From Diphasiastrum complanatum (lineage: Eukaryota > Streptophyta > Lycopodiopsida > Lycopodiales > Lycopodiaceae), in NCBI GenBank assembly GCA_029204225.1, contig CM055098.1, positions 2,107,106 through 2,171,105 on the forward strand: DNA of 64,000 bases, read 5' to 3'. The notes beneath the pieces were generated by a model that was not told the DNA's origin, made no database searches, and saw only the letters and a list, made by a program, of their open reading frames with translations. Made by a program: the position numbers and the translations under genes. Each line of letters begins with the position of its first letter. The stretch's first letter is position 1. Below are positions 1 through 64,000 of this stretch, piece by piece.

Positions 1-430
1 CTATACAGAAGTGATCAAACAAGAGTTGCAGAAGTTGCTAGATTTATGAAATCGAGCACACTGAATGGGTGTCACCGATAGTCATAGTACCCAAGAAGAA
101 TGGCAAAATGTGAATCTGTGTGAACCTGAAAGTGTTAAATGCAGTCATCAAGGAGAATCATTTTCCTTTACCATTTATGGAAAGTGTTCTAAACAGAGTA
201 GTAGGAGCCGGAGCCTACAGTTTCCTGGATGGTTTCAGTGGCTACAATCAGGTGAAAATAGCGCCAAAAGACCAGATGCCCCAAATAGCTTCCAACAAGT
301 TATGCAGGAGGCATTTAAAGAGTATTTGCAAAAATTTCTGGAGATCTTCTTGGATGATCTGTGCATGCACGGACCTAACTCTGAGCACTTACCCAATTTG
401 AAAAAGTTGACGAAATGCCGTGAATATTAG
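1..430 (+). pseudogene. Ty3/gypsy (Tat-like) reverse transcriptase fragment
   Basis: This is part of the palm/fingers of a gypsy reverse transcriptase. One frame reads FSGYNQVKIAP near 235-265. The reading then moves to another frame with NSFQQVMQEAFKEY and the active-site-like box EIFLDDLCMHG near 340-372. The same protein is less broken at 45564-46028. Against that copy, about 25 codons between the KIAP and SFQQVM blocks are deleted, which explains the frame change. The fragment starts at the window edge and runs into an LTR-like repeat at about 451, so the RT thumb, RNase H and integrase are absent. Stops and the deletion make it non-functional. Assignment to the family is firm; the Tat lineage is inferred from the sister copy. 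Confidence 0.85.
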
Positions 431-450
431 ATATCTTTGAACCCAGAGAA

Positions 451-990
451 TGTTGGCTGATTCCGACGAATCCCCAAGATACTCGGCCAAAGCTACCCAC
501 GAGCACCTCTCACCTTAGATCAAGGAGGTCTCTGAAAAGACGAGACAAATGAAGACTGAGAGCCAAGTATGAGAGTCGAGAAGTACTAGTTAAGAATGAC
601 AAGCAAGAATTGTGTAAGCCTCATGGTGAATCCCGAAAGATGGAATGACCATGTAGGAACTAGTATTTTTAGGCAAGGTAATAAATGCAAGTAGACCCGT
701 CTTAAAGAAAGTAGAGTGAGCCACCTTTTGATGGTGACCTCTAGTGGAGAACATAATTCCACTTGTAATTTGTGTAATGTGGAAATGCCACTAGGATGCC
801 ACCTAAGAATCTCTCTTGCTTATTTAAGAGACTCCCCCTTTGTAGAAGAGAAGCTTTTGTAAATCTATCTACTCCATGCTGAAATAAAAAGATCTTCCAT
901 GAGTTTTGATGCATTCTTGAGCTCCTTGATCATTCTTGTTTCTTGAGTGATGCTTTGATGATCTTGCCCCTCCATCTCCTTTGTGTGTGG
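451..990 (+). repeat. Solo-LTR-like repeat, family 1 (copy A)
   Basis: The segment is clearly homologous, in reverse orientation, to 62731-63275. Shared stretches include the run around the PvuII-free core GGTGACCTCTAGTGGAGA and the ending TTGTGTGTGG. It begins TGTTGGCTGATTCC. The other copy begins TGATATTGGCTAATTC directly after a purine tract, which marks the 5' boundary. CTTATTTAAGAGACTCCCCC near 820-838 contains a TATA-like box and AATAAA lies near 884, as expected of an LTR. It is flanked by a gypsy RT fragment and a copia fragment with no matching internal region, so it is read as a solo or truncated LTR. The exact 3' end is uncertain. Confidence 0.75.
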
Positions 991-1012
991 GTTTGAAGTT
1001 TTGCAAAACACA

Positions 1013-1119
1013 ATATATGGCAACTGACATATTTACAAAAGTTTTAAATCAGGAGACACACAAAAATATCTGTGAAATCTTAAATTTGACAATTAAGGCA
1101 TTCAAGGACCCAGATTAAG
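1013..1119 (+). pseudogene. Ty1/copia RNase H C-terminus remnant
   Basis: The frame ending at a TAA at 1117-1119 reads MATDIFTKVLNQETHK and then a tail ending FKDPD. That is the usual C-terminal end of copia RNase H (A-D-I/Y-F-T-K-A-L). The related minus-strand copy at 12730-13539 reads ITANYFTKALSKEQH and ends FQDPH. Everything upstream of this tail is missing. The stop is followed within a few bases by an LTR-like start (TGTTGGATTTC at 1125), the normal order for a copia 3' end. Confidence 0.8.
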
Positions 1120-1124
1120 GACCG

Positions 1125-1515
1125 TGTTGGATTTCTATTTTTTGTCTTCCTAATCCTACAACTAATCCAGATCCTTTCACTTGTTGTATGTAAATGTCTC
1201 TATTGTCGCACAGTTTGTATAAATACACGTCTTTTCGAACAGTCTGCAAAAATATACGAAAATTGCAAATAGGTACCTGCTCGACAAAACCTACTCTAAT
1301 CGACAACTTTCAAAACCGACCGTCGAACTCATTGTCGAATCTCCTTTGAAGGAAATTGTCAAAACTGTTATTTGACCATATATTTTCACAACCCCATGAT
1401 TTCCATAGAATTTTCAATTGAATAAAATTCTCCACAGAGCAACAACTAACAGCAGAACATAGTCTCTTCATCTATCTTGTAAATGTATCAGTTTAGCATT
1501 CTTTTAATTGTACAA
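1125..1515 (+). repeat. Copia 3' LTR, probably truncated
   Basis: It starts TGTTGGATTTC just after the RNase H remnant, parallel to TGTTAGATTTC after the related element at 12722. A TATA-like TATAAATAC lies near 1218. I could not find a matching CA terminus, so the right end is a guess. Bases 1516-1642 show nothing further. Confidence 0.5.
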
Positions 1516-1650
1516 CTACCATGGCATCTTGAACTTTCTAAAGACTCTTCAAGGCCTTTTTTTCGAACTTATTGATGTCCTAAATGTGCAATTCTACTAT
1601 ATTGCTAAATTGCATGTAGTGGGAAATAATGAGCTCCATGTGGTACCAAC

Positions 1651-2597
1651 CAATGTTGGGCGGTTCTCACATATTTATGATACCCGCCAGTTCAGGGTAT
1701 TGCCTTTTTTTTTGAAACCAAGAACCGCCGGTTCAGGGTATTGGATTACATTTAAAATATTTACACCTGGCGGTTCTCAATAATATCTTATATGATAAAT
1801 CTTGGCGGTTCTCAATCTGTCAGTTATTACTCCATTAAGAACAATCGGTTCCTATATTAGGTTCTCAATATATACTATTTTTATAAAAATTAATAAAAAA
1901 TTGTTTTGAAAATTATTGTTGCATACTCTGTTAAAATTCCCTCATATATTTATCAAAAGACACATGGAAGCCATATAAAAAAAGTGTAAGTGCACAAAAT
2001 TTGAGCATTCCTCAACTTATCAATTACTCATAAAAATCTCACACTCTTCAATGCCTATGATATTTCAATTGTACAAAAAATTCATACTTCACAGCTAAAC
2101 AACTCAAATATATAAACACTCTAAAAATATAAAAGCCACTAAAAAAAAATCTTGTTGCACAATGTCTTTAGTTTTTAACATTCCACTTATCAACTAACTA
2201 CCCATCAACAAAAATGATAGCCTTGAAAAAAATCTTGTTACAATTTCTATCTTAACATTCTCTTACTCATCCTACTCATGAAAAAATCCATTCTCCTCAA
2301 TGAGGTCTACATTCTCATCTATCATGATGTCCTCACTGGCTCAAAGCCCTTAATGAATGTTAGGTTCTGTAGGGTGAATTGATACTCGGTACCTCCCTCG
2401 AAATGACGGTCCGGTTCTCAACCTCAATCCAAGGCTTAAAGGGACCCGGCGGTTCTCAACCGTGGCTGGTTCCTACAAAAGAGCATACCCGCCGGTTCTA
2501 CACAGAAACCGATTTTTGAAAAATAGTGTACCCGTCGATTAGGGTCTTTAGAACCGGATTGAGAACCGAAAAAAAAATCAATACCCGGCCAACACTA
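1651..2597. mobile_element. Non-autonomous hAT-type element with 8-bp target duplication
   Basis: The 947-bp unit is flanked by a perfect direct repeat GTACCAAC at 1643-1650 and 2598-2605. Its ends are inverted: CAATGTTGGGCGG on the left and, read on the minus strand, TAGTGTTGGCCGG on the right. An 8-bp duplication with YARTGTTGG ends is typical of the hAT superfamily. Both subterminal regions are packed with the motif GGCGGTTCTCAA and its complement (for example near 1660, 1725, 1770, 1803, 2410 and 2449), as expected for transposase-binding subterminal repeats. There is no transposase ORF, so movement would need an enzyme supplied in trans. The central part is plain AT-rich sequence. Confidence 0.85.
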
Positions 2598-2605
2598 GTA
2601 CCAAC

Positions 2606-3053
2606 TTATAGAGAGGGATTGCCAAATTACAACAACCCCTTTGCATATACCTCTTTGGTTAAGAAAAGCATTGTGGGTTTTCTCTTTGGTTAAGGGTTTA
2701 AACGTTTATGCTGCTTCTGCACGGTTTTGAGCTTGAGAACCTGTTAAGCAGGTGAAACAACCTACAATAACAGGTCTAAAAAACATGTGGCAATTTTTGA
2801 TTGGGTGTGTGCCCAAAGCACCAAAGTGCTTATTTGGCTGCCTTTTGACTTCTTTCCGTTATCTTTCTCCTTGACTCCTTTTTTAAATATTCACACACAT
2901 ATGATATATTTATATGCATATATATAAATAAATAAATAAATAAATTGTAGATTTTATTCCGTATTGTTTCACTAAATTTTAAAAGATCTCTCTGAGAGAC
3001 TCTCTGTTCTTTTTCTTTTTCTTTTTCCAATTATCAATAATTTCGATTTTACG
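2606..3053. other. Upstream intergenic sequence with short simple repeats
   Basis: No gene is seen. It holds an AAAT/ATAA run near 2926-2944 and a CTTTTT-type pyrimidine tract near 3009-3027. It separates the hAT element from the glucanase promoter. Confidence 0.6.
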
Positions 3054-3400
3054 ATGAGTCGGGTACACGCAAAAGCATTCTCATTTTACGCGTCTTTATC
3101 ACAAACCGGTAAAAACTTGCCACGTGCCAGTGTTACACGTGGCTGGAATCCAAGTGGACACACACCTGCTGCAGGCACCTCACTCAAATCGCCAGCTCAA
3201 ATCTGCATACCTCGCATTGGACCCCGCGGCACGCTAGGGAGATTAAGCCCACCACCGTTAGATATTCTTGAAGAGTATTTGAATTGTACAACGTGTGGGC
3301 TTAAAGTGGCGGCTTCGACATGTGGCGAGCATCCAAGTGGGCTGGCGTCGAAGAGATACTGCTCCACTGCTCAGTCAGTAGAGCAGTAATATTATTAGAA
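3054..3400 (+). promoter_or_regulatory. Candidate promoter of the GH17 gene with two G-boxes
   Basis: Two CACGTG G-box cores lie 15 bp apart at 3121-3126 and 3136-3141. The second sits in ACACGTGGC, a good match to the ABRE-type G-box bound by plant bZIP factors. The block is more GC-rich than its surroundings and lies about 0.5 kb upstream of the likely start codon. An open frame of 111 codons crosses it but has no recognisable domain, and I treat it as chance. The transcription start is not known; AT-rich TAATATTATTAGAA near 3388-3401 is a possible core element. Regulation by abscisic acid or light is only a suggestion from the motif. Confidence 0.5.
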
Positions 3401-3402
3401 TT

Positions 3403-3497
3403 TAGTGAGTGAGTGAGTGAGTGAGTGAGAGTGCGGTGAGTGATTATTGAGTGAGTGAGTGAGTGAGTGAGTGAGAGTGCAGTGAGTGATTACTGAG
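3403..3497. repeat. GAGT microsatellite in two units
   Basis: Runs of GAGT/TGAG are interrupted by GTGCGGTGAGTGATTATTG and then by GTGCAGTGAGTGATTACTG. The tract is thus a duplicated unit of about 45 bp. It lies between the G-boxes and the start codon, so it may be transcribed as 5' UTR. Confidence 0.85.
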
Positions 3498-3674
3498 CTC
3501 AACAGAAGAGTGCAGAGGTTCCAATAAAGGGCTTGGTTTTTTTTTGTGAAAAGACTGTTTTTGTTGTGGTTTCACGTCTACAACAAGCTCTATTTTGTCA
3601 TTAACGTCAAATCAATCCTGCTGTTTGTCAAGCGCATTAATGACATTCTCAAATGCTGTTGCTTCTTCCCAAAT

Positions 3675-5700
3675 ATGACTGAAAAGCCAGAGCCATCAGC
3701 AGAATCAATGCCTCAGAGAGGTGCTGCAGCTGCCATGTTGGGGTGTTTGAGCTTCATATTTCTCATGCTTTCTGCTGCCTCTGGTATATTTTGCTCTCTT
3801 TATTTGCCTTACGATGTAGCTCTTTGTGCATTTGATGGGTTTTATTTGGTTGAAATTTGAAACTAAAAAGTTAGGGGTTTTTTGGGTGATGCTAGGGGCT
3901 TTTGTTGGAGTGAACTATGGCTCAGATGGGGACAATATGCCCAGCCCCCAGCAGTTGGTGGAGTTCATGCAGAAACAAGGAATGGCTCAGGTCAGAATAT
4001 TTGACACCAATGCTGCCATTCTCAAGGCTTTTGCAGGATCAAACATCCAAGTCACGGTGGGCATCCCAAATGAAGCAATCCTTAGTGTGGGGCAGTCCAA
4101 TGCCACTGCAGCCAACTGGGTGAAGATGAATATTGCCCCTTATTTACCCAACACAAATATCACAGGCATTGCTGTGGGCAGCCAAGTGCTGACCGATTAC
4201 TCTGCTGTTGCCAATGTTCTAGTGCCCACAATGCGATTCATTCATGCTGCTCTTGTTGCCTCAAACCTTGACGCTTTGATAAAGATTTCCACTCCCCATT
4301 CCATGGCACTCCTGCTAGATTCCTTCCCCCCATCTCAAGCCTTCTTCAATCTGACCTATTCCAAGACTGTGATGCAGCCATTGCTGGATTTTTTATCTCA
4401 GACGGAGTCATATTTGATGCTGAATCTGTACCCTCTTGAAGTATACCAGCACAATCTGCGCGTTATGTCGGTTGATTATGCGCTCTTTCGGCCTAACACT
4501 GGAGTAGTGGATTCCAACACTAATCTGCTGTACACAAATGTGTTTGATGCAATGATAGATGCAGCCTTTAGTGCAATGGCTGCTCTGAACCATACTGACT
4601 TGCAGATTGTGGTCAGTGAGACTGGTTGGCCTTCGAGGGGTGATCAGAGTGAAGCTGGAGTGTCAGCTGAGAATGCTCAGACTTACAACACTAATCTAGT
4701 GAAGCATATTTTGAACAATACAGGAACCCCAAGAAGGCCAGGGATTTCCATTGACACCTTCATTTATGAGATTTTCAATGAAGACAAGAGGCAAGGTGCA
4801 ACCTCAGAAAGGAACTATGGGCTTTACTATCCAGACATGACTCCAGTCTACCCCTTAGATTTGACTGGCACAGGTTTAACTTCCCAAAATGGAACAGTCA
4901 AAACGTGGTGTGTGGCCAAGAAAGGTGCAAGTGCTAACAGCTTGCAAGCTGCTCTAGATTATGCCTGTGGGCAAGGTGGAGCAGACTGCTCTGCCATTCA
5001 GCCTGGTCAGATTTGCTTCTCTCCTAACAATTTCATGGGACATGCTTCGTTCGCTTTCAACAGCTACTACCAAAAGCATAGTACGGCACCAGATACCTGT
5101 GACTTTGCTGGAGTCGCCACTATTACCACCATCGATCCAAGTATGTTCATTTCTCTGCGTTAGATAGCTAGATAGTTGGTTTTGTTGCTTGCACTCTTGA
5201 CAATATATGTTTCAAGGTCTTAGGATCATACTTTCAATAAGAATCCTTGTCTTTCCATTCTAATATATTAATGTTGCTGGTTGGGGAAATGGGCTTCCAG
5301 GTTATGGACAGTGCATTTATCCCTCAAGGTGAGTCTTTCTCTGCTAGCAGCATTGCTCAACTACACATTTAGTCTTCTTTCATGCTCATAAACAGCTTTA
5401 AAAAGGAGTTGCTTTAGCCAATGCTGAGTGAGAATGGTTTCTAGTTGAGATTGGACGTTCCTTCTTCCGGTGGATTATTCTTCATTTGGTTTTAGCATAG
5501 TGACTTGTCTCCGAAGTAAACCTTCAACTTGTCAGAAAGACAATGTGATAATTTGTGCTTGCTATGTCCACAGTATGCCTGCAAATCAGACAGCTCCAGG
5601 TCCCCAGAAGAGCAGTGCATCGCGCTATATGACGATTTCAAGCTCCCTTGTCACTTGCATTGTCACGTCAACCCTTTTATTCCAGAATTTGAGACTCTAA
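3675..5700 (+). CDS. Glucan endo-1,3-beta-glucosidase-like protein, GH17 plus X8/CBM43, GPI-anchor type (4 exons)
   Basis: Exons are 3675-3783, 3896-5140, 5301-5328 and 5574-5700, all with GT-AG introns, giving 502 residues. Residues 1-36 hold a signal peptide (hydrophobic core MLGCLSFIFLMLSAAS). The GH17 barrel runs from GAFVGVNYG at about 37 to about 355. The X8/CBM43 domain (374-456) has six cysteines, and the last 30 residues look like a GPI-attachment signal. The nucleophile motif SETGWPS is present (Glu278). At the usual acid/base glutamate of AVG(N/S)E the sequence reads AVGSQ (codon CAA, 4183-4185), so catalysis may be lost or altered. Such proteins act on callose at the wall and plasmodesmata. 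Architecture and length match the Arabidopsis endo-1,3-beta-glucosidase 4 type. The start at 3675 is in frame with later ATGs at 3708 and 3735, either of which could be used. The 28-bp third exon encodes the sixth X8 cysteine. Confidence 0.9.
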
Positions 5701-8389
5701 GTATTCTTTCTTTGTTCAACTGTCAGCAGCTATGCTGCTATTGTAATCTATATTAGTAAATCCAGGATTACTTTTTTGAGTAGCATAATTAAGTATAGAC
5801 ATTATGAATGTGGCGTTCTTTTCCTTTCTATCTTGATACTTGCGATTGGATTATCATACCTTTCTTGTGTCAGATGAAATCTTACGCAACTAAACTGTGG
5901 AGATCGTATTTGGGGACCTCCACTATTGAGTGTAATGATCGGCCTATATTTTTCTCTGGCTATCTCATTGGGTATAATTTTGATGGCCTCATAATCCCAA
6001 GACCTCATTTTTTCGTGTCAATCTTATGGCAATCTTGTTAGTTGTAATTTTCATGTCCTCAAAATCTTTAACTCTCATGGACAGTTCTCTTTCCTCCCAC
6101 AATTTGACAGGACTTAGCTCTCTGCTCAGACTCTCTTCCCATCTATAGCTTTAGGAAGATTTTATTGCTAACCACGGCTTGACAAGAGGACTCTTTGCCA
6201 TGTATGATGATATTATGCGACATAGACTTTGTGGGTGGACTCAATCAAATTGAAAATTGAATGATTGTTTTTCTCAATTTAGATCAACATAATAATAATG
6301 TGTGAAACAAAAATCCATAGAGGTCGCCAGAGCAGGCTGCCTTTGGTGATAAATTTAGTCAAGTAATTTTGATTGTTGAATCTCAAGTAAAGAAGGCTAA
6401 GAGATAGAGTTTTAATCTCCCTTTTTGATTTTTTGATTGCCATTTCCTATATTGAGACTCCATGCGTTTCAGACAGAAACCTTTATATCCACACTTTGAA
6501 ATAGCAGTTCGTTAAGCTCAAAATAGAAGTCATAGCATGCCTTGGATCTCGATGTGAGCCACATCGGTTTGTAAAAGACATTTGTTTTCAATTAATCTAT
6601 GATGTGGCCATTGGCACACCTAGCTTACAATGTTTTCCTCATTCTCTTTGATGAAGTTGAACTTGAAAGATTTTTTGTTTGAACTTTGATCATCTGCACC
6701 TTTACATAGCCAATAATGGCCTCCATCTAATGAATCATCTATTCTTCATGTGTATGAATTGTTGGATAAATCTTTTGCATTTCAATGTGCTTGCCATAAT
6801 TAGCTAATACATGATGAGCATTGATGATTCCAATTTGACTAGAAACTTTGTGAAGTTACACTTAAGTATCCTCTTTGTTGAGAGTTGATCGTTCCATGAT
6901 GAGAAGAGTACGTATGATCTATTTGTTACTCTTGTTCTATTGATTTGTCAATGGTTGACATGCCTTCACAATAGCTGATGTTCTTTAATGTTCGTCCCAA
7001 TGGACCATTTGGTGGGCTCTTCTTTGTTTGATATGAGAACATGAGTTGTTAGCGAGACAAACATAAGACTAGATTAATTGTGACCCTTTCATTTGGACAC
7101 ATTGGCATCAAGCAGGTTGAAGCTAATAGAGACGTTTGAAGTTTGAGATTTTCACTTCGTATGTCCTTTAAATCATTGACTTTATTTGTTATTAATGCAA
7201 ATATTCAAATATACCTAAATCTATAAGTAACATTGTTTACATTAGATTCTATAACAATCTTCAAATGAGTTCGGTATAAAATCCTAAAAGTACCTAAATA
7301 TAACATTCAAGACCACACTTGATGCTTGCTTGGTATATAATGATTTCGTCTCTTTGATGGATGAGATTCAAGATGATTGCTTTGTGAAGAAAAGCTGAAA
7401 AATTGTGTGATTGGACTTCTAACTCAAATAACGAAACTGTTTCCCTTAGTCCATAAGGTTCCTTTCCTATGAGTTTGAGAAACTTTTATGTACTACTAAT
7501 ATTAGGTGAGGCCTCCTAAATCCTTGATGATGAAATATAACTTTTTCAATTGTGTGAGTACGTACCCTTATCTTTCCATGATGAAGATATAAGGGCTGAA
7601 AAATATCCGAAACTTATTAGAGGTTAGTCGCACTTGGGTTACTTTATGGATGTGTGGTTATTGTATATCAAGCTCGTCAAAGTCTTGCATCTCGAACATT
7701 CTTTGGTCTTGTACATGCATGGAACTCCACTCTTTTATCCCTCTTTCTCACAAAGGAGAGGAAGTTTGACTTCATGCCCAAGAATGAAAATGCAAACTAT
7801 TAGGCCAAGAACATAAGATAAAATGCAAGTTGGTATGGTCTCGATAGAGTCAATTCAAGGCAACCACAAGCTTATTGTAGAGGTTGGCCTTTAGCTATGT
7901 ATGTGAGCAGCAATTGAATAATTCTAATTGAACTTGTATAGAAGTTGATGCATTTATGGTTATCATAGATGTGATTCAAGTTAATTCCATCAAAACCTAA
8001 GTAAAATGTTGACTTCAAATTTCCCTATCACATGAGGATCAATGTTGCTTGGGTAGTTTGAAAAAGGTCTCATAGTGGTACTAACTTTGACCCATATATG
8101 CAAAGATAGAAGTACCTCCATGAATGGTGCTTGCAAGGCATAGGCATATGGGGTAGGTATATCAATAAAGTCACCCTAAAATATGCTAAAGCCTCTTTGC
8201 AAGACACTGCGCATTACTTGAAAAAAACCAAATCAATTAAGTGTACAACCAAGCTCATAGATTAAGGAGAAAGACAATAAGATACATAAGGCTATTAGTG
8301 AGGTGAGAAGTATTGGCTCACGGTTTTATGGCAAATGGAATGTCATTGATCCACCACAAAATACTTACAATTTTGTTACGAAGTCTATG
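5701..8389. other. Gene-free AT-rich region
   Basis: This follows the glucanase stop. I see no conserved coding frame, tRNA or recognisable repeat. Short open frames here lack domain-like composition. The 3' UTR and polyadenylation site of the glucanase must lie in the first few hundred bases, but I cannot place them. Confidence 0.6.
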
Positions 8390-9118
8390 CACTAAAAACA
8401 CATCATTATGTAGTCATTGTCAAAACAAAGTACACATGTGAAGGACATGTAGTATGTGAAACTTGCAAGAGGGAAGATGAAACACTACAACAACATCTAG
8501 TCTATGAATGTTGCAAATACTTGTGGATAGATCAAATTTAAGTAGTTTACTACGATTCATTTGCATGATATTTTTTTTTTGAAGATGTAAGAATCTTGAA
8601 AATATGACATTGTATGGATACCACCAGTTTAAAGTATCTAGCCTAGTAGGAATGCTACGGAGTATGAAGCTGAGCAAGGCGTTGTGTTTTTCACGAATAA
8701 CAGTAGTTTAGGAGGCACTTTTAGAATCGATAGTAAAAGTAGTGTTTTGAAACAAAATAACAATTATTCATCTGGTTAGGATAAACTTATTAAAAGGGAC
8801 AAAAAATCTTAATGTTTTAGAATGTACTCTTTGCATTGAAAACACTCCATTATTTACTCATTGCTAAAACAAAATACAAAGGTCAATGACATGCATCATG
8901 AAAAAAATGCAAGAGGGCAAGAAAAAAACTACAATACCTATTTTGAATGTCATAGACACACATAAATAGAAGTCAAAACATATTTGACAAAGCGGTTTTA
9001 TATCAAATTTTAGTTTACTGTGCTTTGCATTTTGCATGTTTTTTTTTATATGTATATATTTTTTGAAATCTGACAATATATGCATACTATGGCTTTGGAG
9101 TATCTAGCCTAGTAAAAA
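8390..9118. repeat. Diverged tandem direct repeat, period about 450 bp
   Basis: Two segments, about 8390-8662 and 8838-9118, resemble each other. Both start with AACAC-AT-ATT--GT-ATTG, share GCAAGAGGG, and end AGTATCTAGCCTAGTA. The minus-strand frames across the two are also alike (…FHLPSCKFH… and …FFLPSCIFF…), but neither has a recognisable function. It may be an old local duplication of non-coding sequence. Confidence 0.6.
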
Positions 9119-9903
9119 AGGCTAAGGCTTCAATAACAAGAGTATCCAAATATTTGTGAGATCAAAAATATGAATGAGCTTCTGTTCGCTTCCTCCATAT
9201 TGCACTTGATTTGATATGATTGCAACATGAAATGTCATGAATGTGCCTCCATTGCCATTTTGCCATAAGAGAACCTTTGAAACCTATGAGTGAATCCATG
9301 TCATAATCCTCTGCTCCATTTCCATCAAAGAATACTAGTCCATCTTCAAGATCCCAAGGATGCAAAACAATGAACCTAATTATCTTGGCAAATTTCACAC
9401 ATTGACACGACATTGCTCAAACATGAAGTAAGATAGGATAGAAACACATTTCATTGCTATCCCTTTGAACCTACTTAAGTCTTCAATAATAGATCCTTGG
9501 TGCCTTGAATATTTGGTTCCAACTTTATGCCTTTTTCTGATTTCAAATTGTCAATTTTCAACTTGGTGTTGATGAAGCAGAATAAGATCAACATCTTGAC
9601 TTTTCTTAAGAACCTCATAAACGTTGCTTAGAATATATTTTAAAAGACTTGACATCTATAAAATATCCCTCTCAAACGTGTAATTGAGATCATACAAAAT
9701 CACACCAGATCCATTTTATTAGCCATAGTGAAAACAATGTCAACATCATAAAGCAAGAGAAGATAATGTGATTTCCATCCAAAATGATATAGAGTAGATG
9801 AAGATGAGTATCAAATATGATCCTTGCCCTTTAGTCCATTTCAGCCCTCAATAGACACACAATCTAGATCTCCATCGCATAACTCCCTCTTAATGATTGC
9901 ATC
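9119..9903. other. No gene recognised
   Basis: One 83-codon minus-strand open frame (9162-9413) has no recognisable motif. I see no RNA gene or repeat structure. Confidence 0.5.
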
Positions 9904-10917
9904 CTAAAAGGTAGAAGACACATTTTCTTGTCTATCTTCAACTTCACAAGTAGGATCATTATAAGAATCAAGGAAAGCAAAATTTGTACCTTTAGAAACT
10001 TGCTTATCCTTCTCATCATAGGTCAGTCTTGATGGTTTTGCCCCCCTTTGCTTTGAATTCCTTCTCACGTTTTGACTTAGAGAGGGGTCCGTGATCAACA
10101 TTTAAAGATCCAACAACATTATCAAAGATGTTAGGACCAACATCACCATCAACAAGCTTAGGAAAATTTTCCTTATCAAAGATAACATCTGACCTTAAGC
10201 ACTTGGTCTTTGTGCTGAATTGATTTTCCATTGCATGTTTTTAATTTAACAAACACAAAATATTGCATCCTTGCTTTTTAGATGATGGACCCTTTGTATA
10301 TCTAGTAAAATCATCAATAAAAGTCACGTATATCTTATCTCTTCCCTTGCTAGGCATGTTAGTAGAATGAATATCCGTATGTACTAGTTGAAAAGGCATG
10401 CTAGATCATGAGCTAAATCTAGTATAAGGTATCTTATTTGACTTTGAGAAAGCACAATGCTCACAAGCTATATTCATGCTTGAAAGAGACTTTGGAAGAG
10501 CAATAGCTACGTTTTTTTTTTGGCCATTATCTCCAGTGCTTTGAAATTGGATGTCCCAATCTTTTGCCATATCTCTTGATTTGACATTTGCTTCTTTACT
10601 AGAAAACCGTCTTGGTTAGCAATAACACAAGCAACAAATTTGTACAATTTGCCTTGCCTTTTTTGTCTTACAATGAAAGTCCCACTTTTACCTATCAAGC
10701 AAGCATCACCAACGAACTCAACTTCAAGACCCTTGTCAGCCATTTGACTCACATTAAAAAAATTCTCATTTATGGAAGGAATGGGCAAAAAATTATCTAA
10801 ACTGACATTCCTATTTGTAAAGAGAGAAACAAGAATTGTTCTAATGCCCTTTACGACACATTCACCATCATTGGTTGTGTAGATGATCTTCTTTTCACCT
10901 TCATAGGTCATCAAGAA
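9904..10917 (-). pseudogene. Ty1/copia pol remnant (protease end, pre-integrase, integrase scraps)
   Basis: The minus strand carries a decayed copia pol. The segment 10914-10507 matches the protease/GAG-pre-integrase region (…NFFNVSQMADKGLEVEF…, …IWQKIG). Around 10470-10310 it reads IACEHCAFSKSNKIPYT and YVTFIDDFTRYT, the integrase zinc-finger end and core start. The rest of the core, with the second Asp and the Glu, is deleted, because the sequence jumps to the integrase-RT hinge (LRSDVIFDKENF) at 10231-9904. RT and RNase H are missing. Several stops and frame changes are present. Confidence 0.8.
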
Positions 10918-11129
10918 TGAAAAGTAGTCTTTGTGTAGTTTAAATAATCAAATAATATTATCAACATTGGAGTACTATGACAGAGAGGCAATGATAATTG
11001 ATAGAAGTTTAGATGTCAATTTTATCTACACTAGATTGATGAGAAATGGGATCTACCAAAGCTGAAAGTTGCCAACTTTGCAATCAAACTAGCATATTAG
11101 TTGGCCAAGGAGAGTTGTCGAGGATATAT

Positions 11130-11310
11130 CAATATAGATAATAGGAGTGCAGTTTGTCATTACATTTGTGGTGATGGATCTGTCCGATTTACATTCGATA
11201 TATTGGGATGACTTTGGTGATGAGTTGCTCGAGTACTTTGCATGATTGGAAAGCAGGTAAGATCAGATTTGAGAATCGCAAGAGAGCGGTGAAAGTATTG
11301 GGAATCCAAA
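11130..11310 (+). pseudogene. Gypsy aspartic-protease region remnant
   Basis: The block reads GVQFVITFVVMDL, then after a gap WKAGKIRFENRKRAVKV. The better copy at 52640-52800 has GVQFIITFVVMDL, the LLGRPWLR box, then TGKITFENRERAVKV. The GRPWL box is disrupted here. Flanking sequence on both sides is not recognisable. Confidence 0.7.
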
Positions 11311-11677
11311 TGGGATGGATGAATTCCTCGATGCATAAACTATGTCTATCGGATTGGAACTGTCATCGACAATTCGATGGTAGATTTACTTCAATCCAAG
11401 CTTTGAAGTCATAAGGATTCAAACTATCGATTTCATATACACACAAAATCATTGAATTGTAGAAGTGATATCAAGTCAGATCAAGAGCAACACTATCAGC
11501 ATACACTATTAATCATAAGAACAATTCAATCTATGAATTAAATATCTACAAAATTGACTCAAACAAAAACAAAAAGTAATACAAATGACACGACATGACA
11601 TGACAATACTCAATATACTAAAAATTTTGTACATGCTCGAATGCAATTAGATGCGATCTCTTTGATATAATACTCTG

Positions 11678-11812
<135 letters not shown>

Positions 11813-11942
11813 ACTCGAAGCCGTTGAAGCCATGAGGGAGACTACATCAAGTAGCCCACTGTTGGATGACGAATACCATACATAGTATTTGTAGATCTAT
11901 GGTGCATATTCAAAACATTTTAAAATCCTTGCTATGGCTCAA

Positions 11943-12722
11943 AATTAGATTGTTTTTGTCGTAAAACGGTGGTTGTGAGCGCAGCGGAGGCTCGATTGCT
12001 CATAGCGTAGGCGTGTAGAATGGAAACGCAACAGTTAGCAGCAGAAATATTCCTAAAAGAATTCATACAGTTTGTGCAAATGAACGACGCAATAGTGAGA
12101 CAAAAATTGCACTCTGATAAAAATATCAACAGTGAGTACAATAGCTTGAAGTAATAACTTCAGCTTGTTGAGCGTGATAACTCTGCTTAAAGATAATTTC
12201 GAAAAATTAACACTTACATAGCTTGTTTCAACTAATATAGAGATTTACACGAGAGGAAATATCTTACAAGCCTTTAAGACTATTTATGATAGTCTTTGCA
12301 TATGTACAAAAGTTGGTAACCATCAACCGCCTTTGAGATATTTGTTTGTCTAGTTGTTTTTAGGGTTACTCATCCATTGGCGAAGTCGGTCAGCAAAAAT
12401 AAAAAAAAGACGAAAGTGCCTTTAAAAAAGATTTCTAAGGTATTCTAGCCACTTGGCCAGTGTGTCGCTTTTTTCGCTAAGGGACGAAAAAAGATAGAAA
12501 AGGCGAAAAAGGTGAAGGTGCCTTAAAAATGATTTCGATGGTCAGTGTGTCGCATTTTAGCGAAAAAGGCAAAAAAGACGAAGGTGCCTTTTAAAAATGA
12601 TTTCTAAGGTATAGAAAAATCTCAAAGGGAAAAATGTGAAGGCCTAAAAATATGTTGTCGGCCTTCAGTTTTTCAGGATACTTGAACAATTTGTTTTAAG
12701 GCTGAGTATAAGAAATCTAACA
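11943..12722 (-). repeat. Copia 3' LTR (780 bp)
   Basis: Read on the minus strand it starts TGTTAGATTTC at 12722, right after a purine tract, and ends near 11943 with AATCTAAtt. That is the inverse of the start with only the last two bases changed. It follows the RNase H stop of the copia element at 12730-14421. The insertion's other LTR is not in the window, so no target duplication can be checked. Confidence 0.75.
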
Positions 12723-12731
12723 CTCCCCCTT
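12723..12731 (-). promoter_or_regulatory. Polypurine tract of copia element
   Basis: The minus strand reads AAGGGGGAG directly before the LTR start. This is the primer site for plus-strand DNA synthesis. Confidence 0.8.
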
Positions 12732-14421
12732 AATGTGGATCCTGAAAAACTTTGATCTTCAGATTTAACATATCGTTAAATATGAGATGTTGCTCTTTTG
12801 ATAGAGCCTTTGTGAAGTAATTTGCTGTTATGTAATTTGTTCTACAAAAAATCAATACTACTTTCTTACTGTGCACTTTCTCTCTAAGGTAGTGATACCT
12901 GATTTCTATATGTTTGCTTCGAGAGTGAAATTTCGGATTGAGAGATAACGCTATTGTGCTTCGATTGCCACAATAGATTGTTGTAGGAAGTGGTTGTGGA
13001 AGATTGAGGTCTGCAAGCAGTTGCCTAAGCCAGATCGCCTCTTTGGTTGCATTTGTGGCAGCTATGTATTCGGATTCTATTGATGATGATGCAACTGAAG
13101 TCTGCCTCTGGCTGTTCCATGAGATTGGGCCTTGGTTGTATAAAAATACAAATCTAGAAGTTGATTTTCTGGTGTCGACATCTCCTGCCCAATCCGCATC
13201 TATGTAGGCTTCAAGGATATTGGCAGTTTGGCTGCCTCCATAGCAGATGCTGATAGTTGTCGTTGCTTGAATGTACTTCATGATCTTTGTTAGCGCTTTC
13301 CAATGAGCTATGCCTGGATTTGAAAAGAACTGGCTGAATGTACTGATCGAATATGCAAGGCCTGGTCGCGTGCAAATCATTGCGTACATCAGTGAGCCGA
13401 TGATGGATTGAAATGGGTAGCGCTTCATCTCCTCCTTTTCTGCCTCAATTTGAGGAAACTGTTCCTTTGATAGTTTTAGTCCAGGGTCGAGTGGAAAGAG
13501 AATGGGTTTTCGGCTGGCCATTCCATACCTTTCCAGCACGTTGTTGAGATATCGTTGCTGACTGATGAAGATTAGTCTGCTAGGTTGATCTCATTGGATT
13601 TGGATTCCGAGACAATAGTGGACTGGACCCATGTCAGTCGTCTTGTATTCATGGGCCAGCATGCACTTTGTATCCTTCATCAGATTCAGATTATTACTGA
13701 ATAAGAGTGTATCATCTATGTTTTTGAGTGATGATGATGAAGTATTCTGATACAGATTTGAAGTAAACATTCGAATCTGTTGAGTTTGGAATAAAGCCAT
13801 TCTCTATAAAAAAAAATGCATTGATCTTTTGGAACCAGGCTCTGGGTGACTGTTTCAGCCCATAGAGCGCCTTGTGAATTCTGCACACAAGGTGCTGTTG
13901 TTTGTCGTTGAGTTCATATCCCTCTGGTTGTGTCATATAGATTTCCTTTTCGATGGTTCCATTGAGGAAAGCGGTCTGGACATCCATCTGATGAACTTCG
14001 AGATCTGCTGCAACTGCAAAGGAGAGGAGTAGGTGGATCGAAGCATGTTTGACGACTGGGCTGAAGGTTTCTGAATAATCCAAATCTGAAATCTGGAAAA
14101 AGCCTTTGGCGACTAGCTTGGCCTTGTAACGATTTAGCCTTCCTTCAACATCGTACTTCGCCTTGAATATCCATTTGCATGGAATTGGGTTTCGGTCGTC
14201 TGGCAGCTCAGTGAGTGTCCATGTTTGATTCTCCAACAGAGAATCGAATTTGCGAAGTAGCAGGCCGGATCATCCATAAATCTAGATGGAAGCTGTCTGG
14301 ACCTATTCGACCTTCTGAGTTGAACTTCGGTCCTCTGATGTGGGTTGACTCGTTGAGATTCTGATTCATCTTCTGAGTCATCATTGAGAGTCTGAGTTGA
14401 ATCTCTAGTTCGGAATTGCAC
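12730..14421 (-). pseudogene. Ty1/copia reverse transcriptase and RNase H (5'-truncated)
   Basis: The minus strand encodes the integrase-RT hinge (14421-14240), the RT (14236-13590) and the RNase H (13539-12730). RT motifs include NPIPCKWIFKAKYD, VHQMDVQTAFLNG and LYGLKQSPRAWF. The active-site box reads NIDDTLLFSN where YVDDTLL is usual. RNase H motifs include YIDADWAGD, SSSIESEYIA and ITANYFTKAL. Frame breaks lie near 13800-13712 and 13590-13540. Gag, protease and integrase are missing; the element abuts a plus-strand gypsy integrase end at about 14422, which marks the breakpoint. Confidence 0.9.
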
Positions 14422-14423
14422 AA

Positions 14424-14619
14424 AGGTGACCTAGCATTGATGTATCAGAGCAAGGTCACGAAAGGCAAATTGAAATTTTTCGGCCTCGGACCCTACCAAG
14501 TAATGAAAATATTCAAGAATGGCTCAGTTCAATTGGCCACACTGGAGGGTGACCTTTTACCCACCTTGGTAAATGGTAGTCGGCTAAGGCGCTATTACCA
14601 CTTACCTCCCACTGTATAA
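14424..14619 (+). pseudogene. Gypsy integrase C-terminal end
   Basis: The frame reads GDLALMYQSKVTKGKLK, then FGLGPYQV and NGSVQLATLEGDLLP, ending NGSRLRRYYH and a stop at 14617-14619. This is the C-terminal end of a Tat-like gypsy integrase. The intact copy at 22603-23402 has WLGPFKLIEV, NGSVQLQSLKGEL and NGSRLKKYYL. The catalytic core is lost at the junction with the copia element. It lies 1.3 kb upstream of an extra ORF on the same strand. Confidence 0.85.
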
Positions 14620-15921
14620 ACTTCATCATTTTTTTGTATGATTATTGTTTTGTCTTTCTTTGCATTTTCCCAGTTGTTTATGAACGATTCTTCTACTTGT
14701 CTGTCTTTTTGTGATATAATGTACAGGGAGTGGTGTTATGTGTAGAGAGTAGAGTATATCTAGGGATGAAAAAACAATCTACATGGTTCATGAAGTTAGT
14801 ACAGGTTACAGGTAAACGTTGAAGGCCACCAAATATAGTACTATGCAACAAAGTGAATCAACATTGGGTCCACCAAAAAAAAAAGTTCTATATTCATCAA
14901 AAAACTTTGAACTCAGTGCCAAAATCGATGTCAATGAAGGAAATACCATTTGTCAATGATCTGAACAGTTCCAAACCCTTCACTATTTAGCCCAGTAGAA
15001 CAGCACAAGTCACTAGCGGAGACAAAAGCCTCAATATCTCTCCCAAATTTCATTGTCTTGGTTCTCCTATTTGACCATGGCTAGCATACATCTTGAAAGT
15101 CTAAATTGCGTCAGGGGATCCATGAACCCTAAATCTCAGCCCTGTAGGCCAAAAATAGTAAAAATCACTTAAACCCACCTATAGGCTTGTCTTTTTAAGA
15201 TGTTGGCTTGCCCTCTTCACAGTAGACTCCTCATATTATGCTCTATTAACAATGAGTGAGGCGAACCAAGACTCTTAGCCAATTTTTGTTGGGGACCCAT
15301 TCTTAAAAAATCACTAAACAGGCTCCCCACACGTGTAAAAATGACATCATGGTTCGCCCCCTTGATATTTTGCACATCTTTCTATGCTAAAACTATTGTC
15401 CAACCGGCGAGCCAAGATGCCTAGCCAAACTCCCAAAAATAGAGATTTAGTGATTTTTGAAATTGAACTAAGTTTTTTGGCCATTTTTAGCACTATTTTG
15501 GATCCCCACACGTGTGAATGACCTGATCTTGGTTTGCCTATGTCACCATTGATCTTAGAATGTCCTTTTTAGTCGATTTGATATCTAATGTCTTGGTTTT
15601 ACCAAATTTGGAGGGGGGGGGGGGGGGGGGGGGTCTATATAAGGAGGTGGGATCCATTCAAAACTCACACTTGCTACAGACATGCTGCCGAAATTTTTTA
15701 GAAATTTTCCAGCATCCCCAAAGCAAAATCCAGCAGTCACAAAGGCCATCCATTCATTCTCAAAGCTAACCTACTAGATTTAGCAACTTTTACAGCTCTT
15801 TTTCACTTTTGAACTTGCTATTTTGGGAAAGTTAAGCACTTTTTGGGCTTAAAATTGCCAAGACGGTGAAGGAGGATAAGTGAGAGAAGAAGATCTCACT
15901 CCACACGCATCAGACGACGAA
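14620..15921 (+). promoter_or_regulatory. Integrase-to-extra-ORF gap with candidate internal promoter
   Basis: No coding frame is convincing here. Two similar boxes, GGCTCCCCACACGTGT (15321-15336) and GGATCCCCACACGTGT (15500-15515), lie about 180 bp apart. Each is followed by a related GGTT(C/T)GCC stretch. Downstream come a 21-G run and TCTATATAAGG (15634-15644), a good TATA box about 280 bp before the extra ORF's first ATG. The order G-box, G-box, TATA, ORF looks like a promoter. An alternative is that this is an LTR, but I find no TG…CA boundaries or PBS. Confidence 0.45.
15613..15633 (+). repeat. Run of 21 G residues beside a TATA box
   Basis: The homopolymer sits at 15613-15633 and is followed directly by TCTATATAAGG. 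It could form a quadruplex, or it could be an assembly or slippage artefact. Confidence 0.9.
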
Positions 15922-17594
15922 ATGATGGAGGAAAAGCCGACCATACTAGAACTCCTCCCGGTGCCAAAACCCTACGAGGCACGGAAATGGTGGAAATCAG
16001 GGGAGCCCCTATTGAAGACCTGCGGATATCAAAACTATTCTCCTCCTGTACGCCAATTCATGATCATTGTGGAGTATGCATTCCGCTCAACCATTCAAGA
16101 TATTTTGAGCTTCAAGTACAGGCTGAACCAAGTGACACACAACGTCTCATTTGCCACAGAAGCTCTTATGGCAATTGGCATTCCTAACAGGTCAAGGCGC
16201 ATGTCCACACACAAGACAAGGGCCATGAAAGTCGAAAAGTATATGGACATTACTAAAAAGACATGGCGCACGAATGATGGCCTATTACTTGAAGCCATCG
16301 TTGATGAAGTTCTTCAAGGAGCTGCTACCTTCGTAGTTAACTTTTTTGAGGTGGCAAGGTCAAGAAAGGCTCGCATTTCAATGACCTTCTTTATGTACCT
16401 ACTAGCTGCTATTACTGAGCTAGATGGATACAACTACAGTTGGGCTCACCTAGTCCAAGAAGAAATTTTTTAAGGCCCTTATCTCTCCAAGGAAACAGAC
16501 TGCAGTGGGACCACTTCTCACTCAACTAGCAATACACCAAGCGGGCGACCTAATTGACCCTTCAACGGACTTTTCAGCAGAATCTCCCATTGAGGCCATG
16601 TCTTCTAAGGCAAAATCTAAGAAGTCCACGACAGAGGATAAGGATTGGCAACAAGTAGTCCAACACCTTTCGGCACAAGCAGCAATCCAAGCTGCACCCA
16701 ACTCACCCAAACATCCTTTTGCCATGCAATTGGAGCTATTCCAACTAGCCCTTCAAGGCAGATAGGAGCTACTCAAGCGGAGGCCATCTTTTAAGCTTTC
16801 CCCTCTACCCCAGATTTCAACAGAGATCAACTCACCACCAAGGCACACAACTATTGAAGATCAACCTAAAGATACCGTGGTAGCAGATACTGCCAAAGAG
16901 ACTCCAGACACTCAAGGGGAAGAAATTCTCACTCTTGATCAAGGAGAAGGGTCGCCCACACACACCTATACTGGGTACCCTGATGGAGCCGACCCCTCCC
17001 GATGTGTACGATAAAAATCTGCCTTAGAACATACAAGCTCAAGCAGCCCCATCAAGAGCCATCCACACAATCCCAGATTTTGGCAAGCCACTAGAGGAGG
17101 TTGATGTCCCAGCGGCCAGTGCACTTTCTCATGTGCACGGTCTACTCAAGGATCTCAACTGGTTGTTGCAACATCACCTCCACCACCATCACCAAGTGGA
17201 GTCCGCAATGAAAGCTAAATAGGACCTTGAGCTCCACAGCCAACAATTGCAACAAGAAGCGGATCACACAAGGAAGCAGATGGCCACGATGCAACAAGAA
17301 ATGGATGCAATGAGTTCTAGCATCCAATCACACCAACAGCTGGCCTCAACATTGCAACAGGCACAAAAATACCATGATGCCCAACTCCAGGCAGAAAAGC
17401 AACGGACCTCATGCCAAATCAATATAACTCTTGGAAAAGAAGCGGTCATCAAAACTTCAAAAAAAATGTGCGACGACCAAAAACAAACGATTAATTTTTA
17501 TCTTTCAATTCCACCTCAACCAAATTCTTCTCTGGTCCCCGCAGAAACATACAATGAGCTCTTAGCCAATGTCGCGCTATACCAACAGGGTTAA
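15922..17594 (+). pseudogene. Extra ORF downstream of gypsy integrase (plus-strand element)
   Basis: The first frame (ATG at 15922, stop at 16471) encodes about 183 residues rich in alpha-helix. It includes KWWKSGEPLLKTCGY and FFMYLLAAITELDGYNYSW. The stop follows a run of seven T, and the adjacent frame continues through a Ser/Lys and Gln/Ala-rich linker (16505-16765). After further breaks, a Gln-rich coiled coil follows (17247-17594: repeated HxQ, QxxMxxM and QQAQ patterns) ending at a TAA. I do not recognise the domain. Position after integrase and before an LTR suggests the third ORF found in some Tat and Athila gypsy lineages. It has no signal peptide or clear membrane segment. Confidence 0.6.
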
Positions 17595-17603
17595 TATAGA
17601 TTT

Positions 17604-18831
17604 TGTAGTGAAAAGTATCGTCCCCACAGAGGACAACGTTAGAAAGTTATGTTTTTGGGGTAATTATGGTAGGTGATTTTGAATGTTATTCTGGTTGTCG
17701 ATAGACATTAAAAAGTAACCAATATTACTTATATTTGGAATGGGTAATGTTAATGAATTTAGAACAACAATCTGGCCTCTATCAAATTGAAGGAAGCGCG
17801 TTCTACAAATGAAATGTTATCAGAGTAGTACAGCAGACTACACTCTGGCTGACTAAGGTGTCAACAGAGAATCGAGAATTGTTCGATGTATTCGCGACTG
17901 CGTAGACAATTAATTAATCAAGTTTGCAAATTATTCATTCCTAGACAATAGTCCTCAACAACTAAAGTCCAACTTAATGATTAAAGAGTATGAATGGTTT
18001 TCGAGCATGTTAGAAATTTATGTCAATGCCAATCAGGAAAACAGATCAGAGACTCATTCTGCAGACAAGGACTGTCATCTCATTTATATACATACTACTT
18101 AATTCAATGATCGTGCTAAACTACAAAAAGATAGTCATTATTCGAGTGTCGAAAAGAAAGTATTCGCGACAGATGAATAAGATGATTTTAAGACAGTTCT
18201 TTAGAGCATGCTTTACAGAAATACAGCAAACGACTGTAATTCACTAGATCGTTTGTCTGATCAGAGAGTAATTCATGAAATGCGTTAGATATTGTTAGCA
18301 GACTCAAGATCACTCACACTCAGCAGTGCGGAGAACAGAGATAAGGGAGAATAACTCACAGAACTCTATTCAGTTCTTCAATCTCTTACATAAGCATAAA
18401 CTCTTCTCTCTCGATGATCGAGACTGAAGTGTGAGATCAATATATGTTCTACGGGGCGAACAAACACACCTCTTAAACAATAGGTGCGTCGCTCCCGCGA
18501 AAGGGTCTAGTTAAGATTTAAACTGAAAATACGTTCAACTATACCATAAGAGGTATACTTAACTATGAGTTAAAGTTACTCTAGTTTAACATGTCTTTTC
18601 ATAACTAGTCGTTTCGTATGAACGACCTAGTTAAGGGTTATCCAAGGCAATGTCTTTTCCTATTAAAGGTATAGCCCTTAATTTATAAGGCAAGTACCTA
18701 GGAGATATATTCTCAGAAAATGACTTAGGCCTCTTCATGATTTATACTTAACCAACTCATATCTTCATTTTTGAGTATATTATGCCATATCTATGTTGAT
18801 ATTCAATTTTTGACATTTGCGTGGCATCACA
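17604..18831 (-). repeat. Gypsy 3' LTR (about 1.23 kb)
   Basis: On the minus strand it begins TGTGATGCC at 18831, directly after the purine tract GAGGAAGGGGATA. It ends CACTACA at 17604, a proper near-inverse of its start. It lies at the 3' end of the minus-strand element whose integrase is at 22603-23402 and whose extra ORF is at 19116-22002. It sits 10 bp after the stop of the plus-strand extra ORF, so this element inserted into the 3' end of the other gypsy element. Confidence 0.75.
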
Positions 18832-18845
18832 TATCCCCTTCCTCA
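18832..18845 (-). promoter_or_regulatory. Polypurine tract of gypsy element
   Basis: The minus strand reads GAGGAAGGGGATA immediately before the LTR. It shows that the region between integrase and this point lies inside the element. Confidence 0.75.
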
Positions 18846-19115
18846 AATGTGAAACGTCCTCGTGAACATATCATCGTTATTTCGAGGATATTCAAGAAAC
18901 ATTCTTGGTCGTCAGATTTTTGTTGAGGCGAAAAAAATATTTTTTCATATGATTCGTCCTTTAGATATGTATCTTGTTGTTGCATTGAGTAGGTTGATTT
19001 TGAGTTGAAATTGTTTGAAGAAAACTGGAATCAAACTTTTAAACATCTTCAAACTGCAAAGATCTAGCTTTAGTAGCACAGATAGACATCAGCATGACAA
19101 AGACATGAATAATAT

Positions 19116-22002
19116 TTATGAATTATTCAATTCTTCATATAGTTTCTGAGCTAGCTCGAAGTTTTGTTGAGCTTCGATCAACAACAAATCTTGTTTGGAT
19201 TTTGTATATCGGCCAACTAGGAGGTTGCCAAATTCTTCTAGTTTAATAGGAAGTAATGTTCCATCGAACAACTCCTGAGTCAACTTTGTATCTTCGTCTG
19301 AATCACTTCGTAGAGTGATTTCTTCACAGTATCGAACTGAGAATCTAATAAAATTGCTTTTAACATAAAGATTTTGAACAAAAAATAATGTCTTTGTCGC
19401 AAAGGTACCAAACTGCCAAAATGAATATGTACAAAATTGCTTATATCTGAATGACTTCCTTCTATCCTGCAGATTATGTCGAATCTTCGCAAAATAGTCT
19501 GCAAGGTTCCGCTCCCAATCCACATATAGACTGAAGTCTGGATACGCCATATTAATGTTGATCAGCAACCCTGCGTCGTCGAATGCGCCTAAATCCGCAA
19601 TAGCTTTGGGTTTGTATAATTGAAACTACGACTTTCGCTTCCAAAAATGTCGCTTATTGTCTTCGTTCTGCAAAAATTGAAGTTCTTTGATGCGAATGTA
19701 TTCAAGAGCATACATAGCCGAAGAGCCTATGTATAACTCTACTGACCCGAAAGGCAGGACTTTAAACTTTCCTTGGATTATGCCCCAGCAAAGACATCCT
19801 TTCTGCTCGATAGAAAGCTGGGCCCATAACTAGAGAAAGTCTTCCTTCTCCCATGGTCGCTTCCAATCGTCGAAGGCGATGCCTACTGCGCCTGGTAGCA
19901 TCATATAATCCATACGCCATTGTAATTCAATGTTAAAAGCAGGTGGACACCATTTCCAGAAGCGTTCAACAAATGCACAGAATCTGTCAGCACATATTTT
20001 CGACTGATTCCGCCGCATTCGTTTTGGCTATGTAGATGCAGTTGCCAAGTCCTGCGTTTGCAACTTAGCAGCCAACTTTTGATCTTCCATTTGTTGTTGG
20101 AGATCTGACAGCTCCTGTTCGAGCTTGTCAATCTTTGCGACTGCTTCCAGATACTCGGGATGGTCTGAGGCTCCGGTGCAGGCAGGCACAGATGGAGTTT
20201 GCTATATAAGGTTATCAAATCTGAGTAGGGCCTAAAGGTACTCGTCATGTGCATCTGGTCCGCTGCAAGATGGGGTAGCTTCACTCGAAAACTCCCTTAG
20301 CTCCGCCAATTTTTCCTCAACAAGAGCCTTCGAATCCTCGAGTGATTGCAGGAACTCAAGTCAAAAATTGTCGAGCATCTGATCTCGGAGCTGGTTTAGC
20401 TTCATGAGGTCGACTGTAACAGACCCTGTATTGGAGCATACCGAGAGAGCAGCTTCTGCCTTCAGTCTTCTCATTCGCTCCTCTTGGAAATGTTTATGGA
20501 GCGCGACATTATGTTGATTTGCAGCTGTCAGTTGCTGCTTTAAAGAATAATTTTGAGTCTGATAATTATCAGACTTGGCCTCAATCACCTTATTGATCTA
20601 TTTTAAAGAATCAGCTTCCTTTATTAAGGTTTCAAGCTGTGTGTCGAGAGAACGATTTTTTTCAATCAGCTTCGTGTTGTCTGATTCGAGCGAATCAATC
20701 TTCTCGAAAGATGCCTTGAGATCCTCTTGGCATCTTCTTTCTGAGTTGACAAATTTCATCGTAAGTTGTTGATGATACTTGTCCAACTCATACACTTCAG
20801 CCACTAGGTCTTTGGCTTTCTCGGTCATAGTGCGAAACCACTGGGATTGGTCGCCTGGTTGTTTTTCATCTGCCACAGGTGCCCCAGTGTCGCCTGCAGT
20901 AGTTGTTTGTCTTTTGTCTGAGGTATCACACTGAGTTGTGTCATCGTCAGAGGAGGAGGTCCTCGGCTGCTTCTGAGATGTGGAAGCAGATGCGTGCTGT
21001 GAAGAATCAACAGCAGCAGCAGCTCCATCAGTCTCCATTGCCACAACTGGAACTGGTTCCGACTGGGATGGTGCAGCATCAATGTCCATAGCAGTGGTAG
21101 CTGCCACTTCGACGGCTGGTGCAATTTGAGTAACGAGGCCGAAAAGATCAATTGGCTTGGGGGCCAACATCCTTCCTGTCAATAATGTTTTTTCCTTGCT
21201 CATTCAAAATGTCGAAATGGGCACATAGCCGAGAGACATGTGCTCCAACTCCAGAAATTTTTTGGTGCTTGATCCAGCGCAAAAATGCTTTATATGTAAT
21301 AGTGTCGAAACAAACCGGATTTCCCGCAAGTGCGTCTAAGATGTAACCAAAATTTTGCACTGAAATCGTCGCATCAGCATCCGTCAAAAAGAGTACTTGG
21401 TTCGCATATTTACAAAACATTTTAAATGTGGTATCACGAATCATAGAGATCTTGTACCCCTTCGTGGGTACGAAGCAATTGGTAAGGAAGTGGGTAGCTT
21501 CATCCACCGAATCCTTATTTGTTGAGATCATCTTCCCATCCATCGATAATCCAAGGGCTGTGCAGAACAAGTCTTCAGAGATAGTGAAGAATTTGGCTCG
21601 TACATGGACTTTGAAATCCACCTCCGAAATGGAATGAATGGAGTTGACAAACTCTGTACTGACTTCGGAGAGGATGATGGAGGGGTCCACTTTCAAATTA
21701 CCCAACCTGCATCAATCCAAAAAGGACTGGATGGATGCTAGGCAGATTCATACGCGTGCTTTCCAGATGATGTTAGAGCTTGAACTAGATCCATAAGCCA
21801 TTGTTCGAATTTTTTCACAAAAGCTTGTAGATTCCAATAGGTCGCAAATGAATGCTTTGATCGCAAAGAGAATGTGCACAGGAAAGCATGAAATCGCAGA
21901 CAGAAAGTGTAAGGAAGAAAAATGAAAAATAACTCTGATATGCAGTAGCGGTGTGGAAGGGATGATGACATGGCATGGTGACTTGACGTCTGGCACTTCC
22001 AT
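19116..22002 (-). pseudogene. Extra ORF downstream of gypsy integrase (minus-strand element)
   Basis: Reading starts at an ATG at 22002 (MAYGSSSSSNIIWKAR). After two in-frame stops comes an N-terminal domain (21705-21160). It includes VHVRAKFFTISEDLFCTALG and ends near RLCAHFDILNEQGK. This resembles, weakly, the plant transposon-associated domain found in retroelement extra ORFs. A frameshift at about 21180 leads into an acidic Ser/Thr/Gln linker, then a long coiled coil (20830-20360, interrupted by a TAG and a TGA). Then comes a C-terminal region (20050-19116) with WRMDYMMLPGAVGIAFDDW and YPDFSLYVDWERNLADYF. Full length would be roughly 950 residues. It lies between the integrase and the polypurine tract, so it belongs to the element. 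Role unknown. Confidence 0.65.
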
Positions 22003-22602
22003 TTATGGAGTACGTACATGGGTCAGTGTTTGAAACTATGATTTGACATATCGATCTTTAATGACGGAAGACTGTTTTAAATAAATTAAGGAAAAACAAT
22101 ATCGGTTTTGATATGTGAGCGTACACACGTGTGAATAATGAGGATCACGTGGCCATCATCTTTAATAGAGAGATATAAAAAGTAGGTAGATAGATTCTTG
22201 AAAGATACTAGAAAGTTTCTAGAATGTTTCGTGAAACATTCTTGAGAGATTCTAGAAAATGATACAGAACTTCACGAAAAATTCTTGAAAATGTTAATGC
22301 TAGAAAAATTCTTGAAAGAAAAAAAAAGATGACAAGTTTCAGTTCACAGTTAGAGTGTCACAAAAGTTTCTCGAAAAGTTCTCGAAAATACTTTGAAAAA
22401 TAACTTAAAAAATTTGAGAGAAGACAAGAAAAATTCTCGAAAAATTCACGAAACAGTTTGAACAAATGTTGAACAATGATAGAAAAGTGCACAAAAATTT
22501 CTAGAAAATTTTCTAGAAAAGAAAAAAAAAAAAAGTCGCAAACATTATCAGAAAAATACTAGAAAATAATAAGAATAAAAATAAATAAATAAAAATTTTT
22601 GG
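22003..22602 (-). promoter_or_regulatory. Integrase-to-extra-ORF gap of the minus-strand gypsy
   Basis: Non-coding and AT-rich. On the minus strand a CACGTG box (22148-22153) and then CACACGTGTG (22124-22133) lie about 130 bp upstream of the extra-ORF start; TTTTTATATCTC further upstream is a weak TATA candidate. The upstream half is full of short GAAAATTCTTGAA/TCTAGAAA-type repeats. The same combination of G-box core plus CACACGTGTG occurs in the matching gap of the plus-strand element, so both may contain an internal promoter. Confidence 0.35.
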
Positions 22603-23402
22603 TCAAAGGTAGTATTTTTTTAGTCTGGACCCGTTAAGACGTGTAGGTATCAGTTCCCCTTTAAGTGATTGAAGTTGCACAGAACCATTGTCACATACCT
22701 CTATGAGTTTAAAAGGTCCAAGCCATCGCATATGGAGTTTTTCTGGGAACTTTTGATGGCGACTGTCATATATCAGCACATAATCATTAATTTTAAGACC
22801 ACATTTGTTTATATGACTGTCGTATTTCTTCTTTTTTTGTTCCTGGATTTCCTTCGTTAATTTTTGTGAAGACTCACGAGCTTCAGCTAGTTCTTCAATA
22901 TTAGTCAACCTTTCGTTTATAGAGTCTGCATTTGTTCGTTGAGCTTGGATACGAGAAGTTTTGACCTCAAATTCAATTGGCAGAATAGGATGCATACCAT
23001 ATGTCAGAAAATATGGTGTCGATTTCGTCGTGATTTTCTCTGTATTACGATAAGCCCAAAGAACTGATGGTAGTTTCTGATCCCAATCCGTTGCGTGTGC
23101 GATAGTAATTTTAGTCAAGATCTTACATAAAATTTCATTAGCTCTTTCTGTCAACCCGTTTGCTTTTGGATTATACGGTGTAGTTTTTCTGTGTTTGATA
23201 AGGAAATAAGTTGTCAGCAACTGTATAGTGTCATTTAAAAAATGTGTACCTCGGTCACTTACTAGTTCGAGTGGACAACCATATCTGGTGATAATACTTT
23301 TGAATAAGAACGTCGCGACAGTTTTTGCATCATTTCTTTTTGTCGCCTCTGCTTCCACGTTCTTTGTAGCATAATCCGTTGCAACTAGAATATATCGACA
23401 TT
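22603..23402 (-). pseudogene. Ty3/gypsy integrase, core and C-terminal domain (5'-truncated, open)
   Basis: An uninterrupted minus-strand frame of about 267 codons encodes the integrase core from YILVATDYATK onward. The three acidic residues are all visible: Asp in ATDYATK, Asp in VSDRGTHFLN and Glu in NGLTERANE. A C-terminal domain with WLGPFKLIEV and NGSRLKKYYL ends at the stop. The zinc finger, RNase H and RT are missing because a solo-LTR-like repeat abuts at about 23431. It is followed downstream by the extra ORF, polypurine tract and 3' LTR, so 23402-17604 is the 3' half of one Tat-like element. Confidence 0.9.
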
Positions 23403-23430
23403 TCGTATGTCGGGTAACAAGTTTAATTTC

Positions 23431-23949
23431 TTAGAATTAAAATATTCAAGGTAGGTAGAAGTAGAAACTCGAGCTACCATAGGAATTGCCATTTGTACTT
23501 TACATGCCACAATTAATGCATGAAAAGACTATGTGGCACAATTAGACATAGTGAGGTGGCTTGGATAAGTCTAGATAGCTTGAGAGGTGGATCCACAACT
23601 CCAATTCAACTCAAAGTAGGAGAAGAGTCCATGGATCTATATATATGTGATGTACTCTTATTGAGAAGATGATGAAATTTGTGTGTAATGCAAATTTGGA
23701 GACAAGCTCTTTGTGCTCTCTCTCTCTCCACAAGTTTTGTACTTGCTATTTTCTGTCTCTAGCCAAGTAGAGGCTTTTATGATGCTTAGTCTTATGTTTT
23801 GCTGACAGATCTTGCTTGTAACACAATAATATTGCTTGTATGATCAGCTTTCCTATTGACAACCAATGCTAGTCTGATCTTTATGGTGTTATTGTGCTTA
23901 GGAGATAAAAAATACATGTGTAGGGCATCCCACACGTGTGAATTCAGCA
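23431..23949 (+). repeat. Solo-LTR-like repeat, family 2 (copy A)
   Basis: It is nearly the same, base for base, as 53076-53592 and in the same orientation. Ends read TTAGAATT… and …AATTCAGCA (AATTCAACA in the other copy), consistent with an LTR of the form TGTTAGAATT…AATTCAACA whose first bases are lost. It contains TATATATATG near 23639-23648, a CT-rich stretch and a terminal CACACGTGTG. It cuts the gypsy integrase on one side and the copia RNase H on the other. I could not find a target duplication. Confidence 0.75.
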
Positions 23950-24613
23950 GCAGACCATTGTAGCCCAGTTATCCTTCGAAGCAGAGCACGTAGCAGTAGC
24001 AAAGATGGCCAATGAAATAATCTGGCTAAGGCAGTTCCTAGACGAATTGGACGAAACAAGGAACGAGCCCCTGGTTTGCAGATGGACAACACCTCTACAA
24101 TACACCTGACAAAAGATCCCGTGTTCCATTCCAAAACAAAGCATATTGCGATCAAGTACCACTTGATCAAGGATCTAATTGAGAAGAAGATGCTGCAGAC
24201 CACCTTCATCGGAACGAGAGACATGGTTGCTGACATCTTCACTAAAGCCCTGGACAAAGGAATCTTTGAGAGACAAAGGAGCAGTCTCGGGATCATAAAG
24301 CTATCATGCTTTGAGAGGGAGATGAAGAAACAAAACGTTTCTAATTACAAAGCCTTGCTAGCATTCAACCCTCAGCCCAATGAAGACATTCGTAAACTCG
24401 AAAATGTGGAGACACAAAACACGAAGAGTTTCGCGAACACGAAAGTCAAAGGAGATGAAGACGAACGATTCGTGAACACGAAAGATCCACAAATGAGATT
24501 CTTTTGCAGTCCAGTACGAGAGAAAGGCATACGAGCAAATGAAACTCATTTTGCCCTCACGCTCCAAAGAGTACTAGCTAAGATCATGCAAGTACCCAGA
24601 AGTACAGAGATAT
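23950..24613 (+). pseudogene. Ty1/copia RNase H, 3' end (plus strand)
   Basis: The segment reads QTIVAQLSFEAEHVAVAKMANEIIWL, breaks frame, then continues HSKTKHIAIKYHLIKDLIEKK and DMVADIFTKALDKG. These are the copia RNase H Glu/Asp-region and C-terminal motifs. The ORF runs on for about 90 codons past the usual end, with charged repeats (FANTKVKGDED…RFVNTKD). The same family lies in opposite orientation at 25538-28605, giving an inverted pair. Everything 5' of RNase H is absent. Confidence 0.85.
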
Positions 24614-24900
24614 GATCTAATGGCATGACGTCAGTAGATACTTCCTAGGTTGTGGCTAATCTGCCACTCTTGTAACTCCTTGACTAGTTGCTTAATCACT
24701 CTGATCTTAGATTTACATAGAGTGACCATGCTTACTGGATGATACTTGACATATAGATCAATAGAATACACATAGTGTAACAGTGAGAAATAGTTTGATG
24801 CTAGTAAGCAATCAAGACAAAAAATACTTGTCTGCCTGTGTGAGAAGACAATTTTGTCTAGGATCAGAAGAACCAACTGTCCGCTAGTAAAGCAAGACGA
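24614..24900 (+). repeat. Copia 3' LTR-like segment (plus arm)
   Basis: It begins TGATCTAATGGCATGACGTCAG and matches the minus-strand segment from 25489 downward (TGATCTGATATCATGACATCAG) until a shared TCCGCTAGTAA. It contains the TGACGTCA-like core. Beyond 24900 the two arms stop matching. Confidence 0.55.
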
Positions 24901-25236
24901 TTACCCGTGAGAGAACCGTGTTTCTCTCACGCCAATGCACTACGTGGATATGCATGTAGTGCTCAAGGAATCAGAAAATAGAAATCAATAGATGATATTG
25001 TAGCCTTCGCACACATATCTATTTGTGTTGTGTCTGATCTCGAATGCAAATGTTTCTGCTGTTAATCGCATGTCTAAGTTTCTTCTTGTTCATTTTAAAT
25101 TCTGCACTTTGGTTGAAACTATGTTGAATGTTTATTAATTTTATGAATGTAGAAAGAGTCATGCTTGATTTGTTTTCGCAAAAGTCTGATAAATCTGACA
25201 AATTCATCAGCCATCATTTCTCAACACTTACTAGCG
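24901..25236. other. Unique spacer between inverted copia arms
   Basis: About 336 bp with no gene or repeat I recognise. It is the loop between the two tail-to-tail copia ends. Confidence 0.5.
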
Positions 25237-25489
25237 GACTTGTTGGATATCTATGGATCCTACTTACAGAACTTGTCTCGCTCACAGGTGGACTTCTATT
25301 CTGTATTTTTGTCATCTTGCTTACTAGCATTAGACTTCATCATATTGTATCATGCATCAACTAGAAGGTATGTAGTTGCGTCATGCAACTTCTAGATTAG
25401 AGTGATTAAACATCCACAACTAATCACGAATTACAAGAGTGACAAATTAGCCATGACCTAGAGTGTATTTGCTGATGTCATGATATCAG
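25237..25489 (-). repeat. Copia 3' LTR-like segment (minus arm)
   Basis: This is the reverse-oriented partner of 24614-24900 and follows the RNase H end of the minus-strand copia element. Confidence 0.55.
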
Positions 25490-28400
25490 ATCAAATATCT
25501 ATAATTCTTGGTACTTGCATGATCTTGCTGGTCCTTTTTAGAGTGTGAGGGCAGAAAAAGTTGTCGCGACGATTTTTGTGTCGCTTCGTGTCTTTTGACT
25601 TTCCGTCATATGACTTTCTCTTGCTGTATCATGGAACATTCTTTTTCGCGAATTTTCTCGTTCATGTCTTTTCGCTAGGGTGTTCACAAATATTTTTGCT
25701 TCGTTCCTTTTGACTTTCGCGTTCGCGAACATTTTTGTCAGAGCGAGGGCTGAAAGCTAGCAAGGCCTTGGTAATAGAAACGTTTTGTTTCTTCAGCTCC
25801 CTCTCAAAGCATGATAGCTTGCCGACTCCAAGACGGCTCCTCTGTCTCTCAAAAATTCCTTTGTCTAGGGCTTTTGTGAAAATGTCATCAACCATGTCTT
25901 TTGTTCCAATGAAGATGGTCTGCAACATCTTCTTCTCAATCAGATCCCTGATCAAGTGGTACTTGATCGCAATATGTTTTTTCCTTGAGTGGAACACAAG
26001 ATCTTTCGTTAGATGTATTGCAATGTGTTATCCATCTGCAAAACCAGAGGCTCGTTTCTTGTTTCGTCCCAATTCGTCCAGGAACTATTTGAGCCAAAAT
26101 ATCTCATTGGCCATCTTTGCTGATGCAACGTACTCTGCTTCGCAAGATGACTGAGCCACAATGGTTTGCTTCTTGCTGACCCAGAGAATTGTTGCTTCTG
26201 TCGCAATGGTGCATTCTCTTGAGACGCTTTTACAATCGTCCTTGAGAGATGCCCAACTAGCATCACTGTAGGAAAGCATCTTGAACCCTGCATCACGACA
26301 ATAACACAAGCCATAGTCTCTCGTTAATTGAAGATATTGCAAAATTCGTTTTGCAATCTTCCAATGTGTTGAGCTTGGATTCGTGTAGAATTGGCTCATC
26401 CTGACCGCTGCATTTTAGCAATGTTAGGACATGTGTTATCTGCAAGATACATCAGCAAACCTATCAGCTTCCTGTTAGGTGTGAGCTGCATTTGTTCTAT
26501 CTCTTTTTCAGTCCTCGGACAATCATGATCCACAATCTCAAAATATTTCAAGATGTCTTCCTTCACTTCAGCAATCAGCTTCTTACTCTTGTAGAGTATC
26601 AGAGTGTCATCCACATATACAGCCACAATAATGATCTGCCCATCTGTAATTCTGACATACACATTGGAATCAGCCATTAGTGGCTTGAATCCTAATGATT
26701 TTAGGGTTTTATCCTTCTTTTTGTACCATTGTCGAGCTGATTGTTTCAAACCGTAGATACTTCTATGCATTCTGCATGCATAATCAAGAAGTGAATTTGA
26801 GACGTATCCTGGGGGTTGATCCATGTAGACCTCTTCGTCTAACTCACCATGCAAGAAGGTTGTCTTCTCGTCCATAATGTGGATCCTGAGGTCATAAGCA
26901 ACTGCATATGCAAATAAAAGATGTAGGGACGAATGTTTGACAACAGGGGAGAAGGTTTTAGAGTAGTCAATACCATATCTCTGAGAAAATCCCTTCGCTA
27001 CTAGTCTTGCCTTGTATTTCAAGACATTTCCATTCGGTCCATACCTGAGTTTGAAAACCCATTTGTATTTGACAATCTTGCACTTATGTGATAATGGCTA
27101 CAATGTCCATACTTGGTTCTTCCTCATGGATTCCATCTCTTTGTTCATGGCTTGGATCCATTTGTCCTTCTCTGAACATTCAATCGCTTCTTCGAAAGTT
27201 TGTGGTTTGCCATTGAATCCACAGAACTCTTCTGATGTAGAAGCAGAGCTATCTGGCACGTATCTTGCTGGCGCTCTTCATGGTCTTGTCAACCTTCCAG
27301 GAGATCCTCCTGGGACAACAACACCTTTGTCTTTGTCTACTCTGCTAGGTCCGGAACCATCTTGGTTTACAAGTATTGTAGCAGTAAGCTGCCTCTCGAA
27401 TCTTTTGTCTTCTGATTCATCACTCGAATGTGAAGCGACTCGAAAATCTTCGTTTTCATGTTCGTCTTCTGCTCGTTCTATCACTGGTGACAAATCATAG
27501 TACTGTCTCTCCAGAATTTCATAGCCGACAAGATCATCATTGGACATTGTCCTGCTCTCATCAAATCTGACATCTCTCACTATCTTCACAGTGTTCGTGT
27601 TTGGTATGTAGACTCTGTAGTATGACGAATTGTTGTCATAACCTACTAGAAATCCCTGTTCATATTTCTCATCAAGCTTCTTTTGAAGCTTATTAGGAAT
27701 ATGTTGCACAACCAAAGATTTTGATGTGAGATAGGTTGGGCTTTCTACCCCACCATAACTCGTGTGGTGTCGTGTGAGGAACACCAGAATTATCTTTTTT
27801 GTTCTGGATGTATGCAGTTGTAGCTACTTTTTCAGCCCATAGTACCCTTGGAGCCTTTGAGTAGGCCATCATGCATCTGACAGCTTCCATCAGGGTCCTA
27901 TTCTTCCTCTCTACAACGTCGTTGTGCTGCGGTGTGTAGGCTGCAGTCCTTCTGTGAATGATGCCACGATCATTGTAGAAGTCAGTGAAGCAATTCGAGA
28001 TGTATTTGCCACCTCGATCTGTCCTGATCTGCTTTACTTTGTTGCATGTGCATCTCTCTGTCCAATTCACATATTCTATGAATTTATCAAGTGCTTCAGA
28101 TTTATTCTGAATAAAGTACACTCTGGCGAATTTACTATAATCATCAATGAAGGTTATGTAATATTTTGAGCCTCCTATTGAGATCATGTTGAAAGGCCCA
28201 CAGATGTCAAAATGCACTAACTCAAGAATCTTAGTCGTTCTGTAGGAGTCTTTGACAAATGGAGTGCGTGACATCTTACCCTTCAGACATGCATCACAGG
28301 TGGTCGAACTGGTTGCATTCGAGATGCTGACCCCTGTTATTGCTCCATGATGGCTTGCTTGGTAAAGTTCCATTGAGTTCATGTGGCATAGTCTCCTGTG

Positions 28401-28605
28401 CCACAAAGTATCTGGCGAATCATCATGAGTCTGATACACCTGATCTGCAGACAGACATACTTTCAGGTGATATAGATTACCTTTTCTTCTGTCTTGAGTG
28501 ATCAGGGTACTGGTACTGGCATCAACCACGTTGCATGCTTTGTCAAAAAACATCACACGCATCCCTGCATCAGCTATCCTTGCCACAGAAAGCAAGTCCT
28601 CCCAT
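25490..28605 (-). pseudogene. Ty1/copia pol (pre-integrase, integrase, RT, RNase H), gag lost
   Basis: Minus-strand order is as follows. Pre-integrase with LWHRRLCHMNS and integrase core with HFDICGP, RTDRGGKYIS and VVERKNRTLMEA span 28595-27693. A hinge spans 27784-27278, RT 27022-26396 (VYVDDTLILYKS active site, LYGLKQSARQWY), and RNase H 26399-25662 (SYSDASWASL, SSCEAEYVAS, DMVDDIFTKAL). Frames are broken at the hinge, inside RT/RNase H and at 26010. The integrase and RT catalytic residues are still visible. Gag and most of protease are missing: the frame breaks off at about 28605 in LLSVARIADAG, where a histone-like pseudogene begins on the opposite strand. The RNase H has the same charged extension as the inverted copy at 23950. 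Confidence 0.92.
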
Positions 28606-28610
28606 GCAAG

Positions 28611-29010
28611 ATGAGACAGGACCTAGCCAACCAGCAACACGGAGAAGGGCAGTCACACCGCCACCACCCTAGCAAGGCAAGGTCCTCAGAAGGATGCAAC
28701 CTCCGCAACCACGCCGCCGAAGGAAGAGCCGAATTCCGAACTGGTATAAGGAGATTCGAAAATACCAAAAATTCACGGAATTTCTCATACCGAGAGATCC
28801 ATTTGTCTGAATGATCAAGGAGATCATGACGAATTCTCCCTTGGGCTCAGAATTATGGGCGAGGTTGCATCAGCTATCCAAGAGGCGGCAAAAATGTATC
28901 TCACAAATTTGTTTGAAGACTCATTTTTGTGTGCTGTCCATTGTAAGAGAATTACTATACTTCCAAAGGACATGTTGTTGGCAAAGAGGTTGAGACGTGA
29001 GAGAAATTAA
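28611..29010 (+). pseudogene. Histone H3-fold retropseudogene, CENH3-like
   Basis: An intronless histone-fold sequence. One frame gives an Arg-rich tail (PRRRRKSR) and then KEIRKYQKFTEFLIPRDPFV, a stop (28808-28810), and MIKEI. After a frameshift at about 28855 the other frame gives SAIQEAAKMYLTNLFEDS, LCAVHCKRITILPKD, and a basic end with TAA at 29008-29010. These are the alphaN, alpha1, alpha2 and alpha3 parts of H3. Canonical H3 has LIRKLPF and FQSSAVMALQEA. Here LIP…PF and a Trp just before helix 2 are features typical of centromeric H3. Lack of introns, with multi-exon CENH3 genes the rule in plants, points to a processed copy. A second stop (28670-28672) lies in the putative tail. It abuts the copia pol fragment. 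CENH3 identity is probable, H3 fold near certain. Confidence 0.78.
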
Positions 29011-29166
29011 ACACGATGTACTTCAAATTTTGAGATAATCATATCAGATCATTTTTGTCATCGGACTCTGTTGAATTATTGTGTGAATTCATTTTATGAT
29101 GAAATATACTTTTCTGTGAATGTTTTTGGTTTTCTAATTTTTTTATCGGAGTGTATATCAAATGTT
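29011..29166. other. Sequence after the histone pseudogene
   Basis: AT-rich, with no gene. It could be the 3' UTR of the retrocopy. No poly(A) tail is visible. Confidence 0.4.
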
Positions 29167-29385
29167 GATTTGCATGCAAGGGCACGGAGGGGGCCCGTTT
29201 GACTCAATCAAATTGCCTCTGTCCATGCCCTTGCGTGATTTGCACGCAAGGGCACGGACAGAGGGCATTTGACCAGATCAAACGACCTCCCTCCGTGCCC
29301 TTGCATGCAAATCATGCAAGGGCGCAGAGGGAGGCTGTTTAACCGAGTTAAACGGGTTCCCTCCATGCCCTTGCGTGCAAATTTA
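29167..29385. repeat. Array of three tandem imperfect hairpins, about 70 bp each
   Basis: Each unit has a stem GCA(T/C)GCAAGGGC(A/G)C… pairing with …GCCCTTGC(G/A)TGC, an inner stem of purine/pyrimidine runs, and a loop of the form TTTGACYnnRTCAAA. Inner loops are GTTTGACTCAATCAAAT, TTTGACCAGATCAAAC and GTTTAACCGAGTTAAAC. Bases differ between units, but pairing in the stems is largely kept. The array lies at the 3' end of the unassigned minus-strand gene and may be the subterminal part of a DNA transposon. Confidence 0.75.
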
Positions 29386-30772
29386 GTAGCATCAGCATGC
29401 TCCTCATAAGGTCCAACCGCTGAGGCCAGAAGTAATCTGGACTCAAACCCTGGGCAGAAGTTCTGCAAGATAGCGCTCCTTCGTACACAATAGGCCTTTG
29501 GTGCAGTCTGTGGAAGTGGAGCATCTACAAGATGCTTTGATAGTGCTTTGCACTTGACCAGCTCAGTGGGCCCATCAGGACTATACTCATTGCTGAAACA
29601 GAAGATGTAGTTGTCAGGGAATTGTTCAATGTAGTATGCCAGGGATGCATCTGGCTTTCGTTCTATTCGATCCTCACGAGAACCTCCGCTCCTCATTGCA
29701 AAACTGTCAATCTCCACCGCATACTACAATACATTATATAAGAATGTTATAATTACAATGAACAGATTCAGAAATGGGAATAAGCATGGACGAGAGTATT
29801 TGTTGACAAAGAGCTTGCCTGAGATCCTTCATCCTCATTCTCACTTTTTGCAAGCACAATTCCATGGCCTTTGTATGGCATCTCAGTTGTGGAAATCGGT
29901 AATTTCCCAAATTGTTTATGCTCAATCTCCGGTGGCTGCAAAGTCTTCAGTACACACAAAATTTTTGCCAGAGCTTGCTCAGTAGTATCTGCGTCATCTC
30001 CAATCAACTGTCGAAATGTATCGTCTGGCACTGAGTGGTCAAAGGTGTTGGTGCCATTTTGCAATTTCACTAATCCTGCCAACATCTCATCCTCTCGTAA
30101 GTCGAGGATATGTTACAAGTCATGTAGAAACAAATACTCTTGCCCATCAATTATCACTGGGGCAAGGTCACGTATTTGCAGCATGTGATCGGAGTCGTCT
30201 ACGTCCTCCGGTTGGGTAGATGTTGATGCAACTGAAGCCATCTGTCGTTCAAGCTTTGTTTCCTTCACAGGTGTTAATTCCTCTTCTGCTTCTTGGTCTT
30301 TCATTTTGCTGACTTTCATGCTAGGATCCTGTTTTTCTTCAGTGGTATTTGTAGGAGATTCATTTAACAAAAAAATCACACTAATTTCACCTGACAAGGA
30401 CTTGTTTCCTACACTTTTGAGATTAAAATTTACTTGTTGATCGCGCGTTAACTCCAAAAAGTGCTCGTTCCCCAGGTGGCTAACAAACCTATTGAGTTAG
30501 GCAGCAAAAGCTCTATCTCCTTTCCATATATATGTTAGCAAATTATACGGAATCCAAGAAATATCGTAGCCAGGTATTCTTACCGAGTAAGGCATCAAGT
30601 TCTCTTCTATATACTCACTTACATACCTGAAATCATCACTATTCGCACGTAGAGTTGCTAGGGTATCTATTTTGGCAGTGAACATAGCATAGATGCGATC
30701 TATTTGATTAGCAAATGTTGTGTCAGCCAATAGATTTGCCAACTTTGTCTTCGAAGGATGCCTCGTGAACAT
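29386..30772 (-). pseudogene. Unassigned broken gene with a GC-AG intron
   Basis: The minus strand reads from ATG at 30770-30772 (MFTRHPSKTKLANLL) in one frame to 29819, broken only by TAA at 30497-30499 and 30113-30115. A 95-bp intron (29724-29818) with a GC donor (CAG|GCAAGC) and TTGTAG acceptor joins the frame in phase to YAVEIDSFAMRSGG and onward to about 29386. About 440 residues can be followed. Visible parts are RVSEYIEENL-like helices, RIPGYDISWIPYN, an acidic Lys/Glu linker near residue 150, and a helical half with TEQALAKILCVLKTLQPP. I do not recognise the family. It follows the transposase-like gene at 30982-33705 on the same strand and could be its partner. The hairpin array cuts or ends it. 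Confidence 0.6.
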
Positions 30773-30975
30773 AATGAGACAATATGAAAGATTATTAGTA
30801 CAAGCGCAAGTGCAAAGCATTTACCAAAACTAAGAAAGCCAAGAGAGCAAGAAAAATGTGTGCTTGAAAATGAGATAAAGTGGTCTTATGTAGGAAAAAG
30901 TTTTTCAAAAATAGACATGATTTTAATACTGTATCAACTAAAGTCTATTTATAGTAATCAAATAAATTATACCAC
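30773..30975. other. Spacer between two unassigned minus-strand genes
   Basis: AT-rich, about 200 bp, containing TATTTATAG near 30944-30952. It may hold the promoter of the downstream gene. Confidence 0.4.
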
Positions 30976-33705
30976 TATACTTCAAAAAAATGTAATATTC
31001 TCAATAGATTCTATTTGTTCATTGTGTGCTATTTCTGAAATGCCATCGTCTTCATTGGATGTTCTTTGCCGAGGAACCCATCGCTTCCCTACACGAACCC
31101 GAGACATCCTCCATTCCCTATGCCTTGCATTAGCTGTGGATGACTTCCAAGCGGCTCTTCTGGGTAAATTTGATGAAGAGATCATTGAACCCTCGAGCCC
31201 GTGTTTCTTCGATGTTTTGTCTGCTCAAAACTCCTCTATAACACCACTGAAACATCTCTACCAAGGAATTGCTAAGACCTTTACCTCCACCGTTCTTGAA
31301 GTTTTGAAATACGCAGCCTTGGCCCTGTAATGACTCTTCTCCATCCCTTGGGTATTCCAAATAGCCAATGATCCATATGTCTTTAAAAATCAAGGTCCAT
31401 GAGCGTACAAAATGTGCTATTTGCAAAAGAATCTAATTAGTACATTTCACTTGGATAGAACTTACAAAGAAAAAAATAAAGACAAAACACTGACCATATA
31501 ATAAATGATGTGTGTTTTTCCCCATGCATCAATCATCAATCAAGTGAATGCTTGTATTTCCGTCTGATATCTATCATAATCTTCTTCCCTCAAGTCTTTT
31601 TTATTGATAGTCAGTGACAAAGCATCAAATGCTTGCCACACCTTTGCACGTGTGGCAGCCATACGCGGATCCGAGCCAATATTTGTTGTGCATTCACATA
31701 CTCTCTTCCAATACTCCCATTGAAGACTACTTTCTCGTCCAGTATGATTTGACAAGAAATGCCTTGCTTTTGCGCCCCCCATGGAAACTTTTGCTGGCAA
31801 GTCTTGAGTTTTCCCACTCAACTCAACGTCCTTGGAAAGATCCACATGGCCTCCGTGACGTCCCATTTCTGATAACACTACCTCTAGATTTCAAATGCTA
31901 ACATTCGCGCGTGATTTGGGTTGCATATTCCATGCATAGCAACAATGCAAATATAACAACTTGTCCAATATTCGCAATTCACCATGGATTGTGCAAAAAT
32001 GGACTCTTTCGAGAGGAATTTCTAATACGGGACTCCATGCTTTGTCTAGATTGTGCCTGTTTGGTGGAACTCATTGGTTGCAATGCAACACACCTTTATT
32101 TCGGCCACTTTTAGACATACAATATATACAGAACTGTTTGGCATTCGCACCGAGCCCGCAACCAAACATGCATTTTAGGGTCTTCAAATCGGCAGCTAAG
32201 TGCCATTCCACAGTAAAATTTTGGCCATCAACACTTAGCAATTGTCCTCCATTTCGTGCTTGTATTACCTTGGATATATTGCATCGTTCAAATACCCACT
32301 TCAACACATCGTGGGTCTATTTATGAACTTCAAATGCAGCTATCCACCATATATGATTTTCAAATTGCACACTAAATTTCTTGGACTCACTTCCAGTTGA
32401 CTCCTGCAATGCTTGGTTCATCAACGTGATTGTGACACGTTCTAGTTTGCGACCTTTTACAATCTCCGCTTCATCCAACTTAAGGACAAATATAGCTTTG
32501 CCTCCAATATCTGCAATACCAAATTCTTGTAAATAACATACAATAATTGTTGCTTATGAAAAGTAGAAAAATAATAATTGAAATTGTTGTGAAACGAACT
32601 CACCATCTCTTTTGACATTGTAATGTCGTATCATCATTGCTTGACCTTTTCGAGATCCAAAACTATATTGCTGTATTGGTTATAATGAAAACGAACAATA
32701 GATCCCTTTTGCTTGCCTGGATATCTTAAAAGTATCATGAATATGGAAGAATTCACCTAATTCATTTTCTATAAATGAATTGCATTCTTGCTTTGTAGTT
32801 TGAAGCAATTTGTAAGTAGGTAATATTTGATGTTGTTTCAATCCGTTTTGATCAGATTTTTTCATAAATTTTTTCAATGCTCTATATCCTTTTTGACTCA
32901 CACCTCCTTGATCACATGCATAAACTATTTCTCTAACATTTGGATTCGGTTGAAACCTGGTAGCAAGTCTTCTTGCAATCTTTAAACGAAATGAATCACT
33001 CGTTTCATTTTCCACAATCTGCATCAAATCTTTACCCTTCATGAATTGCTTCATATGTTTGGTGCTTTGGAAATGATCTCCGACCATGTTATTCAAAAAT
33101 TCTTTCGTCAATCTCTTGCATCTTTTACTAGCACCACCACCTGGTGTCTAAACATCTAGTTTGCACCTTTTAGTATTGCCTTTTGGTTGGTCATCCGTTG
33201 AGACTCGACGCTTTCATTGAAATCCATATAATATCTTTTGAAGACTAATGTTTGAAGATTGCAATTCTTCAAACTTTGTGACAGATCTGGTGGGCTCCAA
33301 TTTTAGATTTGTTATCTCTTTAGCCAATGTCTGATTTGTTTGTTGCAATGATTTTAATTGCTCATTCATGTATGTAATATGAATGTTTGCACTATTCGCT
33401 AGCATTTCATCTTGGATTCTTCGAGAATCCATAATTTGACAGTAGCCAAGAAGTCCGTTGGCACCATCACCAACGAACCTTAGCAAACTATGTACATCAC
33501 AAAATTGAGGAGAAATATTGGTCAATGGATTAGGTGGATACAAATCATCTTTTACCCATAGATCGATATTTTTCATTCCTTTTAACCTCCAACAATGCAT
33601 TTCGTATGAGTTCAGATTAACACCCCATGCAGCTCTGGTTGTGGCATAATCCTTCTCTAAGTTCACATGCAAGTGACATTTGGTTCCCATCTTGAAAAAG
33701 TCCAA
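30976..33705 (-). pseudogene. Unassigned transposase-like gene, at least three exons, decayed
   Basis: One frame can be followed on the minus strand across 33705-31417 through about seven stops. It has two plausible GT-AG introns (32511-32603, 93 bp; 31417-31494, 78 bp). Domains in order: an N-terminal region with WGVNLNSYEMHCWRL and a coiled coil (33400-33220); a basic stretch with KRR and KRCK; and a helical domain (33111-32680). A core follows with FVLKLDEAE (Asp codon 32473-32475), HLAADLKTLK (Asp 32188-32190), a FCIYCM CxxC pair, HGELRILDKL, WGKTHIIYYM, and YGSLAIWNTQGMEKSHYRAK (Glu 31339-31341). A frameshift leads to NGGGKGLSNSLVEMFQWCYR and a basic tail ending at 30982. Spaced Asp, Asp, zinc-like CxxC and Glu suggest an RNase H-fold DDE transposase. 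I cannot name the superfamily. Confidence 0.6.
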
Positions 33706-33719
33706 GGTCCAAGAAGATC

Positions 33720-34029
33720 TTCAAAAACAAATTTGGCTTAATGTTAGTTTGAAGTATACATTTGAAATGAGCTAGACATGGAGTATTGTGTCATGCCTAG
33801 GTCCTATGTGTTGTACTTTTGGGATGACATTCAATGATAGGCTTTGTCCTACTCTAAGGTTACCCTAGTATAGTCTATGTAACAAACCTACTAAAGTCTA
33901 TGAAAATGGATCTTAGAGATAGCTCTTAACTCATTCTCACTCTATGTGGTAACCCATGGTAAAGGTGCCACGTAGGATGGATTAGCATTACACTAATTAT
34001 GATTAAGAAACTTGTTTAGACAAGGAAGA
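33720..34029. other. Non-coding segment, possibly LTR-derived
   Basis: No coding frame. It contains CTACGTGGCACC near 33970-33981 on the minus strand. It separates the transposase-like gene from the copia element. Confidence 0.35.
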
Positions 34030-34055
34030 GGCCCTTTTTGAGTTCAAAAAGGGCC
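34030..34055. repeat. 26-bp hairpin at the copia breakpoint
   Basis: GGCCCTTTTTGA (34030-34041), two loop bases, then TCAAAAAGGGCC (34044-34055): 12-bp perfect arms. It touches the point where the copia RT frame ends. Confidence 0.9.
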
Positions 34056-37000
34056 CTAATGATGGAATTCAATCTCTAATCCTAAGATGTAATGAATTTT
34101 TCCAAGATCTTGCATTTTGGATTCTTTTCCAAGTGCAATTTTGGTTTCTTCAACTAGATTGATACAACTTCCTATTAGGATAATATCATCAACATAAATG
34201 AGAAGAAAGACAATATCACTATCATAAAACTTGACATACAAGGAAGGATCATAGTTACTAAGATTGAATCCTAGTGAGACAAGGAAAGTATTAAGTCGAG
34301 ACCATGATCTTGGTGCTTGCTTTAGTCCATAGAGACTTTTGAAGAGCAAACAAACTTTGGTCTTGTCTTGGATGAACCCAAGGGGTTGATCCATATAAAT
34401 TTCTTCTTCTAGATATCCATTTAAAAATGCATTTGAGACATCTAGTTGAAAAATTTGCCATTTGGAAAAACAAGCAATAGAAATGATGATTCGAATTGAT
34501 ACCATCTTTGCAACTAGAGCAAAAGTCTCCTCATAATCAAGTCCATAAACTCGAGCAAAACCCTTTGCACAAAGTCTTGTCTTGTACTTGTTGATTGTGC
34601 CATCTTGATTATATTTGACTCAAAAAACCCATTTGCAACCAATAGTGTGCTTGTTGGATGGAAGATCCACAAGCTCCCATGTCTTGTTGGTAATCAATGC
34701 ATCATATTCCTACTTCATGGCTAGAAACCATTCTTTTGAGTTGAGTGCATCAAATACATCCTTTGGCTCTTCATGTGAAACAAAATATGCATAATTAGTG
34801 GAGTTGAGTTCCACTTGCTTTCCTTTATCTCCATATGTAAGCCTCTTAGGCTCGGATCTTCCTCTTTGTGATCTCCTTGGTGAAAAGATTTGAGGTGACT
34901 CCTCCTCAATTCTCGGCCTCATCTCTCCATGATAATCTTCAAGGGTGATGATAGGAGAATCCTTTTAAGAATCTTTGATCTCGGCCTCATCAAAGATGTA
35001 TTTTGTATTCTCATGGAAAATAATATCTCTACTCTCAATTGTAATTGAGGTAGAGGGAACATAAATTTTGTATGCCTTCTTGTTGGATGAGTATCTAACC
35101 ATGATCCCTTTGACTGAATTTGGATCATCTCTTTTCCTTGTTTTCAAGGGTACATGAACAAAACAAGCACATCCAAAAACTCTAAGGTGATCAACCTTAG
35201 GTTTCTTCTTAAGCAATACTTCATATGGTGATCTTCCTGCAAGTGCATTGTGAGATAATCTATTGCACAAATAATTGGCACAATTAATTGTTTCTCCCCA
35301 ATATTCAATAGGCAAAGAAGCTTCAACTCGAATTGCTTTAGCACATTCACATAGGGATCGATTTTTTCTTTTGGCAACTCCATTTTGAGATGGAGAATAA
35401 GCACAAAAAAACTCTCTCTTAATCCCTTCAACCTCACAATAATCATAGAACTTGTTGGAGATGTATTCACCTCCTCCATCACATCTCAAAGCTTTAACTT
35501 TGAAAGAAAACTGTTTCTCAACATAAGCTTTGAAAACTAGGAAGTGTTCAAACACCATAGCTTTTGAAGAAAGAAGGTACAACCAAGTATATCTTGTAAA
35601 ATCATCAATGAAGGTAACAAAACAAGTTGCACCACCAATACTTTTTGAGGAAGAAAAGTGAACATTCGAGTGAAGTAACTCCAAAGAATGAGAAGTCTTA
35701 ATAGAAGACTTTTGATATGGCTTTCTATGTGATTTTGTAATAGTACAAGCCTCACATGGCTTCACATCTTTGGAAAGCGATCTTGGTAGGCCAATAGCCT
35801 TATCATTCTTGATCATAGAAGCATAGATTTATAGTTAGGATGCCCCAACCTTCTATGCCATAACTCCTCCTTAGACATAAGAGCAATTTCACAAAAGTTT
35901 GCATTCTCATAAGAATTTAGCTTAAAGATGCCACCATATCTAGATCCATTAGCTAGAATCTCATCAATTTTCTTAATAAAGCAAGTATTGGAATTGAATT
36001 TTACATCACAACCACGATCAAGCAACTTTCCAACACTTATCAAGTTCTTTGTAAGCTTAGGAACAAAAAGAACATTGGAAAGTGATAGAACTTCATAAGA
36101 AGCAAGTTTTAATGGAATGTTGCCAATTCCTTCAATAGAACATTCATGATCATTTGCTATATAAATAGATCTTTTAAGTCCTTTATAAGGTACAATAGAG
36201 CCAAAAGACTCCTTTGAACAACACATATGTGATGAGACACCACTATCAATGTACCATGCTCCATCCTTCTTGAAGGGTGTTGAAGAAAAACTTGACACCA
36301 TGAGGGATCCTTCTCCATCACTTGCAATAAAGTCTTATTCTTTCTCATTAGAGAGATTTGCTTGTTTGAGTTGATTTTTCTTTTTGAAGCAATTAGAGGC
36401 ATAGTGCCCCTTATTGCCACAAAAGAAACACTTGACTTTCTTCTTCTTGGTCTTGGAAGTAGAAGGATGAGTTGAGTCATCCTCTTCACCATCTTTGTCT
36501 TTGTCCTTGGCTTTTTCTTTGTTGAAAGCTTGAGAAAACTCATTCTTGCTCCTCCCTTTATGCTTGTCCTTGACAAAGAGAGCTTTGTCACTCCCAATAT
36601 GCTCGAGTTTGAAGACTAGGAAGTGTTCAAATACCATAGCTTTTGAAGAAAGTAGGTACAACCAAGTATATCCTGTAAAATCATCAATGAAGGTAACAAA
36701 ACAAGTTGCACCACCAATACTTTTTGAGGGTGAACATCCAAGTGAATTAATTTCAAAGGATGAGAAGTCTTAATAGAAGACTTTTGATATGGCTTTCTAT
36801 GTGATTTTGCAATAGCACAAGTCTCACAAGGCTTGATATCCTTGGAAAGTGATGTTGGAAGTCCAATAGCCTTATCATTCTTGATCATAGAAAGCATAGG
36901 CTTATAGTTAGGATGCCCCAACCTTCTATGCCATAACTCTTCCTTAGACATAAGAGCAATTTCACAAAAGTTTGCATTTTCATAAGAATTTAACTTGAAA

Positions 37001-38276
37001 ATTCCACCATATTTAGATCCATTAGCTAGGATCTCATTTTCTTGATAAAGCAAGTATTAAAATTGAATTTTACATCACAACCACAATCAAGCAATTTTCC
37101 AACAATTATGAAGTTCTTTGTAAGCTTAGGAACAAAAAGAACATTGGAAAGTGATAGAACTTTAGAAGAAGCAAGTTTTAATGAAATGTTGCCAATTCGT
37201 TCAATACAGCATTCATGATCATTTGCAGTATAAATAGATCTTTTAAGTCCTTTATAAGGTACAATAGAGTCAAAAGACTCCTTTGAACAACACATATGTG
37301 AAGAGGCTCCACTATCGATGTACCAAGCTCCATCTTTCTTGAATTCAGGGTGTTGAAGAAAAGCTTGACACCATGAGTGATCCTTCTCCATCACTTGCAA
37401 TAAAGTCTTCTTCTTTCTCATTAGAGAGATTTGCTTGTTTGAGTTGATTTTTCTTTTTGAAGCAATTAGAGACATAGTGTCCCTTCTTGCCACAAAAGAA
37501 ACACTTGACTTTCTTCTTCTTGGTCTTGGAAGTAGAAGGATGAGTTGAGTCATCCTCTTCACCATCTTTGTCTTTGTCCTTGGCTTTTTCTTTGTTGAAA
37601 GCTTGAGAAAACTCATTCTTGCTCCTCCCTTTATGCTTGTCCTTGACAAAGAGAGCTTTGTCACTCCCAATATGCTCGAGTTTGTTTATCCTTGAAAGTT
37701 TGTAACTTCGCCTTGTTTCTTCAGAGATGAGAATTCCTTGAAGAGTCTCCAAATTGGGCAACTCCTCCTTTATGGCAAAGGATTGAACAAGATTATCATA
37801 GTCTTTTTTTAAGCCATTAAGAAGGACTTGTACTAGCTCATCTTGATTGATTGTGACACCAACACAAGCAAGCTCCCTATGAAGATCTTTTACCCTTAGG
37901 ACATAATTTGATGCACTCTCCTCACTTCTTTGAAATTTTTGAAATATCTAATTTCTAAGAGTGAGTATTCTAGAAGTGTTCTTAGCTTCATAGACTGACT
38001 TAAGTGCATCCCAAGCTTCTTTAGTAGTGGTGCAAGGTCCTACTTCTCTTAGAATCTCATTAGGACATTCATTTCAATGAAGTGTAGAGAAATTCTAGCT
38101 CTCTTCCTATACTTTGGTATTTCAAGCTGTGCTTGAGGCTCCTCCTCAATACCAAGTACTATGTCCATAACATCTTGGAGTATAAGAACTGACTCCATCC
38201 TAACGTTCCATATTGAATAATTGGAGGTACTTAGTCTTTCACTTGGTTCTAAGAGATATCCTCCTACAGGTGCCAT
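34056..38276 (-). pseudogene. Ty1/copia gag-protease-integrase-RT, with internal duplication
   Basis: Gag starts at an ATG at 38276 (MAPVGGYLLEPSERL) and includes a CCHC knuckle (CFFCGKKGHYVSNCF, near 37500). Protease follows (WYIDSGASSHMC, near 37310), then pre-integrase (ELWHRRLGHPN). Integrase core (35816-34965) has RCDGGGEYIS. The first catalytic Asp is Asn in LLHSNVHF, and the Glu of N-G-x-A-E-R-K-N is Lys (NGVAKRKNRS), so integrase is dead. RT (34600-34056) has [12 protein letters not shown] and YVDDIILIG and ends abruptly at the 26-bp hairpin; RNase H and 3' LTR are absent. Frameshifts occur in gag and the hinge. A 1.07-kb block is duplicated (see 35533-37685). The 5' untranslated region matches that of the element at 59146-62495. 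Confidence 0.9.
35533..37685 (-). repeat. Direct tandem duplication inside copia, two units of about 1.07 kb
   Basis: Unit 1 is about 35533-36604 and unit 2 about 36605-37685. Each spans the late gag, zinc knuckle, protease, pre-integrase and start of the integrase core. At the junction the integrase sequence FEHFLVFK runs straight into gag LEHIGSDKALF in frame. The copies differ at scattered bases and by a small deletion in the integrase start of unit 2, so the event is not recent. Confidence 0.9.
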
Positions 38277-38749
38277 ATTGTGAAGACTTCTTGTTATTGG
38301 ACAATTATATGTTTGAGCTTGTTCCAAACAGTCTTGATGTTGCTACTCTCTTTCACTATAGGAATTTTCAAGGGTGTGCTATCAATCCTATGTGAAAAAC
38401 TTGCAACTGTATTTGAGATAGATCTCAAATATTCAACAAAACAAAATAATGTACATCAGTCTCTCAAAATGGATTGAGGAGTATAGACAAGTTTTGATTC
38501 TACTTTTGGCACATGTTAGATGCTACAAAACTAATGATTTAAAGAAGGCTAAAAAGTGTTCAATTACTCCAAACTTTGTCTTGATCTTCAGTATCTTGTG
38601 TTGAATACTCAAAACAATGGATTATGAATCAAGCAAAATTGGATCAAATCAAAAAGTGGTCACGGTAGGTGCCTTAGATTAAGGTACTAGTGTCTTTGGT
38701 TAAAGGCAGGTAGGTGTCTTTGCCTTGGATGGAGGTATGGAACCTAGAG
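38277..38749. other. Copia 5' untranslated region and flank
   Basis: Bases 38277-38450 are alike, on the minus strand, to 62496-62660 (shared CTATAGTGAAAGAGAG and TTTGAGAT-GATCTCAAATA). I see no PBS here. The rest is unassigned. Confidence 0.5.
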
Positions 38750-39554
38750 AGGTGTTAGAAAGTCATTGGATGACTATTTTTCTAAACCTTGGGCCTCAAC
38801 CTTGAACCATATCACTTTATTGGTCTAGGACCAAAGTATACTTGCACAACTTGGGCAATGGGACCTAGTAAGAGGGCGCCCTTCTAAAGTGTCCATTGAG
38901 TTCCCAACTCCCACAAGAAAGACATTCAAAGAGTCATAGGTTATGGAAGGAGTCTCTTGACATTCCATAAGCCTATGGAGGCTCTTGGAGATTCTTTAAC
39001 TCGCCTAGGCTTCTCTCTCTCTCATTGGATGTGCATGGAACTCCATAGTGCATTGGAGGGGTCCATGGGCATCTATATGAGGGTAGTAGGGTGCCCATTT
39101 GGAGGGGGAGATCTCTCTTGTTTCCTTGACTTATGCTCTAGTGTTGCTACTAGTGTGTAGAGTGCTTTCTTGTGGTAGTATGTTTGAGGTCTGGATCTTG
39201 CTTATGGTATGGGACATAAGTAGGGTTTGGATCTTGAGTATGCTATGGAGTGTTGTGGTATGTTTGTAATTTGTTTATGGTTAGCAAGGGGGTGCTAGAT
39301 AGGTCTTGCTTGGAGCTTGGATCTAGTTATGGTTGGGTGGTGAATACTTGAGGCCAGCTTGTTATCTATTTTTGTGTTTAAAGAGTAGGGACACAGGTGG
39401 AGGAGAGATCCTTGGAGGCTTGCAGATCCTTACTTGCAGGTGAAGGCATCCTAGCTTGGAGTTGGGGAGCATCTTGAAGCTTGCAGGTTGCTTGGAGGAC
39501 ATTTGGAGGCTCTACCTTGGATTTGGAGGACTTCCTCACCTCTACTTGTAAAAG
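38750..39554 (+). repeat. Copia-type 5' LTR candidate
   Basis: This is inferred only from the primer-binding site that follows at 39555. It has GGAGGCTTG-like repeats and CT-rich blocks. TGTTAGAAAG near 38752 is a possible start. No second copy is in the window, so the left boundary is uncertain. Confidence 0.4.
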
Positions 39555-39566
39555 TGGTATCAGAGC
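39555..39566 (+). promoter_or_regulatory. Primer-binding site, initiator tRNA-Met type
   Basis: TGGTATCAGAGC, complementary to the 3' end of plant initiator tRNA-Met. It is the standard minus-strand primer site of copia elements. Confidence 0.9.
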
Positions 39567-40512
39567 TAGAAAAAGGATGGTAACCTTTCTAACCTTCTTC
39601 AAGTTCTATTAAGATTACCAACTAAATTTGTTTGAGAAAGATTATAGGTTTTTCTAGTTGTAGGAAGTTGTAGTTGAAGTACCCAATAAATCTAGTTCTT
39701 TTTGGAAGAGAGTAGTGATGCTTATAGAATTGTTTAGGGGCTGATTTTTTATCATGTTAGAGAAGTTTTAAAGTGGGCTTTGGGTTTTTAAAAGTTCGGA
39801 AAAAAGATTTGTGGGATGGGTAGAGGAAGTCTTCCTCTACATACACAAACTTTTTTTTGGCAAAAAGATTGATTCTAGCTATGTGTTTTGATCAAAACTA
39901 GTGTTTTTTTTTGCATAAATGAAGTGTTTGAAGTTCTGATTTTCATTTTGGAGTTCTATTTTTCAGACCTGTAAATCTGAAAATCAGATCTGAAAAGTGA
40001 AGTATTCATTCAAACTTCAATAGTTACACCTTTCTATCTCCTAGTTCCATGAAGATGGCAATGTAGGAAGGAAATGGTAGTGTAACTTTGTGCATAAAGC
40101 AAGTTTTGAAATTCCATTTTTTGGCATTTTGAAGTTCTAGTTTTTAGACCTGTAAATCTAAAAATTGAAGTTTTCATAAAGCTTCATTAGTTATCCATTT
40201 CTAGACACTAGTTTCTTGGTTTTGGAAATCTAGAATAGTGAGAAATGTGAAAACTTTTGTTGCCTTTGAAATGACAAATGGAATTGGGATGGGAATGGGA
40301 ACTTTATGTAAACATTAGCTTGGATTAGTTAATTAAAGTTTACATAAAGATTTGGTTTTCATTTTTGCTTTTGATTAAGGCAAATGTACCTTGTTGTTGT
40401 TTTTCTCTTAAGCTTGGATTAAGCTTGCAAATAGTAGGCTTGGATTGAGCTTACAAACAGTAAAATTGAACGAATAGAAGTAAATGCTTTTTATTTGCAT
40501 TGGATGTAACAA
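39567..40512 (+). other. Retrotransposon leader, non-coding
   Basis: No ORF. A stretch GAAGTTCT…TTTTT-AGACCTGTAAATCT-AAAAT occurs twice (about 39930-39990 and 40125-40175) and can fold into a hairpin around ACCTGTAAATCTGA. The leader is cut by a gypsy pol piece at about 40513. Confidence 0.5.
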
Positions 40513-40559
40513 TTGAAGCATTTCTATCATTCTAATTTGAGCACTTGTTGTTGTATTTG

Positions 40560-41440
40560 CATAATCATTGGCGATCCTAATCAGACTTTTGTGGTTAGGA
40601 CCAATGCCAGTGATTATGTTATTGGAGCTGTTTTGATGCAGGATGGACATCCTGTGGCTTATGAAAGCAAGAAACTCAATCTTGCTCAATCTAGGTATTG
40701 TACCTATGAGAAGAAACTGTTTGCAATTGTTCATTCCTTGAAAATTTGGCGACATTATTTGTATGGAGCCAGATTTGAAGTTTTAACGGATCATCAGACT
40801 CTTTGATATTTTTGTGATGCTACAGATTTAAAGGGGAGGCAAGCTAGATGGGCACAGCTGATGCAAATCTTTGACTTTTCTATACGTTATTGTAAAGGAA
40901 GTCAAAATACTCTAGCGGATGCTTTGAGTCGGTTACCGGTTATTAATCAGTTGTGCTTTACTGTTATAGAACTGGAGTTATTTCAATATCTTCAAGGACT
41001 ATATGAGTCTGATCCTTGTTTTGAAAAGTATTGGCAACAAGTACTTTCGGGGGTCGATTCAGGTTTGCAAGATTCCTCGAATCAGGGAAAGACTGAAACG
41101 GATTTCCTAATTCGAAACAGGATTTTGTTTTGTAAAGGAAAGGTTTGTGTAGCGGAGAATGACACTGTAAGGGCCCAAATCTTGCATGAGTGTCATGATA
41201 GTCCATGCGCAGAACATTCGGGTATACAAAGAACACTTGACTTAGTTCGAAGGAAATTTTGGTGGCCTATGATGAAAAGTCAGGTAGAGGCCTATGTACT
41301 TAAATGTACTAAGTGCCAATTAAATAAAGCGGAGAGGCTAAAAGCTAGTGGCCTATTACATCCTTTAGATATTCCTACCGGAAATTGGGAAAGTATATCT
41401 ATGGAATTTGTGGTCGGACTTCCACGTACAGGGCCATAAA
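40560..41440 (+). pseudogene. Ty3/gypsy RNase H and integrase zinc finger, chromovirus-like
   Basis: The frame reads VVRTNASDYVIGAVLMQDGH, where the first RNase H Asp (T-D-A-S) is Asn. It then has LTDHQTL and a stop at 40804, then FDFSIRYCKGSQNTLADALSR. The integrase HHCC zinc finger follows (H…H in HECHDSPCAEHSG, C…C in CTKCQLNK), then the core start NWESISMEFVVGLP. It ends at about 41440 at the junction with a minus-strand copia element. The sequence type differs from the Tat-like elements nearby. RT upstream and most of the integrase core are missing. Confidence 0.88.
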
Positions 41441-41449
41441 ACTTTCTTT

Positions 41450-43913
41450 GTTGTGGGTGTAAGAGATTTGTACTCAGCTTCACAGGATGATAAGGATATA
41501 ATTGCTTGCTTCTTTGATAGCCAAGAAACTAAATTCCCTCCAAGAAAAATTGTGTAAGCACTTGTGGATTTTCTATCCAACCAGTCTCCAGCAAAATCTG
41601 AGTCTGAAAAAGCAACCAAAGTTAGATCTTCTCCTTTGTAAATCAATCCAAAGTCTAAGGTAGAAGATACATATCTCAAGATTCTTTTAGCCAACTTCCA
41701 ATGATATATCTTTGGATCCTACACGTGTCAACGCTTAGTTTATGCACACCAAAGCTTAGATCAGGCCTTGTCAAGGTTAACCATATAAGTGAGCCAATAA
41801 GACTCCTATAAAGAGTGATGTCCTCGAAAGATCTTTCATCATCTTTCATAGGAACTTTTACAACGTCCTCTGTTGGTGTATCTATGCCTTTATAGTTTCC
41901 CATTTGGAATTTCTTAAGCATGGAAAGTGAATATCTACTTTGACTTATGAAAGCATGATATTTCCAAAAGTCAATTTCTAGGCCTAAAATGTAGTGAAGA
42001 ACTCCTAGGTCTTGCATCTTAAATTCACTACTAAGTGCATGTTTAATTTCTTCAACTAGCTCCTCATTATTTTCACTAAGAATGATATCATCTACATATA
42101 TGAGAAGAATAGCTACAAAGTTATTTACAAACTTAATGTACAGTGAAGGGTCATATTCACTAAGATGAGATCTGAGTGATATGAGAAAGGAGAGCCTTGC
42201 ATACCAAGACCTTGGTGCTTGTTTTAGTCCATAGAGACTTTTGAACAAAAGACAAACTTTTGATTCCTCACCAACTTTCACAAATCCAGGTGGTTGTTCC
42301 ATGTAGATCTCCTCCTCAAGGTAATGATTGAGAAAGGCATTAGAAACATCGAGTTGAAACATCCTCCAATTGTGATAACATGCAAGAGAAATGAAAAATT
42401 CTTATAGTTACCATTTTTGCAATAGGTGCAAAAGTGTCTTCATAGTCAAGACCTTTGATTTGAGAGTAACCTTTGACACAAAGTCTTGCTTTGAATTTGT
42501 TGATGGATCCATCATTGTTGTACTTGATCTTGAATACCCACTTACATCCAATGACATGCATGTTGTTTGGTGGCTCCACAAGCTCCCACCGTGTTGTTTG
42601 ACATCAAGGCTTCAAACTCAAGGGTCATTGCTTCATCCCATTTCTTGGATTGAAGTGCTTCTTGGAAATCTTTAGGCTCTTCATCTGATATGAAGAATGC
42701 ATGATAGGAAGTTTCACCTTCCTTTCTTGGTTCGCATCTTTCTCTTGTGGATCTTTTTGGTATAGGTGCTTGGAGTTGCTCATCCTCAAGCCTCGGCCTC
42801 ACCACTTCTTGAATAGCATCAAGATTGATGATTGTAGATCTTGCATGAGACTCGTTGATCTTTGCTTCATCCAGGTTAAATTTTTGATCTTCATGAAATA
42901 TCACATCTCTACTTACAACATTCTTGTCAGTAGAGGGAAGATAAACTTTATATGCTTTCTTAGAAGATGCATATCCAACAAAAATTCCTTTAATAGCACT
43001 AGGATCATCCTTTTTCCTAGTCTCTAAAGGTACATGCACATAGCATAAACAACCAAAGATCCTAAGATGATTTACCTTAGGCTTTTTCTTATATAACATC
43101 TCAAATGGTGTTCTTCCTTCTATTGCAAGATTAGGAAGTTTATTACAAAGATAATTTGCACATGCAACTGCTTCTCCCCAATATTCTTTAGGTAGAGATG
43201 CTTCTAGCCTAATGGCTTTTGCACATTCACACAAAGTTCTATTCTTTCTTTCAGCAAGTCCATTTTGCTGAGGAGTATAAGAACAAGAAAATTCTCTTTG
43301 AATTCCCTCTTTCTCACAAAAGTCTTTAAACTTATTAGAGGTATATTCACCTCCACTATCACTTCTCAAAGGTTTTAAGTTGAAAGAAACTGTTTTTCTA
43401 CATAAGCTTTGAAAGTAAGAAAAACATCATAAACCATGGTTTTAGAAGATAACGTGTAGATCCAAGAATATCTTGTATAATCATCTACAAAATAAACAAA
43501 GCAATTTGCTCCTCCTTTGCTTTTGGTTGAAGAGAAATGACCATCAGAGTGCACAAGTTCAAATGGATGTTGTGTTTTGATGCTTGATCTTGGATAAGGT
43601 CTTCTATGTGATTTTGCCAAAACACAAGCTTCACAAGGTTGAAGCTCCTTTGACAGTGTCTTTGGTAGTCCAACAGCTTTTCCTTCTTTGACCATAGATT
43701 GCATGGCTTTGAAATTGGGATGTCCCAATCTCTTATGCCACAGATCCTCCTGATGAACCTTGGTCTCAAAAGCAATATCTGAGATATTAGCACTCTCCTT
43801 AGAATCTAGTTTGTACAAATTTCCAATCCTAGATCCTCTAGCAACCACTTCATTTTCTCTTGATATTATACATTTGTCAACAAAAATTTGACATCCAATC
43901 CACTATCAAAAAA
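41450..43913 (-). pseudogene. Ty1/copia pol with gag and protease deleted
   Basis: Minus-strand order: pre-integrase (43848-43375, DLWHKRLGHPN), integrase core (43369-42700, SDSGGEYTSN, NGLAERKNRTLCE), RT (42579-41676, [34 protein letters not shown]) and RNase H to about 41450 (FSDSDFAGDW, SSCEAEYKS). Active-site residues of integrase and RT are preserved. Frameshifts occur at 43375, 42550, 42350 and 41690. The upstream side joins 5' untranslated sequence directly to the end of the protease region (CIISRENEVVARGSR) at about 43910, so gag and most of protease were lost in one deletion. A PBS and LTR follow at 44185-44830. Confidence 0.92.
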
Positions 43914-44184
43914 TTGTTGGAATTAGATTCACTATAGAAAATGCTTGATTTTGCACCAAAAATCTCTCAAATTGTGAGTCAAATTGTACAAATTTTTGAA
44001 TTTTCTCAGCCAAAACTGGAGCTGTACGGCCTCACACATGTGAAAAGAGTTCCTACAGCCCACAACAAGTTCTGGTCAGACAATATCTATCAAATCCAAC
44101 TCGCTGCCCAAAATTTGACTAGTTTCCAAAAAATTGCTAATTTTGGCTTTGATTTGATTAACCCTATCAAACCTCTTGTACTAG
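43914..44184 (-). other. Copia 5' untranslated leader
   Basis: Non-coding sequence between PBS and the deletion breakpoint. It contains the common CACATGTG box near 44034. Confidence 0.6.
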
Positions 44185-44196
44185 GCTCTGATACCA
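44185..44196 (-). promoter_or_regulatory. Primer-binding site, initiator tRNA-Met type
   Basis: The minus strand reads TGGTATCAGAGC, directly after the LTR end TTTTGCACA. Confidence 0.92.
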
Positions 44197-44830
44197 TGTG
44201 CAAAAAGTACAAAAAGGACCAAGAGTGGATCCTAATCTGATCCTCAAGAGGGATTGGTTGTCAGATTACTTGATCTATCAATCTACTTCAGATTAAGATC
44301 AATCTAGATCAATTCTAGACACAAAATCCTACAATCAAAACAAATGTAGACAAATGGAGAGAATCACTCAAAATTGCTTCCAAAACCAAGATTGGTGTCT
44401 CACAATGATTATGGCCAAATGTGGCTCTATATATACAATAAGTGGGAGCTCATGGTACTTATCATCCCTCTAATCCCACATGTGTGAAGGTGCTTTGTCA
44501 TATGATGATTCATCATGCAAAATTGACACTTGGACAAAACCTTCTATTTTGAGCACTTTTGGTCCATTTTCCTTCTATATGGAGATCTACTTGGAAATCT
44601 TCTAGAAATCAAAATTCGCCTACTTCAGCTTATTCCACACGTGTGAGCTGTCCTCTACACATGGTATATGACACCTAACCAAAATATTTGACTCATGCAA
44701 TCAATAGATTGATGCCATGTGTCATATATCTAGAAAACTAATTTTTGGCCATTTTAGCCACTAGAACTTGAATTAAATTATATGTACAACATATATGATT
44801 ATGGTACATGACAAGTACACTAGTTTCACA
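44197..44830 (-). repeat. Copia 5' LTR, family 3 (copy A, 634 bp)
   Basis: On the minus strand it begins TGTGAAACTAG at 44830 and ends TTTTGCACA at 44197, next to the PBS. It matches 56014-56763 closely. It carries TATATATAGAGCC (near 44432-44446, minus) as TATA box and CACACGTGTG at 44636-44645. Confidence 0.85.
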
Positions 44831-46085
44831 GCTTCATTATATGGAAGAAAGTCTCAAGGATCGATCCACCCAAGGCACCTGCGAATAAGAAGAATCAGTT
44901 GAAGCAGCGCTACAACCAGGTGATCCGATGGAGTGATCTACCCGAAGAGACAATAGCTACAGTGGATGTCGATATTTGAAACCACGAGGCGAATGTCACA
45001 GCAGTTTCGATGAAAGACAACAAGGACGAATCCACCAAAATGACAAAAAAGAGCAAAAAGAAAGTGTTGGATTCCTTGAAGTCAATCAAGATGGACTCAG
45101 ATACAGCGTCATCTTCTACACATGTGACAAAAAACCAAAAAATGACTAGTTGAGCTAAGATCAAAATGTTGACAGAGGAATCTCAATGAGCGCCAGTTCA
45201 CGAGATGCCTGAGACTTTCAAGAATTATACCTTGGACGGTGTGGTAATCATGATGTCGCAAGCCCAAAGAGAACCTGATCAAAGTCAGACACCAGCGGAA
45301 CAAGTCTTTGAGGGACCTGCGCGAACACAGCCGATGAACCTTGCCGAGCCAGGTGAAGAAAAAAAGATAGTACATGTGGGAGAGCAGTTAACACCCACCC
45401 AGTTCAAGAGACTACGATCATTGTTTGTGGAGTATAAAGACTATTTTGCCTGGAGTTATAGTGATCTTAAGGGCATTCCACCAACAGTAGTCCAACACAC
45501 CATACCCTTGGTGGATGGAGCAGTCCCCAAGGTAAGCTGTTACTATAGCTGATCAAGCAGGAGTTGCAGAAGCTGATGGATGCATATTTCATCTATGAAA
45601 TCGAGCACATGGAATGGGTATCGCCGATGTTTGTAGTACCCAAGAAGAATGGCAAAATGCGAATTTGTGTGAATCTGAAGGCGCTAAATGCAGTCACCAA
45701 AAAGGACCATTTTCCTTTACCATTTACGAAAAGTGTCCTCGACAGAGTAGATGACGCCGAAGCCTACAGTTTTCTAGACGACTTCAATGGCTACAACCAG
45801 GTGAAGATAGCCCCCCAAGACCAACACAAGACAACATTTGCCACAGAATGGGGAACCTATGCCCATAAAGTGACGCCATTCGGACTTTGCAATGCCCCAA
45901 ACACCTTCCAACAAGTCATGCAGACGGCATTCAAGGATTATTTGCAAAAAATTTTGGAAATTTTCTTGGACGATCTGTGCGTGCATGGACTAGACTCAGA
46001 ACACTTATCCAATTTGGAGAAAGTGTAACAAAAATGCCGCGACTACCGAATCTTCCTGAATCCAAAAAAAATGTCAATTCTGGGT
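44831..46085 (+). pseudogene. Ty3/gypsy (Tat-like) pre-RT region and reverse transcriptase
   Basis: The frame from 45205 carries the pre-RT region typical of Tat-type plant gypsy elements (MNLAEPGE, DYFAWSYSDLKGIPP, VVQHTIPLVDGAVPK). After a break at 45552 the RT follows with VSPMFVVPKKNGKMRICV, FLDDFNGYNQVKIAPQD, ATEWGTYAHKVTPFGL and EIFLDDLCVHG. The box is FLDD, as also in the copy at 1-430, where YxDD is usual. It ends near LNPKK at 46070, so thumb, RNase H and integrase are gone. Upstream 44850-45200 is a frame-broken end of the protease region. It is bordered by a copia LTR on the left. Confidence 0.9.
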
Positions 46086-48526
46086 GACAATTGATGTTAT
46101 ACTAGGAGTATTCACATCCTTCAATAACCAAATTAAAAGAGGACAATATCTAAATTAATCCTACTTAGATCTTTACTTCTACCACTCCTTTTTTTATGTG
46201 TTTGTTACTTCCTTTATATTTCAAGATCAATCATTCTCTACTACCTAGTATTAGATTGTGAACAACATACATACATCTCACTAGAAGTTCTATGTTTGTC
46301 ATACATATTTAGTCAATGAAATGAAACTATTCAAATACACCATGACACGAGGAGAAGAACTTCTGCATTGTTTTTTTTGTTGTTGATCATGGCCATTATA
46401 AAATATCATTTGTGGACTCAGTATTGGTAAATTAATATTCAACACTTCCAAACAAAAATGCAATGTCTATAATGTCTTTATTATCTCTAATCAACTACTC
46501 AAGATTTAATTCTTTTATAAAATCAAGAAAGTATGTGGAACATGTGCATGAATAAAAATTCTTGCTAATTGTTGTAGAGTGCAAGATATAAATTGTATTC
46601 ACTAATTGTATGAATGGTTGAAAAGTCAACGGTGGGAACTACTTTGTAACACCATAGGAGTGGAAATTGTTTGATTTCTATGTAAGAATGAGAAGATATT
46701 AAATTACATCTTAAATTAGTTGTTGAAGGCCTACCCAATTGGGTAAGCTATATTATGTCCAAGAAAATATTTCACTATCAAATTCAGTAAGTGCATATGG
46801 TTGCAACAACCTTCTAGCTAACAACATATGGCTACCATGTGGTTGGAAATAGAGTTCAAAACCATTCAAACATGGTATTGAACTTATACTATAAATCATG
46901 CAAAAGGTATTGCTTATACAAATTGCTAGATTTATTGCAAGGCACATGCCCTATGGTTGATGAATGACATTCATAACACATTATAGAAGCTATCTAATTA
47001 TAGTATTTTGATTTCATTGACCTACGAGTCATAAATAACTAGTTGAATTAACCTATGCATAAATATGTAATACTTATGGCATTAAAGACATCTCTTTTTT
47101 GAAAATTGAATTATGCCACATAATCATTTACCAACTTTTTACAATCACACTTCTTTCTTTGCAATATATTTCTTTGCATGTTCATCACTATGTATAATAC
47201 TTTCAATATACATCAACATCGTAGATTCGGCCAATTTTGAGCCCATGGACTCCTAGATGACTCTTTTTTATCCATGGAACGAGATTCAATCATGAGTCTC
47301 CATCGATGCATCTAACACATCTATTGCTACAATAGGAAAGAGTCACAACTACTTTCAATGTGCAAATTGCTAGAAGAATTTTAAGTGCATTTTCTTTTCT
47401 ATTGTAATTGCATATGCTAATGTGCATGATTTATCATATGTGTGTGCATATGGGCATGTCACCATGCCCATCCATGAAAAAGATAGTTAAAAAAAAAAAA
47501 CATGAAAAGATTGAGCACACAGAGATTTGTCCCCCTAAGTTCACAAGAGACACCTATGTATGAGTGTATGCAATTGTGCACACGGATAAGAATTGGGTAT
47601 ACATAGTTAGCTCTTAAGAGTAAAGAATGGCTATTGGAAAAAATGTCTTGTTAAAAAATCAGCCCATTTCTAGCTTTTCAAATAGTAAATTGAGTTTTCC
47701 AATTCAAACATAGATATTAGCTAACTAGAAAAGTATCACCAATAGTTGAAATGACAATAAGTAAGCACATGTTGTATAAATTCTTCTACTTGGTTGCAGC
47801 AAAAAGACAAGGTTTTCCCACATGCCAAGATCTTCTTCAACTTGGCTCACATAGGGAGAACTTTTTTGGGGAGTTTTTTTTATTGAAAACACTTTAACTT
47901 TCCAAAGTTATGTGCTTAATTTTCTTGAATTTTGTCTCCACAATATACTTAGGTTGTTCCCAATTTCCTATTGAGTATATTATTGAAGTCTAAAAGTTTA
48001 CAATGTTAGCACTTTTGACAAGTATTTTTTCTTGTAGCATCAAGATTTGCTAGATGATGTAGTGATATTGTTGCAAGATGTGCCAAGATTCTTGAGGTAT
48101 TATAAGAGTGTAGCTTATGCCATAGTTTGAAAGAAAAAGAAAATTTCTTTGATCAAATCCCTTGATTGCAAGTGTTTCGACTTTTTTGTAGTATTAGACC
48201 TATGAGATTCCTTAGTTTCTTTATTTACAATTTGGCATTTAAAAATTGATTGGCAAATTATATTTTTGTCCAAAGCTTCTGATTTCCCCACCCTCCCTCT
48301 CTGTTGAAAAAAATTATTTGTAATCCATCACCTCCTATGTGAACTCATCTTGATAGTTTGTTCTATTGAAAATCAAATAACTTACACGCATGAAGAATTA
48401 AAGTGAAAAAACTAACCAAAGTGTGAAAACCATCATTGCTTAAATTTAAGAAAAAGAAAGAACATTCTGAGAAATCCCATCACATCATTCATCCACACAT
48501 TCACAACATAGAGGGATCAAGATGGT
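46086..48526. other. Gene-free region of 2.4 kb
   Basis: AT-rich, short open frames only. I see no gene, RNA, or repeat that matches elsewhere in the window. Confidence 0.6.
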
Positions 48527-49278
48527 TGTTGGAGGGCTTGCGGATCCCAAGGCAACCCTAACCCTAGTTAATAAGTGAGAGGGATTTGGCACCCTGTGTG
48601 TGTAAGTCCAGCCCGATAATCACATAGTTATATGATTAGTTACAAGTCAATAGAAGGACTTTGGGCCTTTTTGCGGGACTTTTAATATCGCAGGGCCTAA
48701 ATGTCAAGTAGTGAATAAAGTTTGGTTTCCCTCCAATTTGGATGGTTCCCACTCTTTTTTAAATTTGAATAATTAGGGAGGCAAAAATGGACCAATAGGA
48801 TTCAAAGGCTACTAGGGTCCTCCTCTCTACTATAATAAGGGACCAACTCGAGTTCCTACACAAGGTCATTTTTTCTTCAATAAAAGCTGATGGTTTTGGT
48901 TCTCTTGTGAAATGGATTGATGAATGTCCTTGCTCTCTATCACTTTTCCTCCACCTCTCATGCTTATTTGGATTTTGCTAATTGCTGGATTTGATTGTTA
49001 TTGGAATTGCATGTTATTATACTTTTTATGGGGGAGAAAGAGAGAGAGAGAGAAAGAGTAAGCTATCTTCATTGTGGATATAGTGTTAGTGGATGTAGTG
49101 TTAATGCTTAGGGTTAATGGATGTTAGAGTTAGATTTGAATTTTCCATTCATGCTGAAATCTGAACTATACTATTGCTCTCATGGGAACGAATCTATGCA
49201 TGACAACTAACTTCATCTCTTTGATGCTAGATTGATTAGTTCTTGGATTGAGGTTAGGCAAGGAAAAAACGCACTACA
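48527..49278 (+). repeat. Gypsy 5' LTR (752 bp)
   Basis: It starts TGTTGGAGGGC and ends CGCACTACA. CTATAATAAGGGACC (near 48830) serves as TATA region and CAATAAAAGCTG (near 48879) as polyadenylation signal. It is followed after four bases by a tRNA-Asp-type PBS. Confidence 0.8.
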
Positions 49279-49282
49279 ATTT

Positions 49283-49300
49283 TGGCACCGTTGCTGGGGA
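49283..49300 (+). promoter_or_regulatory. Primer-binding site, tRNA-Asp type
   Basis: TGGCACCGTTGCTGGGGA, two mismatches from TGGCGCCGTTGCCGGGGA, the site complementary to plant tRNA-Asp used by Athila/Tat elements. Confidence 0.88.
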
Positions 49301-50505
49301 GCTATGCCAATTTTTCAGTTTGCAGCATGTTTGTTGGATGGTTAGCTTGCATTAGACATTTTGTCGTTGCATGAATAGTGTTAGATCTGTATTTAGGATT
49401 AGTTTTGGAGTGATTTTGCTTGATTTGAGTGGATTTTCTTCTTTGAAATATAATCTGATTGTAGAACAGAGAAAGCTATTCCGATCACCAATTTTAAGAT
49501 CTATTTGGATTTGAGATATTAAAAAAAACAACAAAAATTGGTCAAATCTGCTAGATTTTGGTCAGAAGGAGGTAAAAATTGTCATCAGAGCTGATAAATT
49601 TTTGCCCTCTTTTAGAAACCTTCGTCGAGCTGCAAACACCTTCGGTTTTGATCACAAAAACTTCAGTTTGAAGGGCAAACAATCCTTCCCAATAGATTTC
49701 CAGAAACATCAAAAAACCATCAAAAAATATCAAAATCACCATAACCCTAAAAATACAAAAAAAAAAACCTTCGTCTGATTCACTATGCATAGGTGTGATT
49801 CAGATCTATCAACTGCCAGGTCGGCAAAGAATAATATCAGAAATAGAAGGTTATCTCATAGGATCAATTGTCATATTGCCATATTTTTGTCAAAAAAGTC
49901 TCTTTTTTGCAAAAATACCAGTATTACTCTTGATTCTTCGCCAAAACCTTTGTCAAGTTTCCAAAACATTCTATTTATAGTAAAATACTATTTTTGAGTT
50001 TGACGAACATTCTTTCTATCTAGTTCATAGAAAATCTTGACTTTTACCCTCGCCAAACTACATAAACTATGTTTTTTTGTGCTAGAAACCTTCGCCGAGT
50101 TTACCCTAGTTTTATCTGTGTCAAGTTTTGAATCTGAGAGTTCAGCGAAGGTTATTTCCTTATAGATTGTCTGAAAAATCTGATCAGAGAGTTTTTTTTT
50201 AAATAGCACTGCTGAACCTTCACCGAGCCAATTTTCGCCTAGAGAACCTTCGCCAGTAGTATTTTTAGGTTCTGATTTTCTAGATCAAGTCTCTGTCAAA
50301 ATTTGGATCAAATCTGATACAGTCTAATTTGGATTCTGAAAAATTTTTCATTTTTGGAAGTATCGATGAATCTCAAAATCTTTTTCATGATATAGAAATC
50401 AGATTCTTGAATAGTGGAATAGATCTAGCAAATCTGATCTGAGATAGTTTTTGATTGAAAAATCTAGATCCAATCTCATTGTCTGATTGATTTGAATTTG
50501 TGAAG
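49301..50505 (+). other. Gypsy leader with recurrent CCTTCGCCGAG motif
   Basis: Non-coding leader between PBS and gag. The motif ACCTTCG(C/T)CGAG or a close variant occurs about seven times (near 49618, 49640, 49771, 49948, 50090, 50213 and 50243), irregularly spaced. The role is unknown; RNA structure or packaging is possible. Confidence 0.6.
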
Positions 50506-53075
50506 ATGGCTGCCCTTGGAGGTGTTCCTCAAAAAGTCAATCCAATCATTGTTAGAAGAGCACCCCATTTGGATCTACCAAAATATAACTAATTAATAGA
50601 TTCAGTTAGATTTCTTCAGATCTATGCTGAATCTTGTGAAGTCTATGGTGAAATTTCCCCCCAAGATAAACTTAAACTTTTTATATGGCCTTAACAGACA
50701 TAGTGCAAGATTGGTACTATAATCAAGATGAAACTGAACGTGCAGATTGAGAGATTGTTAAAAGAGCCCTTATCACATGGTTCAAACATCAAAAGTTTAT
50801 GGAAGACCCTTTCCTACTTTTAAGTAAAATTAAGCAGGAAATGGTTCGAGATTACATTGAAAGGGTGAAATGCCTCAGATTTGAGTGCGAACTTGAGCTG
50901 ATTAACGAAAATGCCATGATTATCTGATTTTTGTCAGGTTTACTTAAATGGATCAGACATGAGCTGAAACATCATAATGAGTATGCACTCTTGCAAAATG
51001 TTATGGATGATGCAATTTGGGAGGAGGATGAAGATTCAGACGATGAGCCGAATATCAGTATGTTGCCTTATATAGTAGGACAGACCACCACGACATCCAC
51101 CACTATTGTGTCAACGAATGTGAATGCTACTGCAGAAATGATGCTCAATGAGTTTGAGAAACTCGGAAAAAACCAGCAGAAACAGATGGAAAAGATGCAA
51201 TCGCAATTTGATGAGAAGATCAAAGCATTGGAAGATTTTCATGGAAAAATGAACAAGGAACATGAGAAGTTTGTGAAGACTTTTCCTACCAAGGAAAATG
51301 TCTGGTGTTCTATTTGTACAGGAAATCACACAGTGAATGAGTGTCCTCAATTGAAAAAACGAATGGAAATCAGTGTATGCCATTTATGTAATTCACTTGA
51401 TTATGAGACTGTTTTTTGCAACTTCAATCATTGGATAATTCAACAACGATATGCCCAAATGGGATATCAAGAATCACAGTATGGAGAAAATCTAACAACT
51501 AGACCTCGACAAGCTGCTCTTGGATACCCAGAACGTTTAGCCTTACCTGCCCCACCAAAGCACTCCGCTCCTCCTGCCAGTTTGATGGAACCAGAACCGT
51601 ATAGAAGTATCGACCAATGGAACTATGATAATGATCAAGAAGGTAGATTTTCATAACAGTATGCTATTTATGCTGCTGCGCAACAACAAGCATCTAGAAA
51701 TTGGACCAGAGTACCACTTGGATACTTTGCATGTGGAGAAAATCACAGAGTTGCAGAATGTCCAAATAAAGAAAAATTTGTATCATTCTGTCGTGACTGT
51801 GGTTATGGGCATTGCTATAAAGACTGTCCAGCAAGACCGAAGCCACCACCAGCTACAGCTCGTGTAAATTTGATAACAATCAAGCAAAGACCAGTACCTC
51901 AGAATAAATCAAGTGTACCCTTGATGGTGGTCACCATAGCACAGAAGCATAAAGAACTAGTAGTGGATCCAGTCTTTGCTGATTCTATACTATTAACTGA
52001 TATACCAACAGCATCTGGAGTCTATCCAAATCTTCATGCAAAAAAAAGAAGATATCAGGATATGAGGTAGTGGATTAAACATCTACAAGAAGAAGAGGAG
52101 CTTGAAGTTGCTAAAGCAACAGCCGAAGTTCGTTCTTCACCATTGCAGCCTCCAAGAAATTCACATACATATATGAATGATTAGTTGCATCATCATGAAG
52201 AACCCTTCAAGATGACTGAACCAGAAGTGCTGCAAACAAAATTGCTCATGGATATTTTGTCTAGTAAGATCAATATTTCATTAGGAGAGTTCTTGAAGTT
52301 GGTGCCAAAAGCAAAAGATGTCTTAGCACAAAAATTAGCTCAAACAAAACCAGAACTCCGTCAAGAGCCACTTTTTTGTGTTGGATTTGAAGAATCTAAT
52401 GAAGTACTCCATGTCAAAGCCGCCTGGAAAAGTGAACAAAAAAATATCACCCTACCGATACAACATAGACAATTTCCTACGGAAGCAGCTATGATAGATG
52501 GTGTTTCAGGAGTTAATCTGATTTCTACAAAGCTATGTGCAAAATGGGGGCTTATAAAGATCAAGCATGCGCCATTAAGCTAGCTGATCAAACGATAGTT
52601 TGTTCGCGAGGAATGGTTGAAGATATACCTGTCAGAATTGTGGGAGTACAGTTCATCATTACTTTCGTAGTAATGGACTTACTAGAAGCACCAAATGTCT
52701 ACCGAGTCCTATTGGGACGTCCGTGGTTACGAGTTGCGCAAGTAATTCATAAATGGGGTACCGGGAAAATCACTTTTGAAAATCGTGAACGTGCAGTCAA
52801 AGTTGACCCTGCAACTTGGACTATCAAACCAGTGGTTCAAAAAGAAGATGATGATTTCTAAACAATGGATCATATTTGTGACCGACCAGAGAAAAATTTG
52901 GGAGTTCATTACGATTCTCAAACGGATACTATCAACTGGAATGAAGCTTTTGCAATGATTGATTGTACAGCAGGATATATGTTGAAATATTGGAAAAATC
53001 TATCTAATGTTGTAAGTAGGGGTCCTAAAAATGCCAAAGATGAATTGAGCTCTTTTGGCTTAGTAAAGACTCATC
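50506..53075 (+). pseudogene. Ty3/gypsy gag and aspartic protease
   Basis: Gag starts at ATG 50506 (MAALGGVPQKVNPII). Its retrotransposon-gag domain is broken by stops up to 50930. The open part (50931-51656) has a coiled coil and knuckles CSICTGNHTVNECP and CHLCNSLDYETVFC. After a stop come YFACGENHRVAEC and CRDCGYGHCYKDC (51724-51835). The knuckles use CX2CX3HX4C spacing, one base-residue shorter than the classical form, and two of four are complete. Protease follows (MIDGVSGVNLIS near 52490-52530, LLGRPWLRV near 52705-52735) with a frameshift near 52550. The frame is cut at about 53075 by an LTR-like repeat and resumes at 53593. Confidence 0.88.
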
Positions 53076-53592
53076 TTAGAATAAAATATTCAAGGTAGGT
53101 AGAAGTAGAAACTTGAGCTACCATAGGAATTTCCATTTGTACTTTGCATGCCACATTTAACGCATGAAAATACTAGGTGGCACAATTAGACATATTGAGG
53201 TGGCTTGAATAAGTCTAGATAGCTTGAGAGGTGGATTCATAACTCCAATTCAACTCAAAGTAGGAGGAGAGTCCATGGATCTATATATATGTGATGTACT
53301 CTCATTGAGAATATGATGATTTTTGTGTGGAATGCAAATATGGAGACTAAGCTCTTTGTGCCCTCTCTCTCTCCTCGAGTTTGTACTTTCATATTCTCTC
53401 TCTAGCCGAGTTGAGGCATTTATTGTACTTAGTTTCATGTTTTGTTGATAGATCTTGCTTGTAACACAATAATATTTCTTGTATAATCAGCTTTCCTATT
53501 GTCAATCAATGCTAGTTTGATCTTTATGGTATTATTGGGCTTAGGAGATCAAAAGTACATGTGTAGGGCATCCCACACGTGTGAATTCAACA
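53076..53592 (+). repeat. Solo-LTR-like repeat, family 2 (copy B)
   Basis: Second copy of the 23431-23949 repeat, same orientation, ending CACACGTGTG then AATTCAACA. It interrupts the gypsy element between protease and the pre-RT region. Confidence 0.78.
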
Positions 53593-54480
53593 ATATATGT
53601 GTCAACTAGATAATTAGTCAGATTTGAGCGAGATTTCATTATTGGATCGAACCTTGGCTACATCGATTACTTTTCCATTGAATGTGCTGAATGTAGCCTG
53701 GATATCAACGGAACCTATACCAGATCCAATTGAAGAGGACCTCATACCTGTGAGTCATGCCTTGACTTATGATGACAATGCAGAACTTACGGATGAGTAG
53801 TCATATGAATCCAACCAGATTTGGAGTGTGTAATGTTCCTAATGAACCAACAATAAAACCGCCCAAAGCAGTTATATTGAAGGAAGACAAGATCACAGGG
53901 TCCATGACGAAGAAATAAGCCAAGCAACATTATAATACGGTCCTGAAATGGAAAAATCCTTCTCAAAAGATTGATTCAGGAAATGTGCCACCCTTACTGG
54001 ATAAAGGCAAAGGAAAAGTCGAGGATGATTCTACAAGTCAGAGTTCTAGCAAGACATCATTGTCTTGGAAGTCATCACCTCCATGATCAATTCCTGCTAA
54101 GAAGGCTAAGTGAAGATCCAAGACAAGTCCTTTTGACAAAGAACAAGCAGATGTTGTCCAGCATGATATGCTTGAACATTTTAAACGCTATACATTGTAT
54201 GATGTGGTTATCATGCTACCTAAAGCACATTATCAACCCGAAGGACACGTGCCAGACTCGAAAGATGACACAGCCAATGAATCTTGCTGAGCCAGGAGAA
54301 CCAGAAAAGCTTGTCCAGGTTGGATGACAACTTAATCCTGAACCGTATCAAGCACTCCTGAAGTTACTTCTTAAGTATCAAGACTGCTTTGCATGGACTT
54401 ATCAAGATCTGAAGGGTATTCCGACGTCAGTTATTGAACATACCATACCTTTAGTACCTGATGCAGTTCCAAAGGTTGTG
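53593..54480 (+). pseudogene. Gypsy protease-RT linker and pre-RT region
   Basis: The sequence continues the interrupted element. After many stops the segments LEHFKRYTLYDVVIMLPKA, MNLAEPGEPEKLVQVG, DCFAWTYQDLKGIPTS and EHTIPLVPDAVPKV appear. They are collinear with 45210-45540. It breaks off at 54480 just before the RT, where unrelated sequence starts. The element thus spans 48527-54480, with RT to 3' LTR lost. Confidence 0.85.
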
Positions 54481-55019
54481 ATTGGTGTTTTGGTACCTAG
54501 TCGCCATATAGAAAAAAAAAAGCCATTCAATCAAATGTGGGATATTTTGGAAAATTTTGAGATTTAATCTAGATCCCAATGTGGTATCTCATTATTTACA
54601 AATCAGAGGCCCTCAAATTTATTTCTCGCTTTCTTAATTAATCCTTTACTTTTTAATAATTTCTTGAATATAAGACATCAAATTGTTTATATGACTCTTT
54701 CCAGCATGAAGTTGTGTCATATAAATTAGTACTTATGTGAATAGACTTGGAGTTCAGATAAATTCTAAGGTAAAAGTGTTTCAATTTTTTAAACCTAGAA
54801 TATCTATGCTGCATAAATAGATTTTGATGGAATAGAAGCTTTTATCATTCAGATTGAAAATATTTGAAGGAGAAGTCCTGTTTGTAATAAAATGAATCCT
54901 TTTATTATTGACTTTTCTTGGATTTGGACATTTTTCATATATCATCTTTATAGTTAACTTTTATTAAAATTGATAATTTCTTTAAACGAAGGGGTGAAGT
55001 GGTGGGATAAATTCCTATT
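54481..55019. other. Gene-free AT-rich segment
   Basis: No coding frame or known repeat seen. Confidence 0.5.
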
Positions 55020-56013
55020 TGGGAATCTGTGGGTTGCATTTTTTATTGCATCATGTCATTCTTAATAATACGCAGTACCTGTACCGATGCAGTAGGTCTT
55101 CTTTTAGTTCTTTCTTCTATAGCATCCTTTGTAATATAGGATCGTATGGAATCAAATCTGCAACTGTAGCCACCGAGTAAGGATTTTGGATGAAATATTC
55201 TAATAATGATTTAACAAAATCCTTGTTCAAAGGTCTGTACACAAGCTTTGCATGTGCACAATCATAAAGCGTAATGTCGATTCAGAAGGTCTGATTCTGT
55301 CCAAACGGATACCAGTCATTGTATTTACTCCACATTGCTTTACCAGCACCCTTTGATGTTGCTATTAGCGAGGAACCAATTTTACTCTCCTGAATATCCA
55401 TTGGCAACGTGAGCATTTCACCCACATTTTGAACATGATCTCTAGAAACTTGTCTCTTTTCCTTATTTGTGATAGCCTTCTTCACTCTTGACGTACTCCC
55501 TTCTTTTGCAAAGTTGTCCATTTTTTGCTTTTTTTTTTGTTTGGGATTTTCTAACTCTGTAAGACTCTTCACTTTACTTTTATCCTTTGATTTTAAATCC
55601 TTGAGCAAATCTGAAAACTTTTTTTCTATTGAGATTGCAGTTGTTGTTTGTGTCTTTTTGCCCACATAAAAAACCATTTTTTTTGGACACTTTGACTTGT
55701 CTTTTGAACACTTTCATATCACATACCATAGATAATTCATTACTTCTTAAAAATGAATCAATCACGATTTTCAAATCTTGTGATTGGGAACACAAACACG
55801 TGCCAATTGAGCGCTTCTTACTATGTGAAAGCCATCAATGATTTCTTGTATTGAGGTCAAATTAGCAGACTACAAATCTGCATAAGATGGCAACTCCCAA
55901 CCCAATTTTTTCATTGATCCTTCTTCTCTGTGTGAAAAATGCAAAAATAAGCTTGGTAGAGGCCACAAATCTTGTATATAGATGATTACACATGTGTGGA
56001 GCCTGTTCCCACG
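55020..56013 (-). pseudogene. Unassigned broken gene, ParB/Srx-like helical segment (3' part)
   Basis: The minus-strand frame reads SIQEIIDGFHIVRSAQLARV (near 55855-55795), breaks, then DLKIVIDSFLRSNELSMVCD. After a frameshift in an A8 run at about 55680 comes a very Lys-rich part (KSKDKSKVKSL, KQKKKQK). It ends with YNDWYPFGQNQTF, a stop, IDITLYDCAHAKLVYRPLN, DFVKSLLEYFIQNPYS and a stop at about 55130. The RPL…V..L..YF..NP pattern resembles ParB/sulfiredoxin-type domains seen in some repeat-derived genes, but I cannot confirm it. It continues upstream, beyond the LTR at 56014-56763, in 56764-57114. Confidence 0.45.
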
Positions 56014-56763
56014 TGTGAAAATAATGTACTTATCATGTACCATAATCATATAGGTTGTACATATGATTTAATTCAAGTTCTAGTGGCTAAAAAGGCCAAA
56101 AACTAGTTTTCTAGACATATGACACATGGCATCAATCTATTGATTGCATGAGCCACATCCTTTGGTTAGGTGTCATATCACATGTGTAGAGGACAGCTCA
56201 CATGTGTGAAATAAGCTGAAGTAGGCGAATTTTGACTTCTAGAAGATTTCCAAGTAGATCTCCATATAGAAGGAAAATGGACCAAAAGTGCTCAAAATAG
56301 AAGGTTTTGTCCAAGTGTCAGTTTTGCATGATGAATCATCATATGACAAAGCACCTTCACACATGTGGGATCATAGGGATGATCAGTACCATGAGCTCCC
56401 ACTTATTGTATATATAGAGCCACATTTGGCCATAATCAATGTGAGACACCAATCTTGGTTTTGGAAGCAATTTTGAGTGATTCTCTCCATTTGTCTACAT
56501 TTGTTTTGATTGTTTTGAGGTTCTATCAATGTGTACTTGATTTTCAGGTTGGAGTCCGTACCCTGACAGGGTTTCACACGTGTGAAACCAGCAAGTACAT
56601 GTACCTTCAATAAATGATTGTTCTTGTTTGGATTTTATGTCTAGAATTGATCTAGATTGATCTTAATCTTATGTAGATTGATAGATCAAGTAAATCTAAC
56701 ATCCAATCCCTCTTGAGGATCAGATTAGGATCCACTCTTGGTCCTTCATGTACTTTTTGCACA
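56014..56763 (+). repeat. Copia LTR, family 3 (copy B, 750 bp)
   Basis: It begins TGTGAAAATAATG and ends TTTTTGCACA, matching the 44197-44830 LTR. TATATATA lies at 56409-56416. It carries about 110 extra bases (near 56515-56625) with TTCACACGTGTGAA and CAATAAATG that the other copy lacks. No PBS follows and no target duplication is evident. It splits the unassigned minus-strand gene. Confidence 0.85.
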
Positions 56764-57114
56764 CTCTGATCATACTAGGATTCATCTTGGAGGGATCAAA
56801 AACATTGAATTGAAGTTCAAATTTTATAAATGCGTCAATGAAGCACTTTCAACTACTACCATGAAAGTGGGCACCGCTTCCTGGGGCATGAATTCTTGCA
56901 TATCAAGAACGAATCCTGCATTTCTCCACCTTTTTTCTTGGAGATTAATATGTAAAAAAATATCATCCCTTTTTCCATTAGGCCCACTTGTGTCAATGCA
57001 CCACTTGTCTGTGTTTGAGGTTATGCAATGATCACAATGATCTTCAATATTTGGGGGCTCATAAGATAACTTTTCTTGAGTTTGGTTATTTTTGTGGTAG
57101 AGCTTTTCAATCAT
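56764..57114 (-). pseudogene. Unassigned broken gene (5' part, upstream of the LTR insertion)
   Basis: The frame from 57114 reads DHCDHCITSNTDKWCIDTSG, then RDDIFLHINLQEKRWRNAGF and FMVVVESASLTHL, a stop, and SMFLIPPRWILV before the LTR. There is a CxxC…C pattern and no family I recognise. Orientation and position suggest that it belongs with 55020-56013. The palindromic array begins 80 bp upstream of its start. Confidence 0.45.
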
Positions 57115-57192
57115 TTATTCCATCTGTTTAACATAAAAGACCAAATGTTTAGTAAACAATGTAAAATTTAATAAGAGCTTAGACATTAGATC

Positions 57193-58065
57193 TTGTTGAA
57201 CTTGGTTCGTCAAGACTTCACATTTACAAGACAATAAAAGAATACAATTGGCAAACTTGGTTTGTCATCTAACAATCCCTTTGTTGAACATTATTTTCAA
57301 AAGTAATGACTATCTATAATCTTGACAAACTGACATCATCAAAGTCCAAATGATTTTTAATTTAAAAATAAATCTTGGTGAACTAATTTCATCATTAAAA
57401 CTTAGTTATTGATATTATTTGCTTTAAGTACCGATATCATTCACATTTTTGCCCAAGTGAGTTCGTAAACTCCCATACAAATAAAAAACACATTATAAAA
57501 ATATATATAGTTTATATACAATTAGTCTTGATGAACTTGGTTCGTCAATTAGACTTAGCTATGATGTTATCCTTTTCAAAATAATCTTGGTGGACTTGGT
57601 TTGTCAAATGAATGTGGTTATGATTTCATCGTTTGCATTCTATTTCTCAAGCATTGGTAATGTTGACGAACTGAGTTCGTCAACAATCACTCATCATACA
57701 AACATTGCCATTATATAAAACAATAATAAAAATAGTTCACATGGGTACCACATAAATATGTAGTGTTTTATTGTAAACAATCATTAGTTAGTGTAATTGG
57801 TTGCCAGAAATTTTTCAAACTCAATTTGTGAAAATGTTTTATGTACTTGGCAAAGCAAAAAAATAAAGACAACATAGCTATAATGTTAGATGTGAGCACT
57901 TTCATTGAAAGCAATTGATGGTTTTTTATATATTACAAAAACAGTATATTTTTATAAGGATAGCAATCTTGTTGAACTTAGTTTGTCAACCAGACATAGC
58001 GATAACTAAATTTTGATTTCCATTCTATTCCTACAACATTGGTATTGTTGACGAATTGAGTTCGT
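57193..58065. repeat. Dispersed quasi-palindromic motif array (about 10 copies)
   Basis: The consensus is TTGNYGAACTNRGTTCGTCAA. Copies lie at 57193-57214, 57248-57269, 57321-57344, 57375-57394, 57456-57470 (partial), 57528-57549, 57586-57610, 57662-57684, 57968-57991 and 58045-58065. The 57662 copy is perfect: arm GTTGACGAACT, one central G, then the inverse arm. Two blocks of about 98 bp (57586-57684 and 57968-58065) are whole-block repeats, with related spacers (AGAC-TAGC-ATGA). This looks like a set of binding sites for a dimeric protein, such as subterminal repeats of a DNA transposon. Confidence 0.8.
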
Positions 58066-58656
58066 GTTGGGGGTATTCCCAACATAGAGCGAATAAAAGA
58101 AAATGAGTCAATAAATGTGTTGCGAGGGCATGGCTTTCTGCGTGTATAAGCCCATGACCCGATGAGCACGCAAGGCGATTGTAAATATAAATAATGGACT
58201 TGGGCCCCTTGCAATTAAAATAAAACTTGAGGCCCAAAGTCATTTTAAAGTTAGAAGTCTATTATTTTAGAATTGGGTCCAACTTGGCTCACATGACCGA
58301 ATTTTGGAGAGAAGCATCCTCATTTGCTATTCACTACTTGCTAATGTGCTTGATTGTGTTTTCCTTTTGCTCTCAAATTTGCAAGTTTTTGGTTTCCATA
58401 TTTAAAGTTTTTGCATTAGCAATCACAAGGAGCATTTGAGCTAACCTCCACCCTCACCCTCTCTCTCTCCACCTTCTCTCTATTACTCTCCTCCTCTCTT
58501 CTATTCTATTCTTCTCCTTCACAAGATCATTATGAATGTTAGTTTAGTGGAGTAGAGTTAGGGGTGTGTAATGTTAGTGGTGATAGAGTTAGAGAGAAAG
58601 CAGAGAATTACCTAAAAGTAGCATCTATTCATAGTTAGGCGGGAGGGCTACTACTA
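58065..58656 (+). repeat. Gypsy 5' LTR (about 590 bp)
   Basis: It starts TGTTGGGGGTA within the last palindromic motif and ends near CTACTACTA just before a tRNA-Asp-type PBS. It is a different family from 48527-49278 but has the same TGTTGG start. Confidence 0.7.
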
Positions 58657-58659
58657 TAG

Positions 58660-58677
58660 TGGCGCCATTGCCGAGGA
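58660..58677 (+). promoter_or_regulatory. Primer-binding site, tRNA-Asp type
   Basis: TGGCGCCATTGCCGAGGA, two mismatches from the tRNA-Asp-complementary consensus. Confidence 0.9.
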
Positions 58678-59145
58678 TAGGTTTCCACTAACTAGTATAG
58701 CTGCATTTTAGCTATTTTTTGTTTTTGGATTAGTTTTAGGTAGATTTTTGGGTGTTTAGAGTTAGTTTTCTATATTTTTCTGTGTTTGGACTATTTGCAG
58801 CCAACGAAGGAGGTGTGAGAGGGTAGAGGAGGCCTTGAACAGCCTCTAAGGGCTTGAAACCCAAACCAACCAGTAAAAAAATCAAAAAAACACACCAATC
58901 TACATTTTGGAGGGAAAAAGAGCCAAATTTCTCATTCGATTTTGTTTTCTCCAAAACCAGTGAGAGTTAACCCTTGCATGACTGGCAGTAGCTCCAGGGT
59001 ACTGTCTTGGACCTGCATAGATGCCTGCGAGAGTTAGTTCCAAGCAGCTTGCAAAAAAACAGAGAAAAACTATAAATTTTTTAAAAAAGCCTTGTAAAAA
59101 GCCAAAAAAATGCAAATCTTCACCAAAACTCTCGCAGAGCCCTCT
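58678..59145 (+). other. Gypsy leader, truncated
   Basis: Non-coding leader after the PBS, cut at 59146 by the 3' LTR of a minus-strand copia element. Confidence 0.6.
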
Positions 59146-60014
59146 TGTTGAAGATTCCAGAATTCACATGTGTGGGAAATGTCCACAAGAGTGACTGATC
59201 TTGATTAAGCTTTGTGATTGGCACAGTACCCTGATTTTAGATTGTTCAACAAGATCTAGTTCAGAAGATATGGCTAATTCACAATCTAGCATGCTAATCA
59301 ATAGACTATGATAGCAATGAATCAAAGAATGACTAAAAGTACAAGACTACAATGCATAAGCATTAGCCTCAACACGAGTTAGAGAGAGAGAGAGCTAGAG
59401 AGATAACAAGAAAAACCAGTTTAGATTCAACCAAGCATGAGATAGCTACAAAACTTTGGTTTTTCATTACTTTGTGAATGAGAATGATATGTACATATAT
59501 AGGAGAGCCAAAATTCGTGGTACTCCTTGCAGTCAATGCACATCCTACACCTATTCAAGTGCAAACAACTATTAACTTGACACCTAACTGCTAGCATGCA
59601 CAGGTTGCACCTAACTTCTACCTACTTTCTCTAAATGGCAATTTCTCAACTAGCCATGTACAAATCTACATGCATGTGTCCATTAGAGTGATTGCATGCT
59701 TTGCATGTCACTATGGAAACTTAGGACATTTGCATTTACTGTGGCTCAAGTTTCTACAAGGTCATAATTGACCAATTCCATGTGAATCTCTATATGCATG
59801 TCAAACTAGACATTGTCAACATTATTGCATATCATACTAGACCAACTAGACTTTATGCATGTCACTGGAATTTGATCTACCTAACCCAAACTCGTCCTAT
59901 TCTACATGGATATGTGCTCAATTCACATACCTTGGATATGTACAAAATATTTACATGGGTAGGATCCCCCAAACATTAACAACAGATAATAGATATGTTT
60001 TACAATTTTTAACA
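59146..60014 (-). repeat. Copia 3' LTR (869 bp)
   Basis: On the minus strand it begins TGTTAAAAATTG at 60014, after the purine tract AAGGAGGAG, and ends CTTCAACA at 59146. It carries CACATGTG near its end (59164-59171) and TATATATAGGAG (plus, near 59493). It is the 3' LTR of the shortened copia element at 60024-62495. Confidence 0.78.
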
Positions 60015-60023
60015 CTCCTCCTT
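60015..60023 (-). promoter_or_regulatory. Polypurine tract of copia element
   Basis: The minus strand reads AAGGAGGAG directly before the LTR. Confidence 0.8.
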
Positions 60024-62495
60024 AAAATATATCTATCTGATGATGGTGAAGATCCTTTGAGTTTGGATTCTTTGCTTTGCATTTGAAGTGAAGATGAACA
60101 AAGAATCCATCATAGCAGTATGCTTACCAAATCCATGATAAGTTCTCTTTGATAGAAATCTTTTCCAAATGCCTATGAAAAATATTCCACCAACCTGCTA
60201 CTATGCCAATGTACCTGCTGCATGTCTGATGTCGATCCAGGGTATGCAAAGTCCACATGCATGAAGTTGGCTGCAAGAAAGACTAAAAAAACCGAGGCTT
60301 TCATGCCTCATCATGACCGCAAAGATCATACAGATCAAGATTGTACCATGAGCAATATTCAAGATTAAGCATACTAGCTTCACTAGTCCAAAAAATATGA
60401 ACTCTATCCAAAATGGATCTAATCTTGAAACCATACTCAAACTTGATCAAATTAAGGCCAAATACTTTCTTGAGGGTGTAAGTGTCCTCAGTGGATGCTT
60501 CACTTTACCTCACAAGAAGTTTACAATATGCCTCGATACATGAAAAAACTCTTTTTTTCAGACTATGAGTACTAAACTCATACTTGCTCTTACTCAATTT
60601 AAGAGCATACAAATGATGGTACAACATCTTTCTTTCTAGATGTTTTGGAAACATAATCAAGTCACAAAAGACAAGAAGTAATTCCAAACTAAAGACTTCA
60701 TTCAAAAACAGAATAGTCTTACTTGATCTTTGAGATAAGCAAATCTCAATTAAGCAAGATACATCATTAATCAAAGAAAAAGAAAAATAGGTGAGTAAAA
60801 CAAAATGAATACCACCTTTACTTTTCTTTTCTTTTCCATGAAATAAGATCAACAAGGACTCGGCCTTGTACAATGATGAAGATCTCCTTGGACATGCATG
60901 TTGAGGATACTCCTCCCCAAACCTTGACCTCATCACAACTTGATTACTTGCCATAGTAATGACTTGTGATGCACTATGAGACACTGTGCTCTCGGCCACT
61001 TCCAAGATAGAAAATAGATCTTCAAAATCAAGAACTTCTCCATGCTCAAACACCTTCGAGATAGAGAGTGTAAAGGCTATGTAGCCTTCCTTGGTGGATA
61101 AGCATCCAACCATGATCCATAGACTAGGATCACCATCCTTCTTTCTTTCCAAGAAACCACATACAAAGCAATAGTCTTCAAGAACACTGAGGTATACAAC
61201 CTTAGGCTTATAACTGAACAAGACTTAATAAAGTGCACTTCTTCCATTAGCTTCATAACTCCATAAAGTTTTGCATGATGGAACATACACATGCACCAAA
61301 AAACTTGAAGAGACAAGACACATCCAAATGTAACTTGTGGATCCATCAATAGTACATGCAAAGCAAGAAACATCTTCTTTGCTTACTGATAAAGAAAGAT
61401 GAACATCGAAATGTTCCAACTCCATAGAATGTTCTGTCTTTTTAGAAGACATTAAATATGGATCCATAAGTGATTTTGCCACAGAAGAAGCCACTCTTGG
61501 CTTGATCTCCTTAACTATAATATGCATAGACCTGAAGTTTGAAACATACAACTTCCTATGCCATAGCTCCTCCTTGGAAACATAAGTCATCAATGCAGTA
61601 TCACATAAACTTGAATTTTCATGCACATCTAGCTTGAAAATACCTCCATATTTAGATCCACTTGCAAGAATCTTATCTTTTTTCTTTATGAAACAACCAT
61701 TGATATTGAAATCCAATTCATAACCATCATCTAACAACTTTCCTACACTAATCACACTCTTCGTGAGATTAGGCACATAGAGAACATTGGAAACTGTAAA
61801 ATTCATAGAAGATGTAAGTTCTAAGGAACAACTTCCAACACCTTCAATTGCACATGCATCACCAACTGTTGTGTATATTGATTTCTTAGGATCTAGAACA
61901 GATTCAATAGAAACAAAAGAATCTTTGGAGCAACTCATATGAGTTGTTGCTCCACTATCAATATACCATGATACATCATTAAAAGGTAAAGAAGAAAAAC
62001 TAGACATCAAAAGAGATGCCTCTCCACAACTTGTATGTGAGTCTTCTATGATACAACTGGTTTGAACTTCTTGTGTCTTCTTCTTGAAGTTAGAAGGATG
62101 AGCTGACTCATCTTCTACTCCACCATAGTCTTTGTTCTTTGCTTTTTTCTTGGTGAAGGCACGAGAGTACTGGTTCTTAATCCTCTTTCTTGACTTGATC
62201 TCGGCTCCTTGAAGGTTCTTCAGAGTCTCCCAAGTCTCCTTTGCTGAGGTGCATGAACTAATCTCTCTCAACATCTCATCAGAGATGTTCAATTTGATGA
62301 TATGTAGAGCAATTCTTGCCCTCTTCTTGAATCTCTGAGCCTCATCAAAAGCTGTAGGTTCAACTTCAGTTCCAGTTACAATATCCATTACACCATAGAG
62401 AATCAACAAGGATTCTATCCTATCCTTCCAAACTGAATAGTTAAAGTGTATAGTCTTTCACTAGCTTGAAAGAGACAATCTCCTACAGATGCCAT
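60024..62495 (-). pseudogene. Shortened Ty1/copia gag-pol with long open frames
   Basis: Gag starts at ATG 62495 (MASVGDCLFQASERL) with a frameshift near 62420, then stays open from 62409 to 61225 (394 codons). That frame holds a shortened gag without its zinc knuckle and protease with WYIDSGATTHMSCS. Pre-integrase (ELWHRKLYVSNF) and a stub of integrase follow (CFACTIDGSTSYIWMCL), the stub jumping at once to VHVYVPSCKTLWSYE. The second frame (61221-60505, 238 codons) resumes at the integrase end (KKDGDPSLWIMVGCLSTKEGY) and hinge, then runs through sequence with no recognisable RT. Several domains are removed while the frame is kept. It cannot encode active integrase or RT, so mobility would need help in trans. 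The 5' leader matches the element at 34056-38276. Confidence 0.8.
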
Positions 62496-62730
62496 GAATG
62501 TGAAGACTCTTGTAATTGGACTGCAATATGTTTGAGCTTGTTCCTATCTGACTTAGAGTTGTTGCTCTCTTTCACTATAGGTATGTTCAAAAATTGTACT
62601 ACCTTCCTATGTGAAACACATGCAACTGTATTTGAGACAGATCTCAAATATTCCACAAGACAAGCTAACTAGATCAGATACACAAAGTGCTTTACGAAAG
62701 CAGCAAATTTAATCCAGTCTACAATCCACA
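62496..62730 (-). other. Copia leader
   Basis: Non-coding; it shares CTATAGTGAAAGAGAG and the TTTGAGAT-GATCTCAAATA stretch with 38277-38450. No PBS is visible. Confidence 0.5.
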
Positions 62731-63275
62731 ACCACACACAAAAGGAGGGAAGGGCAAGATCATAAATGCATCACTCAAGAAACAAACATGATCAAAGAGC
62801 TCAATGGATGCACCAAACTCGTGAAGGTTCTTCTCATTTCAGCATGGAGTTGATACAATTCACAAAAAGCTCCTCTTCATAAAGAGGGAGTCCCTTAAAT
62901 AAGCAAGAGAGCTCCTTAGGTGGCATCCTAGTGGAATTTTCACATTTCACAAATTACAAGTGGAATAATGCTCTCCACTAGAGGTCACCATCAAAAGGTG
63001 GCTCACTCTACTTTCTTTGAGAGGGGTCTACTTGCATATAATACGTTTGCCCAAAAATACTAGTTCCTACATGGTCATTCCATCTTCCGGGATTCACCAC
63101 AAGGCTTACACAGTTCTTGCTTGCCATTCCTAACTAGCATTTCTCGGCTCTCATACTCAGCTCTCAGTCTTCATTCATCTCGTCTTCTCAGAGACCTCCT
63201 CGGTCTAAGGAGAGAGGTGCTCTTGAGTTGCTCTGTCCGAGTATCTTGAGAATTCGTTAGAATTAGCCAATATCA
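62731..63275 (-). repeat. LTR, family 1 (copy B)
   Basis: On the minus strand it starts TGATATTGGC at 63275 after AGGGGTGGGA and matches 451-990. The polypurine tract means it is the 3' LTR of an element extending beyond 63286. Confidence 0.78.
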
Positions 63276-63285
63276 TCCCACCCCT
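63276..63285 (-). promoter_or_regulatory. Polypurine tract
   Basis: The minus strand reads AGGGGTGGGA directly before the LTR. Confidence 0.7.
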
Positions 63286-64000
63286 AATGTGTTGCAGGGG
63301 CCACTACAACTCATATTGGACGATGTTGCTCCACTTTGTATTGGCATCTTCGATCATCACTTGGAAAAGCGTAGATCCTTGTTCGCTTACATAAAACCAA
63401 GTGCTTATTGTCGCCAGTCTTTATCACAAAAACTATTTTTTCCGAATTGCTGTAGTTTAACCAGAATGTCTTATTGTTGCAATTGGTTGACATTCTCAAA
63501 ATTGGAGAGCTCTCGACCGACAGCTTCACAACTTGCATGCTTGAGTGCTTTCCATGTGTCTCTTTGTTTTGTCACTTGTATCTGCCATTGACAGTTTCAT
63601 CTTTGGTTTCTTTGTAGATTCTATCTTCTGGGAGGTCTGTATCCTCCATTTGTCTCTGGGTGTTTCCGTGGTTCTTCTCCCAGTTGAAGTTCTAGTCTCA
63701 AGGAAAACCTTTGATCTACAGGTTGCACAAACTTTGATTATCAGTCTCAAGGGGATGGAATCATAAAAAATTGGTGGTAGGAACAGTTTTGGATGGACGG
63801 TTTGATAACGATAAGAAAACATGATGAAGGCTTGGTGAAAGGATGAAGGAACTGATAGTTCTACAGTTGTAGGCTTGGACCCTTGCAATGTCAAGCTTTG
63901 ACCACCACTTGCTGGGTGAGGAGCTTGCTTTATTTGTAGGTTCACGGTTGTCTTCATCTGTCATTTTCTACAGCTCTTTCTTTTGATCTGTTACTTTTGG
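63286..64000 (-). other. Unassigned coding-like remnant upstream of the LTR
   Basis: The minus strand has MTDEDNREPTNKASSSPSKW from 63964 and, in other frames, KPKMKLSMADTSDKTKRHME and WKALKHASCEAVGRELSNF. Frames are broken and I recognise no domain. Position just before a polypurine tract makes it the 3' internal end of a retrotransposon, possibly another extra ORF. Confidence 0.4.

Follow-up and report, generated by a model that had tools for sequence, protein, structure and literature searches.

The window (the whole 64,000-nucleotide stretch of Diphasiastrum complanatum DNA analysed here) holds, with a probability that we put at roughly 70%, the left, decayed part of a four-gene cut-and-paste DNA transposon encoding a transposase with a RAG1/Transib fold and a histone H3 variant. 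Computation established the termini of the element, its insertion without target duplication, its gene content, and the similarity in fold, and it showed that the histone is under constraint and that old copies have decayed in the CG/CHG manner.

Organization of the window copy

The following features were placed in the window.

28598 to 34061, minus strand: whole window copy; its right half (the rest of gene 3, gene 4, and the right terminal repeat) is absent past 28598
34025 to 34061, minus strand: left terminal inverted repeat, 37 bp, CATTAGGGCCC..., internally palindromic, placed by the common similarity start in related copies
33690 to about 30981, minus strand: gene 1, decayed, predicted transposase with RAG1/Transib fold; exons 33690–32604, 32510–31495, and 31416 to about 30981
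29376 to 30772, minus strand: gene 2, protein of no recognised family; 3' end lost in the window copy
29166 to 29375, no strand: hairpin array of three palindromic 70-bp units, flanked by convergent genes
28598 to 29010, plus strand: gene 3 fragment, the 3' part of a histone H3 variant gene, with the fold at 28712–29007, one stop, and one frame change

An earlier note, made from the letters alone, had proposed a possible decayed two-gene transposon with a hairpin array at one end. Reading both strands recovered its two minus-strand genes with introns, whose splice ends are GT..AG twice and GC..AG once. Gene 1 starts with the ATG at 33690, and both of its introns (32603–32511 and 31494–31417) are GT..AG; the GC..AG intron reported for the downstream gene lies at 29818–29724, and the subfamily-B copy L045 has a candidate GC donor, located by motif search, at the equivalent gene 2 position. 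Decay is evident from in-frame stops in gene 1 (2, 4, and 1 in three tested pieces) and gene 2 (2), along with broken frames. The description as a two-gene element did not hold, as longer copies carry four genes and the two-gene look of the window copy results from its truncation. A histone H3 gene just beyond the array, represented in the window by the fragment 28712–29010 (plus strand), had been overlooked.

Copia-like sequence starts at 28598, where the window copy stops. Copia-like retroelement frames flank the copy at 34062–36334 and 26396–28622, both on the minus strand; the left end of the copy is inserted in the first of these, the RT frame of which stops at the junction, and the right-hand Copia-like sequence belongs to another retroelement. 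Assignment of the element itself to the retroelements was rejected, since only the flanks are Copia-like, and the terminal inverted repeats, gene content, and DDE fold identify a DNA transposon, as the earlier note had supposed. An open 447-aa frame at 3820–5163 (plus strand) is perhaps the nearest host gene; it presumably encodes a protein resembling glucan endo-1,3-beta-glucosidase with a C-terminal X8-type domain.

Related copies and termini

Related copies were sought in the 1.74-Gb genome, in which the loci carry L-numbers and the window copy is L009. When a 1-kb segment of gene 1 was searched, 40 of 646 candidates were scored as matches, namely the window itself and 39 others at 89–96% identity. 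Across 20 fetched loci, similarity to the window begins at 34060–34064. Aligning the ends of copies, as the earlier note had advised, revealed shared termini: the left terminal repeat occurs in nine of the 20 loci, window included, which represent seven independent loci (L022, L024, and L025 share flanks), and the right one in three, two being copies of one locus, where a right-end search was possible in only the four loci extended far enough. The right end is an inverted copy of the left and was seen at the far end of L012, L017, L045, and L046.

The termini read 5'-CATTAG..CTAATG-3' and span 36–37 bp; the two arms agree at every base along 37 bp in L045 and along 36 bp in L046. The terminal-repeat pattern, with at most one mismatch, matched the genome 1,499 times (761 forward, 738 reverse), compared with 0 for a reversed control. 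This count and the 39 further gene 1 copies greatly exceed chance. Fourteen facing terminal-repeat pairs were picked from the listed places. Two enclose long elements read end to end (L045 and L046, 8,137 and 8,737 bp), and twelve enclose short ones (L033–L044). The latter are internally deleted derivatives of 414–1,189 bp that keep both ends, some of them at duplicated loci, and derivatives of this type constitute a large non-autonomous population. Every terminal repeat is also palindromic by itself (GGCCCTTTTTGRACTCAAAAAGGGCC), at 34025–34061 and at the ends of L033–L046, so each element end could form a hairpin.

Genes 1 and 2 lie on one strand, followed by the hairpin array and by genes 3 and 4 on the opposite strand, giving two convergent pairs; L045 and L046 contain parts of all four genes inside their terminal repeats. 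Within subfamily A, to which the window copy belongs, pN/pS of genes 1–4 is 0.45–0.65, which is what constraint followed by decay would give. Relatives were sought in viral and prokaryote contigs, and none was confirmed.

A host gene family was considered and rejected: pieces of the two genes brought no Pfam family to its cut-off, and copies are numerous. Profile searches likewise placed neither ORF in a host gene family. Such a placement, or related copies lacking shared termini, had been named in the earlier note as grounds for abandoning the transposon, and we checked for both and found neither.

Gene 1 probably encodes a transposase

The motifs of gene 1, all on the minus strand, are as follows.

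32473 to 32475: first putative catalytic Asp (KLDE), conserved in alignment A1, with its role assigned from the fold
32188 to 32190: second putative catalytic Asp (HLAAD), at least 90% conserved in A1
32119 to 32130: C(2)C motif, at least 90% conserved in A1
31399 to 31416: H(4)H motif (HILYAH), placed by the splice site and alignment A4
31339 to 31341: putative catalytic Glu (GMEKSH), invariant in six sequences of A4

The spaced acidic residues reported for the upstream gene are real, the CxxC pair is located downstream of the second Asp as described, and gene 1 indeed looks like an RNase H-fold DDE transposase. Going by its structural model, the product is a DDE transposase with a RAG1/Transib fold and predicted catalytic roles for the three acidic residues. 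The model shares the core fold of RAG1 over an aligned range of 1–357; outside this range lies the Glu exon, the third part, where model confidence is low. A direct sequence search of the PDB for RAG1 returned nothing at E ≤ 1, nor at E ≤ 10 in a second search, and hhalign gave a probability of only 50% for the transposase against a provisional RAG1 stretch. No Pfam family covers gene 1, and none matched among 41 members.

Hermes and the P element also appear in the structure-match list. Together with the low-confidence third part of the model, this would accommodate a transposase of hAT or P-element type, whose likeness to RAG1 would go no further than a shared RNase H core bearing a helical insertion, a reading that we regard as very improbable. 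The structure list is limited, so the absence of other transposase superfamilies from it says nothing. Gene 1 carries the motif set of the CMCT clan, namely D, D, C(2)C, H(3-4)H, and E.

Genes 2 and 4

A homologue search with gene 2 yielded 1,540 candidates, of which not one reached E ≤ 0.001. All six copies with the right half read (L012, L014, L017, L028, L045, and L046) contain gene 4, which had no Pfam match above the cut-off. Visual inspection had suggested that gene 4 carries a BAH domain; this was set aside, with no Pfam support at E ≤ 10 and a model pLDDT of 29. No RAG2-like gene was recognised, genes 2 and 4 both being without a Pfam match and the gene 4 model having this same low pLDDT.

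Insertion without target duplication

Once duplicated loci are counted a single time, the 14 facing pairs represent 10 independent insertions. Among these, the flanks were equal over 2–9 bases only once (3 bases, L039); a 5-bp target duplication occurred in 0 of 10, and single-base agreement of the flanks in four, where 2.6 are expected. For two of the ten insertions, L034 and L043, we searched for empty sites with the joined 60 + 60 flanking bases. Among the listed matches, 34 of 40 for L034 equal the query span in length, the other six being shorter by 1 to 5 bases, and 39 of 40 do so for L043, the other one being shorter by one base. These lengths indicate that insertion neither adds to nor removes from the target at the L034 and L043 sites. 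The target duplication that the earlier note had expected is thus not made, on the evidence of 10 insertions and the empty sites for two. We infer that cleavage by the transposase occurs at the terminal repeats and that these are then linked to phosphates directly opposite each other in the target, which would account for the lack of a duplication.

The CMCT clan comprises EnSpm/CACTA, Mirage, Chapaev, Transib, Plavaka, ESTA, and Lanisha, with target duplications of 2–5 bp (PMC12730594). The element shares the 5'-CA..TG-3' termini of the clan but shows none of its 2–5 bp duplications, and it differs further in carrying a histone H3 gene and a hairpin array. RAG-like elements make 5-bp duplications and carry a RAG2-like gene (PMC9435367); relative to Transib and the RAG-like elements (RAGL/ProtoRAG), the termini read CATTAG instead of CAC, and again no target duplication is made. 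The element could belong, as a divergent member, to Transib or CACTA/EnSpm, both known lineages of the clan, instead of forming a separate one: the fold and motif set fit the clan, as do the CA..TG termini, and plants are reported to have Transib-like proteins (PMC9435367). We nevertheless consider this rather unlikely in view of the missing duplication, against 5 bp in RAG-like elements (PMC9435367) and 2–5 bp in the clan (PMC12730594), the lack of any Pfam match among 41 members, and termini reading CATTA. The finding extends RAG1-fold transposases to a transposon family that is very abundant in one plant genome and absent from Pfam, with an insertion chemistry, free of duplication, unlike that of its relatives.

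The hairpin array

The three-unit hairpin array of the earlier note is present; its proposed position at the end of the element was incorrect, as it sits internally between convergent genes. An array acting as the transposon end was accordingly rejected, being internal in L045 and L046. Units of 70–71 bp occur between genes 2 and 3 in subfamily A (window) and subfamily B (L045, L046), with arms that differ. Hairpin statistics were computed from seven units of three elements with 500 shuffles. Overall, 87.7% of cells pair. Two-sided changes were seen at 10 of 29 pairs, compared with 6.6 in the shuffled sets (10 being reached by 7 of 500), and the covariation score was 0.322 compared with 0.201 (reached by 0 of 500), with slid controls at most 0.133. 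Further pair types, 20 compared with 18.6, were reached by 122 of 500 shuffles and so do not stand out. These sequence comparisons support, but do not prove, a conserved hairpin in the array. The hairpins may end or process the convergent transcripts.

Gene 3 encodes a histone H3 variant

Gene 3, antisense to genes 1 and 2 and beyond the hairpin array, encodes a histone H3 variant. In L017 it comprises 408 codons with five TAG stops. Pfam Histone matched the L017 fold with an E-value of 3.5e-29 and window positions 28750–29010 with 7.1e-12, and the best PDB relatives of the product are H3.1, in agreement with an H3 fold. A whole-protein search with 7,993 scored candidates gave 10 proteins, each matching about a fifth of the query, corresponding to the fold; over this fifth, the nearest plant-type H3 proteins are 51–58% identical. 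Residues 1–8, RKYQKSTE, and KRVTI.PKD are shared with plant H3.1, and the loop before the second long helix is unchanged in length, whereas a long SR-, Q-, and P-rich stretch replaces K9 and the remaining tail.

The protein starts with MARTKQTAR, that is, H3 residues 1–8 after Met, followed by RNPRE in subfamily A and DPRV in subfamily B, where an ordinary H3 tail (P0055) has KSTGG. Only residues 1–8 of the amino-terminal tail are therefore kept, and K9 is absent. K4 is kept in all 10 copies with the start read (L014, L015, L017, L028, and L046–L051), and MARTKQTAR is exact in five of them (L014, L028, L048, L049, and L050). Two metagenome proteins, P0057 and P0058, are H3 proteins that end, like the transposon histone, in PKDMLLAKRLRR and are extended at the amino terminus by a long coiled-coil-like segment; a search of viral contigs confirmed no relative.

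The genome contained 118 matches to the histone, from 102 scored places among 6,321 candidates. Full-span matches (residues 1–408) number 22, 19 with stops and three without. Of 24 histone loci at ≤61% identity (subfamily B and similar), nine have an opposite-strand gene 1 match 2.6–2.8 kb away (C15 three times, C10 twice, C8, C13, C3, and C17), and six subfamily-A loci (C1367, C13, C16, C11, C12, and C9) have one nearby. The gene 1 search behind this pairing scored 112 of 13,445 candidates, so that loci without a partner carry no information. Judged by this pairing, the histone and transposase genes appear to belong together.

Subfamilies A and B share about 47% identity across the whole histone, with the gene at the same position in the element. 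For the fold, dN/dS (Nei–Gojobori) is 0.25 in an A pair and 0.21–0.53 in six B pairs; for the mid-tail, it is 0.87 and 0.39–0.54, respectively. Comparisons of A with B show saturation at synonymous sites and a fold dN of 0.22–0.28.

Fungal hAT elements also carry H3 genes. In Pyrenophora, the H3-like gene (H3L) has tail insertions and ESTs and accompanies a transposase and an unknown ORF in the element (PMC3538342), and in a Pseudocercospora element H3 was amplified to hundreds of copies and inactivated by RIP (PMC6710886). The likeness is that a DNA transposon carries an H3-like gene of its own and one additional unknown ORF, with, in Pyrenophora, H3 tail insertions, and the differences are an unrelated transposase, 8-bp duplications, and a fungal host. 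The Pyrenophora copies are nearly identical and recent, whereas here two diverged subfamilies retain the histone gene. Besides these cases, no other transposon-borne H3 gene was recognised among the titles listed from open-licence PMC papers. The plant element and the unrelated fungal case together suggest that H3 has been acquired by transposons more than once.

The fungal precedents, one of them ruined by RIP (PMC6710886; PMC3538342), would suit a captured host H3 (transduplication) that was amplified as cargo and has no role in the life of the element. Many copies of the element have the histone deleted or stopped: L045 lacks its middle (about residues 139–352 of 394), L046 lacks the fold, and neither the histone gene nor the element as a whole is intact in any copy read over its full length. 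Such a passenger gene is nonetheless improbable, given that the histone occupies the same place in two subfamilies only about 47% identical, that intact members exist, and that the fold dN/dS of 0.21–0.53 and the universal retention of K4 in the starts read argue for constraint.

Silencing marks and a possible role for the histone

In 16 A copies, C-to-T changes relative to the majority base reached 10.2% at CG, 8.2% at CHG, and 1.5% at CHH, with A/T transitions at 0.7%. The excess at CG and CHG is the signature that methylation of these contexts leaves in plants. Plant CHG methylation is maintained via H3K9me2, which makes a histone without K9 a plausible counter-measure. The histone, with K4 and without K9, might be built into the nucleosomes of the element or compete for H3K4 readers. 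Element chromatin containing it could not take H3K9me2, which sustains CHG methylation. That the histone acts in this way, blocking H3K9me2 by K9-less nucleosomes on the element (or by H3K4-reader competition), is a tentative proposal to which we give somewhat less than even odds.

Slightly more doubtful is the broader proposal that the element represents a new DDE superfamily in land plants, combining a RAG1-type transposase, blunt duplication-free insertion, and its own K4-bearing, K9-less H3 that counters silencing through H3K9me2 and CHG methylation. If true, this would be a mobile element evading silencing by supplying its own histone. A transposon keeping its own H3 under constraint would offer a direct handle on the interplay of mobile DNA and chromatin silencing, the histone being without the lysine used in plant transposon silencing while old copies show CG/CHG methylation scars.

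All five premature stops in the L017 histone (L017:2572–3798, plus strand) are TAG, as expected if the CHG-context CAG codons of the Q-rich tail were methylated and then deaminated.
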